Positions 1 through 64,000 of a stretch of 64,000 nucleotides of DNA are shown one piece after another. Position 1 is the stretch's first letter. Each line of letters begins with the position of its first letter. The stretch is from Methanosarcina mazei S-6 (GTDB lineage: Archaea > Halobacteriota > Methanosarcinia > Methanosarcinales > Methanosarcinaceae), in contig NZ_CP009512.1 in assembly GCF_000970205.1 (NCBI RefSeq), positions 2,542,001 through 2,606,000 of the forward strand, written 5' to 3'. Below the pieces are notes generated by a model, which saw only the letters and a list, made by a program, of their open reading frames with translations, did no database searches and had not been told where the DNA came from. The position numbers and the translations under genes were made by a program.

Positions 1-482
1 GTTTCTTCTTCTGCCATCTCCAGTGCCTGAGCAATAATTTTTTTTGACATAAATTCTTCGAGCATCTTATTAAATTCTTCAAACACTTTCTTTCTATTGT
101 TTAAGTTCTGTATTTTAAGCCCGGTAGAATACTCTTCGATCATTTTCTTGATTTCTTCGCCTTCCGTAAAATGCGAAATTTCCAGAGCCAGATCCGGGTT
201 CTGCTCAAGGACTTTAAGAATCTCCCGCGTCAGAGCCTGTTTTACCTCAGGGTTGGAAGATGCAACAACCATATCTTCTGCGGCTTCTTTTAATTCAGGA
301 TGGTTTTTAGAAAATATTTTTTCCCATAATTTTTTCCTGGCCGCCCATACCTCAGGTCCTGCTTTTTTGCCGGCTTCTTCATCCGCCCTTTTAGATCCGA
401 TAACCAGGCAGGGAATTACAGGCTCAATAAAATCTGCTACTTCTTCTGCAAGTTGCTCAAGAGTTATTTTTTGTTGCCGCAT
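1..482 (-). CDS. Hypothetical protein, N-terminal part (runs off the window)
   Basis: The reverse strand is open from a start codon to the left edge of the window, so the C-terminus is missing. The visible part is about 160 residues, acidic and helical, rich in Glu and Lys, with no signal peptide or clear membrane segment. An ATG at 497 is also possible. The ATG at 482 (reading MRQQKITLEQLAEEVADF) is preferred because it has a GGAAG ribosome binding site five bases upstream. I do not recognise a characterised family. The helical, soluble character would suit an accessory or adaptor protein, but that is inference. It is divergent from the downstream serpin gene. Confidence 0.6.
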   Translation of the reverse strand, partial: MRQQKITLEQLAEEVADFIEPVIPCLVIGSKRADEEAGKKAGPEVWAARKKLWEKIFSKNHPELKEAAEDMVVASSNPEVKQALTREILKVLEQNPDLALEISHFTEGEEIKKMIEEYSTGLKIQNLNNRKKVFEEFNKMLEEFMSKKIIAQALEMAEEE

Positions 483-851
483 AGTTTCTTCCTTCATTTA
501 CAGGATATTATGTCCTTCTCTTTTTGGTTAGCTCCGGAATAAAGATATCAGTAAATGTATGCCTGTAGTGGAATAAACAGAATAACAAATAAATACTTCG
601 TTTTAAGCTTTAGAAAGCTCAGTATAATCTATCACATATCCGTGAGATTACACCAATCAACACAAAAGCAAGCTTCCCACAGCAGCTGCATCTGTCAGAT
701 GTTAAAAGATACAGATCCCCAGAAAACAATCAAAATTGTGAAAAATTCATGTTTACTTTTTAGATTAAAACCCTTCTTTATTTAAGAAAACAGGTATATC
801 CCGGATAATATATAAATATGTTTAAGTAACTTTTTTAAAATATTAAGAGAT
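483..851. other. Divergent intergenic region
   Basis: A/T-rich spacer between the divergent partial gene and the serpin gene. Apart from the serpin promoter near its right end I see no gene. The small open frame at 555-785 lacks a ribosome binding site and protein-like composition. Confidence 0.5.
806..817 (+). promoter_or_regulatory. Archaeal TATA box for the serpin gene
   Basis: The sequence AATATATAAATA matches an archaeal TATA box. Its centre lies about 40 bp before the serpin ATG, predicting transcription from about 838 and a leader of only some 14 nt. Confidence 0.5.
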
Positions 852-2132
852 ATGTCCAGAATAAAAATAATTCTTCTTGCGTGTATGTTAGCTCTTCTAT
901 TCTCCGGCTGTGTGGAAAATTCGGCGGTATTTGAGAAAAATACAGCTACTCTTAAAGAAAATACAATAAATGCGGATTCAGTCAGGGGCTATGACATAGC
1001 TTCTGCAAACAATGCTTTTGCTTTTGATATGTATTCACAGCTGACGCAACAGGTAACTGGAGACTATGAAAACATCTTATTTTCCCCGTACAGCATTTCT
1101 GCTGCCATGGCAATCTGTTACGAAGGGGCGGAGAACACCACGAAGGAGCAAATATCAAACGTATTTTATTTCCCTACCAACAAAACCGTTTTGAAAGTAC
1201 GTCTGGAGAGAATAAACGACAGGATCAATTCCGGAAGCGGCGATTATGAACTCCAAACTGCAAATGCGCTCTGGATACAGGAGGGCTACCCTGTAAAAGA
1301 AGAATATCTTTTCAATGTGAAAAAATACTATGACGGAGAAGTAGCTAACCTTGATTTCGTGAGAAAACCGGATGATTCCAGAAATACCATTAATGAATGG
1401 GTAGAAACCAGAACCAGCGATAAAATCAAGGATCTGGTTCCAAAAAGTATGATTACGCCTGACACCCGAATAATTATTACAAATGCAATTTACTTTAACG
1501 GAAAATGGGCATACACATTTGATAAGCAGCTTACGGAAAAGAGAGCTTTTTATCCGGCAAATGGGGAAGAAGCCTCTGTTGATATGATGTATATGTATAA
1601 CAATTTTAATTATGGCGAAAACTCAAAGGCAAAAATCATAGAATTGCCTTATAAAGGCAATGACTTATCTATGTACATTGTGCTTCCGAAAGACAATAAC
1701 ATCAAAGAATTTGAAACAGAATTCACAATTAACGATTATACAGAACTTAAAAATGAAATGGATTCCACAGTAAACGTGGATATTTTAATTCCGAAATTTA
1801 AGTTTGAGACTAAAACAGAACTTTCGGACTCCTTTGTCGAAATGGGCGTTGTCGACGCCTTCAGGCAGGCAAATTTTTCAGGCATAAGTAATAGCCCATT
1901 AAAAGTATCCGAAGTAATTCATCAAACATTTATAGATGTGAAGGAAGAAGGAACAGAAGCTGCCGCAGCAACAGGGGTTGGGATGACAGTAGGTATGGAT
2001 TTCTCATGGGATTCCAAACAAAGGGAATTCAAAGCCGACCATCCGTTCATGTTTTTCATAGAAGACAGAAGGACAAACTGCATCCTTTTCATGGGAAAAG
2101 TCGAATACCCCGAGTATAAGAACGACACATGA
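852..2132 (+). CDS. Serpin-family serine protease inhibitor, lipoprotein
   Basis: Serpins trap serine (sometimes cysteine) proteases by a suicide conformational change. The 426-residue protein starts with a short positive n-region and hydrophobic stretch ending in a lipobox-like LLFSGC, so it is probably lipid-anchored outside the membrane. The serpin core begins near residue 50 (NNAFAFDMYSQL) and includes the typical NILFSPYSISAAMA segment and, near the C-terminus, the reactive-loop hinge EEGTEAAAATG, then the DHPFMFFI strand. The intact small-residue hinge suggests a functional inhibitor. Counting from the hinge puts the scissile bond among Val, Gly and Met residues, so a target preferring hydrophobic or small P1 residues is likelier than a trypsin-like one (inference). 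It has its own TATA box and appears monocistronic. Confidence 0.9.
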   Translation: MSRIKIILLACMLALLFSGCVENSAVFEKNTATLKENTINADSVRGYDIASANNAFAFDMYSQLTQQVTGDYENILFSPYSISAAMAICYEGAENTTKEQISNVFYFPTNKTVLKVRLERINDRINSGSGDYELQTANALWIQEGYPVKEEYLFNVKKYYDGEVANLDFVRKPDDSRNTINEWVETRTSDKIKDLVPKSMITPDTRIIITNAIYFNGKWAYTFDKQLTEKRAFYPANGEEASVDMMYMYNNFNYGENSKAKIIELPYKGNDLSMYIVLPKDNNIKEFETEFTINDYTELKNEMDSTVNVDILIPKFKFETKTELSDSFVEMGVVDAFRQANFSGISNSPLKVSEVIHQTFIDVKEEGTEAAAATGVGMTVGMDFSWDSKQREFKADHPFMFFIEDRRTNCILFMGKVEYPEYKNDT

Positions 2133-2243
2133 AACTCGTTTTGTTTCAGCTAAAATTCAAAATCAATACCTATAAGAGATAAACCTGACAAACTGGAATA
2201 TATCATAAGAGGAAGCAACTGAAGCAGCAGTTGGTGGGAATTT

Positions 2244-5234
2244 TTGAGTAACCAGCCCGGTATACACGATAAGACTTTCAGTCAGGAATCTGATGATAGG
2301 ATAAAAGCTGCAAAGCAACTGGGAGCCCTTTTTGAGGTTTTTCCGGACAGAAAACAGGCATTTGAAGACCTTTTAAGGCTCTGTTCCGACAGGGACAGCG
2401 AGGTAAGGGTAGAGGCCATTAATTCTCTTACAACTGTTTTTCCAAATGTGCCGGAAAAAGAACTTACCTGGGAGAGGTTTGTAAACCTTACAGCTTATCC
2501 CGTTGAACAGGTCTTTGCAGCGGCAGTTAGCGCCCTGATAACTGTTTTTCCCCTGGTGCCGGATAAAGACAGGGCATGGAAAGACCTTATTGAGCTGATA
2601 AATTCAAAATCAAGCATCGAAGACGTCAGCAGGGGGATCGTCAGCTCTCTTCAAAATGCTATTTCTGAATATCCTGACAGAGAACATGCGTGGAAGGATT
2701 TGCTGGAAATGACAGCATCAGAAGACCCTTATGCCCGAAAAAAGGCTGCTTCTTTATTAAGCACTGTTTTTCCGGGGCTGCCTGAAGGGAAAAAAACTAA
2801 AGCATGGAAAGACCTGCTTGGGCTGGCAGGAGAAAAAGGGGACTCACAGGTAAGTGAACAGGCTTCAAAGGCTATCCGGGAGGTTTTCCCATTTTTGCCT
2901 GATGAAAAGAAAGACGAAGGCTGGGAAGAGATGCTCGAGCTGGCAGGGGGGTCAGCAGATCATGTTGCCCGGATGAAAATTCTGCCCTTTCTGCCTTCGG
3001 TCTTTTCTTCCGTCCCGGATAAGAATAAGGCATGGGACACAATTTTCAGGTTCACAGGTGATGAAAGAGAAACTGTGCGAAAGCAGGCTATGGATGCTCT
3101 TGTTTCTATTTCTACTGAGATGTCAGATAAAAGCAGGGTCTGGTCTGACTTCATTAAGCTTACAGAAGCACAGGATGAGTATGTAAGGGATAGGGCTGTG
3201 GATGCCCTTTCCAGTGTGTACCAGTGCCTTGAAAATAAAGACGCTGCCTGGAAAGAACTGATAGAGCTTACCGGAAGCGAGGAAGAAAATATCCGGACAA
3301 CAGCTGCCCGTGCCCTGAACAGGATATTCCCTTATGTTTCCGACAAGAGCCAGGCATACTCGGACATTATAGACCTGGCTGAAAAGGAAGATAATTATAT
3401 GCTCAGGGAGGTCGCAAGGAACCTTTCTTCTATCCACCCCCAATTTTATGGTGAATACGGAACAGATGAAATGAGAGCGGAAATTGGGGAAATAAATGAG
3501 AGTGGAAGACAGAATGGGAAGAAAGAAGATAAATTTTCAGGTTTTTCCGGGCCAGCATCCGAAAAAGCTGCCTTTCTGAGGAGGGACACGGCTACTTTTC
3601 GGGGATCTGCTCCGGGTCAGCATGATATGGGGAAGAATAGAGAAATAGCAGAGGGAAGAGAAATGAGGGATGAAGATAAGGCCGAAAATGGGCAGCTTAA
3701 AGGAAAAGAAAGCAAGAAATCTGCCTATGATTTTCTGAGACTTAAAGGGGAGAGAGAAAAGTACGCAAGAAAAGATTCAGCAGGACCTTTTTCAGAAACT
3801 TATTCAGGGATTCCGGAGAAAAAGGAAATTATCGAGGAGCTGCTCAGGCTCAGTTCGGACCCTGATCCCCAGATAAGGAGAGGTGCGATTGAAACACTGC
3901 TTGTTCGTTATTCGAGGGAAGCAGGCAAAGCACAGGATATCTGGAACGAACTCCTCAGGATATCTGAAGATGAGGATACAGGCGTAAGAAAGGATGCTGC
4001 AGAGCTGTTATCTCATGTCTTTCCAGCGGTTGAAGAAAAGTCAGGAGTATTTTTTGACATTATCAGGCTTGTTGAAAGCCGGGACACCCAGCTCAGAAGG
4101 AGGGCTGCAGAGCTGCTTCCTGCTGCATTTGCCCATTCGGGTAATAAACAGAGGGCATGGAACGACCTTGTAAAGCTTACATCGGATGAAGACAGGGAGG
4201 TCAGGAAAGGGGCGGTACTTGCCCTTTCATCGGGATATCCCGGGGTTCCGGATAAAGGAAAAGTCTGGAGTGACCTTATCATGCTTTCGTCTCACAATGA
4301 CAGTTTTGTGCAGCGTGAAGCCACCCGGGCTCTTGGTCCTGCTTTTTTTTATGTGCCTGACAAAACAATGGCATGGAGAGACCTGCAGGTTCTTGTTGAT
4401 AACCCTTATGTCTATGTCCGGAGGTATGCACTCCGTTCTCTCGGCAGGGCTTCCCTCTGGAGAGCAATGAAAGCGGAAAACGAAGCTGCTTATCTTTTCG
4501 GGCTTAAAGAGGCAGTTAAATACTTTAAAGAGGCGTCTGAAGCCTCTGTAGGCACTGCAATTCCCGAATTTTACCACCCCTTTTATGAATCTCTTTTGCA
4601 GATCTTTTTCGCTGAAAGGTCTTCTGCACTCGAAAGTGAACGGTATCTCTCAGCTGTGACAGGTGAGACAGGCTATCTGGCAGAAAACCGAAAACTTCAA
4701 GGGGTTCTGGAAGAATTTGCAGGGCTCCTTCGGACAGCGGGAGACCTGGCTCCTGGAGACCTTTCTGCCAGGAAAGAATTTCTTGAAAACAGCACAGGGG
4801 CTTTTGATAGGGCTTCGTCGATATTCGATGCTGTGGAAGAAGATGCAATTTTATCGAAAAAAGTCGTGAAAAAAGAGCGTCAAAAATTCGGAAAGGTAGT
4901 CCAGGAACAGAAACTGAAAGAGACTCTTTCTGGGATCAGATATAGAGCAAAGACTGCCTGCCTTAAGTCAAAAGGCACGCCTGCGGAAAAAATCACCTGT
5001 AGCATAAGTCAAAGGGTTAGAACGTGGAATTTCCAGGACTCTGAGAGAGATAAGAATGAGCTGAGCAGGCAGCTTGAATCTTTTCTTAATGTGCTTGAAG
5101 CACAGGTACCCTATGTCCCTGAGAACAGGAATATTTTTGAAAAACTTGAAGATATCAGGCAGGAACAGGACCTTCTTGAGCGTTGCAGAAAAGTTAGCAG
5201 GTTAATAAGCCTTATCCCGGGAGCCAGGGTCTGA
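2244..5234 (+). CDS. Large HEAT-repeat protein
   Basis: A 996-residue soluble protein built of HEAT-like helical repeats of about 37 residues, each with a recurrent pattern of Asp-Lys, Ala-Trp, Asp-Leu, then a charged loop and VR..A...L. Residues 1-405 and about 525-735 are repeats. Residues about 408-520 form a charged, low-complexity linker rich in Lys, Glu, Gly and Arg. The last 260 residues are helical and charged without the repeat. No catalytic motif is visible, so a scaffold or protein-binding role is inferred. It resembles PBS-lyase/HEAT proteins, but no lyase partner gene is nearby. The start is TTG, supported by GGTGGG a few bases upstream; no ATG is available near the beginning of the repeats. 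Confidence 0.8.
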   Translation: MSNQPGIHDKTFSQESDDRIKAAKQLGALFEVFPDRKQAFEDLLRLCSDRDSEVRVEAINSLTTVFPNVPEKELTWERFVNLTAYPVEQVFAAAVSALITVFPLVPDKDRAWKDLIELINSKSSIEDVSRGIVSSLQNAISEYPDREHAWKDLLEMTASEDPYARKKAASLLSTVFPGLPEGKKTKAWKDLLGLAGEKGDSQVSEQASKAIREVFPFLPDEKKDEGWEEMLELAGGSADHVARMKILPFLPSVFSSVPDKNKAWDTIFRFTGDERETVRKQAMDALVSISTEMSDKSRVWSDFIKLTEAQDEYVRDRAVDALSSVYQCLENKDAAWKELIELTGSEEENIRTTAARALNRIFPYVSDKSQAYSDIIDLAEKEDNYMLREVARNLSSIHPQFYGEYGTDEMRAEIGEINESGRQNGKKEDKFSGFSGPASEKAAFLRRDTATFRGSAPGQHDMGKNREIAEGREMRDEDKAENGQLKGKESKKSAYDFLRLKGEREKYARKDSAGPFSETYSGIPEKKEIIEELLRLSSDPDPQIRRGAIETLLVRYSREAGKAQDIWNELLRISEDEDTGVRKDAAELLSHVFPAVEEKSGVFFDIIRLVESRDTQLRRRAAELLPAAFAHSGNKQRAWNDLVKLTSDEDREVRKGAVLALSSGYPGVPDKGKVWSDLIMLSSHNDSFVQREATRALGPAFFYVPDKTMAWRDLQVLVDNPYVYVRRYALRSLGRASLWRAMKAENEAAYLFGLKEAVKYFKEASEASVGTAIPEFYHPFYESLLQIFFAERSSALESERYLSAVTGETGYLAENRKLQGVLEEFAGLLRTAGDLAPGDLSARKEFLENSTGAFDRASSIFDAVEEDAILSKKVVKKERQKFGKVVQEQKLKETLSGIRYRAKTACLKSKGTPAEKITCSISQRVRTWNFQDSERDKNELSRQLESFLNVLEAQVPYVPENRNIFEKLEDIRQEQDLLERCRKVSRLISLIPGARV

Positions 5235-5310
5235 AGGGCAGGTATATAAACAGGCTCTGGCTTCTGCACCTTGCCTTCAATTTATATCCTATCCTGCCAA
5301 TCCTTCTGTT

Positions 5311-5616
5311 ATGTATGGAGCAGGCATTGAGTTAACTGAAGAGGATTTTGAATTTTCAAAACCCCCTTTATCAAAAAAGTTCATTCGCCTCGTATTCGAA
5401 AAATATCAGCTGGAATACATTGCTTATTTCGGCGAAAATATGTTCTATGTTTCAGGGCAAAACTCAGAACCCCTTGCTCCTTTGTATCCCAGTTCCAGAT
5501 ACCCTGAAGATATTGAACTTGTGTTCGATTTCATGACACGTGAAAGAATACGCAGGATAAAATATGAAAATGGTGTGCTTTTAAGGTCCTCAGTTCCGGA
5601 ACTTTCCGATTCCTGA
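5311..5616 (+). CDS. Conserved hypothetical protein, 101 aa
   Basis: Small soluble acidic protein without signal peptide or membrane segment. Its composition (Glu, Phe, Tyr and Arg rich, few low-complexity stretches) looks like a real protein, and it stands 76 bp after the HEAT-repeat gene on the same strand. There is no strong ribosome binding site before the ATG, so the start is uncertain. I do not recognise the family. Confidence 0.5.
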   Translation: MYGAGIELTEEDFEFSKPPLSKKFIRLVFEKYQLEYIAYFGENMFYVSGQNSEPLAPLYPSSRYPEDIELVFDFMTRERIRRIKYENGVLLRSSVPELSDS

Positions 5617-5777
5617 AATCCGCTAAAAGGAAGATAAAGTCCCCTGCCCGAAAAATAGCCAGGATTTAACGTTATTTTCAGGAAAAACCCGGTTGGTTTT
5701 TTCCTTTTGTCCAGGTTATTTATAGTTATATAACAATATTTAGTTACAAAGTTTCTATTTATCGCAGGGGGTATTGA

Positions 5778-5963
5778 ATGATACGTCTATGGGAGTATGA
5801 TTCTCGCAGAATTCACGGTGTTCATATGCCGCAGCAGATGAGCGATCTTGAAAGAATCGGAAATGAAGGCTGGGAACTTGTCCTGATAAAAGATGACATT
5901 GATGATGAAGGAACGGTAACAGCAATATTTAAAAGGGAGAAAAAAGAAGCTGCACCCGAATAA
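5778..5963 (+). CDS. Small DUF4177-like protein, 61 aa
   Basis: The protein begins MIRLWEYDSRRI and contains LERIGNEGWELVLI followed by TAIFKRE. This is the usual layout of the short DUF4177 fold (a WEY strand, an LN/LER-x-GxEGWELV helix-strand, and a final FKR strand). The function is unknown. The start has a GGGGG ribosome binding site at a good distance. It ends in a short acidic tail. An array of 18-bp repeats lies about 120 bp downstream. Confidence 0.65.
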   Translation: MIRLWEYDSRRIHGVHMPQQMSDLERIGNEGWELVLIKDDIDDEGTVTAIFKREKKEAAPE

Positions 5964-6081
5964 TGAAATATTTCCTTAAAATATTTTTTCCCGAATTTCT
6001 CTTTTCTCCAGTTCATCTCTTTTTGCTGAATTTTTCCTAATTTTCCCAATTTTCCCATTTATTCCAATTCATCCAATTTTT

Positions 6082-6207
6082 CCTAATTTTCTCATTTATC
6101 CTAATTTTCTCATTTATCCTAATTTTCTCATTTATCCCAATTTTCTCATTTATCCCAATTTTCTTATTTATCCTAATTTTCTTATTTATCCTAATTTTCT
6201 TATTTAT
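6082..6207 (+). repeat. Seven tandem copies of an 18-bp T-rich unit
   Basis: The unit CCTAATTTTCTCATTTAT and one- or two-base variants repeat seven times without spacers. Degenerate copies extend left to about 5990. The array sits in the 448-bp gap between the DUF4177-like gene and the permease gene. The T-rich strand is the sense strand of the upstream gene, so it may act in termination, but it has no hairpin. Confidence 0.9.
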
Positions 6208-6362
6208 CCCAATTTCACCAGATTTCCCTGCTCTCTCCCTTTTCCTAAGTTCTTCCGTTTACCAGGCGTAGAAATAATATGTAGAAATAAGTTTACCAGG
6301 TGTGGAAATAACATGTAAAATAAATTTATTAGTTGTAGAAATAATATGTAGAAATAAGTTCT

Positions 6363-6370
6363 TTTATATT
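6363..6370 (+). promoter_or_regulatory. TATA box for the AI-2E-type permease
   Basis: TTTATATT lies 42 bp before the ATG, predicting a start of transcription near 6392 and a leader of about 20 nt. Confidence 0.4.
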
Positions 6371-6411
6371 GGCAGTAAGTTATTTATCTACTTCTTCAGT
6401 ATTTTAGATAT

Positions 6412-7617
6412 ATGAAAAATTATGATCCTGTTAAAGCTATATATGCAGTTGTACTTATAATGGTTTCATTATTTGCCTTATATATAACATCTTCTTTTTT
6501 TTATGTTATTATTCTGAGCGCTCTTTTTGCTTACGTAATTCATCCAGTTTACTCATTTTGCTTAAAATTCGTAAAGAACAGGCAGATCTGCGCTCTGATC
6601 CCTCTTGGGACGGTCTTTATTCTGATAGCTTCCTCAGGCTTTATGATGATAAAAGCCCTTATGAATGAGACTTCAAGGATTTTAGAAATCCCCAATACCC
6701 TTAACGGGTTTGCAAATATGGACCTCAGGAGGATAGTCGGTTTATTTGAGCCAATTATCAAGACTCATCCCGGGAAACTGACCGAGAGCATAGGTGGATA
6801 TCTGAATACTCTTGTCATGGATTATGTCCCTCAAATCCAGAATAACATAGTACAGATATCAACCGACCTTTCAATCCTGATTATAGAGCTGATCGTTATT
6901 GTTGTCCTTACCTATTACCTTCTTGTGGAGAGTGAAACTATAGCAGCCGAACTTCCCGGTCTCTTTCCTGACAGAAAAGTGGGGGTTGTGTTCCTCAGGG
7001 AACTGAACCATATTTACCAGAACCTCTTTGTAGTTTACTTTCTCACCTGTCTTGCAACCGGTGTAATCGGAGGAATTCTTTACTGGGTGCTTGGAGTACC
7101 TTACCCTCTTATCTGGGGCATCGTAACATTTATAATGGCTCTCCTGCCTGTTGTCGGAGCGGGAACGGTTTACGGTCTTCTTGCCCTTTACTATGTCCTC
7201 ATCCAGAACTATTTTACAGCAGGAGCTCTTGTGTTCCTGGGAATCGTTTTCCTGAACATCATCCCGGATTTTGTCATAAGACCAAAGCTTGCCAGAAGCC
7301 GGGCTGCAATCCACCCGGCAATTACTCTCCTAGCCTTTGCAGCACCTGTCTTTGTCCTCGGTCCTGTGGGCATTATCATAGGCCCTCTTACATACGGGTT
7401 CCTGCTTGCAGTATTCAGGACAAAGAAAATTATCGGGGCTTCTCCTGTCCGGGAGGAGAGTTCGATTACAGGTTCAGTTGAACCCGTTAAAAGAGCAGAA
7501 GAAAAAACAATTGAGACAGCGGTTGAAAGATCGGGAGGAATACCACTTGAAGCCTCTAAAGACCATATTTTCTCTCCGGAAATTAACCCCTGGCATGATA
7601 GAAAGAAAGCAGTATGA
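6412..7617 (+). CDS. AI-2E / PerM (DUF20) family membrane transporter
   Basis: A 401-residue protein with a hydrophobic profile of about eight membrane segments. Two helices lie at the N-terminus, a large soluble segment sits around residues 75-150, and then a dense block of helices runs to about residue 335. That block contains PYPLIWGIVTFIMALLPVVGAG and the closing GPVGIIIGPLTYGFLLAV, which are family signatures. The last 65 residues are a charged cytoplasmic tail that is dispensable in most relatives. Members export small molecules or work as sodium-proton exchangers. The substrate cannot be read from sequence. It appears monocistronic. Confidence 0.85.
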   Translation: MKNYDPVKAIYAVVLIMVSLFALYITSSFFYVIILSALFAYVIHPVYSFCLKFVKNRQICALIPLGTVFILIASSGFMMIKALMNETSRILEIPNTLNGFANMDLRRIVGLFEPIIKTHPGKLTESIGGYLNTLVMDYVPQIQNNIVQISTDLSILIIELIVIVVLTYYLLVESETIAAELPGLFPDRKVGVVFLRELNHIYQNLFVVYFLTCLATGVIGGILYWVLGVPYPLIWGIVTFIMALLPVVGAGTVYGLLALYYVLIQNYFTAGALVFLGIVFLNIIPDFVIRPKLARSRAAIHPAITLLAFAAPVFVLGPVGIIIGPLTYGFLLAVFRTKKIIGASPVREESSITGSVEPVKRAEEKTIETAVERSGGIPLEASKDHIFSPEINPWHDRKKAV

Positions 7618-7766
7618 ATTGTGAGGCATCCTGCATGATTGCTGGCCAGGATCATGCAGTTTATTTTTTAACCCCCGGAAACAGTTTTTATTGCAGCGGG
7701 GCTGTTGTGAAATGCCTGTAAGAAAACTGCAGGAGCTAATAAAACCTGAAATAAATGTTTATTTGC

Positions 7767-7970
7767 AAAAAAGGTTGCGTTCCCATCTAGATTCTGGAAG
7801 TTCCGAATTTTTATAAGAGATGCTTTGTTTTTGGGAAGAGGTTTGAGGTACTTGACTCATAGGCTGTGAGTTTGTATTATCTCTTTACTTGTGGGTAGTT
7901 TTTCGGAGTGGATGTTGAAATAGGTCTTTTGGAATAGATTTTAAGTAGGTGTTTAGATGAGAACACAACA
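7767..7970 (-). ncRNA. Structured RNA gene, copy 1 (unrecognised family)
   Basis: On the minus strand the ends pair completely: 7955-7969 with 7774-7788, fifteen pairs including two G-U wobbles. The same pairing on the plus strand would have two C-A mismatches, so the minus strand is the RNA. An inner stem of seven pairs joins 7879-7885 and 7815-7821 and encloses a 21-nt block (7830-7850) identical in copy 2. A 15-nt block (7793-7807) is also identical. The RNA starts about 26 bp after a TATA box and ends in six U (7767-7772). No open frame is shared with copy 2. The length is about 204 nt. Confidence 0.75.
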
Positions 7971-7990
7971 AACTATACTACACACTTACT

Positions 7991-8004
7991 GTATATAATA
8001 TTTT
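7991..8004 (-). promoter_or_regulatory. TATA box for RNA copy 1
   Basis: Read on the minus strand this is AAAATATTATATAC. Its centre is about 26 bp upstream of the predicted RNA 5' end at 7969-7970. The same element precedes copy 2 at the same spacing. Confidence 0.6.
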
Positions 8005-8259
8005 CAACAAATAATATCATTTTACCTGCATATTCATTAGTTCATACATATAACATTTTATCACTAATATAACCTTATATTATCAGATAAATCGTGCTCG
8101 GTTTCCTTTCACAAGAAGTAATCAGTAGAAATATATTTATTTGTATTTTTAAAAAACAATATATACTACCTGATGCATTTCTTCTATAAGATATCACGAC
8201 GAAAATAAGTTTTACTCAGTATTGTTCTGAAACGTTCTGAAACCTGAGGAGGAAGAGGC

Positions 8260-8694
8260 ATAAAAAAAGATACTATCATTTTGATACTGACTATTGGTAT
8301 ACTGATAACAGCAAACTCGGTCAGTGCCGCACCGCAGGGGACTGTAATAAAAGAAGGTGTACTGACATATCCTGCAGGACCCTATCTTTCAGGAGACCCT
8401 CTCCTGTTAAGCCTCGGAAATTATACAGGGGATAACGATACAGAAGGATCAGGAGAACAATTTAAAATAGCCTATCTGGAAAATGAACACCTGTTTTTTG
8501 AGAACAGCAGCCAGAGTTCGGCTTCCGAAAGCCTGACCGTTTGTGAGTTGGGTGTTTGCCCTCACAGATTTTTTGACACCCGACTCAAATTCAACAAAGA
8601 AACGCTTCATACTGGATTCAGATTTATTTTTTACCCTGTTTCTCTTTCTATAAACAGGATGTCTTTGTCCATTATATTCAACACTGCTTTTTAA
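8260..8694 (+). pseudogene. Decayed exported-protein gene, start codon ATA
   Basis: A strong ribosome binding site (GAGGAGG, 8246-8252) is followed at normal spacing by ATA AAA AAA GAT, reading xKKDTIILILTIGILITAN and then SVSAAPQG, a typical signal peptide with cleavage after Ala. Homologous surface proteins, as I remember them, start with ATG-Lys-Lys-Asp at this point. The first 50 or so residues (through YPAGPYLSGDP) look like that family. After that the frame runs on as unrelated, Ser-rich sequence to a stop at 8694. Most likely a start mutation and a truncation have killed the gene. Initiation at ATA or at the TTG at 8281 cannot be excluded. Confidence 0.5.
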
Positions 8695-8801
8695 TACCTG
8701 CATGTTTGTTTGTGAACTGGCACCGGGCTGAAGACTTTGTCCCGGTGAGCAGAATACCCATCATAACCGGTTTTATTTAGTCGAATATGCCGAACAGGCT
8801 T

Positions 8802-8849
8802 AATGATTAAATTTTACAATGATTAAATTTTACAATGATTAAATTTTAC
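8802..8849. repeat. Three tandem copies of a 16-bp unit
   Basis: AATGATTAAATTTTAC is repeated three times exactly, 35 bp beyond the 3' end of RNA copy 2. Nothing else is seen in 8695-8884. Confidence 0.9.
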
Positions 8850-8884
8850 TGAAAAAGATCAGAGACCTGATTGATTAAAATTTT

Positions 8885-9046
8885 AAAAAAAAGGTTGCGT
8901 TCCCATCCGGAATATCTGGAAGTTCCGAACATAGTAAGAGATTTTTAGTTTGGGAAGAGGTTTGAGGTATTTGTGGGTTAGAGTTTTAGTTCATCTCTTT
9001 GTGGAGTAGGTGTTTGCTAGTGGGGTGTTCAGAGATGAGAACGCAA
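8885..9046 (-). ncRNA. Structured RNA gene, copy 2 (unrecognised family)
   Basis: Homologous to the RNA at 7767-7970 but about 40 nt shorter. On the minus strand 9034-9046 pairs with 8895-8907, thirteen pairs with one G-U wobble. An inner seven-pair stem joins 8993-8999 and 8936-8942 around a 50-nt loop carrying the identical 21-nt block at 8949-8969. The identical 15-nt block is at 8915-8929. The predicted 5' end lies about 26 bp from a TATA box, and the RNA ends in eight U (8885-8892). The segments between the stems differ between copies, so selection seems to act on ends, stems and the two blocks. Confidence 0.75.
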
Positions 9047-9064
9047 TTTATACTATACATCCAT

Positions 9065-9076
9065 CATATATAATAT
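9065..9076 (-). promoter_or_regulatory. TATA box for RNA copy 2
   Basis: ATATTATATATG on the minus strand, centred about 26 bp before the predicted RNA start at 9046 and matching the element before copy 1. Confidence 0.6.
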
Positions 9077-9242
9077 TTTTAATACATAATATTATACAGA
9101 CACTCTACATCTTAGCTTATCTCTCTAATTTTAGTTGATTAGTATAATAATATACCATTAAACTAAAAAGTTACATTTATAACAAACATCTTTATTCAAA
9201 CTTCGGGATCAATTTCTTGAGAAGCTGGATCAATTTTCAGAG

Positions 9243-11828
9243 TTATTTCATGCGTGTATTATACGTGTGGTGCAGGGTATAAAACAGGTATATCAGAAAA
9301 GCCAGTACAAGGAAATATTTTGTATAAAAAACTCTTGTCAGGATTTTTTTCTTTGTACTGGTTAAAGCATCTTCTATTATCTTTGAGTTAACATCCCCTT
9401 TAGTATAGACTTTTCCGCCGTTTTCGAGTATTGCCGTCCTGAAAAGGACATTTTCTCCAGTATACATATATTCATCCGGGCAGTTTACAGCTGCAGGTCT
9501 CCAGGATACGTTCTTAACACCGGTGTTTTCAGACATTAACTCCTCTGTCAGGTTTACTTCTACAGGAGTCTCCGATATTTTATGAAGCCCGAAAGTATCG
9601 GCTGTAACATATGATTCATACATATTGTTTCCTATGGATGTTATTTCCATAGGCTTTTTGTCAAAATAAAGCTCAGGCGTCCCTTTTTTTCCTGTTGTAA
9701 TAAGGATTCTGCCAGGCTGACCCATTTTAAGGTCAGGAACATCAAGCTGGACGCCTTCGGACATCTCTATATCCGCAACTGCCCAGTTCAGGGTCCGGGT
9801 AATTATCAGGCTGTCGTTTCCCGAGTACATGGAAGCTGCCCAGGGGACACCATGTCCTTTTCCGTTATCTGTTGTAATCGCAGCAACCCTGCCAAGCCCG
9901 AGCCTCCAGACCGTAATTATCGGTTTACCCAGCCTTGTTATAACCAGGCGGTTTGCTTCGGGCCTGGGAGTAACCTCATTATACCCGAGAATATCGTGCT
10001 GCACATCAGAAATGTTCCGGGTGATGAAGTGCTTCGGGTCATAAACAACAATTGACCCGCTGGAATATTCGTCTTCACGGTTTTCTGATTCTTCGGGATC
10101 TTCAGAGAAGCTTACTTTAATCCTCTCACCGGGCTCTATCCTGTTATAATTTTCTGACAGGCCGATCTTGTTCATGAAAAGTTCGGCATAATACTGACCT
10201 TTGGGAGTAACCTTAAGGTCATCGACACTCGGAGTATGTATGTGGACAAAATGGATGTTAATGCCGCTGCCTTCGTGAAGGTTTTCCGCACACTGGATTG
10301 CCCGCTCAAACCTTAAATCCCTTTCAGCCCTGTTGCCTATTCCGCCGTCAGACACTATTATAATTTCGGCTTCTGTGCTTTTGTTCTGTCCATTAAGTAG
10401 CGTGCGTGCGGTCATGAGACCTCTTTCAAGAGATGTGGAATCTCCTGTTGACGGCGTTATTTTTCGGATTTCAGCATCGAGCCAGAGCTTGTTTGACTCT
10501 TTTGACATGTCTATAAATCCATCTGTAATGTCCTGTCCCGTGCTACCGAAAGTAATCACATCGACTCTTGCATCTTTCAGTAGATCGCTCTCGAGAAGGA
10601 CAATTGCATTCGACAGAATATCATCAAGAATCTTCCTGCCAGCGCCATTGCTCTGCAGAGTGCTGGGGGAAACATCAAGCATCAGGACAACGTTTCTGCC
10701 CCCTCTCCAGCTGGAAGGCTCTGAACTAACAGGGAGGAGCTCCTCAAATCTGGTGCCCTGGTATGTATCGTCTGCGGGGAGATCAAAAGAAGAACTTCCT
10801 CCTACAACCACCATGCCGCCTCCGTTAATGATATAATCTCGGAGGGTTCTGGTTTCCACATCAGAAATTGTCGATGCAGCCTGGTTGTCAATTATTACGG
10901 CATCCGTACGGTTCAGGGAACCAAATGACCCTGAAACCCTTACGTCATAGATCTCCTTCATCATGCCTGCAAGAGGAGAGTCAGGCTCATCTGTAACAAG
11001 AAGGACTTCTGGTTTGGGAGTTACGTATATGCTTTTCATGTACTGGTTATTGTTCTCGAAATAGTCCAGGTTTTTAACACTGATGCTTGCCGGGTGAAGG
11101 GTTGCCTTTACCGTGTGGGGCCCAAGCGTTTCAAACGTGTGGTTGAACTCCATGCTTTCAATTCTTTCGGTCTGGGTAATTTCCCTCTCCATCACTTTCT
11201 GGTGGTCGACTGTAACCCTAACCCGGTAACTCATTTTGTCTTCAACTGATTTCCGGATATTGACCTTAAAAAATGCCTTATTATCTATTACAGCCTCGTT
11301 TTCGCCTTCAATCTCCACACTCAGGTCTTCTTTAACGGTCTTGGGGATAAGAGCGGAAACAGGGAAATTATTCTTATAACAATAAGAGAGAGCTTCTTCA
11401 ACCGGCATCCCTGAATTGCTCTGCCCGTCAGAAACCACAAGCACGTAGTTGTCAGGCGAAGCCTGCTGGACGATAGCATCTCCAAGGGATGTATGTATCC
11501 CTGAAATCGTTGTAACCATAACAGGGACTCTGGTATTGAGGTCATCAGCAAGCTCTCCGGACACACCTTTTTCCAGCAGGTCCATACTGACACTCTCGTC
11601 AGAGATTATGGTTATTCTGGACTGGCTGGTCTCTGGGGAACTGATCTCCACAGAATAAGGTGCAGCAAGAGCCAGGATAAGGAGAAAGATCACAAGGGAA
11701 TGGACAAACAGATGTCTTCTGTTGATTTTTCTCCATAACCCCAGAAACACAAGAAAGGCAAGAGGGATAAGTAGCGTCAGTTCATTCAGGTGTAAAAAAT
11801 TAAAACCATAGGGAAGATCAAAGGTCAT
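9243..11828 (-). CDS. Membrane-anchored von Willebrand factor A protein, 861 aa
   Basis: Last gene of the MoxR operon. Two membrane helices near the N-terminus (residues about 15-62) are followed by a first vWA-like region with SDESVSM and then VVSDGQSNSG. A central glutamine-amidotransferase-like fold follows (around residues 270-360). A second, clearer vWA domain has the metal-site motif DVSPS and later VSDGGIGN. A single helix near the C-terminus closes the protein, leaving the long middle outside the membrane. vWA domains bind partner proteins through a divalent metal. Its ATG overlaps the stop of the upstream gene as ATGA, with GGAGAGG before it, so the two are translationally coupled. 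Confidence 0.85.
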   Translation of the reverse strand: MTFDLPYGFNFLHLNELTLLIPLAFLVFLGLWRKINRRHLFVHSLVIFLLILALAAPYSVEISSPETSQSRITIISDESVSMDLLEKGVSGELADDLNTRVPVMVTTISGIHTSLGDAIVQQASPDNYVLVVSDGQSNSGMPVEEALSYCYKNNFPVSALIPKTVKEDLSVEIEGENEAVIDNKAFFKVNIRKSVEDKMSYRVRVTVDHQKVMEREITQTERIESMEFNHTFETLGPHTVKATLHPASISVKNLDYFENNNQYMKSIYVTPKPEVLLVTDEPDSPLAGMMKEIYDVRVSGSFGSLNRTDAVIIDNQAASTISDVETRTLRDYIINGGGMVVVGGSSSFDLPADDTYQGTRFEELLPVSSEPSSWRGGRNVVLMLDVSPSTLQSNGAGRKILDDILSNAIVLLESDLLKDARVDVITFGSTGQDITDGFIDMSKESNKLWLDAEIRKITPSTGDSTSLERGLMTARTLLNGQNKSTEAEIIIVSDGGIGNRAERDLRFERAIQCAENLHEGSGINIHFVHIHTPSVDDLKVTPKGQYYAELFMNKIGLSENYNRIEPGERIKVSFSEDPEESENREDEYSSGSIVVYDPKHFITRNISDVQHDILGYNEVTPRPEANRLVITRLGKPIITVWRLGLGRVAAITTDNGKGHGVPWAASMYSGNDSLIITRTLNWAVADIEMSEGVQLDVPDLKMGQPGRILITTGKKGTPELYFDKKPMEITSIGNNMYESYVTADTFGLHKISETPVEVNLTEELMSENTGVKNVSWRPAAVNCPDEYMYTGENVLFRTAILENGGKVYTKGDVNSKIIEDALTSTKKKILTRVFYTKYFLVLAFLIYLFYTLHHTYNTRMK

Positions 11829-13711
11829 ATGATCCCTCTCCTTAACATAACCGCACTTTCAACTATGAGGAGCAGCAGTAAGAGATAAATAAGGTATTTC
11901 CTGGACCTGTCAGGGGAAACCGTGTGAAGGTCCTCTTTCTGGATCGCTCCGTTCTCACCTGTCAGGTTCAGCCTTTTTTCTGTAAAGGTATTTGACTCAG
12001 CGGAATCGTACAGATTTACCACAATGGTTTTCTGGTTTAGCCCGTACAATCCGCATTCGTCAAAATAGACGAAATCACTGCTTATAGTATCACTGGGTGT
12101 TTTGATTTTGATAGTCTGGTCAAATGCCTGATACTTTCCCGTGTTAACATTTGTTTCGCTTATATCCTCAATTCCCCACATGTACCTGAGGAGTTTCACC
12201 CAGAACACAGGGTAGGTTGGGGTGGTGGCGAAATTGTTCCATGCATCGGTTTCTATCGTATCGCTGAACCCGATGTAGATTACTGTCCCTTCGTTTATAT
12301 TATGCATGCAAACAAGAGGCCCTGCTTCCCCAGCCTCTACCAGGACTGCAGCATCCTTTTTCGGGATAGTAACAAGGAGTTTTCGAAGATAAACCTCGCT
12401 GAACGAAATGTCATCAAAAATATTTTTCCCACTTCCCACAGTCTCTATTGTGTGGCTGCCTTCTTTATCCACTGATTTGATATCCACAGGAAGAACGGAA
12501 TAAAGCCCGTGCATTGCTGAAGAATTGTACAGGCATTCGTTTCCTATAACAATCAGGTCTTTCCCATTTTTTGCGGAGGTTACGATTTCTTTGACAGTAT
12601 GGGAAGGTAGAGGTTTGTATCTGGAGTTAACAACTATGGTATCGTAGTCTGCAAGTTTCTCCGGGAGATCCTTCCGCACATCAACATCAATATCAGGAAG
12701 CAGAGAAATTGCCGTTATCAGGGGGGATCTGCTGATAGCCTGATCGCTGTCCGTCAACACCAGGATTTTTTTGGGCTTGACCTCAGGAATTGAAATACAG
12801 GCAATGTTATCGCAGGGTATTGCATCTTCATTCAGGATTTTGACAGTTGATATTCCCTGAGGGATTTTTGAGAACTTTATCTGCTGCGACCCGTACTCTG
12901 CAAGCTGTACGGAGTTGCTGACTTTTGTACCGGAACCGGAATCAGAGCCGCTCTCCATCAGGACATCAAGTTTTACACTTTCATCATTAAAGTTTCTGAT
13001 AGTGCATGTGTATTCATATGTCCCGTCATTGCTGTCTTTCAAATAACCGTCTACAATTGCATAATTGGCAGTTTTATTGCCCACCTGCCTGAACTCAAGC
13101 TCCATGTTTTTCGTGTTTGCGATTCTTATATATGTCTCAGGAGCCCTTCCTTCCCAGGTCTCAAAATCGGATATAACCACAATTTTCCCATACTCGTTCT
13201 CTTTTTCATTTATAGCTGTCAGAATGGCCCTCGGAATATCTGAAGGAGTATGTTTTGCCTCCATTCCATCAATTACTGTTTCAGCATCTTTCGCGCTCAG
13301 AGATTTTGCAAGCAATACGGGAATGCTTTCCGCAGCAGTAATCGTATTTTCCTGGCCCAGGCGCTCTATTGCTATTGACTTCGCCTCATTAATGCGGTCA
13401 GGAGCCGACATGCTCGCAGACGAATCCATTATGATTATTACCTTTTGAGCATCTGCTTTAACATCCTCTATAAGCGGACCGGCTATTGCCATGGACAGAA
13501 AAATAAGAGCAAGCAGCTGCAGGTAAAATAAGGGGTCAGTTATTCTTTTACTGAGAGTGCGCCTGGAATCGAGCAGGTTCTGGCTTATCCGCCTGACAAA
13601 CATAAGGGAAGGCAGAATGATGTTTTTCGGGCGGGGCCTGAGCAGGTATATGATCGTAAGGGGAATTATCCCTGCAAGCGCAGCAAGACCCTGAGAAAAT
13701 TCAAAGTCCAT
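11825..13711 (-). CDS. BatA-like membrane vWA protein
   Basis: About 628 residues. An N-terminal helix and a second helix (LQLLALIFLSMAIAGPLI) flank a basic loop, as in BatA/aerotolerance proteins. The vWA domain follows at once with the metal-site motif DSSASMS. The rest is a long extracytoplasmic segment with a C-terminal helix (KYLIYLLLLLLIVESAVML). The open frame reaches a GTG at 13723 that overlaps the upstream stop. The ATG at 13711 is preferred because AAGGGTGA lies eight bases before it. Relatives work with MoxR ATPases in maturing or metal-loading other proteins. Confidence 0.85.
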   Translation of the reverse strand: MDFEFSQGLAALAGIIPLTIIYLLRPRPKNIILPSLMFVRRISQNLLDSRRTLSKRITDPLFYLQLLALIFLSMAIAGPLIEDVKADAQKVIIIMDSSASMSAPDRINEAKSIAIERLGQENTITAAESIPVLLAKSLSAKDAETVIDGMEAKHTPSDIPRAILTAINEKENEYGKIVVISDFETWEGRAPETYIRIANTKNMELEFRQVGNKTANYAIVDGYLKDSNDGTYEYTCTIRNFNDESVKLDVLMESGSDSGSGTKVSNSVQLAEYGSQQIKFSKIPQGISTVKILNEDAIPCDNIACISIPEVKPKKILVLTDSDQAISRSPLITAISLLPDIDVDVRKDLPEKLADYDTIVVNSRYKPLPSHTVKEIVTSAKNGKDLIVIGNECLYNSSAMHGLYSVLPVDIKSVDKEGSHTIETVGSGKNIFDDISFSEVYLRKLLVTIPKKDAAVLVEAGEAGPLVCMHNINEGTVIYIGFSDTIETDAWNNFATTPTYPVFWVKLLRYMWGIEDISETNVNTGKYQAFDQTIKIKTPSDTISSDFVYFDECGLYGLNQKTIVVNLYDSAESNTFTEKRLNLTGENGAIQKEDLHTVSPDRSRKYLIYLLLLLLIVESAVMLRRGII

Positions 13712-13719
13712 GAGCAGGA

Positions 13720-14601
13720 TCACCCTTCACCTATGATTTTTAGAACAGTATCAAAAGGCTCGTTTTTTATGCTGACCCGGAAGTAAGGGATTTTAAAATC
13801 GTATGCAATTTTCTCCAGTTCAGCCATATGCTTTGAATATTCGGAGGCATATTCTTTTTTAAATCCAGCTCCCACTGTAAAACTGATTTCTTCGCCTGTT
13901 TCGCTGTCAATAAACTTTACTGTCCCGTCCACGGATTCAGGAAGGTTTATCTCGTTCTCATCATAAATGTGCACAATTACAAGCTCGTGCCTGGACAGCC
14001 TGTTAACCGCCTTCTGGACGGAATCAAGGTTGTCCAGAAAATCCGACATAATAAGAACCATTGATTTCGATTTTATTCTCGGGTATATCGAGTCGGCACA
14101 ATCTGCGAGCTTTGTGGTTCCGCTGACCGGAATCTGGGTCAGGTTATCTATTGTCCGCAGGAAGTCGTCCCTTCCTTTATGCGATTTTGTGTAGTCAACA
14201 TCATCTGCAAATGTTGCAATGGTATACACATCGTTGTGTTTCATTACAATGTAAGAAACTCCCGCAGCTACTGTTGCTGCATACTCAAACTTGTTTGGAG
14301 TGTTATCCGGAAAAAGCATGCTGCTGCTTGCGTCAAGCAGTATGACCATGTTAAGGTTTTTGTCCTCTTCAAACCTGCGTATATAGAGCTTTTCCGTGCG
14401 GGCGTAAAGGTTCCAGTCTATTCTTTTTAAAGAATCACCCTGGTTGTACTTCCTGTGGTCAATAATGTCAAGTCCCGCTCCCGTTCTTGTTGACTGGTGG
14501 CTGCCAGTATGGACTGCTGTAACCCTCCTGCTGAGCGGGATTGCATATCTATCAAGTTGGGTCAGGAATGAGGTGTCAATTATATGTTTTGCGCCAGCCA
14601 T
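13720..14601 (-). CDS. DUF58 domain protein
   Basis: 293 residues, soluble, with the DUF58 core in order: the HxGxHxSxRxGxGLDxxDxRxYxxGDxxxxIDWN region (here GSHQSTRTGAGLDIIDHR then IDWNLYART) and a vWA-like domain with LDASSSM and MSDFLD. DUF58 genes almost always accompany MoxR ATPases, as here. It lies 40 bp after the MoxR gene and overlaps the next gene. It is proposed to couple the ATPase to the membrane vWA proteins (family knowledge plus inference). Confidence 0.9.
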   Translation of the reverse strand: MAGAKHIIDTSFLTQLDRYAIPLSRRVTAVHTGSHQSTRTGAGLDIIDHRKYNQGDSLKRIDWNLYARTEKLYIRRFEEDKNLNMVILLDASSSMLFPDNTPNKFEYAATVAAGVSYIVMKHNDVYTIATFADDVDYTKSHKGRDDFLRTIDNLTQIPVSGTTKLADCADSIYPRIKSKSMVLIMSDFLDNLDSVQKAVNRLSRHELVIVHIYDENEINLPESVDGTVKFIDSETGEEISFTVGAGFKKEYASEYSKHMAELEKIAYDFKIPYFRVSIKNEPFDTVLKIIGEG

Positions 14602-14641
14602 GTCTGATCACTGCCTCCAGCCATATTTTCCGCTGGCTGAA

Positions 14642-15643
14642 TCAGATAATTGTTTTTCTGTCCTCCAGGATTTTCTGTATAATTTTATCACTCGTGATGT
14701 TGTTTCTTGCAGCATCAAAAGATAGAATCACCCTGTGACGGAGGACAGGAAGCGCCATGGCGTCAATGTCTCCTTTATCAACATACCCTCTGCCGTCGAT
14801 AAACGCGTTTGCTTTTGCACAGAGGATCAGAGCAATTGAAGCGCGAGGGGATGCGCCTGCTTCTATCATGTCAGGCATCTTTCGTGTCTGGTTCACGATG
14901 TCAATTGCATATTTTTTGAGTTTATTGGAAATAGGAATCCTGCGGGTTATCTGCTGAAGTTCGATAAAGGTCTGTTTTTCTATGCATTTTCTTACAGATG
15001 GCCTGAAAGCTTCTGCATAACGGTTCACAATCTCGAACTCTTCATCGGGATCAGGATAATCCAGGCGTATCTTCATAAGAAACCTGTCAAGCTGGGCTTC
15101 GGGCAGGGCATAAGTCCCTTCCATTTCTATGGGGTTCTGGGTAGCAAGAATAAAGAAAGGTTTGTCAAGTGTGTACGTGGTATTTGCCACAGTGACCTGT
15201 TTTTCCTGCATGGCTTCGAGAAGTGCAGACTGTGTTTTGGGAGAGGCACGGTTTATTTCATCCGCAAGCACGATGTTTGCAAAAACAGGGCCCTGCTTGA
15301 ATTTAAAGTGTTTTGACCCTCTTTCATCTTCTTCTATAATATCCGTTCCTGTGATGTCTGCGGGCATAAGGTCAGGAGTACACTGGATCCTGCTGAACCT
15401 CATGCTCATGATCTGGGAAATAGTGGAGATTGTGAGGGTTTTGCCAAGCCCGGGATTGCTTTCTACAAGGACGTGCCCTTCACACAGCATTGCTATCAGG
15501 ATCTGCCGGATCATTTCTTTCTGACCGACAATTGAATTGCCTATCTCTCTGAAAATAACTTCAAAAATCTGGGGGGCTTTTTCATAAGCGGGTTTTAAAT
15601 TAAGTTCAGAATCTTCAAGCTGGATTTCCTGTAATTGTTGCAT
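14642..15643 (-). CDS. MoxR-family AAA+ ATPase
   Basis: 333 residues. Visible motifs are the Walker A ESNPGLGKTLT (about residue 60), Walker B VLADEINRASPKTQSALLEAM, sensor 1 LATQNPIEMEGTY, and the arginine-finger region LPEAQLDRFLMKI. The C-terminal lid carries the ASPRAS motif. MoxR ATPases act as chaperones that insert cofactors or remodel complexes together with vWA proteins. The gene heads the enzymatic part of this operon and has GGAGTGG close before its ATG. Confidence 0.95.
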   Translation of the reverse strand: MQQLQEIQLEDSELNLKPAYEKAPQIFEVIFREIGNSIVGQKEMIRQILIAMLCEGHVLVESNPGLGKTLTISTISQIMSMRFSRIQCTPDLMPADITGTDIIEEDERGSKHFKFKQGPVFANIVLADEINRASPKTQSALLEAMQEKQVTVANTTYTLDKPFFILATQNPIEMEGTYALPEAQLDRFLMKIRLDYPDPDEEFEIVNRYAEAFRPSVRKCIEKQTFIELQQITRRIPISNKLKKYAIDIVNQTRKMPDMIEAGASPRASIALILCAKANAFIDGRGYVDKGDIDAMALPVLRHRVILSFDAARNNITSDKIIQKILEDRKTII

Positions 15644-15717
15644 TTTGCCACTCCACTATTTCTACTAAAATCATGAATTTGCTGAAAATCTGAGTACACC
15701 TGATGCTTTGAAGGAGT

Positions 15718-16599
15718 TTATCTGGATGAAAGCTCCTCAAAATACTGTTTAATCAGGGGCTCGTACTCTTCGGGCAGGTTTTCGGAATAAGTCTGGCTGT
15801 ACCTGAAATTTTCATTAAAACTGTCTGAACTAGCGTTGAATTTTTGTTCCGTATCCGCGTCGATCTGGCTTGTGAACCCAAGCCCCAGGGTGGGGTTGAT
15901 TTTCATTTCAACCTGTTCACCATTCTTTATGATGACAGCCTCTATTTTATACCTGGAATCCGGGACGACTTTTTCATCATCTTCATAAGCCGCTCTGGCG
16001 TTCATATTGTGAAGATTATCCCAGAAATCATCGATCAATTTGCCAGGAGAGATATTGAAGCTGAAACCTTCATAGATACAGAAAGTGGCAAGTCCCGAAA
16101 CCAGAAGAAACACCAGACACGACCTGAAAATCTGCTTTTTCGGGACTATACTTCTTATCCTGATGCCTGAAAGCTGGACGTGTACATCCTCAAGCAGTTT
16201 CTTTGTAACTATGTTGATATTCTGGCTGTTATCGTATGCCGTACTCAGTCTTGTCCTGAGATCGGGAAAACTGGTTTCAAGCAGATTTATCAGGTTAAAC
16301 CTGTTTCCTTTGCCAAATAACCTGTAAACCAGACTGATAAGAAGAGTAAGCAGGAGCGCCCCTGAAGCCATCAAACCGAGATTAAACCAGTAAATGCCCA
16401 GGCAGGTCTGAGACGTGCTCAGTTTTTCCATGCCCGGTATATAGTAAGCGAGTTCGTAGATATTGAATAAAATCATCAGCAGGAATAAGAACACAAATTT
16501 TCCGGCTGTTTGAAAAAACCCGAGCGTACGGTAAGACCAGGTCAAGTAGCTTTTAAATTTATCCAGAAGAGGCACTACAAGCATATAATCTCGAACCAC
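15718..16599 (-). CDS. Membrane protein of the MoxR operon
   Basis: 293 residues with two membrane helices in the first 105 residues, a cytoplasmic stretch, a third helix around residue 155-175, and an external C-terminal domain of about 120 residues. I recognise no family. The position 74 bp upstream of moxR on the same strand suggests it is the first gene of the operon. The start shown is GTG; an ATG at 16584 is also possible and neither has a good ribosome binding site. Confidence 0.65.
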   Translation of the reverse strand: MVRDYMLVVPLLDKFKSYLTWSYRTLGFFQTAGKFVFLFLLMILFNIYELAYYIPGMEKLSTSQTCLGIYWFNLGLMASGALLLTLLISLVYRLFGKGNRFNLINLLETSFPDLRTRLSTAYDNSQNINIVTKKLLEDVHVQLSGIRIRSIVPKKQIFRSCLVFLLVSGLATFCIYEGFSFNISPGKLIDDFWDNLHNMNARAAYEDDEKVVPDSRYKIEAVIIKNGEQVEMKINPTLGLGFTSQIDADTEQKFNASSDSFNENFRYSQTYSENLPEEYEPLIKQYFEELSSR

Positions 16600-17070
16600 A
16601 TTTGTAATTTTTAGTAATTATATTGCAGGTGTTACTAATAAAACTTTTCTAATATTTATTTTTAGTTCTGATGAATTTGTAACAATATGGTAAAAACTAT
16701 CCGGTCAATTCACAGATAAATAAGCAGGTAAATTCCCCAGCAATTACCCCTTTTACTCTCCTGCCATATCCTGTATAATCAAAAAGCTATATAATTGTAT
16801 AGAAGCACATTTTTCACACTGTCAATTATATTACTTATTTACTAAATAATATCTGAATTTGGCGCCCCAAAGATTAACTTTACTCCTGATGGTCCAGAAA
16901 ATTAGAAATTTGTATGTACGGTTTACCAGTTAAACAGGCTGTGCCCGGTCAAAAGAAGCAAAGAAAGAAAAAACCTGAATTAAAGGCTCAATAAATATTC
17001 CTGCGGACTTGTCCTGCAGACCTCCAAAAAAAGAAGAAGGAACTATAAAAAGACATAAAAACAAAAATTT
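16600..17070. other. Intergenic region upstream of the MoxR operon
   Basis: A 471-bp spacer between the MoxR operon and the 3' end of the ABC operon. Several A/T-rich TATA-like stretches lie near 16600-16700, which would suit the operon promoter. No gene is seen. Confidence 0.4.
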
Positions 17071-17868
17071 TCACTCAATATTAACTCCATCCCTTAACCT
17101 TATCACCCTATCAGCATATGCAGCGTGCCATTCTTCATGTGTGACCATAACTATTGTCTGACCCTTCTCTTTGTTAAACTTCTTGAAAAGATCCAGAACT
17201 TCCTTTGATGTTTGAGAATCCAGATTGGCACAGGGCTCGTCTGCAAAAAGGACTCTTGGGTTATGGGCAAGGGCGCGGGCGATTGAAACCCTCTGCTGCT
17301 GACCGCCGCTCATTTTGGAGGGAAGCTGGTGCAGGCGGTCGCCGAGCCCGACTGCTTTAAGTATTTCAGCGGCAGCAGCTTCATACTCTTCTTTTGTTTT
17401 ACCCTGCATCATAAGGGAGATATAAACATTTTCCGAAGCATCAAGTTCCGGAAGGAGAGCATAGTCCTGAAAAACGTAACCCAGATTGTGAAGGCGGAAT
17501 TTGCCTTTTTCTTTATCAGACATGCGAGAAGTGTCTATTTCATCTATAATGACTTTCCCGGAATTAGGGGTATCAAGAAGACCAAGCTGATTTAAAAGAG
17601 TTGTTTTCCCGGAACCGCTTGGGCCCATAATCGCAACAAATTCTCCGCGCCGGATTTTTACACTTACGCCTCTAAGAGCTCTGACCTGCACCTCTCCCAT
17701 TTTGAAAGTGCGGACTATATCCGTTCCTTCAATAATTATGTCCCCAGTTTCTTCAGTGGCTGTTTTTACTTCAATCTCGGGCTCGGTTGTATTTGTCACT
17801 ATTTTGGACTCGCCTGTGATTTCGCTCTTCATTTCATTTTTCACTTCATTTTTCATTTCATTTACCAT
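17071..17868 (-). CDS. ABC transporter ATP-binding protein (MacB/LolD type)
   Basis: 265 residues. Walker A GPSGSGKTTLLNQ, the signature MSGGQQQRVSIARALA, Walker B VLFADEP and the switch His (VTHEEWHAAY) are all intact. The first 45 residues are an unusual acidic and Lys-rich extension starting MVNEMKNEVKNEMKSE, made partly from repeated codons. The ATG has a near-perfect GGAGGTGA ribosome binding site, placed just after the permease stop, so the extension is genuine. It powers the permease encoded upstream. Such systems move lipoproteins or peptides or transmit mechanical signals rather than import solutes. Confidence 0.92.
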   Translation of the reverse strand: MVNEMKNEVKNEMKSEITGESKIVTNTTEPEIEVKTATEETGDIIIEGTDIVRTFKMGEVQVRALRGVSVKIRRGEFVAIMGPSGSGKTTLLNQLGLLDTPNSGKVIIDEIDTSRMSDKEKGKFRLHNLGYVFQDYALLPELDASENVYISLMMQGKTKEEYEAAAAEILKAVGLGDRLHQLPSKMSGGQQQRVSIARALAHNPRVLFADEPCANLDSQTSKEVLDLFKKFNKEKGQTIVMVTHEEWHAAYADRVIRLRDGVNIE

Positions 17869-17880
17869 TATCTCACCTCC

Positions 17881-19086
17881 TTACTTACCCCAGATAAGGT
17901 CAAGAAGGTCTTTCTGAGCCAGTTTATAAGCAGGAATAACAGAGCCTATTATTGAGGCAAGGAAAAGAAGAACTGCCCGGTTTATAGCTTCGGCATCATC
18001 AAGCCTGAGACTCATAGCACCAAGAGGAATCTGGACAGGATTTGAAACAGTATAAGGCACCAGTCCAAAACGTACAAAAGCATAGCCAAGTATGACTCCT
18101 ATACCGGCATAAAGCATTGCCTGAAGAACAAAGGAGGTCACAATCACATTCTGCTCTATCCCTATTGCTTTCTGGACCCCAATCTGCCTCTTTTTATTAA
18201 CTATGTTAACGTAAATAACTACAAAAATGATCACAAAAGCTATCAAAAGCCCTATTGCGTTCATAATATTCCTTACAAGGCCAAGAGTGTTTTCAATCAG
18301 GCGGAGGATACCTGCAAACTCATGCCAGGTGCGAATATTTTCCCTTATCCCAAGGGAAAGGAGTTCATTTCTGATCTCGTACTCGTCCGTGCCTGCGGTA
18401 GTTTTTACAGCAATTTCCTGGGCAAAATCTCTGCCTTCTATATCCAGCATATCTTCCATATCTGCGCGGCTAATGTATGCCCCTGCATCAGCCATGAAAT
18501 AAAGAGTTGTATAGATTCCTTTTACCCTGAATTCCCGCGTCCTGCCGCTGACTGTGAGTTCAACAGTGTCTCCTACCTCAACACCTCCCAGGGACCTGGA
18601 TTCCATCAGGGCATCAAAACCTCCTGAGACCTCCCTGCCCAGAATAACCTCTCCGCTATCAGGCCTGCTAAGGAATTCCCCGCTTATTACGGCACCCTCA
18701 ACACCTGTCACAAAGGCTTCATCCTCAGGGTCAATCCCGTAAACCGTACCTCCAATTTCCTTTTCTTTATAACGGAAGTTTCCGGTGGTTTTAAGGCGGG
18801 CAGAAGTCCCCACAACTTCTGGAAGGCTCTCTATTTTCTTCTGTAGGGCTGATGCATCCTCTATATAGCGTTCCTCCTCCTCTGGCTCTATTACGACATT
18901 ACCCGTCTGGAAGTTTACCATGAGTTCGTTGAACTTGAGCGTAACTCCTGCCAGCATACTTGAGAAAAGCACCAGCTGAACAAATATCAGGGTCAGGACG
19001 AAGACGGTAAAGATTGTAATTCCTTTATTGCCTCGCGTAATTGAACGGCTGGCAAGAAAAAAGGAGACTTTAGCCTTTTCAAGCAT
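17881..19086 (-). CDS. FtsX/MacB-family ABC permease
   Basis: About 401 residues with the MacB layout: one N-terminal helix (residues about 20-45), a large external domain (to about residue 255), then three helices. The last ones contain KRQIGVQKAIGIEQ, the conserved coupling loop. The open frame reaches a GTG at 19101, but the ATG at 19086 has GAGG nine bases upstream and gives the normal N-terminus MLEKAKVSFFLASRS. The gene stands 12 bp before the ATPase gene and about 60 bp after the CARDB-like gene; the three are one operon. Confidence 0.9.
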   Translation of the reverse strand: MLEKAKVSFFLASRSITRGNKGITIFTVFVLTLIFVQLVLFSSMLAGVTLKFNELMVNFQTGNVVIEPEEEERYIEDASALQKKIESLPEVVGTSARLKTTGNFRYKEKEIGGTVYGIDPEDEAFVTGVEGAVISGEFLSRPDSGEVILGREVSGGFDALMESRSLGGVEVGDTVELTVSGRTREFRVKGIYTTLYFMADAGAYISRADMEDMLDIEGRDFAQEIAVKTTAGTDEYEIRNELLSLGIRENIRTWHEFAGILRLIENTLGLVRNIMNAIGLLIAFVIIFVVIYVNIVNKKRQIGVQKAIGIEQNVIVTSFVLQAMLYAGIGVILGYAFVRFGLVPYTVSNPVQIPLGAMSLRLDDAEAINRAVLLFLASIIGSVIPAYKLAQKDLLDLIWGK

Positions 19087-19148
19087 AATAGGCATCCTCA
19101 CTTGTTTACAGAGATTTCCTCTTTTCGTTTATCAAACAGGATTTACCT

Positions 19149-20423
19149 TTAGAGTTTACCTTTCTTCTTCAGGTAATAGAGCGCAACTGCAAGAACCAGA
19201 ACTGCAGCCAGTATAAGCGGAACAGCACTGTCGCCCTTTCTGACGACGTTAAATGTCAGATCCTCGTTGAGCCGGTGTTCTCCGAAATCGTCCTCATATT
19301 CAACAAGCAGGGTAACATTCTGTTCTCCGGACTTTTCAGGAATAAAGGTAAAAACTGCAGGGGCGTCATCGTCCTTATTAAGCCTTCCGAGAAAAGCATC
19401 TGTGCTGCCGCTTCCTTTAAGCCCTTCGAGCCTGGCTTTTACAAAACGGGCTTCTCCTTCCCCAACGTTTTCAAGCCTGAGGATCATGGAAACTTTTTGC
19501 CCTCTTTCGGGCATTTCAGGGTCGAATTTAAGGCTTGCAATATTAATTTTTGCCCTATTCAGCACATTTACCCCTATTTCCTGAGATTTATTGATCTGAA
19601 GGGTTTCAGCTTCGTTTGAGGCGGTTATGCGTAGAGGGATCCTGTATGGCTGCACGCCTGCATTGCTCCCCAGGAGGAGCTTGAACGACAGGTTTTCTGA
19701 ACTTCCGGCACTCAGGTTTTCAATGAAAAAAACATTATCCTGCAGAGGGACCATTGGTAAAGAGCTGTTGAGGTCCAGCATTATTCGGACATTTTTTGCA
19801 TTCCCGTTCCCTGCATTTTTAACTTCAGTCCTGAGGTAGAATTCTTCCCCGGGTACAAGGGCTCCGGAAGAGGAATTTTCCCCGTTTACGGGAAAGATTT
19901 CCGTGCCTACAAGCACAAGGTCAGGGTTTCCTTCCACACGGATGGGAATTCTTCTTGAAAAACTTGTTTCATCCCCATCTTTGATAGTAAATTCAAGCTG
20001 GTGAACACCGGACCTGGCTCCGGAGTCAACATTGAAATGGAAATTCAATTCGATCTTCGACCGCTGCCTTATCTGTTCAATGTGAAAATTACGTTCTGTG
20101 TTTGTCCCGGAACCGTAAACACCTGAGGTGCTGTATTTGAAGGTGAAAGGGGCAATTTCTTCAATCCCTATTATTACATCTTCAGCAGGCTTGTCTCCGG
20201 TATTTTCAATATTGATTTTTATGAGCAGGTCTTCTCCGGGTCTTGCCGGATTTGGGGTAATTTCTCCAACTTCAACCCTGAGGTGGGTGTCTCCGGAGAT
20301 TACAGCCGCGGATGCCGGAGATGTCAGGAGGATAAATATCAATAGCATTACAGTTACAAAATGGAATCCTTTATTTCCCGCCTTCGAAATCCCCGGGTCT
20401 TTTCCTGAAAAGGTAAACTTCAT
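19149..20423 (-). CDS. Secreted CARDB-like adhesion/S-layer-domain protein
   Basis: 424 residues: an N-terminal signal sequence (VTVMLLIFILLTSPASAA), three beta-rich repeats of roughly 110 residues resembling CARDB/COG1361 domains (patterns such as LLIKINIENTGDKPAEDV and FYLRTEVKNAGNGNAKNV), and a C-terminal helix followed by KKKGKL. It should be an extracellular protein anchored by its C-terminus. In many archaea such a protein accompanies a MacB-like pair, where it may be the external receptor or adaptor (inference from context). Confidence 0.8.
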   Translation of the reverse strand: MKFTFSGKDPGISKAGNKGFHFVTVMLLIFILLTSPASAAVISGDTHLRVEVGEITPNPARPGEDLLIKINIENTGDKPAEDVIIGIEEIAPFTFKYSTSGVYGSGTNTERNFHIEQIRQRSKIELNFHFNVDSGARSGVHQLEFTIKDGDETSFSRRIPIRVEGNPDLVLVGTEIFPVNGENSSSGALVPGEEFYLRTEVKNAGNGNAKNVRIMLDLNSSLPMVPLQDNVFFIENLSAGSSENLSFKLLLGSNAGVQPYRIPLRITASNEAETLQINKSQEIGVNVLNRAKINIASLKFDPEMPERGQKVSMILRLENVGEGEARFVKARLEGLKGSGSTDAFLGRLNKDDDAPAVFTFIPEKSGEQNVTLLVEYEDDFGEHRLNEDLTFNVVRKGDSAVPLILAAVLVLAVALYYLKKKGKL

Positions 20424-20559
20424 GGCTAACAGTCCTTATCTGTTTAAATTTATATGTAACAATCTCTTTACCTGATTTATAACCGTTACACTTTGTTTGC
20501 AACCTGTGTCAGGTTGTATTTTTCCCGGCTATATTTTCCTTACCAGGATGCTCAGAAAT

Positions 20560-21951
20560 TCAATTTTCCGGCTCTGGACCTTTCAACTTCAGTTTTTCGA
20601 AATACTGTTCTGTCTCTGCCGCGATAACCTTCCTGAGCGCGAGGAGAGCTATCAGATTTGGAATTGTCATCAGTCCGTTTACGATATCTGCCAGAACCCA
20701 GATAACGTCAAGCGTGAGGAAGGCACCTGAGGAAACGATAAGAATATAGATTATTTTGTATGGAAGAATCCCTTTTACGCCGAAGAGGAATTCCGTACAG
20801 CGTTCCCCGTAATAATTCCACCCCAGAATTGTTGTAAAGGCAAAGAACATGAGCCCGACTGTAACGATATAGCTCCCTGTTTCCGCAAGTGATGTTGAAA
20901 AGGCATAGCTTGTCATGTACACCCCTGAGAGGTCCTCTGTCCAGGAATCTGTCATGATAAGCACTGTTCCAGTCATCAGGCAGACAACAATGGTGTCGAA
21001 GAAAGTCCCTGTCATGGAAATAAGGCCCTGCTTTGCCGGTTCCTTTACTTTTGCGGCTGCAGCTGCTATGGGAGCGCTCCCGAGACCGGATTCATTTGAA
21101 AAGATACCTCTTGCTATTCCCATCCTGACTGCAAGCATCACGCCCGCCCCAAGAAAGCCACCCCTCGCTGCAGTCCCTGTAAAAGCCGAACTTACTATCA
21201 GGGCAAAGGTTTCGGGGATTTTTTCAAGGTTCAGAGTGATAATCACAAGGCAGCCCAGCACGTAAGCCATTGCCATAAAAGGAACCACAAGCTGGGCAAC
21301 AGCCGCAATCCTCCTGATCCCCCCAAGGGTTACAAAAGCTACAAACAGGCTTATGGCAAGTGCACTCAGGACTTCGGGAATATTAAATGCGATTCTTGCA
21401 GAGTCAACAATAGCATTGACCTGTGGAAAAGTTCCTATCCCGAAAAGCGCCACGTTTACCCCGAAAAAAGCAAAAAGAGGGGCAAGAACCCTGCTGTATT
21501 TTTTGTGCTCAAGCCCGTTTTTGATATAATACATGGGACCTCCTGACATCTGCCCGTTTGCGTCCACAGTCCTGTATTTGACCGCCAGAAGAGACTCGGA
21601 GTACATGGTCGCCATCCCGAAAAAAGCCGCAAGAAACATCCAGAAAAGAGCCCCCGGACCCCCCACTTTTATAGCGGTTGCAACCCCAACTATATTTCCT
21701 GTCCCTATTGTTGCGGAAAGCGCGGTGCTGAGCGCGGCAAAACTCGATACATCTCCCTGAACCCCGATTTCAGCTTTCCGCGAGTTCAGGACGTACCTGA
21801 GTGCAAGAGGCAGCCTGAAAACCTGAATCAATCCAAGGCGCCATGTAAGGAAAACTCCTGTACCAACAAGTAAAATAAGGAGAGGAGGACCCCATACAAA
21901 TTCGTCTATCTCTGTAAGGGTCTCAAGTAAGCCAGTATCCATCAGTTCCAT
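20560..21951 (-). CDS. Alanine/glycine:cation symporter (AGCS family)
   Basis: 463 residues with about ten membrane helices. Family signatures are visible: GTGNIVGVATAIKVGGPGA near residue 80, SNESGLGSAPIAAAAAK in the middle, and the NYYGERC segment near the C-terminus. These proteins import alanine or glycine with sodium ions. Two start codons (21951 and 21942) are possible. The gene stands alone, 137 bp upstream of the secreted-protein gene. Confidence 0.93.
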   Translation of the reverse strand: MELMDTGLLETLTEIDEFVWGPPLLILLVGTGVFLTWRLGLIQVFRLPLALRYVLNSRKAEIGVQGDVSSFAALSTALSATIGTGNIVGVATAIKVGGPGALFWMFLAAFFGMATMYSESLLAVKYRTVDANGQMSGGPMYYIKNGLEHKKYSRVLAPLFAFFGVNVALFGIGTFPQVNAIVDSARIAFNIPEVLSALAISLFVAFVTLGGIRRIAAVAQLVVPFMAMAYVLGCLVIITLNLEKIPETFALIVSSAFTGTAARGGFLGAGVMLAVRMGIARGIFSNESGLGSAPIAAAAAKVKEPAKQGLISMTGTFFDTIVVCLMTGTVLIMTDSWTEDLSGVYMTSYAFSTSLAETGSYIVTVGLMFFAFTTILGWNYYGERCTEFLFGVKGILPYKIIYILIVSSGAFLTLDVIWVLADIVNGLMTIPNLIALLALRKVIAAETEQYFEKLKLKGPEPEN

Positions 21952-22216
21952 TTAAGCTAGCCCCGGTTAAAAACAATGTTTGAAAGACAAAGATAAAAGT
22001 TTGAACATGGATTTAATTGACAGTGAATCTAATTGACCGTAGACTAAATTGACTATGAATTTAATCTACAATGGATTAAAAGACGAATAACAATTTTAAC
22101 TGAGTATTTATTAAAGCCTGGTCTAAAAGTTGATGCTAAAGATGGTTCTGATGCCCCCGAAACCATAAGTACTGAGAGAAATATGAAATAGAATGTCAGT
22201 AAAAAAGGAGCCCCTT

Positions 22217-22621
22217 ATGGAAGAAAAAAAGCCCACATTAATTGTTCTTAAAGGCAGGTTTAACATTTTAAGGCTGGAAAAAGACTCTAAAATGCCTTCA
22301 GAAGTATTTGAGAGCGATTTCTTTTCAATTACGCGAACTCCCGACGAACTCTCAGTCGTCTTCCGGGAAAGCAGTGTTCAGTCAAGCATTCCTTCCGGCA
22401 TCCGGGCTGAAAGAGGCTGGAGCTGCCTGAAAGTTGAGGGCCCCCTTGACTTCTCGCTTACAGGAATTCTTGCAGGAATCAGCAGTGCACTGGCTGAAAA
22501 AAGAATCAGCATATTTACTATTTCAACTTACGATACCGATTATATCCTGGTAAAGGAAACAGACCTGGAGCGTACATCAGAAGCCCTTGCAAATGAGGGC
22601 TATAAAATAAGAAGTCCCTGA
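22217..22621 (+). CDS. ACT-domain protein
   Basis: About 134 residues made of two ACT-like halves of the CASTOR/ACT_7 type: the second half reads GPLDFSLTGILAGISSALAE and ISTYDTDYILV, typical of this family. These domains bind amino acids and are found in small regulators. The frame is open from an ATG at 22193, but the ATG at 22217 has AAGGAG (22205-22210) at ideal spacing and is taken as the start. No DNA-binding or enzymatic domain is fused to it. Confidence 0.8.
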   Translation: MEEKKPTLIVLKGRFNILRLEKDSKMPSEVFESDFFSITRTPDELSVVFRESSVQSSIPSGIRAERGWSCLKVEGPLDFSLTGILAGISSALAEKRISIFTISTYDTDYILVKETDLERTSEALANEGYKIRSP

Positions 22622-22708
22622 TGGGAACAGGACAAAAATATTTTCAACAATATTTTCTGTTTTTCAATCATCCGGTTCACTGCAGGGTACCAGATTCAGG
22701 GCAGCCTC

Positions 22709-23905
22709 TTATCCGAGGCGGAAGATAAAAACCATGAATCCGGAGTAAAGAAGGAAAAGGATAAGCCCTTCATGCCTTTTGATTCTCCAGCCCGTCCGAA
22801 TAAACAGGAGCAGCAGCAGGCTGAAAACCAGCATAAAAGGGGTGATATAATACACGGCTGTTCCGGTTACCATGAGAGGCTGGACAAGCCCGGTACATCC
22901 AAGGATTAAAAGGGTGTTCGTAATATTTGACCCTATAACGTTTCCGAGAGCTATGCTGGCATAACCATTGCGGGCTGCAGAAACTGTTACCATAAGCTCA
23001 GGCAGGGAAGTCCCGACTGCAACAAGGCTTATACCGATAATAGTCTCAGGGACTTCCAGAAGAAGAGCGAAAAAAATTGACTTATCTATGAAGTATTTTG
23101 CCCCGATTATTATGGCAATTCCGCTTGCGATCAGTTTTGTAAACTCTTTTAAAAAGCTGCTTTCAGAAAGGCTTTCCGTTTCATATACAATCTCAGCTTC
23201 GTGTCCATCTTTAATACCGGAGAGAGTTTTATTTTCGGATAGGATATCCTCGCCCTTTTTGCCTCTCTTTTCATCTTTTCCTTCAGTTACTTCATAGCCC
23301 TCTTTAATGGCTACATTTATGCTGTTTTCATCTGTTTTTTCTCTGACACCTATTTTAAAAAGTGTTTTCAGATCGGAAATATACTCAAAAGTTATAAAAT
23401 AAGTTATGAAATCTTTAAAGTATATGTCCTCATCGTGCTTTTTTACCTTGTCAAGCAGGAAAAGGATATAAACAAAGTATAGCAGGAGAAAAATAAATGC
23501 TTCAAACCTTGAAATCCTGAAATCCACAACAAAGAGTAAAAAAAGAAAGACTGAAAATAACATTATATAGCCGTCTCTTCTAAGCATTAACTCTTCAGTC
23601 TTTACATTGGAAAGAAGGGCAGCCGTGCTCACTATGAGTCCTATGTTTGCTATATTTGACCCGAGTACATTGCCTATAACTATCCCGCTCGCCTGTTCGA
23701 AGGAAGCGGTAAGGGATGAGGCAAGTTCGGGAACGGAGGTCCCTATCGAAACAAGAGTTAACCCTATTATAAACTCAGAGACTCCGAACCTTTTGGCAAT
23801 CCAGGATGAGGACGTCACAAAAAGATCTGCCCCTTTTACAAGCAGCAGTAGCCCGCCTACAAGAATAAGGATGTCAATTAGGTACACACTGGAATGTGAA
23901 ACCAA
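22709..23905 (-). CDS. Na+/Ca2+ exchanger family (CaCA) antiporter
   Basis: 398 residues in two inverted halves of about five helices. Each half has the alpha-repeat with acidic residue: GTSVPELASSLTASF and GNVLGSNIANIGLI in the first, GTSLPELMVTVSAA and GNVIGSNITNTLLI in the second. A charged cytoplasmic loop of about 80 residues separates them. It exchanges Ca2+ for Na+ or H+. The start shown is TTG, without a well-placed ribosome binding site, so it may lie elsewhere. Confidence 0.92.
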   Translation of the reverse strand: MVSHSSVYLIDILILVGGLLLLVKGADLFVTSSSWIAKRFGVSEFIIGLTLVSIGTSVPELASSLTASFEQASGIVIGNVLGSNIANIGLIVSTAALLSNVKTEELMLRRDGYIMLFSVFLFLLFVVDFRISRFEAFIFLLLYFVYILFLLDKVKKHDEDIYFKDFITYFITFEYISDLKTLFKIGVREKTDENSINVAIKEGYEVTEGKDEKRGKKGEDILSENKTLSGIKDGHEAEIVYETESLSESSFLKEFTKLIASGIAIIIGAKYFIDKSIFFALLLEVPETIIGISLVAVGTSLPELMVTVSAARNGYASIALGNVIGSNITNTLLILGCTGLVQPLMVTGTAVYYITPFMLVFSLLLLLFIRTGWRIKRHEGLILFLLYSGFMVFIFRLG

Positions 23906-24040
23906 ATTTTATTTAAATATATCCTCAGGTTAAAGCAGATAAGACTTCAGTCTGTAAAAAAACCACGGATTTAAGACTATAATATGTCACTGAACTTGAG
24001 ACATGTGCGGGAAAGTATCGCCTTAGAAAATAAAGGTAAA

Positions 24041-24556
24041 TCAGCAAACAAGTTTCAGTTCCATAACAAAGCATTTTTCACTCTGACCGCATATATCTTC
24101 GGTTTTCTGGACAATCTCAAAACCCATTTTTTCATATAATTTTATAGCGGGAGTATTCTCTACATTTACATACAGCAAGACAGAGCATATTCCATTAAGC
24201 TTCATTTCCTTTATGCTTTCTTCCAGAAGTTTTCTTCCGTATCCTTTACCCTGGAATTTTTTGCCGATTGCAATTGAATAAATTACGGATTTTTTTTTCA
24301 GTCCTTTTAAAGAAAATTCCGGTTTTAGATAGTATGCGCAGTAACCTGCAATTTTGTCCTGACTCTTAATCACGTAGAAGATCTTACTCAACTTTCTGGA
24401 GTATTTTATAAGACTTTCCTGATTCTTACCGTCAAATGCTTCTGCCTGAATCCTGAGAACCTCCGGAAGCATTGTTTCATCTACAGACACGATATTTTCC
24501 TTTCTGGTGTTTTTCCATTTTTTGATAAGATGGGGCCCGATAATGTCGCGCAGCAC
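24041..24556 (-). CDS. GNAT acetyltransferase
   Basis: 171 residues with the GNAT acetyl-CoA loop (KKFQGKGYGRKLLEE, a variant of QxxGxG/A) and the C-terminal LYEKMGFEIV. The substrate is unknown. It is the paralogue of the gene split by the IS66 element 270 bp away. The start shown is GTG. The frame is open for some 100 bp further upstream, and that stretch still resembles the N-terminus of the paralogue (IDSTVNYVRFVSIL against PDVYLRSFNNIL) but contains no ATG, GTG or TTG, so this copy may have lost its original start. Confidence 0.8.
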   Translation of the reverse strand: MLRDIIGPHLIKKWKNTRKENIVSVDETMLPEVLRIQAEAFDGKNQESLIKYSRKLSKIFYVIKSQDKIAGYCAYYLKPEFSLKGLKKKSVIYSIAIGKKFQGKGYGRKLLEESIKEMKLNGICSVLLYVNVENTPAIKLYEKMGFEIVQKTEDICGQSEKCFVMELKLVC

Positions 24557-24981
24557 TCTTTGAATGCTTGCCAGGATCGAGACAAATCTTACATAATTTA
24601 CTGTAGAGTCTATAAAATCACCCTTAGTTGGAAAGTCAACTCGAGTTTTATTTAAATTTATCTATTAAAATCTGAGCAGTTAATTAAAACCGCAGAGATG
24701 TGATACAATAGCTAAAAATTACTACTATAAAAAGATATATTGTATAAAACATTTTCAGTAAAGATATCCATATTAGTTATTTGTTATAAAAAGACTCTCT
24801 ATAGAAATCCGTAAATACTGGCTCAAGCGAGTTTCAGTTCCATTTTATAGCATCTTTCTTTTTGCCCGCATATGTCTTTTATTTCTTTAATTATCGAAAA
24901 GCCTATTTTTTCATACAATTTTATAGCAGGGAGGTTATTTATATTCACATACAGGCAGATAGCTGATACACTGTTCATCTT

Positions 24982-24989
24982 CATTTCCT
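24982..24989. repeat. Target-site duplication, left copy
   Basis: CATTTCCT directly abuts the left end of the IS66 element and is identical to 26519-26526. Eight bases is the usual duplication for IS66. Confidence 0.9.
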
Positions 24990-24997
24990 GTAACTGC

Positions 24998-26431
24998 TCA
25001 GAGTATAGTTAACGGCGCTCCTATGAGCGCCGCACGAATACCCTCTAAAACAGGTAAACCGTTCTTTTTTCCTGTAGAAATGTACGCCCTAATTCTGCAG
25101 AAAGCTTGCGCTCCCATTGCTTTTCTGAAAGTTCCCGATATTTTCTGCTGTAGTTTCATCATCCTGATATCTCTTTCTGCCTGATTATTATCAAATGGAA
25201 CTTTCAAATCTGTCAGGAATCTCAGAATCTTTTCTTTGTGTTCTATAAACCTATCCAGCAGATTCCTTGATTTTGTTTTTGGATTTTTACCGCGTTTTCC
25301 CTGTTTTTCAGGATTTAGAGAATGCGGATTTTCTTCAAGCGCTCTAATGATAATTGCATCAAACCTTTCTTCCAATGCTTTAATTTGCTCAAAATCAGGT
25401 TCTCTTAATTGCTCTTTACACTCATCAGTGTATTTCTTCATCTCAGTGAGCAGTTCATTCATCTCTTTAGCCCATGTCTGTTTATAGTTCTCTTCAATTC
25501 CTGTAAGTTCTCTCTGTAAATGAGCGTTACACAGAGCATGATCACAATCATAAACGTTGTAAGGTTTCCATCCATCATGAACTGCTACTCCCTTAAACTT
25601 CGGAAGAATTCCCATAGCATCTATTGCTTCTGCTCCTCTTTTTGTATGAGCAAAATAACATGTGTATTTTTCATTAGAAGCTACATGAAGCCAGTGTCTT
25701 TTTCCTTCAATCTTCATACCAGTTTCATCAAAATTGATTACAGGCGAGGCTAATAACTTCTCTCTAATAACGTTTTCAAATTCCTCTAAATTCTGGAAAC
25801 ATTCTCTTTCTGCTCTAATTATCGTAGCAGGACAGATTTTTATTCCCATAATGTCTTCAAATAACTCAGAAATTCTATCATAAGGAACAAACTGGTAATT
25901 TTTACAGTAAATAGCTGAAGCTAAAATATTAGGGCCATACTGAACCGGATATTTCACTGATTCGGGAAAAACGGCTTTATTCAACTTTCCACAACAAGGA
26001 CAGGTTTTAATCTGACTTTTATGTTCTGTAACAATTAGATTTACGGGAGGAATGTCAAAGACCTGTCTTCTCTCATAAGCTTCAACTTCAACATTCTCAA
26101 GGGTAGATCCGCATTCTTTGCAGCAGGTCAAAGAATGTTCTATTACCTACTCAGGATGATCAACCATATCAAGAGTCGTGCCTGGATGACCTTCCTGACC
26201 TCCAGGTTTCTTCCCGCTTGGTTTACGCAGACTCTTGGGATTAGGTTTCTCTTTGACAAAATAATCAGTAGAAGGAGGTCGACTGCTGTTACGACTGTTT
26301 TGATTTAAACGAGATTCTAAGGCTACAAGTCTTTCAGTGAGTTCTTTAACTTGAGATTCTAAACTCTCAATGTAAGCTACAATAATTTCAGGATTTGAAG
26401 CACAGTAAGAAAGAATCTCATCACGTTTCAT
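24998..26431 (-). CDS. IS66 transposase with in-frame UAG codon
   Basis: The frame encodes 94 residues, one UAG (26149-26147), and then, in the same frame, five more codons plus 377 residues, together about 477 residues, the normal IS66 transposase length. Visible parts in order: an N-terminal coiled coil and the SRPPSTD segment, the UAG, a zinc-finger region (CCKECG and CPCCG), the catalytic core with NFDETGMK (first Asp), HDGWKPY (second Asp) and NNQAERDIRMMKL (Glu), and a short C-terminal tail ending on the inverted repeat. The UAG may be read as pyrrolysine, or it may be an amber mutation of a Gln or Glu codon. Nothing else in the frame is broken. Confidence 0.85.
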
Positions 26432-26461
26432 AAAGCTAAAAAGGAATCATTTTATATCCAA

Positions 26462-26484
26462 TTTTTCCTCGGAACGAGGAAAAA
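26462..26484. other. Perfect hairpin at the IS66 right end
   Basis: Ten base pairs (TTTTTCCTCG with CGAGGAAAAA) around a 3-nt loop, between the element's end and the transposase start. It may block read-in transcription or cover the transposase translation start; both are inference. Confidence 0.7.
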
Positions 26485-26518
26485 TGTGTAGCCTCGTTAA
26501 GGCTACCTGAATAGTTAC

Positions 26519-26526
26519 CATTTCCT
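26519..26526. repeat. Target-site duplication, right copy
   Basis: CATTTCCT directly abuts the right end of the IS66 element and is identical to the left copy at 24982-24989. Confidence 0.9.
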
Positions 26527-27130
26527 TTATACTTTCTTCCAGAAGCTTTCTTCCAAACCCCCTGTTTCTGAATTCCCTATCAATCGCAATGGAATAGATT
26601 ACGGATCTTTTCTCCAGTCCCGTAACCGAAAAATCCGGTCTCAGGTAATATATGCAATAACCTATTATCCTGTCCTGGCTTTTAATTACATAGAATATTT
26701 TTCTAAATTTCTTTGAATATTTTAAAATTTCTCCCTGTCTTCCATATTCAAATCCTTCTGCCTGAATTCTAAGAATTTCTGAAAGCATTGTATCGTCGAC
26801 AGTGTCGACATTTTCTTTTCCTATCTGCTTCCATCCTTTTAACAGCCATGAACCTGCTATACTCCAGAGTATATTGTTAAAACTTCTTAAATATACATCG
26901 GGCTTTGCGTGAATATTTATAAGACCCATATCTTTCTCCGGCGTATCGAATCTGGAAGGAATAAAATAAGCATGGAGATACAAAAGTCAGGTAGACTGGA
27001 TATCGAAACTGAAACCCCCTTTTAATTCCGATCTGGCTGAAAAGTTCCAGAAAGCTGTATCATGACAGTGGCTGATACGAGAATTTTAATCAATCCCTGA
27101 AATCGGATGAGAGTGACTTTTAATTTACAA

Positions 27131-27205
27131 TTATTCATTTTTCTCTTATTCATTTTTCTCTTATTCATTTTTCTCTTATTCATTTTTCTCTTATTCATTT
27201 TTCTC
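27131..27205. repeat. Five tandem copies of a 15-bp unit at the nikR 3' end
   Basis: TTATTCATTTTTCTC is repeated five times without change. The last copy holds the nikR stop codon and its final residues, so the array grew from the gene's own 3' end. Confidence 0.95.
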
Positions 27206-27613
27206 TTCAGGCACGGTTGTCAGTCTTAAATGCTTAACTCCTTTTATACTGAGGATTCTCTGGGCAAGATCTACTATTTGCTCTCCTTCTCCCCTCAGGA
27301 TTATAACCTCAAAACAGAGATCTTCCTCCATATGGAAATGCACAGAAGAGCTTATCATATCCACGTATTCATGCTGTATCTCTGCCAGGGTACTTGTTAC
27401 GCCTTTTTTTGAGCAATCGTATACAATCGAGATTGTTGCGTATCTAGAGCCTCTAATCTGCTTCATCCATTCATAGTGCTGGTTGTAAGTCCTTATTGCA
27501 TCCCTTATCCCTTCCGAACGAGAAGAGTATCCCCTCTTCATAAGTGTTTTATCAAATTTGTCCAGAAGCTCCCCAGGGAGAGAAATTCCTATTCTCATAA
27601 GTTTTTTACCCAT
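27191..27613 (-). CDS. nikR: NikR-like nickel-responsive transcriptional regulator
   Basis: 140 residues. The N-terminal ribbon-helix-helix domain (RIGISLPGELLDKFDKTLMKRGY) binds DNA. The C-terminal ACT-like domain contains the metal ligands in NikR order: a His in EIQHEY, then HFH and the Cys in EDLCFEV, matching the four-ligand nickel site. NikR represses nickel uptake when nickel is sufficient, which suits a methanogen that needs nickel for F430, hydrogenase and CO dehydrogenase. The ATG has a strong AGGAGG site. No nickel transporter gene lies in this window, so it must act elsewhere. Confidence 0.9.
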   Translation of the reverse strand: MGKKLMRIGISLPGELLDKFDKTLMKRGYSSRSEGIRDAIRTYNQHYEWMKQIRGSRYATISIVYDCSKKGVTSTLAEIQHEYVDMISSSVHFHMEEDLCFEVIILRGEGEQIVDLAQRILSIKGVKHLRLTTVPEEKNE

Positions 27614-28328
27614 ATACCCCTCCTGAAATGAAACCCCCTTTCTGTAAGGTTTTTACGGATTTGTTTATCCAACTGAATGAAAAAATAAAAAAACATGCCC
27701 GGACAGACAAATCTGCTTTATATTTTCAAATCCCCAGTAAACATAATATTCAAGGATATATTTAATATTTTATTGCATTCAGAGACATAAAAATGAAGAT
27801 AATGAATATAAGAGGACAAAAATAAAGAGAAAAAACGTAGCTGAGGACATAACCAGGTTCTGAAACTGATTTTATGTCCCGAAACAGAGTTATATAAAAA
27901 GAATGTTATAGAAAACTTAATTTATAAGGCACTGTAAGACACCTGAAAGAGCTGGCCAGAAAAACTTTCCGATCCATCTCCCCCTGCTCAGCAGTAACGA
28001 AAGAAAAATATCTGTGCCCCAGAAGGTAACTTTTAGGAGTAAAAATGAAAACGATTTCCTGAGCGGCATATAAATCAAAATTCTTTAATAAGTAACATTC
28101 AAATAGCTTTTAGTGGTTACGGATGCGGATTTAAGGGAGATTCATATTGAAATAATATTTTTGTAATGTCCAGCGAGGGCTGGAGTAGCCCTGTTGATCC
28201 CAAAAAGCTTATTAAAGCCAGAGTTCTATAGCGTGGAACGCGTTTACTTTGAAAATCCGGAATTTAACTATAAAGGATAATTTCCTTGCTCATCATGTTT
28301 AATTAATTCAATAAAAGAGTTGAGAATT
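27614..28328. other. Intergenic region between nikR and the FKBP gene
   Basis: A 715-bp A/T-rich divergent region. Near 28170-28192 two mutually exclusive hairpins overlap: CCAGC/GCTGG (28170-28183) and AGGGCT/AGCCCT (28176-28192). No coding frame is supported. The nikR operator should lie close to 27620-27750, but I could not pick a clear palindrome. Confidence 0.4.
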
Positions 28329-29072
28329 ATGGCAATCCAGAAAGGCGATTTCATAAAGTTAAACTACACAGGTAGGTTTGAAGACGGCAGAGTTTTCGAT
28401 ACAACAGACGAAGAGCTTGCCAAAAAGGAAGAGATTTTTAACCCCCGCGGACTTTACGGCGGAGATGTCGTTATTGTCGGGGCAGGCCACACCATTGAGG
28501 GACTTGACGAGGACCTTGAAGGAAAGGAAGCCGGTTACTCCGGTACAGTATCAATTCCGCCCGAAAAGGCATTTGGTCCTACCGATGCCAAGCTAATTGA
28601 GACCGTTTCCATAACAAAACTCCCGGACAGAAATGTTCATCCGGGCATGCCTGTGGAAATTGACGGCAGGCGAGGAGTCGTCAGCAGAGTAATCGGCCGC
28701 AGAGTCACTATAGACTTTAACAGCCCTCTTGCAGGTAAGACCGTTACCTACGAGTACACCATTGAAAAGCTCCTTGAAGAGGATGTGGAAAAAGTACAGG
28801 GACTTCTTGCCCTCTACACCGGTATTCGCGACATGGAAGTCGAGATAGCTGATGATGCCGCAAAGATCAATGTGCCCACTGGCCTGACCTTCAACCAACG
28901 CTGGCTCATGGCAAAGAACAGGGTGGCATCAGAGCTCTTCAAGTACGCCGGTCTTAAAGAGATCCAGTTTATTGAAAAACTCACAGCAGAAGCCGAAGTC
29001 CCTGCACCCGCAGAGCCTGAAGTTGAAGCTGAACCTGCCTCTGAAGAAGAACCTTCGGAATCCCAGGAATAA
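28329..29072 (+). CDS. FKBP-type peptidyl-prolyl isomerase (long archaeal type)
   Basis: 247 residues. The FKBP core is at residues 1-150: GDFIKLNYTGRFEDGRVFDTT, then GAGHTIEGLDEDLEGKEAG and PPEKAFGP, with an IF (insert-in-flap) domain as in SlyD. A further helical/beta domain (about 155-220) is specific to long archaeal FKBPs, followed by an acidic Glu-Pro-Ala tail. It accelerates proline isomerisation and acts as a cytoplasmic folding chaperone. The frame extends to a TTG at 28320, but the ATG at 28329 gives the usual MAIQKGDFI start. Confidence 0.92.
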   Translation: MAIQKGDFIKLNYTGRFEDGRVFDTTDEELAKKEEIFNPRGLYGGDVVIVGAGHTIEGLDEDLEGKEAGYSGTVSIPPEKAFGPTDAKLIETVSITKLPDRNVHPGMPVEIDGRRGVVSRVIGRRVTIDFNSPLAGKTVTYEYTIEKLLEEDVEKVQGLLALYTGIRDMEVEIADDAAKINVPTGLTFNQRWLMAKNRVASELFKYAGLKEIQFIEKLTAEAEVPAPAEPEVEAEPASEEEPSESQE

Positions 29073-29222
29073 GCCTGTAAGTCCTTTAAAGAAAAGCGAA
29101 GAGTCCTTTCTCTTCGCAAATTTTATATATAATAATCAGGTTCTCTGTATACGCTCCTCGGAATGTCAGGGCAATTAGCCAGTTCCTATCCGGAAAGACA
29201 GGAGAACAGATCATTTCAATAT

Positions 29223-29307
29223 GCTGAGGTAGCCAAGCGGACCACGGCGCCGGTCTTGAAAACCGGTAGCGCTACGCGCTACGGGAGTTCGAATCTCTCC
29301 CTCAGCG
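29223..29307 (+). tRNA. tRNA-Ser (anticodon UGA)
   Basis: A class II cloverleaf can be folded by eye. The acceptor stem is GCTGAGG with CCTCAGC and discriminator G. The anticodon stem is CCGGT/ACCGG with loop CTTGAAA (anticodon TGA at 29257-29259). The long variable arm is TAGCG/CGCTA. The T-arm carries GTTCGAAT. CCA is not encoded and there is no intron. The anticodon reads UCA and probably UCG codons. Confidence 0.95.
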
Positions 29308-30347
29308 TAACTTTATTTTTATCTCATTTTAAAGAATAACCTTTCCTGTTAGAAAATAACTATTCCTGCTAAAAAGGAACCTGCCTTATTCATCAAATTT
29401 AAACAGGTTACACTTCCTGAAAAAGCATAAGAATGATTCATGATTTTCTATTCTTCCCAAACTCCCTCAGATGTCCGGGCAAAAACTGCAAAAATGAAGG
29501 TTGCAGGAATATTGAGGTAATTCCAGTTCAGATCTGTTATTCCACTTGGATACGTTGATTTATTAATTCGAAGCTGATGGATTTACTGCTGGTTTTAGAA
29601 ACGGCTTTTTGCAGTCTTCAATTTAAGATAATTATCAAGAAAATTATTTTTAGCATAATATGGAAATGTGAAAAATAATCCTGAAAGATTCCCATTTTCC
29701 AGTAACTGTAATAATTTTCTTGAAATAAAGTTGAATGAAACCTGAATTCAGGGTAAGAGAAAAAATGGATATCAAGAGTCAGGTCCTCTCTTAATACCCG
29801 GATATTTTCAGATCTGAAAATCCGTTTTTCTGTTTTTCTGTTTTTCTGTTTTTTCAGTTATATATAACCTGTAATTTCTTAATTATTTTTATAATATTTA
29901 AAATTTTCTAATGAAGTAAAAAGGTGATTTTATTTAAAAGACCAAATCAAAATTGTCTCACAAATTCGGTTATACTGGTATGGCCGCCATTAAAAATAAA
30001 CCAGGTAACTGGCATATTCAAAATCAGATTCTCAGAAGCTTTCTGAAAAATTCATTTAAAAAACTTATTACAGTATTCTGGGAAAAATATATCATTTCAC
30101 TGATATTATTAGTTTTAATTCTTAATATGAAATAATTATAGTGAATATTATAATATTTTTATAGTTTGTATTATAGCATTTTTATAGATTTTAGTATGAT
30201 ACATCTATAACAAATATTATAATATTTTAAAATTGATTCTCTCTATCCTTTTTATACACCTGTTTACGCTATTTTCTAATTTATTTCACTGACTCTATTT
30301 CCTCATATCACTGACTCTATTTCCTCTATCGTTTTATTTGCTTGAAT
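29308..30347. other. Gene-poor region after tRNA-Ser
   Basis: About 1.04 kb, very A/T-rich. A run of TTTTTCTG repeats lies near 29825-29855 and near-identical TATTATAATATTTT stretches lie around 30135-30235. A 60-codon open frame at 29953-30135 has no convincing start or homology. I see no gene here. It may hold unrecognised RNA or decayed DNA. Confidence 0.4.
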
Positions 30348-31586
30348 TCATAGCAAGTCCTTATGATACGATCTCTTCCCTGAATATTTCCTTGCAGAGA
30401 AATTAGTTTTCATGTTTAATTCTATTTTCTGGATATTATATGAGATGAAAAACAACAGGGGAATAGCCACAAACAGCATTAAAGCGTCACGTAAAATTGG
30501 AGAGCTTATGAAATTAGTTCCAGAGTTCCACAGAGTAAAAAACGGCCTGTGGAATAGATAAACACAGTAAGAAGACGTGGCAATATTCGTAAAGAACGAA
30601 CTCAAAGTGCCTGACAATTTATCATTTACATACCTGGTAGCAAGTGAATATTCTGAAATACAGAAGATTAGAATAAAAATATTGAGAAGTGCCAGATTTA
30701 TGATAAATTCCAGTAGAGACAGGTTGATACCCATCAAGCCCGCTATACTGCTCATTATGGACCCTACTGTGGAGGACCCTATTATCGCGCTGCCGGTGTC
30801 AATGGTAACGGAAATCCTGGGGTCCAGAAACATGGAACTTCTCAGCCCCAGAACAATCACCAGCACAAAGATTACAGGAAGAATTGCCAGCAGAAGCCGG
30901 ACAAAAGGTATCTTTCCAGGTAACTTTAAGGCTTTTTCAGACAGCCTTTCCCTGCATGTGAGTACCCCAAACATAAAGACAAGGAAAAACATGAAAAAAC
31001 GGTGATCAATAATATTGAAAGTTTTAGAGATCAAAAAGGAACAGAAGTATACAACAAACGAAGATATCAGGATCTGTTCTGTACTCTTCGAATACATAAT
31101 AATAAAAGGATAAATGGCATAGAAAATAACAATCAGGCCTACAAAATAGAGAGTTAACATTGGTGCAGCATAAGCCGGAGCGAGTAAAATCTGAAGCCCC
31201 AGAAAGTGTACGAGTACATTGTATGGGCTGAACACATTCTCTGAATCAGGAAATACAAATCCCGAATCTAACCTGGAAGCAAATACGAAAAATACCATTA
31301 CAAATACCGCAAGTGCAGCCCAGTAAAGAGGAAAAATTCTCAAAAGCCTTTTTTTATAAAAATCAAATACATCTTCTAGCGACCTTATCGAATGGTTGTT
31401 GTAGTATAACAGGTAGCCACTCATGAATATGAAAAGCCCCAGGCCCATATTCGCAAAATAAGGGTCAAAAGCATAAAGCATCAGTTTTCCATAGCTGGAA
31501 AACAAATAATTACTCAGGTGAGCCGGAATAATCATAATTATTGCTAACGCTCTTAAAAAGTCAAACGCAATTATTTTGTTTTTCAT
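30348..31586 (-). CDS. Acyltransferase-3 family membrane protein
   Basis: 412 residues with about ten membrane helices. The N-terminus KIIAFDFLRALAIIMIIPAHLS has the family's catalytic His and RALA pattern. A second signature, YLFHRPFFTLW, lies near the C-terminus. Relatives O-acetylate surface polysaccharides and lipids (OatA/WecH group), so a role in modifying cell-surface glycans is likely. It stands alone between two long non-coding stretches, a common setting for acquired surface-modification genes. Confidence 0.88.
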   Translation of the reverse strand: MKNKIIAFDFLRALAIIMIIPAHLSNYLFSSYGKLMLYAFDPYFANMGLGLFIFMSGYLLYYNNHSIRSLEDVFDFYKKRLLRIFPLYWAALAVFVMVFFVFASRLDSGFVFPDSENVFSPYNVLVHFLGLQILLAPAYAAPMLTLYFVGLIVIFYAIYPFIIMYSKSTEQILISSFVVYFCSFLISKTFNIIDHRFFMFFLVFMFGVLTCRERLSEKALKLPGKIPFVRLLLAILPVIFVLVIVLGLRSSMFLDPRISVTIDTGSAIIGSSTVGSIMSSIAGLMGINLSLLEFIINLALLNIFILIFCISEYSLATRYVNDKLSGTLSSFFTNIATSSYCVYLFHRPFFTLWNSGTNFISSPILRDALMLFVAIPLLFFISYNIQKIELNMKTNFSARKYSGKRSYHKDLL

Positions 31587-32192
31587 TTAGATCTGCCCTT
31601 CATACGTTTTTGATAGTTCCAGAAGCTAATTTCAGGAAGAAATGAAGCCAATTAAAAGACCAGACAACGGTTTCAGGCTTTCATTTCGGCACATAATTAA
31701 AATTAAGATATATAATAATTTTGAAATACAATCCGGCCGGAATCACAGGAAAGAATCAAATTTAAGATGATTTAAGGCAGACTTTTTGCAGTATTTAACT
31801 TATGAGTAGTCTAAAGGAGCTGATATTCCATATTAAAAGTATTAAAAAATGTATTTGAAATATTATTAAATTGATTGAAATGTTATAAAATAAACTTAAA
31901 GTATTATAAAAGGTATTTAAAATGTAACAAAATTAATTTAAAGCATTATAAAAGGTATTTGAATAAATTGCCTTTTTGTATGCGTCGTCTGCCTGAAACG
32001 GATTAAAATTGCATAACTGGAAGTTATTTCCAATAAAAATTGTATCCAATTTCGTGAGCTATTACAGACTATATACAAAAACGAAAAAAGAAGAAAAGGT
32101 ATTTAAAAAGGAAAAAGAATTTAATGAGTTATAATATGTGATGTCACATATTATTTGATGCGCTGTATTTTTTGTTTATTGTAGTGTTCTGT
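31587..32192. other. Intergenic region with short A/T repeats
   Basis: Contains loosely repeated TATTATAAAAGGTATTTAAAATG-like stretches (about 31830-31965) and a 24-bp palindrome at 32131-32154. No open frame is supported. Confidence 0.4.
32131..32154. terminator. Near-perfect 24-bp palindrome
   Basis: Two 11-base arms, ATAATATGTGA and TCACATATTAT, are separated by two bases. The palindrome lies 39 bp beyond the stop of the small minus-strand ORF, so it may be that transcript's terminator, or a dimeric regulator's site. Confidence 0.4.
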
Positions 32193-32261
32193 TTATTCTT
32201 CTCCCATTTCCTTCAGGAATTCCACATAATCTCTTTCAACTTCTTCGAGTTCATATTCCAT
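32193..32261 (-). CDS. Small acidic protein, 22 aa
   Basis: Reads MEYELEEVERDYVEFLKEMGEE, an amphipathic acidic helix. The ATG has GGGGG eight bases upstream. A TATA box at 32397-32407 would start a transcript near 32376, giving a leader of about 115 nt with repeated AAGACTGT/GAGACTGT motifs. A palindrome follows the stop. Functional proteins of this size are known in Methanosarcina mazei (for example sP26). Whether this one is related I cannot tell. Confidence 0.45.
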   Translation of the reverse strand: MEYELEEVERDYVEFLKEMGEE

Positions 32262-32396
32262 TTTATATTCCCCCATTTTAAGACATAAACAGTCTCGATT
32301 TAGTCTTTAACAGTCTTGATTTAGTTTTTTAGTCTATACACAGAATTATTCTTAAATGAGTCTTACTTCATCCCCATTTTGAAAAATGCAGTACAC

Positions 32397-32407
32397 TTAT
32401 ATAAAGA
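32397..32407. promoter_or_regulatory. TATA box usable in both directions
   Basis: CTTATATAAAG is almost symmetrical. Reading right it lies 145 bp before the U32-family gene. Reading left it lies about 140 bp before the small acidic ORF. Confidence 0.45.
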
Positions 32408-32546
32408 TTTCCGTAAACCGAGATCTCATTTAATTTAATATGAAAAGTTTACATTTCTTACTATTATTTATTAGACTGATTGGCCCGTACTAATGATAAA
32501 TTCGATAAGGATATTTTTAAATTGGAGTTAAGGCATTCCCTCTTCC

Positions 32547-33743
32547 ATGCATAACAGTCCAGGCCCGGAACTCATAATGGGCATCAGAAACCTTGCAGGG
32601 CTTGAAGCCTGTTATAAATATGCAGATGCGGTTTATTTCTCAACTGACAGGCTCAGCCTTCGGGCAAAAGCAAAAGAGATTAATCTGGAAAACCTTGAGG
32701 AGTTCGTATCTGAGGTAAAAGCACGGAATTTAAAAGCTTATCTGGCTGTGAATTCAACAGTAAATGAAGACAGGCTTGAAGAAGCAGGAAATGTAATAAA
32801 CGCAGCCGCAAAAGCCGGGGTAGACGCAGTTATTGCCTGGGACCCGGCTGTAATCCTGAAAGCACGCAAATCCGGCCTCAGGATCCACATCTCCACGCAG
32901 GCAAACACTACAAACCACGAAACTGCAGAGTTTTACAGAGCCCTTGGTGCAGAGCGCATAGTGCTTTCAAGGGAACTGTCCCTAGAGGAGATCAGGGAAA
33001 TCAGGCAACGGAGCGAGGTCGAGGTCGAAACTTTTGTCCACGGGGCGATGTGCATGGCAGTTTCAGGAAGGTGCCACTTATCCGCCTATGTCCTCGGAAA
33101 ATCCGGAAACTGCGGGGAATGCGCTCAGCCCTGCCGCTGGGAATGGGAGCTTCACGGGGAAAACAATCTTGTCATGGAAAGCAGGGGAAAATACCTCCTC
33201 AGTGCAAAAGATTTATGTATGATAGAACATATTCCGGCTCTTCTCGGAGCCAGGATAGATTCTTTCAAGGTAGAAGGCAGGCTGAGAGACCCGGGATATC
33301 TGGAAGTGGTCTCACGCTGCTACAGGGAAGCAATTGATGCCTGTAAAGAAGGGACATACACTCGTGAAAAAGTTGATTCATGGCTTTCCGAACTTTCGTC
33401 GGTATATAACAGAGGCTTTTCTACTGGTTTTTACTTCGGAATTCCCGGCCTCGAAGGCTTTTCTCCTGAAAAAAGTATGAATGCCTCAGAGAAAAAGCGC
33501 AGGGCTGCGGGAATTGTAGAAAATTATTATCCCAGACAGCATGCCGCAGCAATAAAGCTGCTTGAAGAAGGGCTTGAAATAGGAAACGAAATTCTTATCG
33601 AAGGAAGCACCACATATCTGAAGCAGAGGGTCACCTCCCTGATAAAAAACGGCATGAGCCTGCAAAAAGCTGAAAAAGGAGACGAGGTGGGGCTTGCCGT
33701 TGACGGCACCGTCCGAAGGAATGATAGAATATTTATAATCTGA
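32547..33743 (+). CDS. U32-family protein (TrhP/RlhA-type)
   Basis: 398 residues. The U32 signature is clear: ETFVHGAMCMAVSGRCHLS, followed by the Cys cluster GNCGECAQPCRW. A TIM-barrel-like N-terminal half begins GIRNLAGLEACYKYADAVYF. Although called peptidases, characterised bacterial relatives hydroxylate tRNA or rRNA with prephenate, and the conserved cysteines are consistent with an iron-sulfur cofactor. RNA modification is the likelier role here (inference). No strong ribosome binding site precedes the ATG. Confidence 0.88.
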   Translation: MHNSPGPELIMGIRNLAGLEACYKYADAVYFSTDRLSLRAKAKEINLENLEEFVSEVKARNLKAYLAVNSTVNEDRLEEAGNVINAAAKAGVDAVIAWDPAVILKARKSGLRIHISTQANTTNHETAEFYRALGAERIVLSRELSLEEIREIRQRSEVEVETFVHGAMCMAVSGRCHLSAYVLGKSGNCGECAQPCRWEWELHGENNLVMESRGKYLLSAKDLCMIEHIPALLGARIDSFKVEGRLRDPGYLEVVSRCYREAIDACKEGTYTREKVDSWLSELSSVYNRGFSTGFYFGIPGLEGFSPEKSMNASEKKRRAAGIVENYYPRQHAAAIKLLEEGLEIGNEILIEGSTTYLKQRVTSLIKNGMSLQKAEKGDEVGLAVDGTVRRNDRIFII

Positions 33744-33792
33744 TGGTATTTCTCGCAGACTAATATCAAATAACTAAAATATTATAACAGTA

Positions 33793-33802
33793 TCTATATA
33801 TT
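33793..33802 (+). promoter_or_regulatory. TATA box for mch
   Basis: TCTATATATT predicts transcription from about 33823 and so a 5' leader of roughly 280 nt ahead of mch. Confidence 0.45.
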
Positions 33803-33838
33803 GGATTCTTCCTTATACGGATAGCAAATCAGGAAGAA

Positions 33839-33865
33839 ACAACTTAAGCTAACTGGCTAAGTTGT
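33839..33865 (+). promoter_or_regulatory. Hairpin in the mch leader
   Basis: ACAACTTA (33839-33846) pairs perfectly with TAAGTTGT (33858-33865) over an 11-nt loop, close to the predicted RNA 5' end. It could stabilise the mRNA. The rest of 33744-34100 holds no gene. Confidence 0.4.
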
Positions 33866-34100
33866 TCGGAGCCTGATATTAATTGCCTGATTATTTGTAC
33901 TTAATTATTCAATATTGTACCCGGTTATCCGATATGATACTTGTCTGGCAGGATAAACTTCCAGCCGGGAAAATCAGCTATTGGTAGCCAGCTATCTGAC
34001 CAATACTCTGCTTACAGTAATTCCTGTATGTAAACAGTATCAATAGACTATTTCGAGAACCGGGACAAACAATTCTCGGACTGACATGTAAGGTGATATT

Positions 34101-35066
34101 TTGATAAGCGTTAACGAAATGGGCTCATACGTCATCGAAGAGATGCTCGACTGGAGCGAAGACCTGAAAACGGAAGTAATCAAGCTTGAAAATGGCGCCA
34201 CAATCATCGACTGTGGGATTAAAGCCGAAGGCGGATATGAAGCCGGGATGTACCTTGCAAGACTCTGCCTTGCTGACCTTGCTGACCTTAAATACAGCAC
34301 CTTTGACCTCAACGGCATCAAATGGCCTGCCATCCAGGTAGCAACCGACAACCCTGTAATCGCCTGTATGGCTTCCCAGTATGCTGGCTGGAGAATCTCT
34401 GTAGGCAACTATTTCGGTATGGGTTCAGGTCCCGCACGTGCGCTTGGCTTAAAGCCAAAAGAGCTCTATGAAGAGATCGGTTATGAAGATGATTTCGAAG
34501 CTGCTGTCCTTGTCATGGAATCCGACAAACTCCCGGATGAAAAAGTCGTGGAATACATTGCAAAACACTGCAGTGTAGACCCGGAAAATGTCATGATCGC
34601 TGTTGCGCCTACAGCTTCCATTGCAGGTTCTGTCCAGATTTCAGCCCGTGTCGTTGAAACCGGTATCCACAAATTTGAATCTATTGGCTTTGACATCAAC
34701 TGCATAAAGAGCGGGTACGGAATTGCCCCTATCGCCCCCATAGTTGGAAACGATGTCCAGTGCATGGGTTCAACCAATGACTGTGTCATTTATTGCGGCG
34801 AAACCAACTATACTGTCAGCTTCGAAGGTGAACTGGCTAAACTCGAAGACTTTGTAAGAAAAGTCCCCTCAACAACCTCAGACGATTTCGGAAAGCCGTT
34901 CTACCAGACCTTCAAGGCAGCGAACTTTGACTTCTTCAAAGTCGACGCAGGCATGTTCGCTCCTGCAAGAGTAACAGTAAACGACTTAAAGAATAAAAAG
35001 ACAATTTCGAGCGGTGGGCTCTACCCCGAAATCCTGCTTGAATCCTTCGGAATCAGGAAAGTTTGA
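34101..35066 (+). CDS. mch: Methenyl-tetrahydromethanopterin cyclohydrolase
   Basis: 321 residues, the normal length. It interconverts N5,N10-methenyl- and N5-formyl-tetrahydromethanopterin (tetrahydrosarcinapterin here), step three of CO2 reduction and, in reverse, of methyl-group oxidation in methylotrophic methanogenesis. Family segments visible are [12 protein letters not shown] at the start, [27 protein letters not shown] and the central [20 protein letters not shown]. It is cytoplasmic. The start is TTG with AGGTGA just upstream; no ATG lies near. It is transcribed alone. Confidence 0.97.
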
Positions 35067-35292
35067 GAAGGCATTCACCTCATCTCATTCTTCTCTTATT
35101 TTTCTCCACATTATTTTTCTCCACTTTTCCCCTGTTTTCAATATTTTTCCAGTTTTGGCAGTCCTGAAATGACTCCGGCTTTAAACTCAACCTATTTATG
35201 GGAATGTTTCCAATCTTATTGTGAAAGTAGGTACTGTAGAAAGCGGTTAAAAGCAGAATTTTTTATAATAGATGAATAAGGAGAAGAGTTTC

Positions 35293-35760
35293 ATGCAGAT
35301 AATAAATACCTCACAGGGAGTAGGAGGCATCCTGAACAGCTTCAAGAGTCTCCTGAACGGAGTAGAAAAGATTACATTTGTCGGAACACCGGGTTTCTGC
35401 ACCCCCTTCGCAGAACTTATGGGTTTTGTTGCCAGGGACAAAAAACTTATTTTTATTCCCAATATGGACTTTGAAAAAGCCAGGTTAATATCCATGACTC
35501 CTGAAGGGATGCAACTTGGAGAACCTATAGACGCCCATGCTGATGCTGTTGTCCTGCTCGGCGGGCTTGCGATGCCCAAGATCGGCGTCAGCCCTGACAA
35601 AGCTAAGGAGATTGCAGAAAAGGTCCTTGAAGGTTCAAATAAACGAAAAATTATCGGGGTCTGTTTCCAGTCAATGTTTATGCAGCAGAAATGGGACGAG
35701 GTTATCAGTTTTGATTATATCATCAATGCTGACCTGGCAGTTGAGGTTCTTAAAAGCTAA
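35293..35760 (+). CDS. DUF2124 family protein
   Basis: About 155 residues, soluble, with a Rossmann-like pattern (KITFVGTPGFCTPFAELMGF, then ADAVVLLGGLAMP). DUF2124 is confined to methanogens and relatives and has no known function. The Gly-rich loop and a conserved Cys-Thr-Pro-Phe suggest a ligand pocket. The frame extends to an ATG at 35272, but the ATG at 35293 has AAGGAG nine bases upstream and is preferred. Confidence 0.85.
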   Translation: MQIINTSQGVGGILNSFKSLLNGVEKITFVGTPGFCTPFAELMGFVARDKKLIFIPNMDFEKARLISMTPEGMQLGEPIDAHADAVVLLGGLAMPKIGVSPDKAKEIAEKVLEGSNKRKIIGVCFQSMFMQQKWDEVISFDYIINADLAVEVLKS

Positions 35761-35900
35761 AAACCTGACACTGGAAAAAGCAGGAGACTACCAGACTGAA
35801 TAAAAAAGATTAGATCGAAGTCTCAAAATTATTTACAACTACTTCTTTTTCCATTTTTTTTATCGGAGCCTGATGTTTCTGATAGTAAGGATTCTGATGG

Positions 35901-36047
35901 TCAGTTTCAGATAGTGAGTTTAAATAATCAGTTTTAGATAGTCAGATTAAATAATCAGTTTTAGATAGTCAGTTTTAGATAGTCAGTTTAAATAATCAGT
36001 TTAAATAATCAGTTTAAATAATCAGTTTTAGATAGTCAGTTTCAGAT
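35901..36047. repeat. Tandem array of 13/14-bp units
   Basis: Two related units, TCAGTTTAAATAA and TCAGTTTTAGATAG, alternate about ten times downstream of the DUF2124 gene, filling most of the gap to the next gene. Confidence 0.9.
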
Positions 36048-36084
36048 TCACGATGTACGCCCTATTACTAAATTATAGAGAATG

Positions 36085-36432
36085 CTAACGTATATGGGCA
36101 TAAGGATCAGGGACTATCATGCTTTCGTCCTCAGGTGCTAAAATGTAAACTACAATTGCAATCAAAAGAGCAGGGGATGTAAGGAACCATAATAATATGC
36201 TGATCAGACCTTTCATAAACAATGAGCTTCCAGCGAGATCAACCTGTTCATCGCCGTTGAACAGAAGTTGAAAAGAAACATCAACAGGTCTTGTAAAATT
36301 AAGACCCATATAATAAAAAGCATTAAGCGGTATGCCAAAAGTTACTTCTATAGCTAAAATAAATATTTCAGATGCGATAAAACTTAGAAAGACAGTTTTA
36401 ATTTTAGACACACTACAAAAATTTACATTCAT
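36085..36432 (-). CDS. Hypothetical membrane protein, 115 aa
   Basis: Two or three hydrophobic segments: one near the N-terminus (TVFLSFIASEIFILAIEVTF) and one near the C-terminus (ISILLWFLTSPALLIAIVVYIL). They are joined by an external-looking loop. The C-terminus is short and charged. No family is recognised and no ribosome binding site is clear. Confidence 0.5.
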   Translation of the reverse strand: MNVNFCSVSKIKTVFLSFIASEIFILAIEVTFGIPLNAFYYMGLNFTRPVDVSFQLLFNGDEQVDLAGSSLFMKGLISILLWFLTSPALLIAIVVYILAPEDESMIVPDPYAHIR

Positions 36433-36700
36433 ACTTTATAAAACTTTGCAATGTTCTAATTTTTTCTGGAAAAATCAATAATATCAATTATTTTTAAGAT
36501 TTAACCTTCTTCTTGCAATCCTACACATTTTACTCCACATTGCCGTAGATTCATATACACGGCTCTTAAAGAAATAACAAAAAGGCCTTCTATCCCTGAA
36601 AAGACAGGAAAAAATTTCCTTCACTTTCTGAAGAATTGGCAGCCAATGGATAACTCAGTGCCCAATTATACCCATTTTTTTCAAATCAACATGTACCAGA

Positions 36701-37495
36701 TTATTTCGTATTCGCTTGAAGAAAGCTGCGCACCTCGGCATTGAAAATCTCCGGTGCCTCAAGGCTGCAATCATGACCGACGCCGGGTATGATCACAAGC
36801 TTCGATGCTGGAATCCTGGCATGCAGATCCTCGGCAACGTAAAGAGGAGAACGCTGATCGGCTTCACCATACAGCAGCAGTGTAGGTACTTTGATAGTTG
36901 GAAGCATGTCACGAAGATCAGCCTCAGCGAAAGAGCGTAGTATCACTCTCATTCCGGCGGGATGGAATTCTGACATAATTGTTGCGGTCTCATTGATTAC
37001 CTCTACAGGCACTGATTTTGTGAAAAGCGTTGGAATCCACTTTTCAACAACCTTCTGTGGTGGCAATCTGGATTGCTGAAGCCCCTGTTGTAAGCGTTCT
37101 TCCACTACATCGGGTGGAAGGGACCCTGCCCACCCGGCATAAGCCGAAGCCAGTATGAGAGACTTCGGGATGCTGGAGTAACGACGGTAAAATTCAAGTG
37201 CGAGTCCGGCACCGAATGACAGACCGAGAATGTGAGGCTTTACCAGGCCGATTTCCTCGATAAATGCAGCAAGACAGTCTGCAAAGTCAGGCAAACGGAA
37301 AGTTTCCGGTGGATCTGTCGAGCGTCCACATCCTGGTGCATCCCAGGCCACCACTGTGAACTCGTCGGACAGTTCATCAAGCTGCCTGCGCCACATCCGG
37401 CTGTCACTAAGAGCCCCGTGAAGAAGAATCAGGGGCGACCCCTCTCCCTTCCTCTCGAATGCGATGTGCAACCCATTTATTTCTACCTCATCCAT
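36701..37495 (-). CDS. Alpha/beta-hydrolase fold enzyme
   Basis: 264 residues with the full fold: the oxyanion segment LILLHGALSDSRMW, AWDAPGCGRS, the nucleophile elbow GLSFGAG (Ser), an acidic residue in LLLYGEADQRSP, and the catalytic His in GVGHDCSLE. A cap domain lies around residues 130-200. Relatives are esterases, proline iminopeptidases and dienelactone or 3-oxoadipate-enol-lactone hydrolases; the substrate is unknown. Its codon use looks somewhat more GC-rich at third positions than its neighbours', so transfer from bacteria is possible. The ATG has GGGG seven bases upstream. Confidence 0.85.
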   Translation of the reverse strand: MDEVEINGLHIAFERKGEGSPLILLHGALSDSRMWRRQLDELSDEFTVVAWDAPGCGRSTDPPETFRLPDFADCLAAFIEEIGLVKPHILGLSFGAGLALEFYRRYSSIPKSLILASAYAGWAGSLPPDVVEERLQQGLQQSRLPPQKVVEKWIPTLFTKSVPVEVINETATIMSEFHPAGMRVILRSFAEADLRDMLPTIKVPTLLLYGEADQRSPLYVAEDLHARIPASKLVIIPGVGHDCSLEAPEIFNAEVRSFLQANTK

Positions 37496-37908
37496 ATATT
37501 AGCCCCATAACCAGATTTAGCATTTTTATGTATTTACTTTATGAATCATAAATAAGGCTCTTTAGATTAAGGTTCTTTAGAAAATCTGTCAAGACCAGAA
37601 TAGCAGGTTAAAATTTTCGTTTTATATCGATCCTGGGAGGACATTTTAACTATTGTTTTCCCGGCTAGTAGAAATATGGAAACCTTCCTGTATTTGTCCA
37701 GTTTCTACATAATAAAGGTATTACCTTCCACGCAGTATATGTCCAGTTTATCCGGTTTTACCTCAGTTACTTTTTAATGCCAATAAAAACTTTTATAAAA
37801 TAACTTATCAAGGATAAAGAAGGATCCCTTAACCATACCTTTTAATAGCCCCACTGCAGTAATTATGCAGAATTATACACTGTAAATCATATTCAGGTGA
37901 CTTTTCCA
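37496..37908. other. Divergent region upstream of the aminotransferase gene
   Basis: Contains a TATA-like TTTTATAAAA at 37791-37800, which predicts transcription of the aminotransferase gene from about 37820, and nothing else I can support. Confidence 0.4.
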
Positions 37909-39066
37909 ATGTATTCAGACCGCATAAACGCATTACCCCCATACCTTTTTGCAGCTATCGATGAAGCAAGAGACGAATTAATTGCTAAGGGAGTGGACGT
38001 AATAGACCTTGGCGTGGGAGATCCCGACCTACCGACACACCCGCATATTGTTGAAGCCATGCAGAAGGCTGTCTGCGACCCCGGGACGCACCAGTACCCT
38101 TCTTATGCCGGGATGCCCGAATTCAGGAAGGCTGCGGCTGAATGGTGCAGGAAATATAAAGGAATTGAGATCGACCCCGCAACTGAAGTCCTTTCCCTGA
38201 TAGGGTCAAAAGAAGCTGTGGCTCACATCCCGCTGGCTTTCGTCAATCCCGGAGATGTTGTGCTCTATACTGAGCCAGGGTATCCCGTATATAAGATCGG
38301 GACTCTTTTTGCAGGTGGAGAACCGTATCCTCTGCCCCTCAAGGCTGAAAATAGTTTCCTGCCTGACCTGGACTCAATCCCTGAAGATGTTCTGAAGAAA
38401 TCCAGACTCTTCTTCTTTAATTACCCGAATAACCCAACTGCAGCAACTGCTGATATGGCGTTCTTTGAGAAAGTAGTAAAGTTCTGTAAAAAGCATGACA
38501 TCATTGCCGTCCATGACAACGCGTACTGCCAGATGGCTTACGACGGCTACGAAGCACCTTCTTTCCTTGCAGCAGAAGGGGCTATGGACATCGGCATGGA
38601 ACTCTATTCCCACTCGAAAACCTATAATATGACAGGCTGGAGACTAGGTTTTGCGGTAGGAAATAAAGACCTGATAAAAGGGCTCGGGAAAGTCAAATCC
38701 AATGTGGACTCAGGCGTCTTTGATGCAATCCAGATCGCAGGCATCGCAGCCCTCTCATCCCCCCAGGACTGCGTTAATGAAACAAACAAAATCTACGAAG
38801 AAAGGCGGAATGCTCTTATAGAGGGGCTAACTGCCATGGGCCTTGAAGTAAAGCCCCCTAAAGCCACATTTTATATCTGGGCTCCGGTCCCGAAAGGCTT
38901 CACTTCGATCAGTTTTGCAAAACTCCTGCTCGAAGAAGCCGGAATTGTAGCTACTCCGGGAGTGGGCTTTGGAGATGCCGGCGAAGGCTATATCAGGTTT
39001 GCACTCACAAAGCCGGTTGAAAGGATCAAAGAAGCTGTGGAAAGGATGAAAAAGCTACAGCTCTAA
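37909..39066 (+). CDS. dapL: LL-diaminopimelate aminotransferase
   Basis: 385 residues, a class I/II PLP aminotransferase. Key segments are [39 protein letters not shown] and the PLP lysine in [15 protein letters not shown]. DapL converts tetrahydrodipicolinate plus glutamate to LL-diaminopimelate in one step of lysine synthesis; methanogens use this shortcut. The frame reaches a GTG at 37897, but the ATG at 37909 has AGGTGA eight bases upstream. A general aspartate-type aminotransferase is the main alternative. Confidence 0.88.
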
Positions 39067-39341
39067 CTTACATTTTGATCCAGACAATAATTGAACCGGG
39101 ATCAAAGTGAATCAAAAATCATATGAGAAAAAAATCAGTCCGGCGGCACGATTGAAAAAGCCGCCAAAACCTTTTTTTCAAATTTTTCATCCGTGCCTTC
39201 TGCATTCGTTATTAAGAACATTAAAAAGAGGTTCTGTATTTAAGTTCAATATTCTGGTCCAGTACTTTAAGTCATTTCAAAAAACTAAGTCATTTCAGAA
39301 AAGCATTTCTTTTTTAAGCAATAAATTCCATGTAGACCAGC

Positions 39342-40112
39342 ATGCCAGAGCCCGCAAGAAAACCTGTTAAAGAACCCGAAGAACCTGCCGGAACCCCGAT
39401 AAAAGAACATTTCCAGCTCAAAGAAACCATAGTTACTATCGCAGCCTGCGACCGGAAATATATAGAAGCCGCAAAAGAAGCAATCCGCACCCACAGGGCG
39501 GTTCTTGAGACTTATATCCTTTCAGACCCCTATTTTCAGATCACACTCGAACCCTATGAATGCCCGAAAAATGCCCCTGAGGTCGTAAGGAGGATGATAA
39601 AAGCAGGAAACACGATAGGAATAGGGCCGATGAGTGCAGTTGCGGGCACTATCTCTGCCCTGGCAGTGGAAGCTATGGTAAAAGCCGGAGCAAAATATGC
39701 TATAGTAGACAACGGAGGAGATATCGCACTTATAAACGACAGGCCTGTTGTGGTCGGGATCTATTCGGGGCAGTCCCCTATCAGGAACCTGGGGCTTGTA
39801 TTCGAACCGCGTGACTCTATAACGGGTGTTTGCACCTCTGCAGGCACAGTAGGACCTTCAATCAGCTTCGGGATGGCAGATGCAGCTGCTGTGTTTTCTG
39901 ACGATGTTTCTCTTGCAGATGCGGCTGCAACAGCACTCGGGAACGAAGTGGGGACAGGAAAAGAGGCAGTAGAGATATCATTCAGGGCTATCAGGGGGAT
40001 TCCGGGAATAAAAGGCGCGCTTGTGATCCAGGGGGAGTACATAGGCATGTGGGGAGACCTGCCAGAGATTACAAGGGCAGATGTCAGGTACGAATACATT
40101 ACCAAGGCATAA
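39342..40112 (+). CDS. UPF0280 family (ApbE-related) protein
   Basis: 256 residues. The core from residue about 25 reads [22 protein letters not shown], then [26 protein letters not shown] and [13 protein letters not shown]. It is distantly related to the FAD-dependent flavin transferase ApbE. UPF0280 is common in methanogens; function unproven. The first 25 residues are Pro/Glu-rich and variable. No signal peptide is present, so it is cytoplasmic, unlike ApbE. It stands 275 bp after the aminotransferase gene and has no strong ribosome binding site. Confidence 0.85.
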
Positions 40113-40129
40113 AGTTCCCTGAAGCTTTC

Positions 40130-40236
40130 AGATGCATTTTTAAGATGTATTTTCCAGATGTATTTTCCAGATGTTTTTTTAAGATGGATTTCCAGATGTT
40201 TTTTAGATGTATTTTCTAGATATATTCCAGATATAC
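40130..40236. repeat. Tandem array of degenerate 13-bp units
   Basis: AGATGTATTTTCC and variants repeat about eight times, starting 18 bp after the stop of the UPF0280 gene. The T-rich strand is that gene's sense strand. Confidence 0.8.
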
Positions 40237-40544
40237 TTTATATTTACAGGATTTTTTACGTGTTTAATAAAATGACTTTCATCTTACATTATAACAGTAA
40301 GGGGCGCAAATATTAATATATTATTGACATTATTTATGATAAAAACATTTAATTGGCGGCAGGTTAATTCTGTTTTTAAAAAGAATAACGGCATATTCCG
40401 TATAATTAGACAGCAGTTTCAGAAAAATTCCCCTGACTCATAAACGGTTCTTAAAAATAAGGTAACCAGTACAGTATTAAACACACCAGAAAACACACCA
40501 GAAAGCAATCAGTTATAAATGTTCAAAGCTGAAGTTTTTCAAAC

Positions 40545-40600
40545 CATAGTTTTCAAATCATAGTTTTCAAATCATAGTTTTCAAATCATAGTTTTCAAAG
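40545..40600. repeat. Four tandem copies of a 14-bp unit
   Basis: CATAGTTTTCAAAT is repeated four times (last copy with one change) just upstream of the histidine kinase start. This is the one array at a gene's 5' side. The rest of 40237-40544 is A/T-rich and holds no gene. Confidence 0.95.
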
Positions 40601-40626
40601 TTAGATTTAAAAGCTGGGGATCCTGA

Positions 40627-43278
40627 ATGAAGAAAAAGTTAAGAGAGCCTGGTGCCGAGACTACAGGAAATGAACGGGTGGAAGATCTTCTGAACCAGGC
40701 TGAACAATACATCAGGCTCGAGAACATTTCCTCACCTTCCCGGAAGATAAAAGAAAAAGGACTTGCTGAGATTACTGATGTTCAGGCGGTCCAGTCCCTC
40801 ATGGAGGACTTTTATAAGCTTGCCCGCATCCCTATGTGCCTGGAAGACCTTGAAGGCAATATTCTGGTGGGCGTCGGCTGGCAGGATATCTGCATCAGGT
40901 ACCACAGGGCAGATCCTGAGACCTGCAAACGCTGTATCGAAAATAGTGCGAAGTTGGCAGAAGGTATTGCGCCTGGAGAGTTTAAGCTGTGCAGGTGCAG
41001 AAACAGTATGTGGAAGATGGTAACCCCAATTATCGTCAGCGATCAGCATGTAGGCAATATTTTTTCAGGGCACTTCTTTTTTGATGATGAACCTCTGGAT
41101 TATGAGTTTTTCCGAGCCAGGGCAGGAAAATATGGCTTTAATGAAAAGGAATACATAGAGGCTCTTGAAAAAGTCCCGAGGTTGAGCAGGGAAGCTGTAA
41201 ACACAGGAATGTCCTTCTTCATGAAATTTGCCAGCATGGTCTTACAGGTAAGTTACAGCAATTTCAGGTTATATCAGGCTCTGGAAGAACGCAACGTACT
41301 GATGAATTCGCTGCGTGAGAGTGAGGAAAAATGCCGCAGTTTTTTAGAGGCAGCAAATGAAGGGATATGGATAATTAACGCTGAAGATAAGACCATTTAT
41401 GTAAATAAAAAAATGTCCGGGATGCTGGGATATACTCAGCAAGAGATGATAGGCAGACCCGGGTGGGACTTCATAGATGAAAAAGACAGGTGTGTTTCCG
41501 AAAAGATCAGGGAAAAAAAGCATCAGGATATAGATGAAAGCCATGAATTCAAATTTATATGTAAAGATGGCTCTCCCTTATGGGCACTTGTTAATACCAA
41601 ATCCTTTTTTGACAGGGACGGAAATTTTGCAGGCTGTATCTGGATGTTCACAGATATCACAGACCGTAAACAGGCTGAAGAAGCCCTTATCAGGAGAGAA
41701 AATGAGTTCCGTACACTGGCTGAAAATTCTCCTGATATAATTGCCCGATATGACAGACAAAAACGCTACATTTACGTTAACCCTGCTGCTGCAGAGCCTT
41801 CAGGTTACTCTCCGGAAGAAATCATGGGGAAAAACAGTATTGAACTGGGAATAGATCCTGAAACAACAAAGTTCTGGGAAGAGAGTATTGAAAACGTTTT
41901 CATAACAGGAAAACCCGAAACAATTGAATTCAATTACATGTCCCCTGAAGGAAAAGATTACTATTTTAATACACAGCTGGTTCCTGAATTTATTGATGAG
42001 AAAGTAAACTCTGTCCTTGCCATTTCCCGTGATATAACAGATAAAAAAATAGCAGAAGCTAAATTGAAAGAAACACTTGAGAATCTGGAAAGATTGGTAA
42101 GAAAAAGAACCGCAGAACTGGAAAAAGCCTATTATTCATTAAAAGAAAGCGAAAAAGGCCTTGCTGAAGCCCAGGAAATGGCCCATATAGGGAACTGGGA
42201 ATGGGATATTGCAGCTAATAAAACATACTGGTCTGAAGAAATGTACCATATTTTCGGACGGGATACTAACAGGCCAGCTCCGGTTTACACTGAACACCTG
42301 AATTATATACATCCCGATGACAGGGACTATTTTGACTCCTCCACAAGGAAAGCTGGAAGTGAAAAAACTTCCAGTATTGAGTACAGGATTGTGCTGGACA
42401 GCGGGGAGGAACGTACAGTACACATGCGGGCTCAGGCAGTTTTTAATGAGGAAAATATCCCCATTAAAGTAAAAGGAACGGTTCAGGATATCACTGAGCG
42501 TAAAAAAGCCGAACAGACACTTGTAAACCTTGAGATAGCCCGTAAGAAGGAAATCCACCACAGGATAAAGAATAACCTCCAGGTCATATCATCTCTTCTG
42601 GATCTCCAGGCTGAAAATTTCAGCAGCAAGACATGCATTAAAAACTCCGATGTTCTTAATGCTTTCAGGGAAAGCCAGGACAGAATAATGTCTATTGCCC
42701 TGATTCACGAAGAACTCCATGAAGGCGGAGGAAATAACGCACTGTATTTTTCTCCTTATCTTGAAAAACTCGTTGAGAATCTTTTCCAGACATACAGCCT
42801 TGGAAATGCCAGCATCAGTTTATATACGGATCTTGAAGAGGATATATTTTTTGACATGGATACGGCTGTTCCTTTAGGGATAATTGTCAATGAACTTGTT
42901 TCCAACTCTTTAAAACACGCATTTAAAGGTAGAAGCGAAGGGGAAATTCAGATCAAACTATTTAAAGAAGGGAGTGGCGGAGAAGAAAAAACCGAAAGCG
43001 GAATGGAAAAGAATAAGAAAAGACCTGCTGGAAAGGATACAGGCACTGCAGATACAGGTTATGTACTGGTTGTCTCGGATGACGGGGCTGGAATTCCTGA
43101 AACAATAAATCTGGAAAACTCGGATTCTCTTGGTTTGCAGCTTGTAAACATCCTGGTAGACCAGCTTGAAGGGGAAATCGAGCTAAAGAGAGATAACGGT
43201 ACTGAATTCATGATAAAAATCAATGTACGGCAAGGTTCTTTAAAGTCCCAGGCTGAGGAAAAAAACTCACAAAACTGA
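40627..43278 (+). CDS. PocR-PAS sensor histidine kinase
   Basis: 883 residues, soluble. An N-terminal PocR domain (about 56-220) has a cysteine set (CKRC and LCRC) and SGHFFFDD. PAS domains lie at about 229-345, 352-475 and 510-630, two of them closing with the ITDRKQAEE/ITERKKAEQ type of PAC tail. A coiled coil separates the second and third. The kinase is the HisKA_2 type: HHRIKNNLQVISSLLDLQ (phospho-His near 643), then NELVSNSLKHAF, DDGAGIP and LGLQLV. PocR domains bind small hydrocarbon ligands and PAS domains often bind haem or flavin, so it senses a cytoplasmic signal. No response regulator is adjacent. GGGGA precedes the ATG. Confidence 0.92.
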   Translation: MKKKLREPGAETTGNERVEDLLNQAEQYIRLENISSPSRKIKEKGLAEITDVQAVQSLMEDFYKLARIPMCLEDLEGNILVGVGWQDICIRYHRADPETCKRCIENSAKLAEGIAPGEFKLCRCRNSMWKMVTPIIVSDQHVGNIFSGHFFFDDEPLDYEFFRARAGKYGFNEKEYIEALEKVPRLSREAVNTGMSFFMKFASMVLQVSYSNFRLYQALEERNVLMNSLRESEEKCRSFLEAANEGIWIINAEDKTIYVNKKMSGMLGYTQQEMIGRPGWDFIDEKDRCVSEKIREKKHQDIDESHEFKFICKDGSPLWALVNTKSFFDRDGNFAGCIWMFTDITDRKQAEEALIRRENEFRTLAENSPDIIARYDRQKRYIYVNPAAAEPSGYSPEEIMGKNSIELGIDPETTKFWEESIENVFITGKPETIEFNYMSPEGKDYYFNTQLVPEFIDEKVNSVLAISRDITDKKIAEAKLKETLENLERLVRKRTAELEKAYYSLKESEKGLAEAQEMAHIGNWEWDIAANKTYWSEEMYHIFGRDTNRPAPVYTEHLNYIHPDDRDYFDSSTRKAGSEKTSSIEYRIVLDSGEERTVHMRAQAVFNEENIPIKVKGTVQDITERKKAEQTLVNLEIARKKEIHHRIKNNLQVISSLLDLQAENFSSKTCIKNSDVLNAFRESQDRIMSIALIHEELHEGGGNNALYFSPYLEKLVENLFQTYSLGNASISLYTDLEEDIFFDMDTAVPLGIIVNELVSNSLKHAFKGRSEGEIQIKLFKEGSGGEEKTESGMEKNKKRPAGKDTGTADTGYVLVVSDDGAGIPETINLENSDSLGLQLVNILVDQLEGEIELKRDNGTEFMIKINVRQGSLKSQAEEKNSQN

Positions 43279-43425
43279 GGATTTGTGATTTAAAATTAAA
43301 ATAGATAAAATTAAAACTGCAAATCCCTATTTTTATATCCTGTTTTTAAATATACTTCGAATTCCGGCATATCAGGGCTGTTTCAATGATCCCCTGTTTA
43401 CGTGAATCTTTATATTAAGGGGGAG

Positions 43426-43435
43426 TTATATAATT
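43426..43435 (+). promoter_or_regulatory. TATA box upstream of the aldehyde oxidoreductase operon
   Basis: TTATATAATT predicts transcription from about 43458, upstream of both the small ORF at 43489 and the oxidoreductase gene. Confidence 0.45.
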
Positions 43436-43488
43436 GAATATATTTAATTTATATCGCTTCAAGCCAGAATTAGATTTCATTGAGGCAG

Positions 43489-43590
43489 ATGTTTGAAAGT
43501 GATCCGGCGGTTTCTCTTTTGAGCCAGTTTCTGGGACTGGAGCTGGGGATTGCTGCCGGAAACCGGAAGAAAGAATATTCCAAAAACTAA
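43489..43590 (+). CDS. Possible 33-aa leader or small protein
   Basis: Begins MFESDPAVSLLSQFLG and ends in a basic tail (NRKKEYSKN). It has a hydrophobic middle and lies within the predicted leader, 27 bp before the oxidoreductase ATG. GAGG is present but only three bases from the ATG. It might be a leader peptide or chance. Confidence 0.3.
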   Translation: MFESDPAVSLLSQFLGLELGIAAGNRKKEYSKN

Positions 43591-43617
43591 AAAAGATACT
43601 ATGGGAGGAAATAATCT

Positions 43618-45444
43618 ATGTTAGGGGGCTATGCGGGAAAAATTCTAGATGTTGACCTTGAAACAGGAGAGCTTAAGGACAAAATGCCGGATGAAGAGAT
43701 ACTGAGGAGGTATATTGGAGGGAAAGGTCTCGGACTGAAACTCATATACGATGAGTTCAGGGATGATATGCAGCCCTTTGACCCGGATAACCTCCTTGTA
43801 TTCTCAACAGGCCCTGCCACAGGAGCAAGAGTGCCAACCAGCGGGCGTTTCCATGTGCTTACGAGTAAATCTCCGCTTACAGGGGCAGTCGGGAGCGGGA
43901 ACTCAGGAGGGAAATGGGGACCTTACCTGAAGTTTGCAGGTTATGACGCAATAGTTATAAGAGGCATTTCTGAGAAACCTGTTTACCTGACCATTATAGA
44001 TGGGAAGGCTGAACTTGTCGAAGCTCCTGAAATCTGGGGCATGACCGTACCTGCTGTTACGGAAGAACTGCTAAACAGGGCAGGGACAGACCCGAAGAAA
44101 ACTTCCATTGCGTGTATAGGGCCAGCTGGCGAGAACCTGAGCCTCATATCCTGTATTATGAACGACGAATACAGGGCAGCAGGCAGGACAGGTTCAGGGG
44201 CTGTTATGGGCAGCAAGAAATTAAAAGCCATTGTTGTTTCCGGAAACCAGAGGCAGAAATCCGCAAATCCGGAAATGCTTGCTGAAAAAGTTGCCGAATC
44301 CATGAGCCTCATCAGGGAAAACCCGGTAACAGGGCCAAAAGGAGGCCTGCATGTTTACGGGACTGCGGTCCTTGTGAACATAGTGAATGCACACGGAGCC
44401 TATTCCTCAAGAAACTTCCAGCAGAGCTATTTCCCTGAAGCCGATGAACAGAGCGGAGAAAAACTCGCTGAAAGTTATCTTACAGGGACTACAGGCTGCT
44501 GGGGCTGCCCGATTGTCTGCGGAAGAAAGTCCTTTGTTCCTGACGGCCCTTTCAGTGTAAAGTATACTGAAGGTCCTGAGTATGAGACAATTTTTGCTCT
44601 GGGCTCCAACTGCGGAGTAAAAGAGCTCGATGCTGTCATAAAAGCCAACCACTTCTGCAACGAGTTCGGGATAGATACGATTTCCATGGGAGGGACTATA
44701 GCCTGTGCCATGGAACTTGTAGAGAAAGGAAAAATTCCCGAAGAAAAATTACTGGGTTTTAACCTGAGGTTCGGGGACCCCGGAGCAATGGTTGAGTGCG
44801 TCTGGAGGGCAGCGTATAAAGCAGGTTTTGGGGCTGACCTTGCGCTTGGCTCGAGAAAGCTTGCGGAAAAGTATCAGGCTCCGGAATACGCAATAAACGT
44901 CAAAGGCATGGAACTTCCTGCCTATGACCCCCGTCCGATCCAGGGGATAGGGCTTGAATATGCAACCTCAAATCGCGGAGGAGACCACGTTTACGGCTAT
45001 ACCATTCCATCCGAACTCCTCGGGATTCCTGAGAAGCGTGACCCTTATTCAACGGAAGGAAAGCCGGAGTGGACCATTTTTATGCAGGATCTTGGTTCGG
45101 TGATCAACTCAAGTGTTATCTGCCTCTTTACCAGTTTTGCCCTCGGGCTTCCCCAGTATGCAGGGATGCTCCAGGCTATCACGGGCATGGAACTTGATCC
45201 CGAAAAACTGCTTAAGATAGGGGAGAGGATTACGAACCTTGAGCGCCATATGAACAACAGGTACGGCTTTAACAGCGTTCAGGACGCTCTCCCAAAGCGC
45301 CTTACAGCAGAACCCACCCCCGCCGGACCTTCCAGGGGACAGGTCTCTCATGTGCCTGAAATGATTGATAAATATTACGAACTCAGAGGCTGGATTGATG
45401 GAGTGCCCACGGAAGAAAAGTTAAAAGAACTCGGGATTGCCTGA
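43618..45444 (+). CDS. aor: Aldehyde ferredoxin oxidoreductase
   Basis: 608 residues, full length. It oxidises aldehydes to acids with ferredoxin as acceptor, using a tungsten (or molybdenum) bis-pyranopterin and one 4Fe-4S cluster. The N-terminal domain starts GGYAGKILDVDLETGE and includes IGGKGLGLKL and SGNSGGKWGP. The cluster ligands are CWGCPIVC near residue 293 and a Cys near 502 (SSVICLF). Pterin contacts such as RGGDHVYGYT are also visible. GGGAGG lies before the ATG. Its stop overlaps the ATG of the MoaD-like gene, so the two are coupled. Confidence 0.94.
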   Translation: MLGGYAGKILDVDLETGELKDKMPDEEILRRYIGGKGLGLKLIYDEFRDDMQPFDPDNLLVFSTGPATGARVPTSGRFHVLTSKSPLTGAVGSGNSGGKWGPYLKFAGYDAIVIRGISEKPVYLTIIDGKAELVEAPEIWGMTVPAVTEELLNRAGTDPKKTSIACIGPAGENLSLISCIMNDEYRAAGRTGSGAVMGSKKLKAIVVSGNQRQKSANPEMLAEKVAESMSLIRENPVTGPKGGLHVYGTAVLVNIVNAHGAYSSRNFQQSYFPEADEQSGEKLAESYLTGTTGCWGCPIVCGRKSFVPDGPFSVKYTEGPEYETIFALGSNCGVKELDAVIKANHFCNEFGIDTISMGGTIACAMELVEKGKIPEEKLLGFNLRFGDPGAMVECVWRAAYKAGFGADLALGSRKLAEKYQAPEYAINVKGMELPAYDPRPIQGIGLEYATSNRGGDHVYGYTIPSELLGIPEKRDPYSTEGKPEWTIFMQDLGSVINSSVICLFTSFALGLPQYAGMLQAITGMELDPEKLLKIGERITNLERHMNNRYGFNSVQDALPKRLTAEPTPAGPSRGQVSHVPEMIDKYYELRGWIDGVPTEEKLKELGIA

Positions 45445-45746
45445 TGGGAAACAACGGGAAAATGAAAATAAATGTGAAATTTCTTGCCTCTATCCGCGAG
45501 ATAGCCGGGGCTCACGAGATGCAGTTTGAACTGAATTCAGGGTATACTGTAAAAGACCTCCTTGAATTTCTGGAACTTCGTTTTGGAGCGGAGTTTAAAG
45601 AAGCGGCGGGAAAACCCTTCGAGGACGAGAATCCCAGGTTAAGATTCCTTGTTAACGGAAGAGATATTGATTATCTCCGGGGACCCGGAACAGAATTGAA
45701 GGAAGGAGACCTTGTCGTCCTCATCCCTCCGGTTGGAGGAGGTTAA
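45444..45746 (+). CDS. MoaD/ThiS-family sulfur carrier
   Basis: About 100 residues with the ubiquitin-like fold (KINVKFLASIREIAGAHEMQ, then GYTVKDLLEFLELRFG) and the essential C-terminal Gly-Gly (VVLIPPVGGG). MoaD carries sulfur as a thiocarboxylate into molybdopterin. Coupling to the oxidoreductase gene points to supply of the tungstopterin cofactor, an arrangement common in archaea. The last codon and stop lie inside the first unit of a tandem array. Confidence 0.9.
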   Translation: MGNNGKMKINVKFLASIREIAGAHEMQFELNSGYTVKDLLEFLELRFGAEFKEAAGKPFEDENPRLRFLVNGRDIDYLRGPGTELKEGDLVVLIPPVGGG

Positions 45747-45845
45747 GTGAGAGAAGGTTAAGTGAGAGAAGGTTAAGTGAGAGAAGGTTAAGTGAGAGAA
45801 GGTTAAGTGAGAGAAGGTTAAGTGAGAGAAGGTTAAGTGAGAGAT
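45741..45845. repeat. Seven tandem copies of a 15-bp unit at the moaD 3' end
   Basis: GGTTAAGTGAGAGAA is repeated six times exactly plus one near copy. The first unit supplies the final Gly codon and TAA of the MoaD-like gene. There are no spacers between units. Confidence 0.95.
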
Positions 45846-45914
45846 ATAGAAAAAAGTAAATAAAAATGCTTGAATTAAGAAAGGACAAAACAGTCAGGGA
45901 AAAGTGGTGGAAAT

Positions 45915-46496
45915 TTGAAAGCTCTGATAATTATGGACATGACAAATGACTTCGTATTCGAGAAATATGAACATGAAGGAAAAGAATACGAAGGCAGGCT
46001 TGTAGCCCCGCTGGGGAAGACGATAGTCGAGCCTATTGAAGCCCTGGTGAAAAAAGTGGTTAACAGCGGTACAGTCTCTCTTTTCAGGATTTCCAAAGAC
46101 CACTACGACGCTTTTACAAACCCCGAACTTGAACTGAAGGTGGCAGAGCTTGGAATTGACGAAGTGTTCATGACAGGGCTTGTCGATGAGGTCTGCATCT
46201 ACCATAACACTCTCGGATTTCTCGAAAGAGGATTTCGGACAAATGTCGTTAGAGGCTGTACCGCCCCTTTTGACCCGGAAAAGGGAAGAGAATCTCTGGG
46301 GGAACTCGATGCCTGTGGCACGAAGATGGTCGATGATATCCCTTCTGACATAGGTGTGATTCTCCTTCTCGAAGACGAACACGATGAGAACTCAGAAGAA
46401 ATAAAATCCGGAAGCTGGCCTCCCCATAGTATGAAAGGAACTCCAGGAGCCCTTACAATAAAACCTATAAGAGAGGCGCTTGAGAGCAGAAAATAA
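45915..46496 (+). CDS. Isochorismatase-fold cysteine hydrolase
   Basis: 193 residues. The catalytic triad is present: Asp8 (IIMDMTNDF), Lys61 (SKDHYDAF) and Cys94 (EVCIYH). The following GFRTNVVRGCTAPFD is also typical. The segment between Asp and Lys is shorter than in nicotinamidases, and a C-terminal extension rich in Asp and Glu follows. Relatives hydrolyse nicotinamide, isochorismate, ureidomalonate or peroxy substrates; which one is unclear. The start is TTG with GTGGTGG upstream. Confidence 0.85.
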   Translation: MKALIIMDMTNDFVFEKYEHEGKEYEGRLVAPLGKTIVEPIEALVKKVVNSGTVSLFRISKDHYDAFTNPELELKVAELGIDEVFMTGLVDEVCIYHNTLGFLERGFRTNVVRGCTAPFDPEKGRESLGELDACGTKMVDDIPSDIGVILLLEDEHDENSEEIKSGSWPPHSMKGTPGALTIKPIREALESRK

Positions 46497-46677
46497 GAAT
46501 GAAAAAATGAAATAAAAAGAAAAGAGGAAAGAGGAACGAAAATAGGGACAGAAAAAATCCGAATAATGTCTTTATTTTTTCTGTTTCAAGCCCTTTTTCT
46601 ATTTTTTTCTTTTCTCTTCTTTTCTCTTCTTTTTTCTTAGCCATCCCTTCCTTTCATATTGCAGGTCGATCTCAGGC

Positions 46678-47631
46678 TTAATTCAATACCCTTTCTTCAA
46701 AATTCAATACAGGCTCGGTCGCTTCAAGCCTGTTTATATTCGGCTCTTCAGCAAGCTGAGGTTTTTTTTCAGTTTCGGATTTAATATGAAGCACCCTCTG
46801 CGGGTAGGGGATTTCTATCCCGTTTTCTTCAAGGGTTTTTTTGATATTCCACAGGAGCCTGGTCTTCAGCCCGAACCATTCACTTACGGGTGCCCAGATT
46901 CTCACCACGATATTGACCGAGCTGTCTCCCAGCTCGTTTACAAAAACCGATGGAGAAGGGCTCAGAAGGGCAAAGGGCTCCTTATCTATGAGATCCTTGA
47001 TCAGCCATATTGCAGCACCGGCATCATCACTGTAGCGGATCCTGATCGTATATTCAAACCTTCTTACAGGGTGCCCCACAATATTCGTAATATTTGTAGT
47101 GAACACCTGCTGATTTGGGATTCGAACAAGAAGGCCGTCATATGTCCTTATCAGGGTTGAGATTATGCGTATATCCGTGACATAGCCGGCTATCCCGTTA
47201 ACATCCACCTGGTCTCCTATTTTTATGGGCCTTTCAAACATAAGAAAACAGCCTGAAACCAGGTTTCCGACAATGTTCTGACTTGCAAAACCAAGCACTA
47301 TACCCGCAACTCCTCCTGCAAGCAGGAGACCTGAGGGATCAATCCCTATCAAAGGCAGTATCGAGATAAAAATAACAACAAGAGAACCGTAATAAAGAAG
47401 TTTGAGTATGGGCTCGCCCACATCCTTGCTGACGTGGTCCTTAAGAGTCCTTCGCAGGTAAATTATAATAACCCTGAGAAAGATTATCGAAAATGTAAGG
47501 ACGATTACAAATTTTATAAGATCTCCGGGAGTAACCTGACTTTTTGAGGTTGTGTACAGCACATTGTCAAGGAGGTTGAGATCAGGAAGAATCGCAGGGA
47601 GATTAATATCAGGAAGAATCAAAATCCCCAC
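46678..47631 (-). CDS. MscS-type mechanosensitive channel
   Basis: 317 residues with three or four membrane helices. The pore helix reads LLAGGVAGIVLGFASQNIVGNLVSG, the glycine/alanine-rich pattern of MscS TM3, followed by the beta domain (IGDQVDVNGIAGYVTDI). The C-terminal alpha/beta domain ends YPQRVLH. It opens on membrane tension to release solutes. The start is GTG inside the upstream DUF432 gene, so the two overlap by 13 bp and are coupled. Confidence 0.93.
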   Translation of the reverse strand: MGILILPDINLPAILPDLNLLDNVLYTTSKSQVTPGDLIKFVIVLTFSIIFLRVIIIYLRRTLKDHVSKDVGEPILKLLYYGSLVVIFISILPLIGIDPSGLLLAGGVAGIVLGFASQNIVGNLVSGCFLMFERPIKIGDQVDVNGIAGYVTDIRIISTLIRTYDGLLVRIPNQQVFTTNITNIVGHPVRRFEYTIRIRYSDDAGAAIWLIKDLIDKEPFALLSPSPSVFVNELGDSSVNIVVRIWAPVSEWFGLKTRLLWNIKKTLEENGIEIPYPQRVLHIKSETEKKPQLAEEPNINRLEATEPVLNFEERVLN

Positions 47632-48362
47632 CCCATATAAAACTTAAGAGGCACAAAGCCGAGCTTCCTGAGGCTGTAAACTCCGAAAGCCTCTTTCCTG
47701 ATTTTCTGGTCTTTCACAAGATAACCTTTCATCTCTCCGTTAACGGGCTGCATATCGAAACCTGTTTCAGCCGTGTTCCTGTTGAGGATTTCCATACGGG
47801 CTTTCATGAAGACGTCCCCGTCATAGTATAGTTTCATCCCGTATGCACTGAAAACCGCTTTTGAAATTGAAGCCCATTCAGAAGAAGCATTCCTCAGGGT
47901 AAGCTCCATAACCCCTTCCTGAAGAGGATTCAGGTCAGGGGAGACCGAGTATAATCTGCTTTTCCAGTGTTTGCAGACAACTCCATTGGACACTTCCCCG
48001 TAAAGGGTAAATTTCTGTCTTGACAGGCTGAGAACATCTATAAGTTGAGGGTTCTTATCACCGATGTCGGAGATAAAAACACCTATTTCAACCGGAAAAG
48101 TCAAAAATATCTGCCTTTTCTCCCCGCCTGCAAGAAGCACTGTTTTTTCAAATTCGATCAGCAGATTCGGAGTAATTTCTTTAGGTGTATTCAGAGGCTC
48201 TACAGGATTTATAATAATGCGCTTCCGGTCTCCAAGAACGAGCTTTTCCACTTCATCTTTTCCAGAAGTCCTCCTGTATACCCATCTATCTCCAGTTTTA
48301 TCTAAAGAAATGGAAATTCCGTCCTTTTCTACGGAAAAAGGGGGGTCGTAGTAACCGTACAT
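47619..48362 (-). CDS. DUF432 family protein
   Basis: About 247 residues, beta-rich, no membrane segments, starting MYGYYDPPFSVEKDGISISL. DUF432 genes occur in archaea, commonly next to an MscS gene as here; function unknown. The overlap with the channel gene suggests a cytoplasmic partner or regulator of the channel (inference). The frame reaches a TTG at 48371, but the ATG at 48362 is more likely. Confidence 0.85.
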   Translation of the reverse strand: MYGYYDPPFSVEKDGISISLDKTGDRWVYRRTSGKDEVEKLVLGDRKRIIINPVEPLNTPKEITPNLLIEFEKTVLLAGGEKRQIFLTFPVEIGVFISDIGDKNPQLIDVLSLSRQKFTLYGEVSNGVVCKHWKSRLYSVSPDLNPLQEGVMELTLRNASSEWASISKAVFSAYGMKLYYDGDVFMKARMEILNRNTAETGFDMQPVNGEMKGYLVKDQKIRKEAFGVYSLRKLGFVPLKFYMGWGF

Positions 48363-48669
48363 GTTATTCAACTATTCCAGCAAGAAACACATTTCAATAA
48401 TTTTTAATAATATTACATCCAAACTATTATAAAAAAATTACTTCAAATAAATATATAGGTTTGTAGAAAAAGATGCTTAATAGTAATCAATCACCTGGAA
48501 TTCCCGGAGAAACCCATTCCCGCCTCTTTTGCTGTACCGTGAATTCCTGCCCACCATTTCAGAAAAAATAACACCTGACAACCAGCTTCAGGATTAACAT
48601 CATAAATACCGCAAAATCTAACTCGCCAGCAATCTACAATAATATATTTAAACAGTTCTTTGAGATCAG

Positions 48670-48790
48670 TTCAAGTTATAACTTATAAAGCAGCCCTCCG
48701 GAAAACCAATTCAAAAGAGAACTATAAAGCAGTCCTCCAAAAATCAATTCAAAAGAGAACTATAAAGCAATCCACCTGAGAAATCCAGTG
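48670..48790. repeat. Period-38 repeat, about 2.7 copies
   Basis: The unit containing TTCAAAAGAGAACTATAAAG recurs with a period of 38 bp. Together with the two 16-bp arrays to its right it fills most of the non-coding region 48363-49059. Confidence 0.85.
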
Positions 48791-48856
48791 AAATAATCAA
48801 AAATCAGTCCTCTTGAGCGAGCAAAGAGAGCGAAAAGGACCCCGTCCTCCCGAGAC

Positions 48857-48904
48857 GGGACTCGGGCGAGAAGGGACTCGGGCGAGAAGGGACTCGGACG
48901 AGAC
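48857..48904. repeat. Three tandem copies of a 16-bp GC-rich unit
   Basis: GGGACTCGGGCGAGAA is repeated three times (last copy with changes). It is conspicuously GC-rich in an A/T-rich surrounding. Confidence 0.95.
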
Positions 48905-48916
48905 GGAAATCGGACT

Positions 48917-48996
48917 GACGTAGTTTGGAAAAGACGTAATTTGGAAAAGACGTAGTTTGAAAAAGACGTAGTTTGGAAAAGACGTAGTTTGGAAAA
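48917..48996. repeat. Five tandem copies of a second 16-bp unit
   Basis: GACGTAGTTTGGAAAA repeats five times plus a degenerate sixth, just downstream of the corA stop. The unit differs in sequence from the neighbouring array but has the same length. Confidence 0.95.
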
Positions 48997-49059
48997 GACG
49001 CAATGCGGACATGGTGCAGTCCGGATAAGATGCAGTTAGAGTAAGGCGAAATTCGGGCT

Positions 49060-50130
49060 TTATACCCACCTTCTTTTCTTAAAGTAGAGAAACATGCTTA
49101 TCCCAAGTATCGTCATCGCAAACATTACTGCAGGGTAACCCCATCGCCATTTGAGTTCGGGCATGTATTCGAAGTTCATGCCATATACTCCTGCAATAAA
49201 AGTAAGAGGGATAAAGATCGTGGCGATTATCGTCAGGACTTTCATAATGTCATTCATTCTATGGCTCAGGCTCGAGAGGTAGACATCTACCATTGAAGAC
49301 AGGATATCCCTGAAGGCTTCTATGGAATCAATAACCTGAATTGTGTGGTCGTATACATCCCGAAGGTAAATCTGCGTACTCTCCTTTATAAGCTGGGACT
49401 CCGTCCTCTGAAGGCTATTTATTAACTCCCTGAGAGGCCAGACTGACCTGCGGAGTGTGATCATATCTCTCTTATACTTCTGGATCGCTTTCAGGGTTTC
49501 AGGCATGGGGTCAACTATAAGCTGTTCTTCGAGGTCCTCTATTTCTTCCCCGAAATGTTCAAGGATCAAAAAATAGTTATCAACCACAGCATCTATAAGG
49601 CTGTATGCAAGAAGGTCCACTCCGTTCTTTCTCAGGCGCGAGGCAGAGTTTTTTAACCTGTCGCGGATGGGGTTAAAAGCGTCTCCTTCCCTTTCCTGAA
49701 AAGAAAGAATGTAGTTGGTGCCAAAGATAATGCTTACCTGGTCAATAAGAATCTCTTCTCTTTCTTCATCGAGGAGCATCATTTTAAGAACAGCATAAAT
49801 ATAAGAATCGTAATCCTCCATTTTTGGGCGCTGTCCGGTGTTCAATACATCCTCAAGAGTGAGAGGGTGAACCCCAAAGTAACCTCCCAGTTTTTCTATA
49901 ATTCCTATCTGGTCCAGCCCATCTACGTTTATCCACAGGTTCATGCCGGGCTGACCTTTAAGTTCCTGACACTCATCTACGGTTTGAAGCTCCTTTTCGA
50001 TAAGTTTTTCACTGTTGTATAACCAGGCTTTAATAACGGTTTTTTCTGCCTTTTTTTCCCCGACATGGACGAGAGTTCCGGGGGCGAGACCGACATTTGA
50101 TTGTTTTCTTCCGGGAGTACTCGGTTTCAA
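49060..50130 (-). CDS. corA: CorA-type magnesium/cobalt transporter
   Basis: 356 residues. A cytoplasmic alpha/beta funnel domain is followed by long helices and two C-terminal membrane helices. The GMN signature is in GVYGMNFEYMPEL at the pore mouth. Basic residues end the protein (YFKKRRWV), as in CorA. It imports Mg2+ or Co2+ passively. It is monocistronic. Confidence 0.95.
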   Translation of the reverse strand: MKPSTPGRKQSNVGLAPGTLVHVGEKKAEKTVIKAWLYNSEKLIEKELQTVDECQELKGQPGMNLWINVDGLDQIGIIEKLGGYFGVHPLTLEDVLNTGQRPKMEDYDSYIYAVLKMMLLDEEREEILIDQVSIIFGTNYILSFQEREGDAFNPIRDRLKNSASRLRKNGVDLLAYSLIDAVVDNYFLILEHFGEEIEDLEEQLIVDPMPETLKAIQKYKRDMITLRRSVWPLRELINSLQRTESQLIKESTQIYLRDVYDHTIQVIDSIEAFRDILSSMVDVYLSSLSHRMNDIMKVLTIIATIFIPLTFIAGVYGMNFEYMPELKWRWGYPAVMFAMTILGISMFLYFKKRRWV

Positions 50131-50413
50131 GGCTCTGCCTCACTTTGAAATAAAATTAGATACTTCAGTAATAGAGTTTTATTGATTTAAGCCTGTGCAT
50201 AACCTTAGACAGATAAAAAGCGATATTTGGAGACATTTGACAATATTAACTATAACCCGATTTTTAATATATAAATGAGTTTTTAAGATCTTATAGATAA
50301 ATATATCTATTATCCATTAAATAGAATATAACGGGAAATGTAAAAATTGATCTTACAAAAACAGGGGAATTTGGAAAGATCATAGCTTCAAAACCAGATC
50401 GAGGGGTAGTTGT

Positions 50414-51334
50414 ATGGTTCAAACGGAAGTAACAAGTAGTTTATACAATATGCTGGATCAGTTTATAGCCTTTATTCCGACATTGGTAGCAATAATTCTT
50501 CTTATTATAATTGGGACAATATTGGGGAAAGCTCTTGGAAGGATAGGAGCGACGGTGCTGGACAAAATAGGACTTGATGACCTTGTCGACAGGACAATAG
50601 TAGGTGGCATGCTAAGAAGAGGGCAGATGAGTACTGTTGGCTTTTTTGATGCAGTCATCCGATGGTTTGTCTACATAGTTTTCGCCATAATCATCCTGGA
50701 CCTTCTGAATATTGAAGTAGTCAACAACTTTGTAGACCTCATAATATACTATGTCCCGCTTGTGATCTCTGCTCTCATTGTCCTTCTTATAGGGCTGTTG
50801 ATTGTGGATTTCATCTGTGATCTGCTCCAGAAAGTACTCATATCAACCGGGATCGAAGAGAAATTTGAACAGACCACTATCGGAGCTTCAGTCAGATCCG
50901 GCGGAATGACAATTTCAGGGATCATAGCTGGAATAGTCAGGATATTCGGGTACCTGATATTCCTCACGGCTGCATCTGATATCCTTCAGCTGACCATGAT
51001 AACCGACCTGCTGATAGATATCACCCAGTATTTGCCACGCGTCATCGTAGCCATCATTATCCTGATGGTAGGGGTCCTGTCCATAGATATAGTCATGGAC
51101 TACCTGAGCGGTGCTGTCAAAGGCATGGAAGTGGAAGGTGCGGATGTAATTCTCCCTCTACTCAGAGGCTTCCTGCTCCTCATTCTGGTTCTGGTCGCCC
51201 TGGACACGATGATGATAGACACAGGTATTCTGTATGTCTTCTTCGGGCCGCTTGCATGGGGAATTGCTATCGTGGTAGCATTCAAATACGGGGTTAAAGA
51301 CGCAATCGTCGCTTACGCAAAAGAAAGGAAGTAA
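50414..51334 (+). CDS. TM-helix-repeat membrane protein (mechanosensitive-channel-related)
   Basis: 306 residues. Conserved TM-helix units of PF05552 type recur: FIAFIPTLVAIILLIIIGTILGKALG, YVPLVISALIVLLIGLLIVD and YLPRVIVAIIILMVGVLSID, each followed by a linker with a Gly-rich or RSGG motif. About seven helices in all. Some bacterial proteins with this unit are linked to mechanosensitive channels, but the MscS beta domain is missing here, so transport activity is uncertain. GAGGGG lies before the ATG. Confidence 0.8.
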   Translation: MVQTEVTSSLYNMLDQFIAFIPTLVAIILLIIIGTILGKALGRIGATVLDKIGLDDLVDRTIVGGMLRRGQMSTVGFFDAVIRWFVYIVFAIIILDLLNIEVVNNFVDLIIYYVPLVISALIVLLIGLLIVDFICDLLQKVLISTGIEEKFEQTTIGASVRSGGMTISGIIAGIVRIFGYLIFLTAASDILQLTMITDLLIDITQYLPRVIVAIIILMVGVLSIDIVMDYLSGAVKGMEVEGADVILPLLRGFLLLILVLVALDTMMIDTGILYVFFGPLAWGIAIVVAFKYGVKDAIVAYAKERK

Positions 51335-52011
51335 TTTCTTCCTTTCATTTTTAATAAAAATGTTCTCTTTTGAATTTGACAGTTAATTAAAAATTTCTTT
51401 TTTGAATTTAACAGTCCGGCTAAGATTACTTTGTTTGGGGTAAAGCATCTCCGGAATCGAATATTTACTGTTATCATCTACAAATATAATGCTGAAAGAT
51501 GTGTTATTTATAATGAAATTATATATAAAATAAGTATTAAATTGATCCTAAAGATGCTTATTTTCTACTTTAGCAGACTATTTTTTAGAGACAAGTAAAA
51601 GATAATAATTATTAGATATATTTCAGGGCCTTTTTTTCAAATTTATTTTTTTACAGAGATAAAAACATTGTCTGGCTTCTGAAAAGGGCCAGAAAGGTTA
51701 TCCAGAGGCTTTTAAGCTTATTTACGGAAAGAAACTCGGGTTTTACTCAGGAAACCCGGATAAAAAATAGATAATCAGGTAGCGAATTACAGGACCCCTA
51801 TAATTATAAGATTTGGAATAAATTTTATAAAAACTACTTTATTCCTCATAAAATAATATTAATAAGAAGATACAAATACTCTCTGTATGATATATAGAAT
51901 TGGAAATCATACCTATTCACACAAAATAAAATTTCAGCTAGACTGGAAAGGAGTTTGGATCTAAAAAATAGATTTCAGGTCTGCTGAAGGGATAAAATAG
52001 GGGGAATCAGG
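51335..52011. other. Intergenic region upstream of the surface-protein gene
   Basis: About 680 bp, A/T-rich. TATA-like stretches occur near 51530 and 51840-51895. No gene or clear structure is seen. Confidence 0.4.
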
Positions 52012-55000
52012 ATTAAATCAGGTTTGGCCAGTTTAGCCTATGTTTTAATCATTTTGTTCTTATTGAGTGTAGCTACCTGTCCCGGTTCGGCACAGGAAGA
52101 CGGAACAACGACTATTGAACTTTATAATAGCACGGTAAATCTTACTCAAGGGAACTTTACATTTACACCAGAAAATGACACCGAGACTTATACGATAGAT
52201 AACTTAACCGATTTCGGAGCTCTCAATGCAACAGGGCTCGAATTCAACGTATCCGTAATGCGGGACCTGCCAGAAAATATGACAGGTAATATGACCGGGA
52301 ATGAAAACGGAGATATGAACGGGAATATTACCGATGATGAAAACGGGAACATGATCGGAGATATGAACGGGAATATTACCGATGATGAAAACGGGAACAT
52401 GGCAGGCATGAACGGAAATATGAGCAACGCGACCGCAGACAATACGGCAAACGTATCTTTTGCACTTGAGGGCATAGAAAACATAACAAATAACAATACT
52501 ACCGGAGAGATGTGGCTTATCTACATCAACGGAGAGCCGGCTGAAGAAGATTTCGGAATGAATAACGTAAGTGATGGAGATAACCTCAGCTTCTGGTACA
52601 CAACTGAAGAGAGCGGGGAAGCGGCAATAGAAAACGCAACCTATGTGGTGAACATTACGGTTGCTATGGAAGAGGAAATGGAACCCCTGCCTGCACAGAA
52701 CCTGACCGTATTATATAACGATACTGTGAACCTGACTGAAGGAAATTTCACCTTTATTCCGGAAAATAGTACGCAGAACTATACAGTTGACAATTTCACA
52801 GATATAGGAGCTCTCAATGCAACCGGGCTTCAGTATAATGTGTCCGTACATGGTGTGAACCTGACCAATATGACCAATATGTCCGTACTTGAGGGCATAG
52901 AGGGTATAAGAAACAATAACGAAACCGGAGAAAGCTGGTTTGTTTACATAAACGGAACACAGGCTGGAGAAGACTTCGGAATGAACCCCGTAAGTAATGG
53001 TACCAATCTCAGCTTCTGGTACACAGATGAAGAAAACGGAGTAGCTGCGCTGGATAATGCGACCTATCTGGCAAACATTACGGTTGCCATAGAAGAATTA
53101 GAGGAGCCAGCTGAAGAAAACGATATAATTGAAACTGCCACTGAGGCTGGAAACTTTTCAATCCTCCTGACAGCGATTGAGGCTGCAAACCTCACAGATA
53201 CCCTTAAAGGGGAAGGTCCTTTCACGGTCTTTGCCCCTACAGATGAAGCCTTCAGTGCACTGCCCAATGGAACTATCGAGGCTCTCCTGAACGACACGGA
53301 TGCACTGACCAATATTCTCCTCTACCACGTTGCAGGTGAGAGGCTGATGGCAGAAGATGTTGTCAACCTGACCAACATTACAACCCTTCAGGGCGAGGAA
53401 CTGCCTGTCAATGTGACTGAAGAAGGGGTATTCGTAGGGGAAGCAGAAATTATAGTGCAGGACGTAAATGCCAGCAATGGAGTAATCCACGTAATAGATG
53501 CAGTCCTTATTCCGGAAGAAGGAATGGAACCTGAGCCAGAACCCGGACAAAATGTAACAGAACAGTATAACGACACAGTGAGCCTGACTGAAGGGAACTT
53601 CACACTCATGCCGGAAAACTCCACAGAGAGCTATGCAATAAATAACTTTACGGATATCGGGGTTCTCAATGCAGCAGGACTCGACTTTAACGTGTCGTTA
53701 ATGCAAAACATGACAGGGAATGCAGCAAACATGACTGCTGTACCGTTTACACTCCAGAGCATAGAGGGCATAAGGAATAATAACACAACCGGAGAAGAAT
53801 GGTTCCTTTATATTAACGGGGAGCCTGCTGAAGAAGACTTCGGAATGAATAATGTGAGTGCAGGAGACAACCTCAGCTTCTGGTACACAATTGAAGAGGG
53901 CGGAGAAGCAGCAGTAGAAAATGCAAGCTATGTGGCAAACATTAATGTTTCCGAACTGAGAGCAAACGCAAATATCATCCCTGCAGCACAGAACCAGACG
54001 AACCTGACAGTATTTGTAGACGCAGTACAGACCGCAAACCTGACACAGACCCTTGACGGGACAGGACCCTATACCGTCTGTATCCCGAGTGATGAAGCAT
54101 TCAATAAGCTGCCAGAAGGGACACGCAATCAGCTTATGAACAATACCACTCTGCTCAACCAGGTACTTTCATACCATGTAGTGAGCGGAAGATACACGTA
54201 CGAGCAGCTTATCGGAATGAATAATATCACCAATATCCAGGGCAATGTGCTTCAGGTCAATGCCATAGGGAATAATATCACAATACAAAACGTAAGTGTC
54301 ACCCAGATAATAGTTGTGAACAATGGGGTCATCTGCATAATTGATGAGGTGCTTATTCCACCAGACGGCGAAATTCCCGCGGACAATCAGACCGACGGCG
54401 GCCAGATAGATGATAACCAGACAGATGGAGGCCAGATGGATGGTAACCAGACAGACGGAGATCAGATAGACGGTGGCCAGATGGATGGAAATCAGACTGA
54501 TGGAAACCAGACCGCGGACAATCTGACCGGGGACTGGTATTTCTTCTCGGTTCCTTTCGAAGCCAACAACACAAGCGTTGAGTATCTTCTTTCGGATGTG
54601 AACTACACCTCCCTGATATATTATAACGCTTCAACCAAACTCTTCGAAGAAGTCACGGAAATTGAACCTCTAAAAGGATACTGGATCAACGTTCCCGCTG
54701 AAACCGGGTTCAATGCTTCGGAACAGTTCTCTTCAGTGGAGAAGAAACAGATTGAAGCTCCTCCGAGTTTGCAGGTATATCCTGGCTGGAACGCTCTTGG
54801 TTCACCGGTAAATGAAACGGTGCCTGCAGAAGCTGCATTCATAGCCCTTAATAACTCGTATGCAAAAATCGTGGGACCGTGGGTACCTGGCAATAATACC
54901 ACAGGTTATTACCAGTACGTAGGCTATAATGGCCTTAACGGGACAATAGGCGAGAACCAGCTTGGCGCAGATGAATTTGAAGTTGAACCCTATGAGGGTT

Positions 55001-55038
55001 ACTGGGTCTTTATAAGACAGGAAAATTTGTATGCATAA
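52012..55038 (+). CDS. Large fasciclin / DUF4430-like surface protein
   Basis: About 1008 residues, acidic and Asn/Thr-rich (many N-glycosylation sites). After a signal peptide (LASLAYVLIILFLLSVATC) come three DUF4430-like repeats, recognised by WxxYINGxxAxEDFGMN and SFWYT. One fasciclin domain lies between the second and third, and another after the third (FTVFAPTDEAF, and YTVCIPSDEAF with HVVSGRYT). A Gln/Asp/Gly repeat linker follows (54360-54525), then a C-terminal domain with WYFFSVPF and PYEGYWVFI. No C-terminal membrane anchor is visible. GGGGG (52000-52004) stands at normal distance from ATT (52012), which gives Lys in the n-region; the TTG at 52024 has no site. The adhesion role is inferred from fasciclin. 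Confidence 0.85.
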   Translation: MKSGLASLAYVLIILFLLSVATCPGSAQEDGTTTIELYNSTVNLTQGNFTFTPENDTETYTIDNLTDFGALNATGLEFNVSVMRDLPENMTGNMTGNENGDMNGNITDDENGNMIGDMNGNITDDENGNMAGMNGNMSNATADNTANVSFALEGIENITNNNTTGEMWLIYINGEPAEEDFGMNNVSDGDNLSFWYTTEESGEAAIENATYVVNITVAMEEEMEPLPAQNLTVLYNDTVNLTEGNFTFIPENSTQNYTVDNFTDIGALNATGLQYNVSVHGVNLTNMTNMSVLEGIEGIRNNNETGESWFVYINGTQAGEDFGMNPVSNGTNLSFWYTDEENGVAALDNATYLANITVAIEELEEPAEENDIIETATEAGNFSILLTAIEAANLTDTLKGEGPFTVFAPTDEAFSALPNGTIEALLNDTDALTNILLYHVAGERLMAEDVVNLTNITTLQGEELPVNVTEEGVFVGEAEIIVQDVNASNGVIHVIDAVLIPEEGMEPEPEPGQNVTEQYNDTVSLTEGNFTLMPENSTESYAINNFTDIGVLNAAGLDFNVSLMQNMTGNAANMTAVPFTLQSIEGIRNNNTTGEEWFLYINGEPAEEDFGMNNVSAGDNLSFWYTIEEGGEAAVENASYVANINVSELRANANIIPAAQNQTNLTVFVDAVQTANLTQTLDGTGPYTVCIPSDEAFNKLPEGTRNQLMNNTTLLNQVLSYHVVSGRYTYEQLIGMNNITNIQGNVLQVNAIGNNITIQNVSVTQIIVVNNGVICIIDEVLIPPDGEIPADNQTDGGQIDDNQTDGGQMDGNQTDGDQIDGGQMDGNQTDGNQTADNLTGDWYFFSVPFEANNTSVEYLLSDVNYTSLIYYNASTKLFEEVTEIEPLKGYWINVPAETGFNASEQFSSVEKKQIEAPPSLQVYPGWNALGSPVNETVPAEAAFIALNNSYAKIVGPWVPGNNTTGYYQYVGYNGLNGTIGENQLGADEFEVEPYEGYWVFIRQENLYA

Positions 55039-55389
55039 GGGGGCTGCCTGAAAACAGCAGCATAGAAAATAAATGGATATAAGAATTCATAAAAAGGAAA
55101 GAAAGAGATTTCCACCCTGGAAATTTCTTTTTTAATTATTTTTAACTTATATTAAAACTACTTTTTTAATTTATTTTGGGACTAATTTTATTAATTTAAA
55201 TTTTTTGATTTGTTTTCAACCTGTTTTATTAAATTACCTTTTTAATTTGTTTTTTAACATATTTTATTAACTTATCTTTTTAGTTTACTTATCTCTGTTA
55301 ATTCCCATTACAAAACTTATTTACATTCTTACAGTTTAGATATTTTGAAATCAATATTTATTTAAGTCATCCTGCCAAAGGTTGAGGGC
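55039..55389. other. Intergenic region, T-rich
   Basis: 351 bp dominated by repeated TTTTATTAA/TTTTTAATTT blocks (55120-55290), probably including the terminator of the surface-protein gene and the promoter of the next channel gene. Confidence 0.4.
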
Positions 55390-56502
55390 ATGGAAACCCT
55401 TGAAACCCTGGATACATTAAATAACAGTACCCTGGATGCGATAGAAACCCCTGATTCTATTGCAGAAAATATATCCTATTTAGACAGAGTACTGCAGAAT
55501 ACATTCACATGGTTCTCGGAAAACCTGGATACGATGTTATTCGTTATTTTTATAGGAATGGCAACCATCCTTGCCGCAAGAACCATAAACAACTTTTTGA
55601 CGAGATATTATGAGAGAGCAAGCAGCCGACTGCATATTGATATCACAACTTTCAGGATGTTCAGACACATAGTGGTTGCAGCAGTCTATTTTATAGGACT
55701 GGTTGTTGTAATATTCCATATCCCAAGCCTGCGCAGTCTCTCGATAGCGATGTTATCAGGTGCCGGGCTCGCTGGAATAGTAATCGGTTTTGCAGCCCAG
55801 AACACTCTGAGCAATATTATTGCAGGGATTGCCCTTGCTCTATTCCAACCTTTCAGGGTCGGAGACAGGCTAACTATTATGAACGAATTCGGAAAGGTTA
55901 CGGACATTAACCTCAGACATACTGTAATTCTAACATGGGATAACAGGCGCCTTATCATCCCCAATTCAGTAATCAGCAGCGAGGCAATAGTTAACTGGAC
56001 AATAGAAGACCCTGCAGTTATCTGGCCATTAGATGTAGGGATCAGCTATGACTCGGACATCAGCCTGGCAAAGAAAATAATGGTCGAAGAAGCCAGAAAG
56101 CATCCCAAGGTTATGACTCCCCAGATCCTGGAGTACAGCGTTGTGAAACCCGGTTTACTTAAATCCGAGACTTTTGCAAACGGGCTCATGAACCCGTCCG
56201 TACTCCATGCTGTAGACCCGGATTTCAGGGAAAGAGGGCAGGTTAAAGTATACGTGACAGAGTTTGGAGATTCTGCAATTAATCTTCGCGTGAATATGTG
56301 GTTTAAGGACAGGAGTGACGCATACGGTGCGGGGTGCGAAATCAGGGAAGCAATCAAAAAGCGTTTTGACGATGAAGGCATTGAAATTCCCTATCCTTAC
56401 AGGACCATTGTGTACAAAACAGATATTGAAAATGAAAAGATCTCTAAAAAACCTTCCCCGGCAGAAGAAGCCAAAAAGGTCTCGGGAGAACAGGCTAACT
56501 GA
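55390..56502 (+). CDS. MscS-type mechanosensitive channel, long form
   Basis: 370 residues. An acidic N-terminal stretch of about 45 residues is followed by three helices; the pore helix reads LSGAGLAGIVIGFAAQNTLSNIIAG. The beta domain (FRVGDRLTIMNEFGKVTDINL) and the C-terminal alpha/beta domain (IPYPYRTIVY) follow. The N-terminus repeats the METLETLDTLNNSTLDAIE pattern and is not family-typical. It is the second full MscS gene in 10 kb. Confidence 0.93.
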   Translation: METLETLDTLNNSTLDAIETPDSIAENISYLDRVLQNTFTWFSENLDTMLFVIFIGMATILAARTINNFLTRYYERASSRLHIDITTFRMFRHIVVAAVYFIGLVVVIFHIPSLRSLSIAMLSGAGLAGIVIGFAAQNTLSNIIAGIALALFQPFRVGDRLTIMNEFGKVTDINLRHTVILTWDNRRLIIPNSVISSEAIVNWTIEDPAVIWPLDVGISYDSDISLAKKIMVEEARKHPKVMTPQILEYSVVKPGLLKSETFANGLMNPSVLHAVDPDFRERGQVKVYVTEFGDSAINLRVNMWFKDRSDAYGAGCEIREAIKKRFDDEGIEIPYPYRTIVYKTDIENEKISKKPSPAEEAKKVSGEQAN

Positions 56503-56682
56503 AACCGGCGAGAAAAAACTCGCCAGCAGCTCAATAAAAGGCTAGAGTAACTGGAAAGTATTACGAGTCGATCATGAGTTGATATTCAGGCAATCATACA
56601 GGGTACAAAACAGGGAAATAAAAAATAAGATAGTAGAATGAATAAAAAAGAAGCCATAAAAATCGCTAAAAAACAAGTTAAG

Positions 56683-56812
56683 GATAAAGAAATGTCAAAG
56701 ATAAAAGAATTCCATAGATGAATGTCAAAAATAAAGGAATTCTATAGATAAAGAAATTCTATAGATAAAGGAATGTTAAAGATAAAGGAGTTCTATAGAT
56801 AAAGGAATGTTA
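56683..56812. repeat. Interspersed short repeats between convergent genes
   Basis: ATAAAGGAATTCTATAGAT and AAAGGAATGTTAAAG-like units recur about six times between the convergent MscS and paaK genes. The remainder of 56503-56853 shows no gene. Confidence 0.8.
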
Positions 56813-56853
56813 AGAGAGAAATAAAGTAAGAAAAGCTAAATGGTGAAAGGAAT

Positions 56854-58161
56854 TTAAAGCTCCCTTTCATCAATCACTCTTTTTGTCTTTTTCATGCTTC
56901 TTGGAAGCTCCCCAAGCTTCACGCCCATGATATCCACAGTTACTCCGATAAAATCCTTGAACGCTTTTCCAAGGGCTTTTTCAGTTTTTGCTTTCTTTGC
57001 AGGGTCTTCTGCCCCTTCGATTTCAACCCTGAAAGTCATGCTGTCCCTGCCGTCTTTACGGGTAAGGAGGATCTGGTACTCACTGCTCACCCCGGGAACT
57101 TTCTGGATGATATCCTCAATCTGTCCGGGATAGATATTTACAGCCTTGAATTTTATGCGGTCATCAGACCTTCCGAGAATCCTGTCTATTCTGGGGAAAG
57201 GGCAGCCACATTTGCATAGCCCCGGGATTATGCGCGTCAGATCTCTTGTCCTGTAGCGGATCAGGGGAGCGCCTTCTTTAGTAAGCGTGGTGATAACAAG
57301 TTCTCCAAGGGTGCCGTCAGGAAGCTGCTCGCCGGTTATAGGGTCGATGATCTCAAAAAGCAGGTTGTCAGACCAGTAATGCATACCTTCATGGTAAGAG
57401 CAGTCAAGGGCAATTCCGGGACCATAGATTTCTGTCAGCCCGTAGATGTCAAAGGTCTCGATTCCAAGTTCGTTTTCGATTCTGCTGCGCATCTTTTCGC
57501 TCCAGCGTTCCGATCCGATAACACCTGTTCGGAGATGGATCCGGTCCTTTAAGCCGCGTTTTTCGATCTCCTCGGCAAGCAAAAGAGCATACGAAGAAGT
57601 GCTTGCAAGAGCCGTGGTCTTCAGATCCACAAGCATCTCAAGCTGTTTTTCAGTATTTCCGGGACCTGTGGGGATCGCCATCGCTCCGAGGCGTTCGGCT
57701 CCGAGCTGGAACCCTATCCCTGCAGTCCAGAGCCCGTACCCAGGAGTTATCTGGATCCTGTCCTGGTTGGTAAGCCCTGCCAGCATATAGCAACGCATCA
57801 TAAGCTCTGCCCAGGTATCAACATCGTTTCGGGTATAGGGAATAATGACAGGCTTGCCTGTAGTTCCAGAAGAAGAATGGATCCTGACAACCGCAGAGTC
57901 AGGCACTGCCTGCAGACCAAGAGGGTATGCATCCCTCAGTTCTTCTTTATGAGTAAAAGGAAGGAGTTTCAGGTCTTCGAGAGACTTTATTTTTTCTATG
58001 TCCACGTTTGCTTCCCTGAATTTCTTCTGGTAAAACGGGCTGCCCTGAACTACACGTTTAAGCAGGTCCTTCAGTTTTGCAAGAGTATCTTCTTCCGAGA
58101 GTTTGGGATTGTAGAGCTGGACATCAGGATCGAGTTCAGACTCCAGGGTTGCTTCATACAT
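56854..58161 (-). CDS. paaK: Phenylacetate-CoA ligase family protein
   Basis: 435 residues, the usual length. AMP-forming ligase motifs are present: the phosphate loop SSSGTTGKPVIIPYT, GLTEIYGPG, YRTRDLTRI, and the C-terminal KAVNIYPGQIEDII. It activates arylacetates (phenyl- or indoleacetate) to CoA thioesters. It is the third gene of the iorA-iorB-paaK operon, overlapping iorB by 8 bp, with GGTGA before its ATG. The product feeds, or is made by, the neighbouring indolepyruvate oxidoreductase. Confidence 0.93.
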   Translation of the reverse strand: MYEATLESELDPDVQLYNPKLSEEDTLAKLKDLLKRVVQGSPFYQKKFREANVDIEKIKSLEDLKLLPFTHKEELRDAYPLGLQAVPDSAVVRIHSSSGTTGKPVIIPYTRNDVDTWAELMMRCYMLAGLTNQDRIQITPGYGLWTAGIGFQLGAERLGAMAIPTGPGNTEKQLEMLVDLKTTALASTSSYALLLAEEIEKRGLKDRIHLRTGVIGSERWSEKMRSRIENELGIETFDIYGLTEIYGPGIALDCSYHEGMHYWSDNLLFEIIDPITGEQLPDGTLGELVITTLTKEGAPLIRYRTRDLTRIIPGLCKCGCPFPRIDRILGRSDDRIKFKAVNIYPGQIEDIIQKVPGVSSEYQILLTRKDGRDSMTFRVEIEGAEDPAKKAKTEKALGKAFKDFIGVTVDIMGVKLGELPRSMKKTKRVIDEREL

Positions 58162-58846
58162 TTGATTTCACCTTCTGTTTCCCGTCCTGAGACGTGGAGA
58201 TTAGCTTGATTTTTTTGACAGCTTCTTCAAAAGCAGCCCTGTTTACAGCCCTGTGTTTTTCAGGAATTTCAGCTTCCATTAATGCCAGGACGATTTCTTT
58301 TGAAAAAGGTAATATGCCCATACCCGCAGCCGCTCCAATCATTGCAACATTGGCAGCTCTGTATGTCCCTGCTTCTTCTGCAAGCCTCGTGAAATCCAGG
58401 CAGAAGAAATCAGGAAACCCTGTTTTCAGGTAAGACAGCAGAGCCCCGGGATTATATTCAGGGCTTCCGGGAGGCTTTGATGCAGGTGGTATGGCATGAG
58501 AGTTTACTATTATTTTTCCGCCTTCTTTCAGGAACGGGAGATTCCTTATGGTTTCTGCGGGTTCAAGCCCTATGAGCAGGTCTGCCTTCCCTTCCGGGAT
58601 AAGGGAACCTGAAATCTCGTCTCCTATCCTGACATGGCTGCTCACAGAACCCTCCCTCTGGGACATGCCTATGGTTTCGGCAGTACTCACACGGAACCCG
58701 GCTTTCATTGCAGAAAGTGCAAGAATTCGGGAAGCAAGCACAACCCCCTGCCCTCCGACCCCTGCAATAAGGATATCGTATTTCATTCCTGCAGGTCTTT
58801 TTGTCCCTTCCGCAGTTCTTTCAGAGATTGTTCCTTCGTCCTTCAT
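58154..58846 (-). CDS. iorB: Indolepyruvate ferredoxin oxidoreductase, beta subunit
   Basis: 230 residues. The core from residue 22 reads KYDILIAGVGGQGVVLASRIL and then SQREGSVSSHVRIG, characteristic of the gamma-like 2-oxoacid oxidoreductase domain. The first 21 residues are an unusual Glu-rich extension. They are kept because the ATG overlaps the iorA stop (ATGA) and has GGGGTGAAG upstream, whereas the inner ATG has no good site. It pairs with the alpha subunit to form the enzyme. Confidence 0.93.
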   Translation of the reverse strand: MKDEGTISERTAEGTKRPAGMKYDILIAGVGGQGVVLASRILALSAMKAGFRVSTAETIGMSQREGSVSSHVRIGDEISGSLIPEGKADLLIGLEPAETIRNLPFLKEGGKIIVNSHAIPPASKPPGSPEYNPGALLSYLKTGFPDFFCLDFTRLAEEAGTYRAANVAMIGAAAGMGILPFSKEIVLALMEAEIPEKHRAVNRAAFEEAVKKIKLISTSQDGKQKVKSNV

Positions 58847-60714
58847 TTCTTCACCCCGGTTTCTATTATGGCTCCTGAAGGACAGACCTGTGCACAGAGC
58901 CCGCAGCCGCTGCAGCTGTCCTGGATGACAGGCTTTTCTTCTCCCGCAGGAAGGAAAAGAGCAGGGCAGCCGAGCTGCTTTACACAGAGCCCGCAGCCTG
59001 TACAGCTTTCAGTATCAATTTCGAAGCGTATTACGGGTTTTGTAATCCCCACGCATTTTCCTTTAAACACGACTGCGGAAGGACCTTTAAATTCCACGGC
59101 TTCTTTTGCTGCCTCAATGCAGCCTTCAAGGCTATTTTCCAGGCTGTCTATGTCCACGGACCTTACAAGTTCAACCCCACAGCTCCGTATCACATCGGAG
59201 ATGTCAACGGCTTTTGACGGGCTTCCAAGTACGGTAACTCCGATTCCCGGATGAGTCTGGTGTCCTGTCATGGCAGTCGTGCGGTTGTCAAGGACTGCAA
59301 GGGTAACATCGGATCCATTGTAAACCGCATTTATCACAGCCGGGATGCCTGAATGGAAAAAGGTCGAGTCCCCTATGAAAGCCACCTGCTTAACCCCGGG
59401 ATTCGCACGGGAAAGGCCTCCTGCGATGCTCATGCCCGCCCCCATGCAGAGGCAGGTGTCAACCATATTGAGAGGGTGTGCGTTTCCGAGGGTATAGCAG
59501 CCGATATCCCCGGAAAAAATAGTCTCGACCTGAAAATCCTTTTTAAGCTGCTTTGAAGCCTGCTTGAAAGCATAAAAAACAGTCCTGTGCATGCAGCCGG
59601 CACAGAGGGTTGGAGCCCGGACTGGCAGAGGCGGGAGCCCACTTCTGGGAATTGCAGGGGCAGAATGGGATAGTCGAGAAGTTTCCCCAAGTTCTGCAAG
59701 CACTTTGTTTATGCAGTCAATGATAATATCAACGTTATACTCTCCGCTCACCGGGAAAAAGCCGTTCTTTTTTCCGTAAACATCAGCAGGCAGATGAGCC
59801 CTTCCTATGAGCTGGAGTGCCTGTTCTTCAAGGTAAGGGTCAAGTTCTTCGACCACTATCAGTTTTTCGATCCCCTTTAAGAAAGAAAGGGCTGCCTTTT
59901 CAGGAAAAGGATAAACTGTCCCGACCCGGAAGAGAGTGAAAAGCTCTTCAAAACCCTTTACAGCTTCCTTTACATAGAGGGCTGAAACCCCTGAAGCCAT
60001 GATCCCTATTTTCCCGCTTCCGGAAACGGAATTGTACTTAAGCTCAGAAAAGAGGTCCGAAAGCTGTACCTGCACATTTTCAAGCCAGGGGTGACGCTCT
60101 GCAGTGAGCCTTGGAAATATCGTCCAGCGCCTGTCCTTTGTAAAACCTTCACAGAAAGCTTCAACAGGGGAAGGTTCGGAATTTAAAAGTTCAACATCCC
60201 CACTGCTGTGGGAAACCCTTGTTGTGGTCCTGAGGATGACGGGGACTTCAAACTGGTGTGAAATTTCGAAAGCCAGCTTTGTAAGCTCGTAAGCTTCCTG
60301 AGGACTTGCAGGGTCAAGGACGGGTATATTTGCAAAATGCCCGAAAGACCTTGTGTCCTGTTCGGTCTGGGAAGAATGGGGTCCCGGGTCGTCTGCGACA
60401 AGCAGGACAAGAGCACCTTTTACTCCGATATAGGTCAGGCTCATAAGGGGATCGGATGCAACATTCAAACCAACCTGCTTCATTGTCACAAGAGCCTTTG
60501 CTCCGGAGTAAGCCGCCCCTGCAGCCGTTTCCAGTGCAACTTTTTCGTTGCTCGACCACTCGGCATAGACCCCGCATTTTTCGGCGTGCCGGGCAATCGT
60601 TTCCAGAGCTTCGGTCGAGGGTGTGCCGGGATACCCTGTAACTACCTGGACTCCTGCTTCTATAGCTCCAAATGCAATGGCTTCATTACCCATTAACAGT
60701 TTTTTTTCAGTCAA
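58843..60714 (-). CDS. iorA: Indolepyruvate ferredoxin oxidoreductase, alpha subunit
   Basis: 623 residues. It converts arylpyruvates plus CoA to arylacetyl-CoA and CO2 with reduced ferredoxin, or in reverse fixes CO2 onto arylacetyl-CoA. The N-terminal pyrimidine-binding domain begins LLMGNEAIAFGAIEAGV. The TPP domain contains CAGCMHRTVFYAF and GDIGCYTLG. The C-terminus carries two cluster motifs, CTGCGLCVKQLGCPAL and CSGCGLCAQVCPSG; the first has an atypical spacing. The start is TTG. With PaaK it can recycle aromatic acids into phenylalanine, tyrosine and tryptophan precursors. Confidence 0.94.
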   Translation of the reverse strand: MTEKKLLMGNEAIAFGAIEAGVQVVTGYPGTPSTEALETIARHAEKCGVYAEWSSNEKVALETAAGAAYSGAKALVTMKQVGLNVASDPLMSLTYIGVKGALVLLVADDPGPHSSQTEQDTRSFGHFANIPVLDPASPQEAYELTKLAFEISHQFEVPVILRTTTRVSHSSGDVELLNSEPSPVEAFCEGFTKDRRWTIFPRLTAERHPWLENVQVQLSDLFSELKYNSVSGSGKIGIMASGVSALYVKEAVKGFEELFTLFRVGTVYPFPEKAALSFLKGIEKLIVVEELDPYLEEQALQLIGRAHLPADVYGKKNGFFPVSGEYNVDIIIDCINKVLAELGETSRLSHSAPAIPRSGLPPLPVRAPTLCAGCMHRTVFYAFKQASKQLKKDFQVETIFSGDIGCYTLGNAHPLNMVDTCLCMGAGMSIAGGLSRANPGVKQVAFIGDSTFFHSGIPAVINAVYNGSDVTLAVLDNRTTAMTGHQTHPGIGVTVLGSPSKAVDISDVIRSCGVELVRSVDIDSLENSLEGCIEAAKEAVEFKGPSAVVFKGKCVGITKPVIRFEIDTESCTGCGLCVKQLGCPALFLPAGEEKPVIQDSCSGCGLCAQVCPSGAIIETGVKK

Positions 60715-61467
60715 ATAAGCTCATCTCGGATTGTGGGTAATATTTAATGAAATGTATAATTTAGACAGACCTCAAAAGAAATAAAATGAGGTTGAATACA
60801 AACCTGAATTCCCAAATGATATGATAAAACTGTTTGAGAATTCGAAAAAGATTTTAAGGAATTCTTCCACCGCTTTCGCTGCGGGAATATGATGTTCATC
60901 TATGTACAATGCTGTGGGAAGAAGTACGTAGAATTTGAATATAAAGTTTTTGTTTTATGAGGTTAAGGGGTTATCAAATTACACTTATAAGTATGAAGTT
61001 GTTTATGAATATATGATAATTATGAATATGTCAAAATTCAATCTAATTTCGTAAGACCCGAACTTAAACCATATCAACCTTACAAAATGAAGTTATTTAA
61101 TGAATTATTTTAAGAGGTCCTTAACCTGTTATCTAAAAAACAATTAACATTAAAAAAACGAAGGAAGTATAAGCAATTACCAGATCGCTGGCAAAATAAA
61201 TCGATGTGCTGAAAAAGAAAGTCGAAGCGCTTAAAAAGACCCTGAAAGAAGATTAACATGTGAGAAACAAATGTTTTTTCTTTAATCCTTTAACCCTAAA
61301 ACTTAATCCCTGACATTATGACTTGAAAATTTTTATAATTTTAAACTGACTCCCAGACCAAGATTCCCAAGTTTTAACCATCTTCAGTATTATACGATTT
61401 TGAATCGTTTGTAAACGGTTATATACGACATTTTAACGCTGAAGCGATACTAATTATAATCCTCTGT
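60715..61467. other. Gene-poor region
   Basis: About 750 bp without a supportable gene. Near 61200-61255 a broken frame encodes LKKKVEALKKTLKED and then a stop, preceded by stops in the same frame; it looks like the remnant of a coiled-coil protein's C-terminus. TATA-like elements occur but face no gene closely. Confidence 0.4.
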
Positions 61468-62145
61468 TTACACAGTTTTTCTCCCGAACATCACTGCAAA
61501 CTGGTAATATTTGTAAATACAGCTCACATCACGGAAACCTGCTTCTTTAAGCCAGTTAAGCTGCTGATTCATTTCTATATCTTTATCAAGCTTTGACCTT
61601 TCATAGCCAGCAGCTATTTCCTCTTCTGTCAGGCCGCTATTTTCGACATACTGTCTCCAGATTGTCTTATTCAGGTTTTCTATGAAAGCAGTTTCTCCGT
61701 GTACCAGATCCGCATTAATAAAAATCCCGCTTTCTTTAAGAATGGAATAGCTTCTTTTGTAAAGCTCTTTTTTATCCTCATCTTCAAGATGGTGGATGGA
61801 TAAGGCTGAAACTACCATATCATATTTTTCTTCGAAATCGTATTTTGAATAATCTGCTTCAATATATTTTACTTTTAAATTGCCCCTGAACCTGTTTTTT
61901 GCAATTTCAAGCATTTTTTCCGACATGTCAACGAGGGTAAACGTTGCCTCAGGATATTTTTCCATCAAAAATGCCGATAAAAGTCCAGTTCCAGCGCCCA
62001 GGTCCAGTATATCAGGGTTTTCCGTATCCACCGATGCTATGGACACGGATACTCCATAAAAATCATCGAAGCACGGTATAAACTTCCTTCTCTGTTCATC
62101 ATACTTTCCTGAAACAGCATCAAACTTTCTCTTAATTTCGCTCAT
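61468..62145 (-). CDS. Class I SAM-dependent methyltransferase
   Basis: 225 residues. Motif I is ILDLGAGTGLLSAFL, motif II includes TLVDMSEKMLEIA, and a post-motif segment reads YDMVVSALSIHHLEDEDK. The rest is a helical cap. The substrate is unknown; the fold group includes small-molecule and ubiquinone/tocopherol-type methyltransferases. GGAG lies six bases before the ATG. It faces a small gene on the other strand. Confidence 0.9.
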   Translation of the reverse strand: MSEIKRKFDAVSGKYDEQRRKFIPCFDDFYGVSVSIASVDTENPDILDLGAGTGLLSAFLMEKYPEATFTLVDMSEKMLEIAKNRFRGNLKVKYIEADYSKYDFEEKYDMVVSALSIHHLEDEDKKELYKRSYSILKESGIFINADLVHGETAFIENLNKTIWRQYVENSGLTEEEIAAGYERSKLDKDIEMNQQLNWLKEAGFRDVSCIYKYYQFAVMFGRKTV

Positions 62146-62335
62146 TTTTTCTCCGCTTTCTCCGGGTTTTGAACTCAGGAACGAATCTTCATTTTTTCAC
62201 TCATTTTTACCCATTAATACTACCGCATACAATTAATTCATTTTGACATATCAACCGTGACTGCAAATAAATTTCAGCCCCTAAAAACTGATATTTAACT
62301 GATATTCGTACATCTCTGCAGGGCTCAAAAAATAA

Positions 62336-62349
62336 TTTATTTATATTTT
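62336..62349 (+). promoter_or_regulatory. TATA box for a nearly leaderless mRNA
   Basis: TTTATTTATATTTT is centred about 26 bp before the ATG at 62367, so transcription should start at or within a few bases of the start codon. Confidence 0.45.
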
Positions 62350-62366
62350 GCGGCAATGTTACAGTC

Positions 62367-62615
62367 ATGCACTGCGAAGATAAAACGGCAGACAGTGCCG
62401 ATAAGAGTAGAGAGTTTGGCGTACTGGGAAATGTCCTGATGGAACTGCAGAGAGAAGAACTTGAGGAAATTGACACATGCCTTGAGGAAACCCGGAAAGC
62501 CGGCGTGACACAGAATACTGCGGAGATATTGGCAGAGATCAATGCATCATTAAAAGAGATTGCTGCGACGCAGAAGAAAATACTGGAAGAACTGCAAAAA
62601 AACAGGACAGATTAA
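62367..62615 (+). CDS. Small coiled-coil protein, 82 aa
   Basis: Acidic, soluble, almost wholly helical. A heptad-like segment runs from ELQREELEEIDTCLEE to the end (ASLKEIAATQKKILEEL). There is no ribosome binding site, but the TATA box spacing supports a leaderless transcript. No family is recognised. The reverse strand is also open here (62207-62542), but its product is not protein-like. Confidence 0.6.
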   Translation: MHCEDKTADSADKSREFGVLGNVLMELQREELEEIDTCLEETRKAGVTQNTAEILAEINASLKEIAATQKKILEELQKNRTD

Positions 62616-63027
62616 GTTCCATTTCATTTTTCCCAACACTTTAATGCTGCTTTAGGTCCACAATTATATTTTGGGCATGGGTGGATTGGAATAAAACAGG
62701 TACAAATTCACAAAAAACCTCTGGACAGGAGGTCAGCCCGGGGAATGATTTCCAGAGAAGTGATTCCGGGTGTGGGGGATTATGAAAGAGGTTTTGTCCA
62801 ACATAGAGAGATTTTCACATACGATTGCTCCCCACAACCCATTAAATATAATGCATCAGTTGTATTTATACTTCACTTATGAAAGGAGAATCTACACGCC
62901 GTTATTCAGGCCGGCCTGCTGGTCAAAGCTCAGCATAGATTATTCCTGATGGGCAGACCATCAATCAAGCCGTAAAAGATGTGGGAGGTTCAGGTCAAAG
63001 ATTTCTGCTTACTCATTTAAATTCTGA
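62616..63027. other. Intergenic region
   Basis: About 410 bp. A short open frame (62879-62938, 19 codons, MKGESTRRYSGRPAGQ) follows a TATA-like stretch but has no support beyond its ATG. Nothing else is seen. Confidence 0.35.
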
Positions 63028-63183
63028 TTATTCTTTCAGTTTCATGGGCTCTCCGCAGCAGTCAATATCACCCTTACAGCCCATGGAGCAGTGTCCGTCT
63101 CCGCACTGATTGACCACTTCAAGTTCGAGCCCGCATTTTTCGCAGACAAGAATCTGGCCCTGTTTTAGATTGGTGCAGTTCAC
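63028..63183 (-). CDS. Desulforedoxin-like small iron-binding protein, 51 aa
   Basis: Nine cysteines in 51 residues. The ends match the desulforedoxin/desulfoferrodoxin N-terminal iron site: VCEKCGLELEVV at one side and CCGEPMKL at the other, giving a CxxC plus CC Fe(Cys)4 centre. A Cys-rich insert (QCGDGHCSMGCKGD) lies between them and is not usual. The start is GTG with GGAGGGG six bases upstream. It is probably a small electron carrier or a redox or metal-binding protein. The gene is too short for common gene-finding limits. It lies 110 bp upstream of the malic-enzyme fragment's end on the same strand. Confidence 0.75.
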   Translation of the reverse strand: MNCTNLKQGQILVCEKCGLELEVVNQCGDGHCSMGCKGDIDCCGEPMKLKE

Positions 63184-63292
63184 TATTATCCCCTCCGGAT
63201 ATTTGACAGAGAAAATATGTAATTTAGGTTAAAATCGGTTTTGAAACAATAATCCTGAAGATTGGTCCGGAGACTCAGAGGATAAGGTTGGT

Positions 63293-64000
63293 TCAGAAAG
63301 TCTCTTCGAGTCTTTTTCTTGCCGCACAGCTTTCAAGGGAAGCGGATGCAACCGCTTTTGCAACTGCAGGGACCACGTGTTTGTCAAGAGGGTCAGGGAT
63401 TATATGGTCTTCCGAAAGCTCGCCTGAAGTCACAACATTTGCAAGGGCATGGGCTGCTGCCATTTCCATTTCAGGGGTTATCTTCCTTGCACAGGTTCCG
63501 AGAGCTCCTTTAAAGATTCCAGGGAAACTCAGGCAGTTGTTCAGCTGATTTGGGAAATCCGACCTGCCTGTAGCAACAATTCTTGCCCCAGCCCTTTTTG
63601 CAGCCTCGGGCATGATCTCAGGAACAGGGTTTGCCATAGCCATCACTATTGCATCTTTAGCCATGGAGCGGACCATGCTCCCGGTTACTATCCCTCCAAC
63701 CGAGACCCCTATAAACAGGTCAGCCCCCGGAAAAACTTCTTTGAGCTCTCCTTTTAACCTCTCAGGGTTCGTAATCCTGGAGATTTCGTCCTTGATAGTG
63801 TTCATGCCCTTTTCCCTGCCTTCATACACAATTCCCTGGCTGTCGCAGGCAAGGATTTTTGCAGGATTTGCTCCCGCCCGGACAAGGAACTTTAAAATTG
63901 CAACCCCGGCAGCCCCGAGCCCTGAGATTACTATTTTTAGTTCTGCCAGATCCTTTTTTACAATTTTAAGGGCATTAAGGAGCCCGGCAAATACGACAAT
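63293..64000 (-). CDS. NAD(P)-dependent malic enzyme, C-terminal part
   Basis: The frame is open from the stop at 63293 to the right edge, 235 residues of the C-terminal NAD-binding half. It contains LKIVISGLGAAGVAILKFL (the dinucleotide-binding loop), CDSQGIVYEGR, ADLFIGVSVGG, MAMANPVPEI and GRSDFPNQLNN, all characteristic of malic enzyme. It converts malate to pyruvate and CO2. The N-terminal catalytic domain lies outside the window. Confidence 0.93.
   Translation of the reverse strand: MVVFAGLLNALKIVKKDLAELKIVISGLGAAGVAILKFLVRAGANPAKILACDSQGIVYEGREKGMNTIKDEISRITNPERLKGELKEVFPGADLFIGVSVGGIVTGSMVRSMAKDAIVMAMANPVPEIMPEAAKRAGARIVATGRSDFPNQLNNCLSFPGIFKGALGTCARKITPEMEMAAAHALANVVTSGELSEDHIIPDPLDKHVVPAVAKAVASASLESCAARKRLEETF

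Follow-up and report, generated by a model that had tools for sequence, protein, structure and literature searches.

A probable family of multicopy small non-coding RNAs in Methanosarcina

Introduction

What is encoded by two closely similar units on the minus strand of a Methanosarcina chromosome, neither of which looks like a protein gene? Methanosarcina is a main genetic model of methanogens, and to our knowledge a role has been assigned to no more than a handful of its small RNAs. A first-pass annotation of the DNA analysed here (the window, a stretch of 64,000 nucleotides of the Methanosarcina mazei S-6 chromosome) had proposed that both units encode members of a new small RNA family, perhaps antisense, in which a conserved 21-nt block binds the targets. 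Here, we ask whether these units belong to an RNA family, how far that family extends, and what it might do.

Results

Two minus-strand units in the window

Both units are real, and chance is far from explaining them, given the five copies in this genome, the 146 in 35 genomes and the covariation described below. Their TATA boxes, inner stems, identical blocks and U-runs were re-read in the sequence, and the features are as follows.

8895..9046, minus strand: RNA unit A, TTGCG...CGCAA, 152 nt (covariance model match 137.5 bits; sequence read directly)
9067..9073, minus strand: unit A TATA box TTATATA, 20 nt before the RNA start, with a BRE-like AAAAATA directly upstream
9034..9046, minus strand: unit A closing stem P1, 5' strand
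8895..8907, minus strand: unit A closing stem P1, 3' strand
9000..9030, minus strand: unit A 5' C/A-rich loop with one CCUACUCC module (1-4 modules in orthologues)
8992..8999, minus strand: unit A inner stem P2, 5' strand AAGAGAUG
8935..8943, minus strand: unit A inner stem P2, 3' strand AAUCUCUUA
8949..8969, minus strand: unit A conserved 21-nt block TACCTCAAACCTCTTCCCAAA, identical in unit B
8915..8929, minus strand: unit A conserved 15-nt block TTCGGAACTTCCAGA
8885..8894, minus strand: unit A end CCTTTTTTTT, with a U-run of 8 at 8885-8892
7775..7968, minus strand: RNA unit B, 194 nt (covariance model match 143.6 bits; sequence read directly)
7992..7998, minus strand: unit B TATA box TTATATA, 23 nt before the RNA start
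7956..7968, minus strand: unit B closing stem P1, 5' strand
7775..7787, minus strand: unit B closing stem P1, 3' strand
7888..7952, minus strand: unit B 5' C/A-rich loop with about four degenerate CCUAYUCC-like modules
7878..7886, minus strand: unit B inner stem P2, 5' strand
7814..7822, minus strand: unit B inner stem P2, 3' strand
7855..7871, minus strand: unit B hairpin P3, ACUCA..UGAGU
7830..7850, minus strand: unit B conserved 21-nt block, identical to that of unit A
7793..7807, minus strand: unit B conserved 15-nt block TTCGGAACTTCCAGA
7767..7774, minus strand: unit B end CCTTTTTT, with a U-run of 6 at 7767-7772

The inner stem has the same 7 bp (AAGAGAU/AUCUCUU) in both units, and the CTCTTCC core of the 21-nt block is near-invariant in class A1. 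The closing stem is completely paired, as the first-pass annotation had described, and the U-G versus C-G difference between the copies lies at its pair 4; the pair counts, however, are 14 in unit A and 15-16 in unit B rather than 13 and 15.

A closing stem selected as RNA

The closing stem P1, of 13 bp, is kept across the homologues rather than broken without compensation. Among 52 distinct versions it pairs in 95% of cells, as opposed to only 33-49% in slid controls, with double changes in 5 of the 13 pairs and a covariation score (0.191) that none of 500 shuffles matched. Not only the pairing of P1 but also its sequence is conserved, and because it is so conserved the number of independent covariation events is modest. 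The strand specificity described for the two units extends to the family as a whole, in that the stems of 138 copies contain 158 G-U versus 15 C-A cells, with no C-A at all in pairs 4-11; this excess argues for selection on the minus-strand RNA and not on a DNA inverted repeat.

Inside P1, the inner stem P2 recurs as AAGAGAU/AUCUCUU or, in other classes, as AAAAGAU/AUCUUUU and AAGGGAU/AUCUCUU, and a hairpin P3 (ACUCRC..GUGAGU) recurs across copies. Evidence for these two predicted helices is weaker; cognate and non-cognate P2 strands differ little in pairing energy (-7.55 vs -7.30 kcal/mol), which places P2 below P1. The remainder of the interior is C/A-rich and poor in G (3-15%).

Promoter, end, and coding potential

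The promoters and U-run ends claimed for the two units proved to be a family-wide trait. A TATA box stands exactly 20 nt before TTGCG in 128 of 140 full copies, within the promoter consensus TTAAAAATAtTATATA...TAGTATAA, and a U-rich end lies behind most of the 140. Further upstream, the DNA is conserved class by class (that of unit A, for instance, shares an AACTAA/TTAGTT motif), and from this pattern we infer that expression of the family is probably regulated. Upstream of unit A itself (window 9130-9167, minus strand) lies a TTTAGTT...AACTAAA inverted repeat, a possible operator; orthologues of that class retain its AACTAA half together with the AT-rich motif around it. An NrpR-controlled nitrogen sRNA, like sRNA154, was considered and rejected, as only 2 of the 146 copies are preceded by an NrpR-like operator. 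A coding RNA was likewise ruled out: no reading frame is conserved, and the longest ATG frame of a copy is on average 10.8 aa long, versus 18.6 aa in shuffles, which identifies the RNA as non-coding.

Size and distribution of the family

A covariance model built from 45 copies was searched in 112 Methanosarcinaceae genomes, as had been proposed for these units, and detected 146 copies in 35 of them. The carriers are all 31 Methanosarcina genomes, with 1 to 8 copies each, and four genomes of one sister genus; the model found no copies in the twelve other Methanosarcinaceae genera represented among the 112 genomes, and 120 genomes sampled across the order yielded no additional host genus. When a collection of 84,980 species genomes was scanned with a pattern for the exact ends, all matches fell in Methanosarcina records, apart from two contigs that belong to a single euryarchaeal MAG. 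The source genome, a 4.14-Mb Methanosarcina chromosome, contains five copies, so that the original count of two was correct for the window and too low for the genome; of the other three, a tandem pair has its starts at genome positions 2637865 and 2638361, and the last copy begins at 3776956. Copies range from 152 to 231 nt in length and their loops are strongly divergent.

At family gathering scores, Rfam 15 gave no match at units A and B or at 13 further loci (97 kb), in agreement with the earlier view that the units belong to no known Rfam family. Elsewhere in the window, Rfam does match PYLIS_5, the pyrrolysine insertion sequence of a transposase (26050-26149, minus strand; 129 bits). No description of the RNA as a family was found in the literature searched. 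The family is previously uncatalogued, and is set apart from sRNA162/171 by their published description.

Genomic loci

Copies cluster by locus, not by genome, and mostly occupy conserved syntenic loci. Units A and B make up locus I, with a vWA-domain gene on one side and an AI-2E-family transporter gene on the other; locus II has one to three tandem copies adjoining an FAD-dependent oxidoreductase gene; and locus III, which the sister genus has as well, is flanked by a radical-SAM gene and a CobW-type/winged-helix cluster. Tandem copies on the same strand are frequent, and each of the 35 pairs and triples keeps to one strand. The grouping by locus and the one-strand clusters together indicate vertical descent with local duplication, not transposition.

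In the sister genus (L098 and L101, ~3501-5083), two or three copies are arrayed in tandem at a locus of their own, and small ORF clusters (15 and 30) recur between them. Just before the AI-2E transporter gene, an ORF of tandem PNFLIY repeats was also observed (window 5980-6315, plus strand; L095:1706-2041), which is probably low-complexity DNA rather than protein.

Loop modules

The loops carry a 12-nt CCUAYUCC module (CCUACUCCAAAA), which is present in 1 to 4 copies among orthologues at one locus, and changes in module number leave the scaffold undisturbed. CCUACUCC occurs 64 times versus 0.8 expected and CUCUUCC 103 times versus 1.4, counts to which orthologues contribute non-independently; CCUCC, the core of the 16S anti-SD, is under-represented (8 vs 24 expected). 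The loop of unit B is the only cluster of at least three modules in 864 kb of the source genome, both strands included. Copies of the sister genus (L030:1346-1549 and relatives) have an extra, class-specific UUCGGACCCCCCAC insert within their 3' part.

Searches for targets

The first-pass annotation had assigned target binding to the 21-nt block, on SD-like GGGAAGAGG sites, and our searches did not establish this role. Complements of the block numbered 41 genome-wide versus 34 for the reversed control, with zero-mismatch matches confined to the RNA genes themselves and no near-perfect complement outside them. Nine-nt seeds of the block at an SD followed by ATG gave 12 matches versus 9 in the control, among which L202 alone resembles a real gene start; TGGAGTAGG seeds gave 3 versus 1, and the complement of the UUCGGAACUUCC block gave 846 versus 679 control matches at two mismatches, with nothing specific among them. 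Target tests used ~1.26 Mb of the genome in stretches, the window among them. Mean loop pairing with 350 gene starts (sampled from 536) equalled that of shuffled loops, and at the same starts the 16S anti-SD control stood out (z = -3.0). The 5' modules showed no preference for gene starts. For the 21-nt block, four starts reached -20 kcal/mol or lower against 0.3 expected from simple shuffles, a tail count that dinucleotide shuffles attained in 7% of cases, and in 25% for a second set of 254 genes. An rRNA target of the block was rejected, as there were no repeated genomic matches, and a match in a viral contig (L248) is due to chance in the GC-rich coding DNA of a phage-like contig.

The antisense idea, which has no genome-wide excess of complements behind it and a tail not clearly beyond that of dinucleotide shuffles, still has two candidate mRNAs. 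One is a gene for a lipoprotein that we take, from direct reading of its sequence, to be chagasin-like, in which AAGAGGUUUGAGG at the SD is perfectly complementary to the block over 13 nt; its two halves, GGAAGAG and UUUGAGG, persist in two orthologues, where the middle has changed. The other is a secreted-protein gene with GGAAGAGGUAUAGAGG at the SD, for which conservation says little because close relatives hardly differ in the region upstream of it.

Discussion

The covariance model search, the promoter spacing, the strand-specific G-U wobbles, synteny, and the absence from Rfam strongly support the proposal of a new Methanosarcina small RNA family, and on this sequence evidence we regard units A and B, with high confidence, as genes of a genus-specific, multicopy family of non-coding small RNAs. 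Conserved copies at fixed loci point to a regulator, and the stability of these loci beside unrelated neighbours suggests that it would act in trans.

How the family might act is a more tentative matter. By analogy with known systems we favour, at slightly less than even odds, the reading that these are trans-acting sibling sRNAs that pair with mRNA starts through redundant C-rich modules. The 13-bp stem and inner helices would form a stable scaffold that holds the G-poor, C/A-rich stretches open; the redundant modules (CCUAYUCC repeats, ACCUCAAACCUCUUCCC, and UUCGGAACUUCC) would act in trans, most likely by pairing with purine-rich sites where a limited set of mRNAs begin, and so blocking translation; and having siblings would probably let the family respond to different inputs or make its dose response steeper. 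G-poor loops, repeated modules predicted to be unpaired, the multiple copies, and the two candidate mRNAs speak for pairing, whereas the lack of a genome-wide excess of complements, mean pairing equal to that of shuffles, and the scarcity of CCUCC speak against it.

Precedents from LhrC and sRNA162 slightly favour base-pairing. The LhrC sRNAs of Listeria are multicopy and mask SD regions, and LhrC1-5 of Listeria monocytogenes resemble the present family in being sibling copies, G-poor, with redundant CU-rich single-stranded motifs (PMC4132741). Our family has these LhrC-type traits (redundant CU-rich motifs, predicted to be single-stranded, and multiple copies), but LhrC has UCCC motifs and proven targets, whereas the family has a 5'/3' closing stem, archaeal promoters, and candidate targets only; a sequence relation is not expected. 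Within the same genus, M. mazei sRNA162 masks an RBS, and sRNA162/sRNA171 are, like the family, Methanosarcina sRNAs, of ~190 nt with an unstructured linker (PMC3510493). Identity with them was rejected by comparison with their published description (PMC3510493), which gives a fold of three stem-loops with stable 5' fragments, different neighbours (the ArsR-family gene MM2441, and MM2442), and a gene that is present twice in M. mazei and once in each of M. acetivorans and M. barkeri; of the present family, this genome and a 5.75-Mb genome, G075, have five copies apiece.

It is also conceivable, if somewhat doubtful, that some copies were already listed in 2009 as anonymous intergenic sRNAs of M. 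mazei, sRNA41 being one possibility, in which case only the family relation would be new. sRNA41 masks RBSs too, and a start found in both ACDS operons (GCGGAGGTGTG) ranks in the top 1-6% for pairing with the loops, but most ACDS starts are average in this ranking. About 200 such sRNAs were reported in 2009 (cited in PMC5867862). An earlier listing would be compatible with pairing, with a decoy, or with any other proposed mechanism.

The main rival to pairing, and somewhat less probable than it, is a protein decoy, that is, an RNA sponge that titrates a single-strand RNA-binding protein through CCUAYUCC-type modules in the way that CsrB/RsmZ do with CsrA, the number of modules and genes setting its capacity. 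The variable module arrays, which range from one to four at one locus on an intact scaffold, the under-representation of CCUCC, and the lack of preference of the 5' modules for mRNA starts all favour such a decoy, as do the many siblings per genome and the absence of other clusters of at least three modules from the 864 kb. CsrB/RsmZ resemble the family in repeating a short motif, in variable number, within open regions and in having undergone gene duplication, and differ in their GGA motifs and CsrA partner, where the family has CCUAYUCC modules. Sibling RNAs have been documented to arise by duplication of csrB (PMC6262261). Against this, no protein partner is linked to the loci and no mRNA regulon with clustered modules is visible in the sampled 864 kb. 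The fuller version, a CsrB-like multi-site sponge outside bacteria, in which one to eight siblings per Methanosarcina genome would titrate a putative single-strand RNA-binding regulator through variable CCUAYUCC arrays, seems to us rather unlikely.

An improbable reading is that the RNA is a structural or housekeeping component of a genus-specific RNP particle, in which protein or RNA would dock on the invariant sequence of P1 and on the UUCGGAACUUCC block. Such a role would suit the conservation of P1 in both sequence and pairing and the presence of the RNA in 31 of 31 Methanosarcina species, but the divergent loops, the lengths of 152-231 nt, and the one to eight copies are unlike known housekeeping RNAs. 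Y RNAs have a closing stem, a pyrimidine-rich loop, and an oligo-U end, and the family resembles Y RNA/Ro60 RNPs in these features; a Ro/Y RNA was rejected, the TROVE-domain protein being absent from the source genome.

Finally, it is highly implausible that the units are the ends of a mobile element, or MITE-like repeats bounded by terminal inverted repeats of 13 bp, a caveat of the first-pass annotation that we examined through synteny, promoter position, and strand: inverted-repeat ends, several copies per genome, and tandem duplication would suit such elements, but the promoter lies outside the repeat at a fixed distance, orthologous copies cluster by locus at the same sites genus-wide, synteny by locus is conserved between relatives, duplications are local and on the same strand only, and a G-U-rich stem is not what a DNA repeat would prefer.

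Returning to the sibling sRNA family, its presence in all 31 species, with up to eight copies, stable loci, and strong consensus promoters, suggests that it likely regulates something central in Methanosarcina. If it does act as an antisense RNA or as a sponge, the sibling-sRNA strategy known from bacteria would also exist in archaea.
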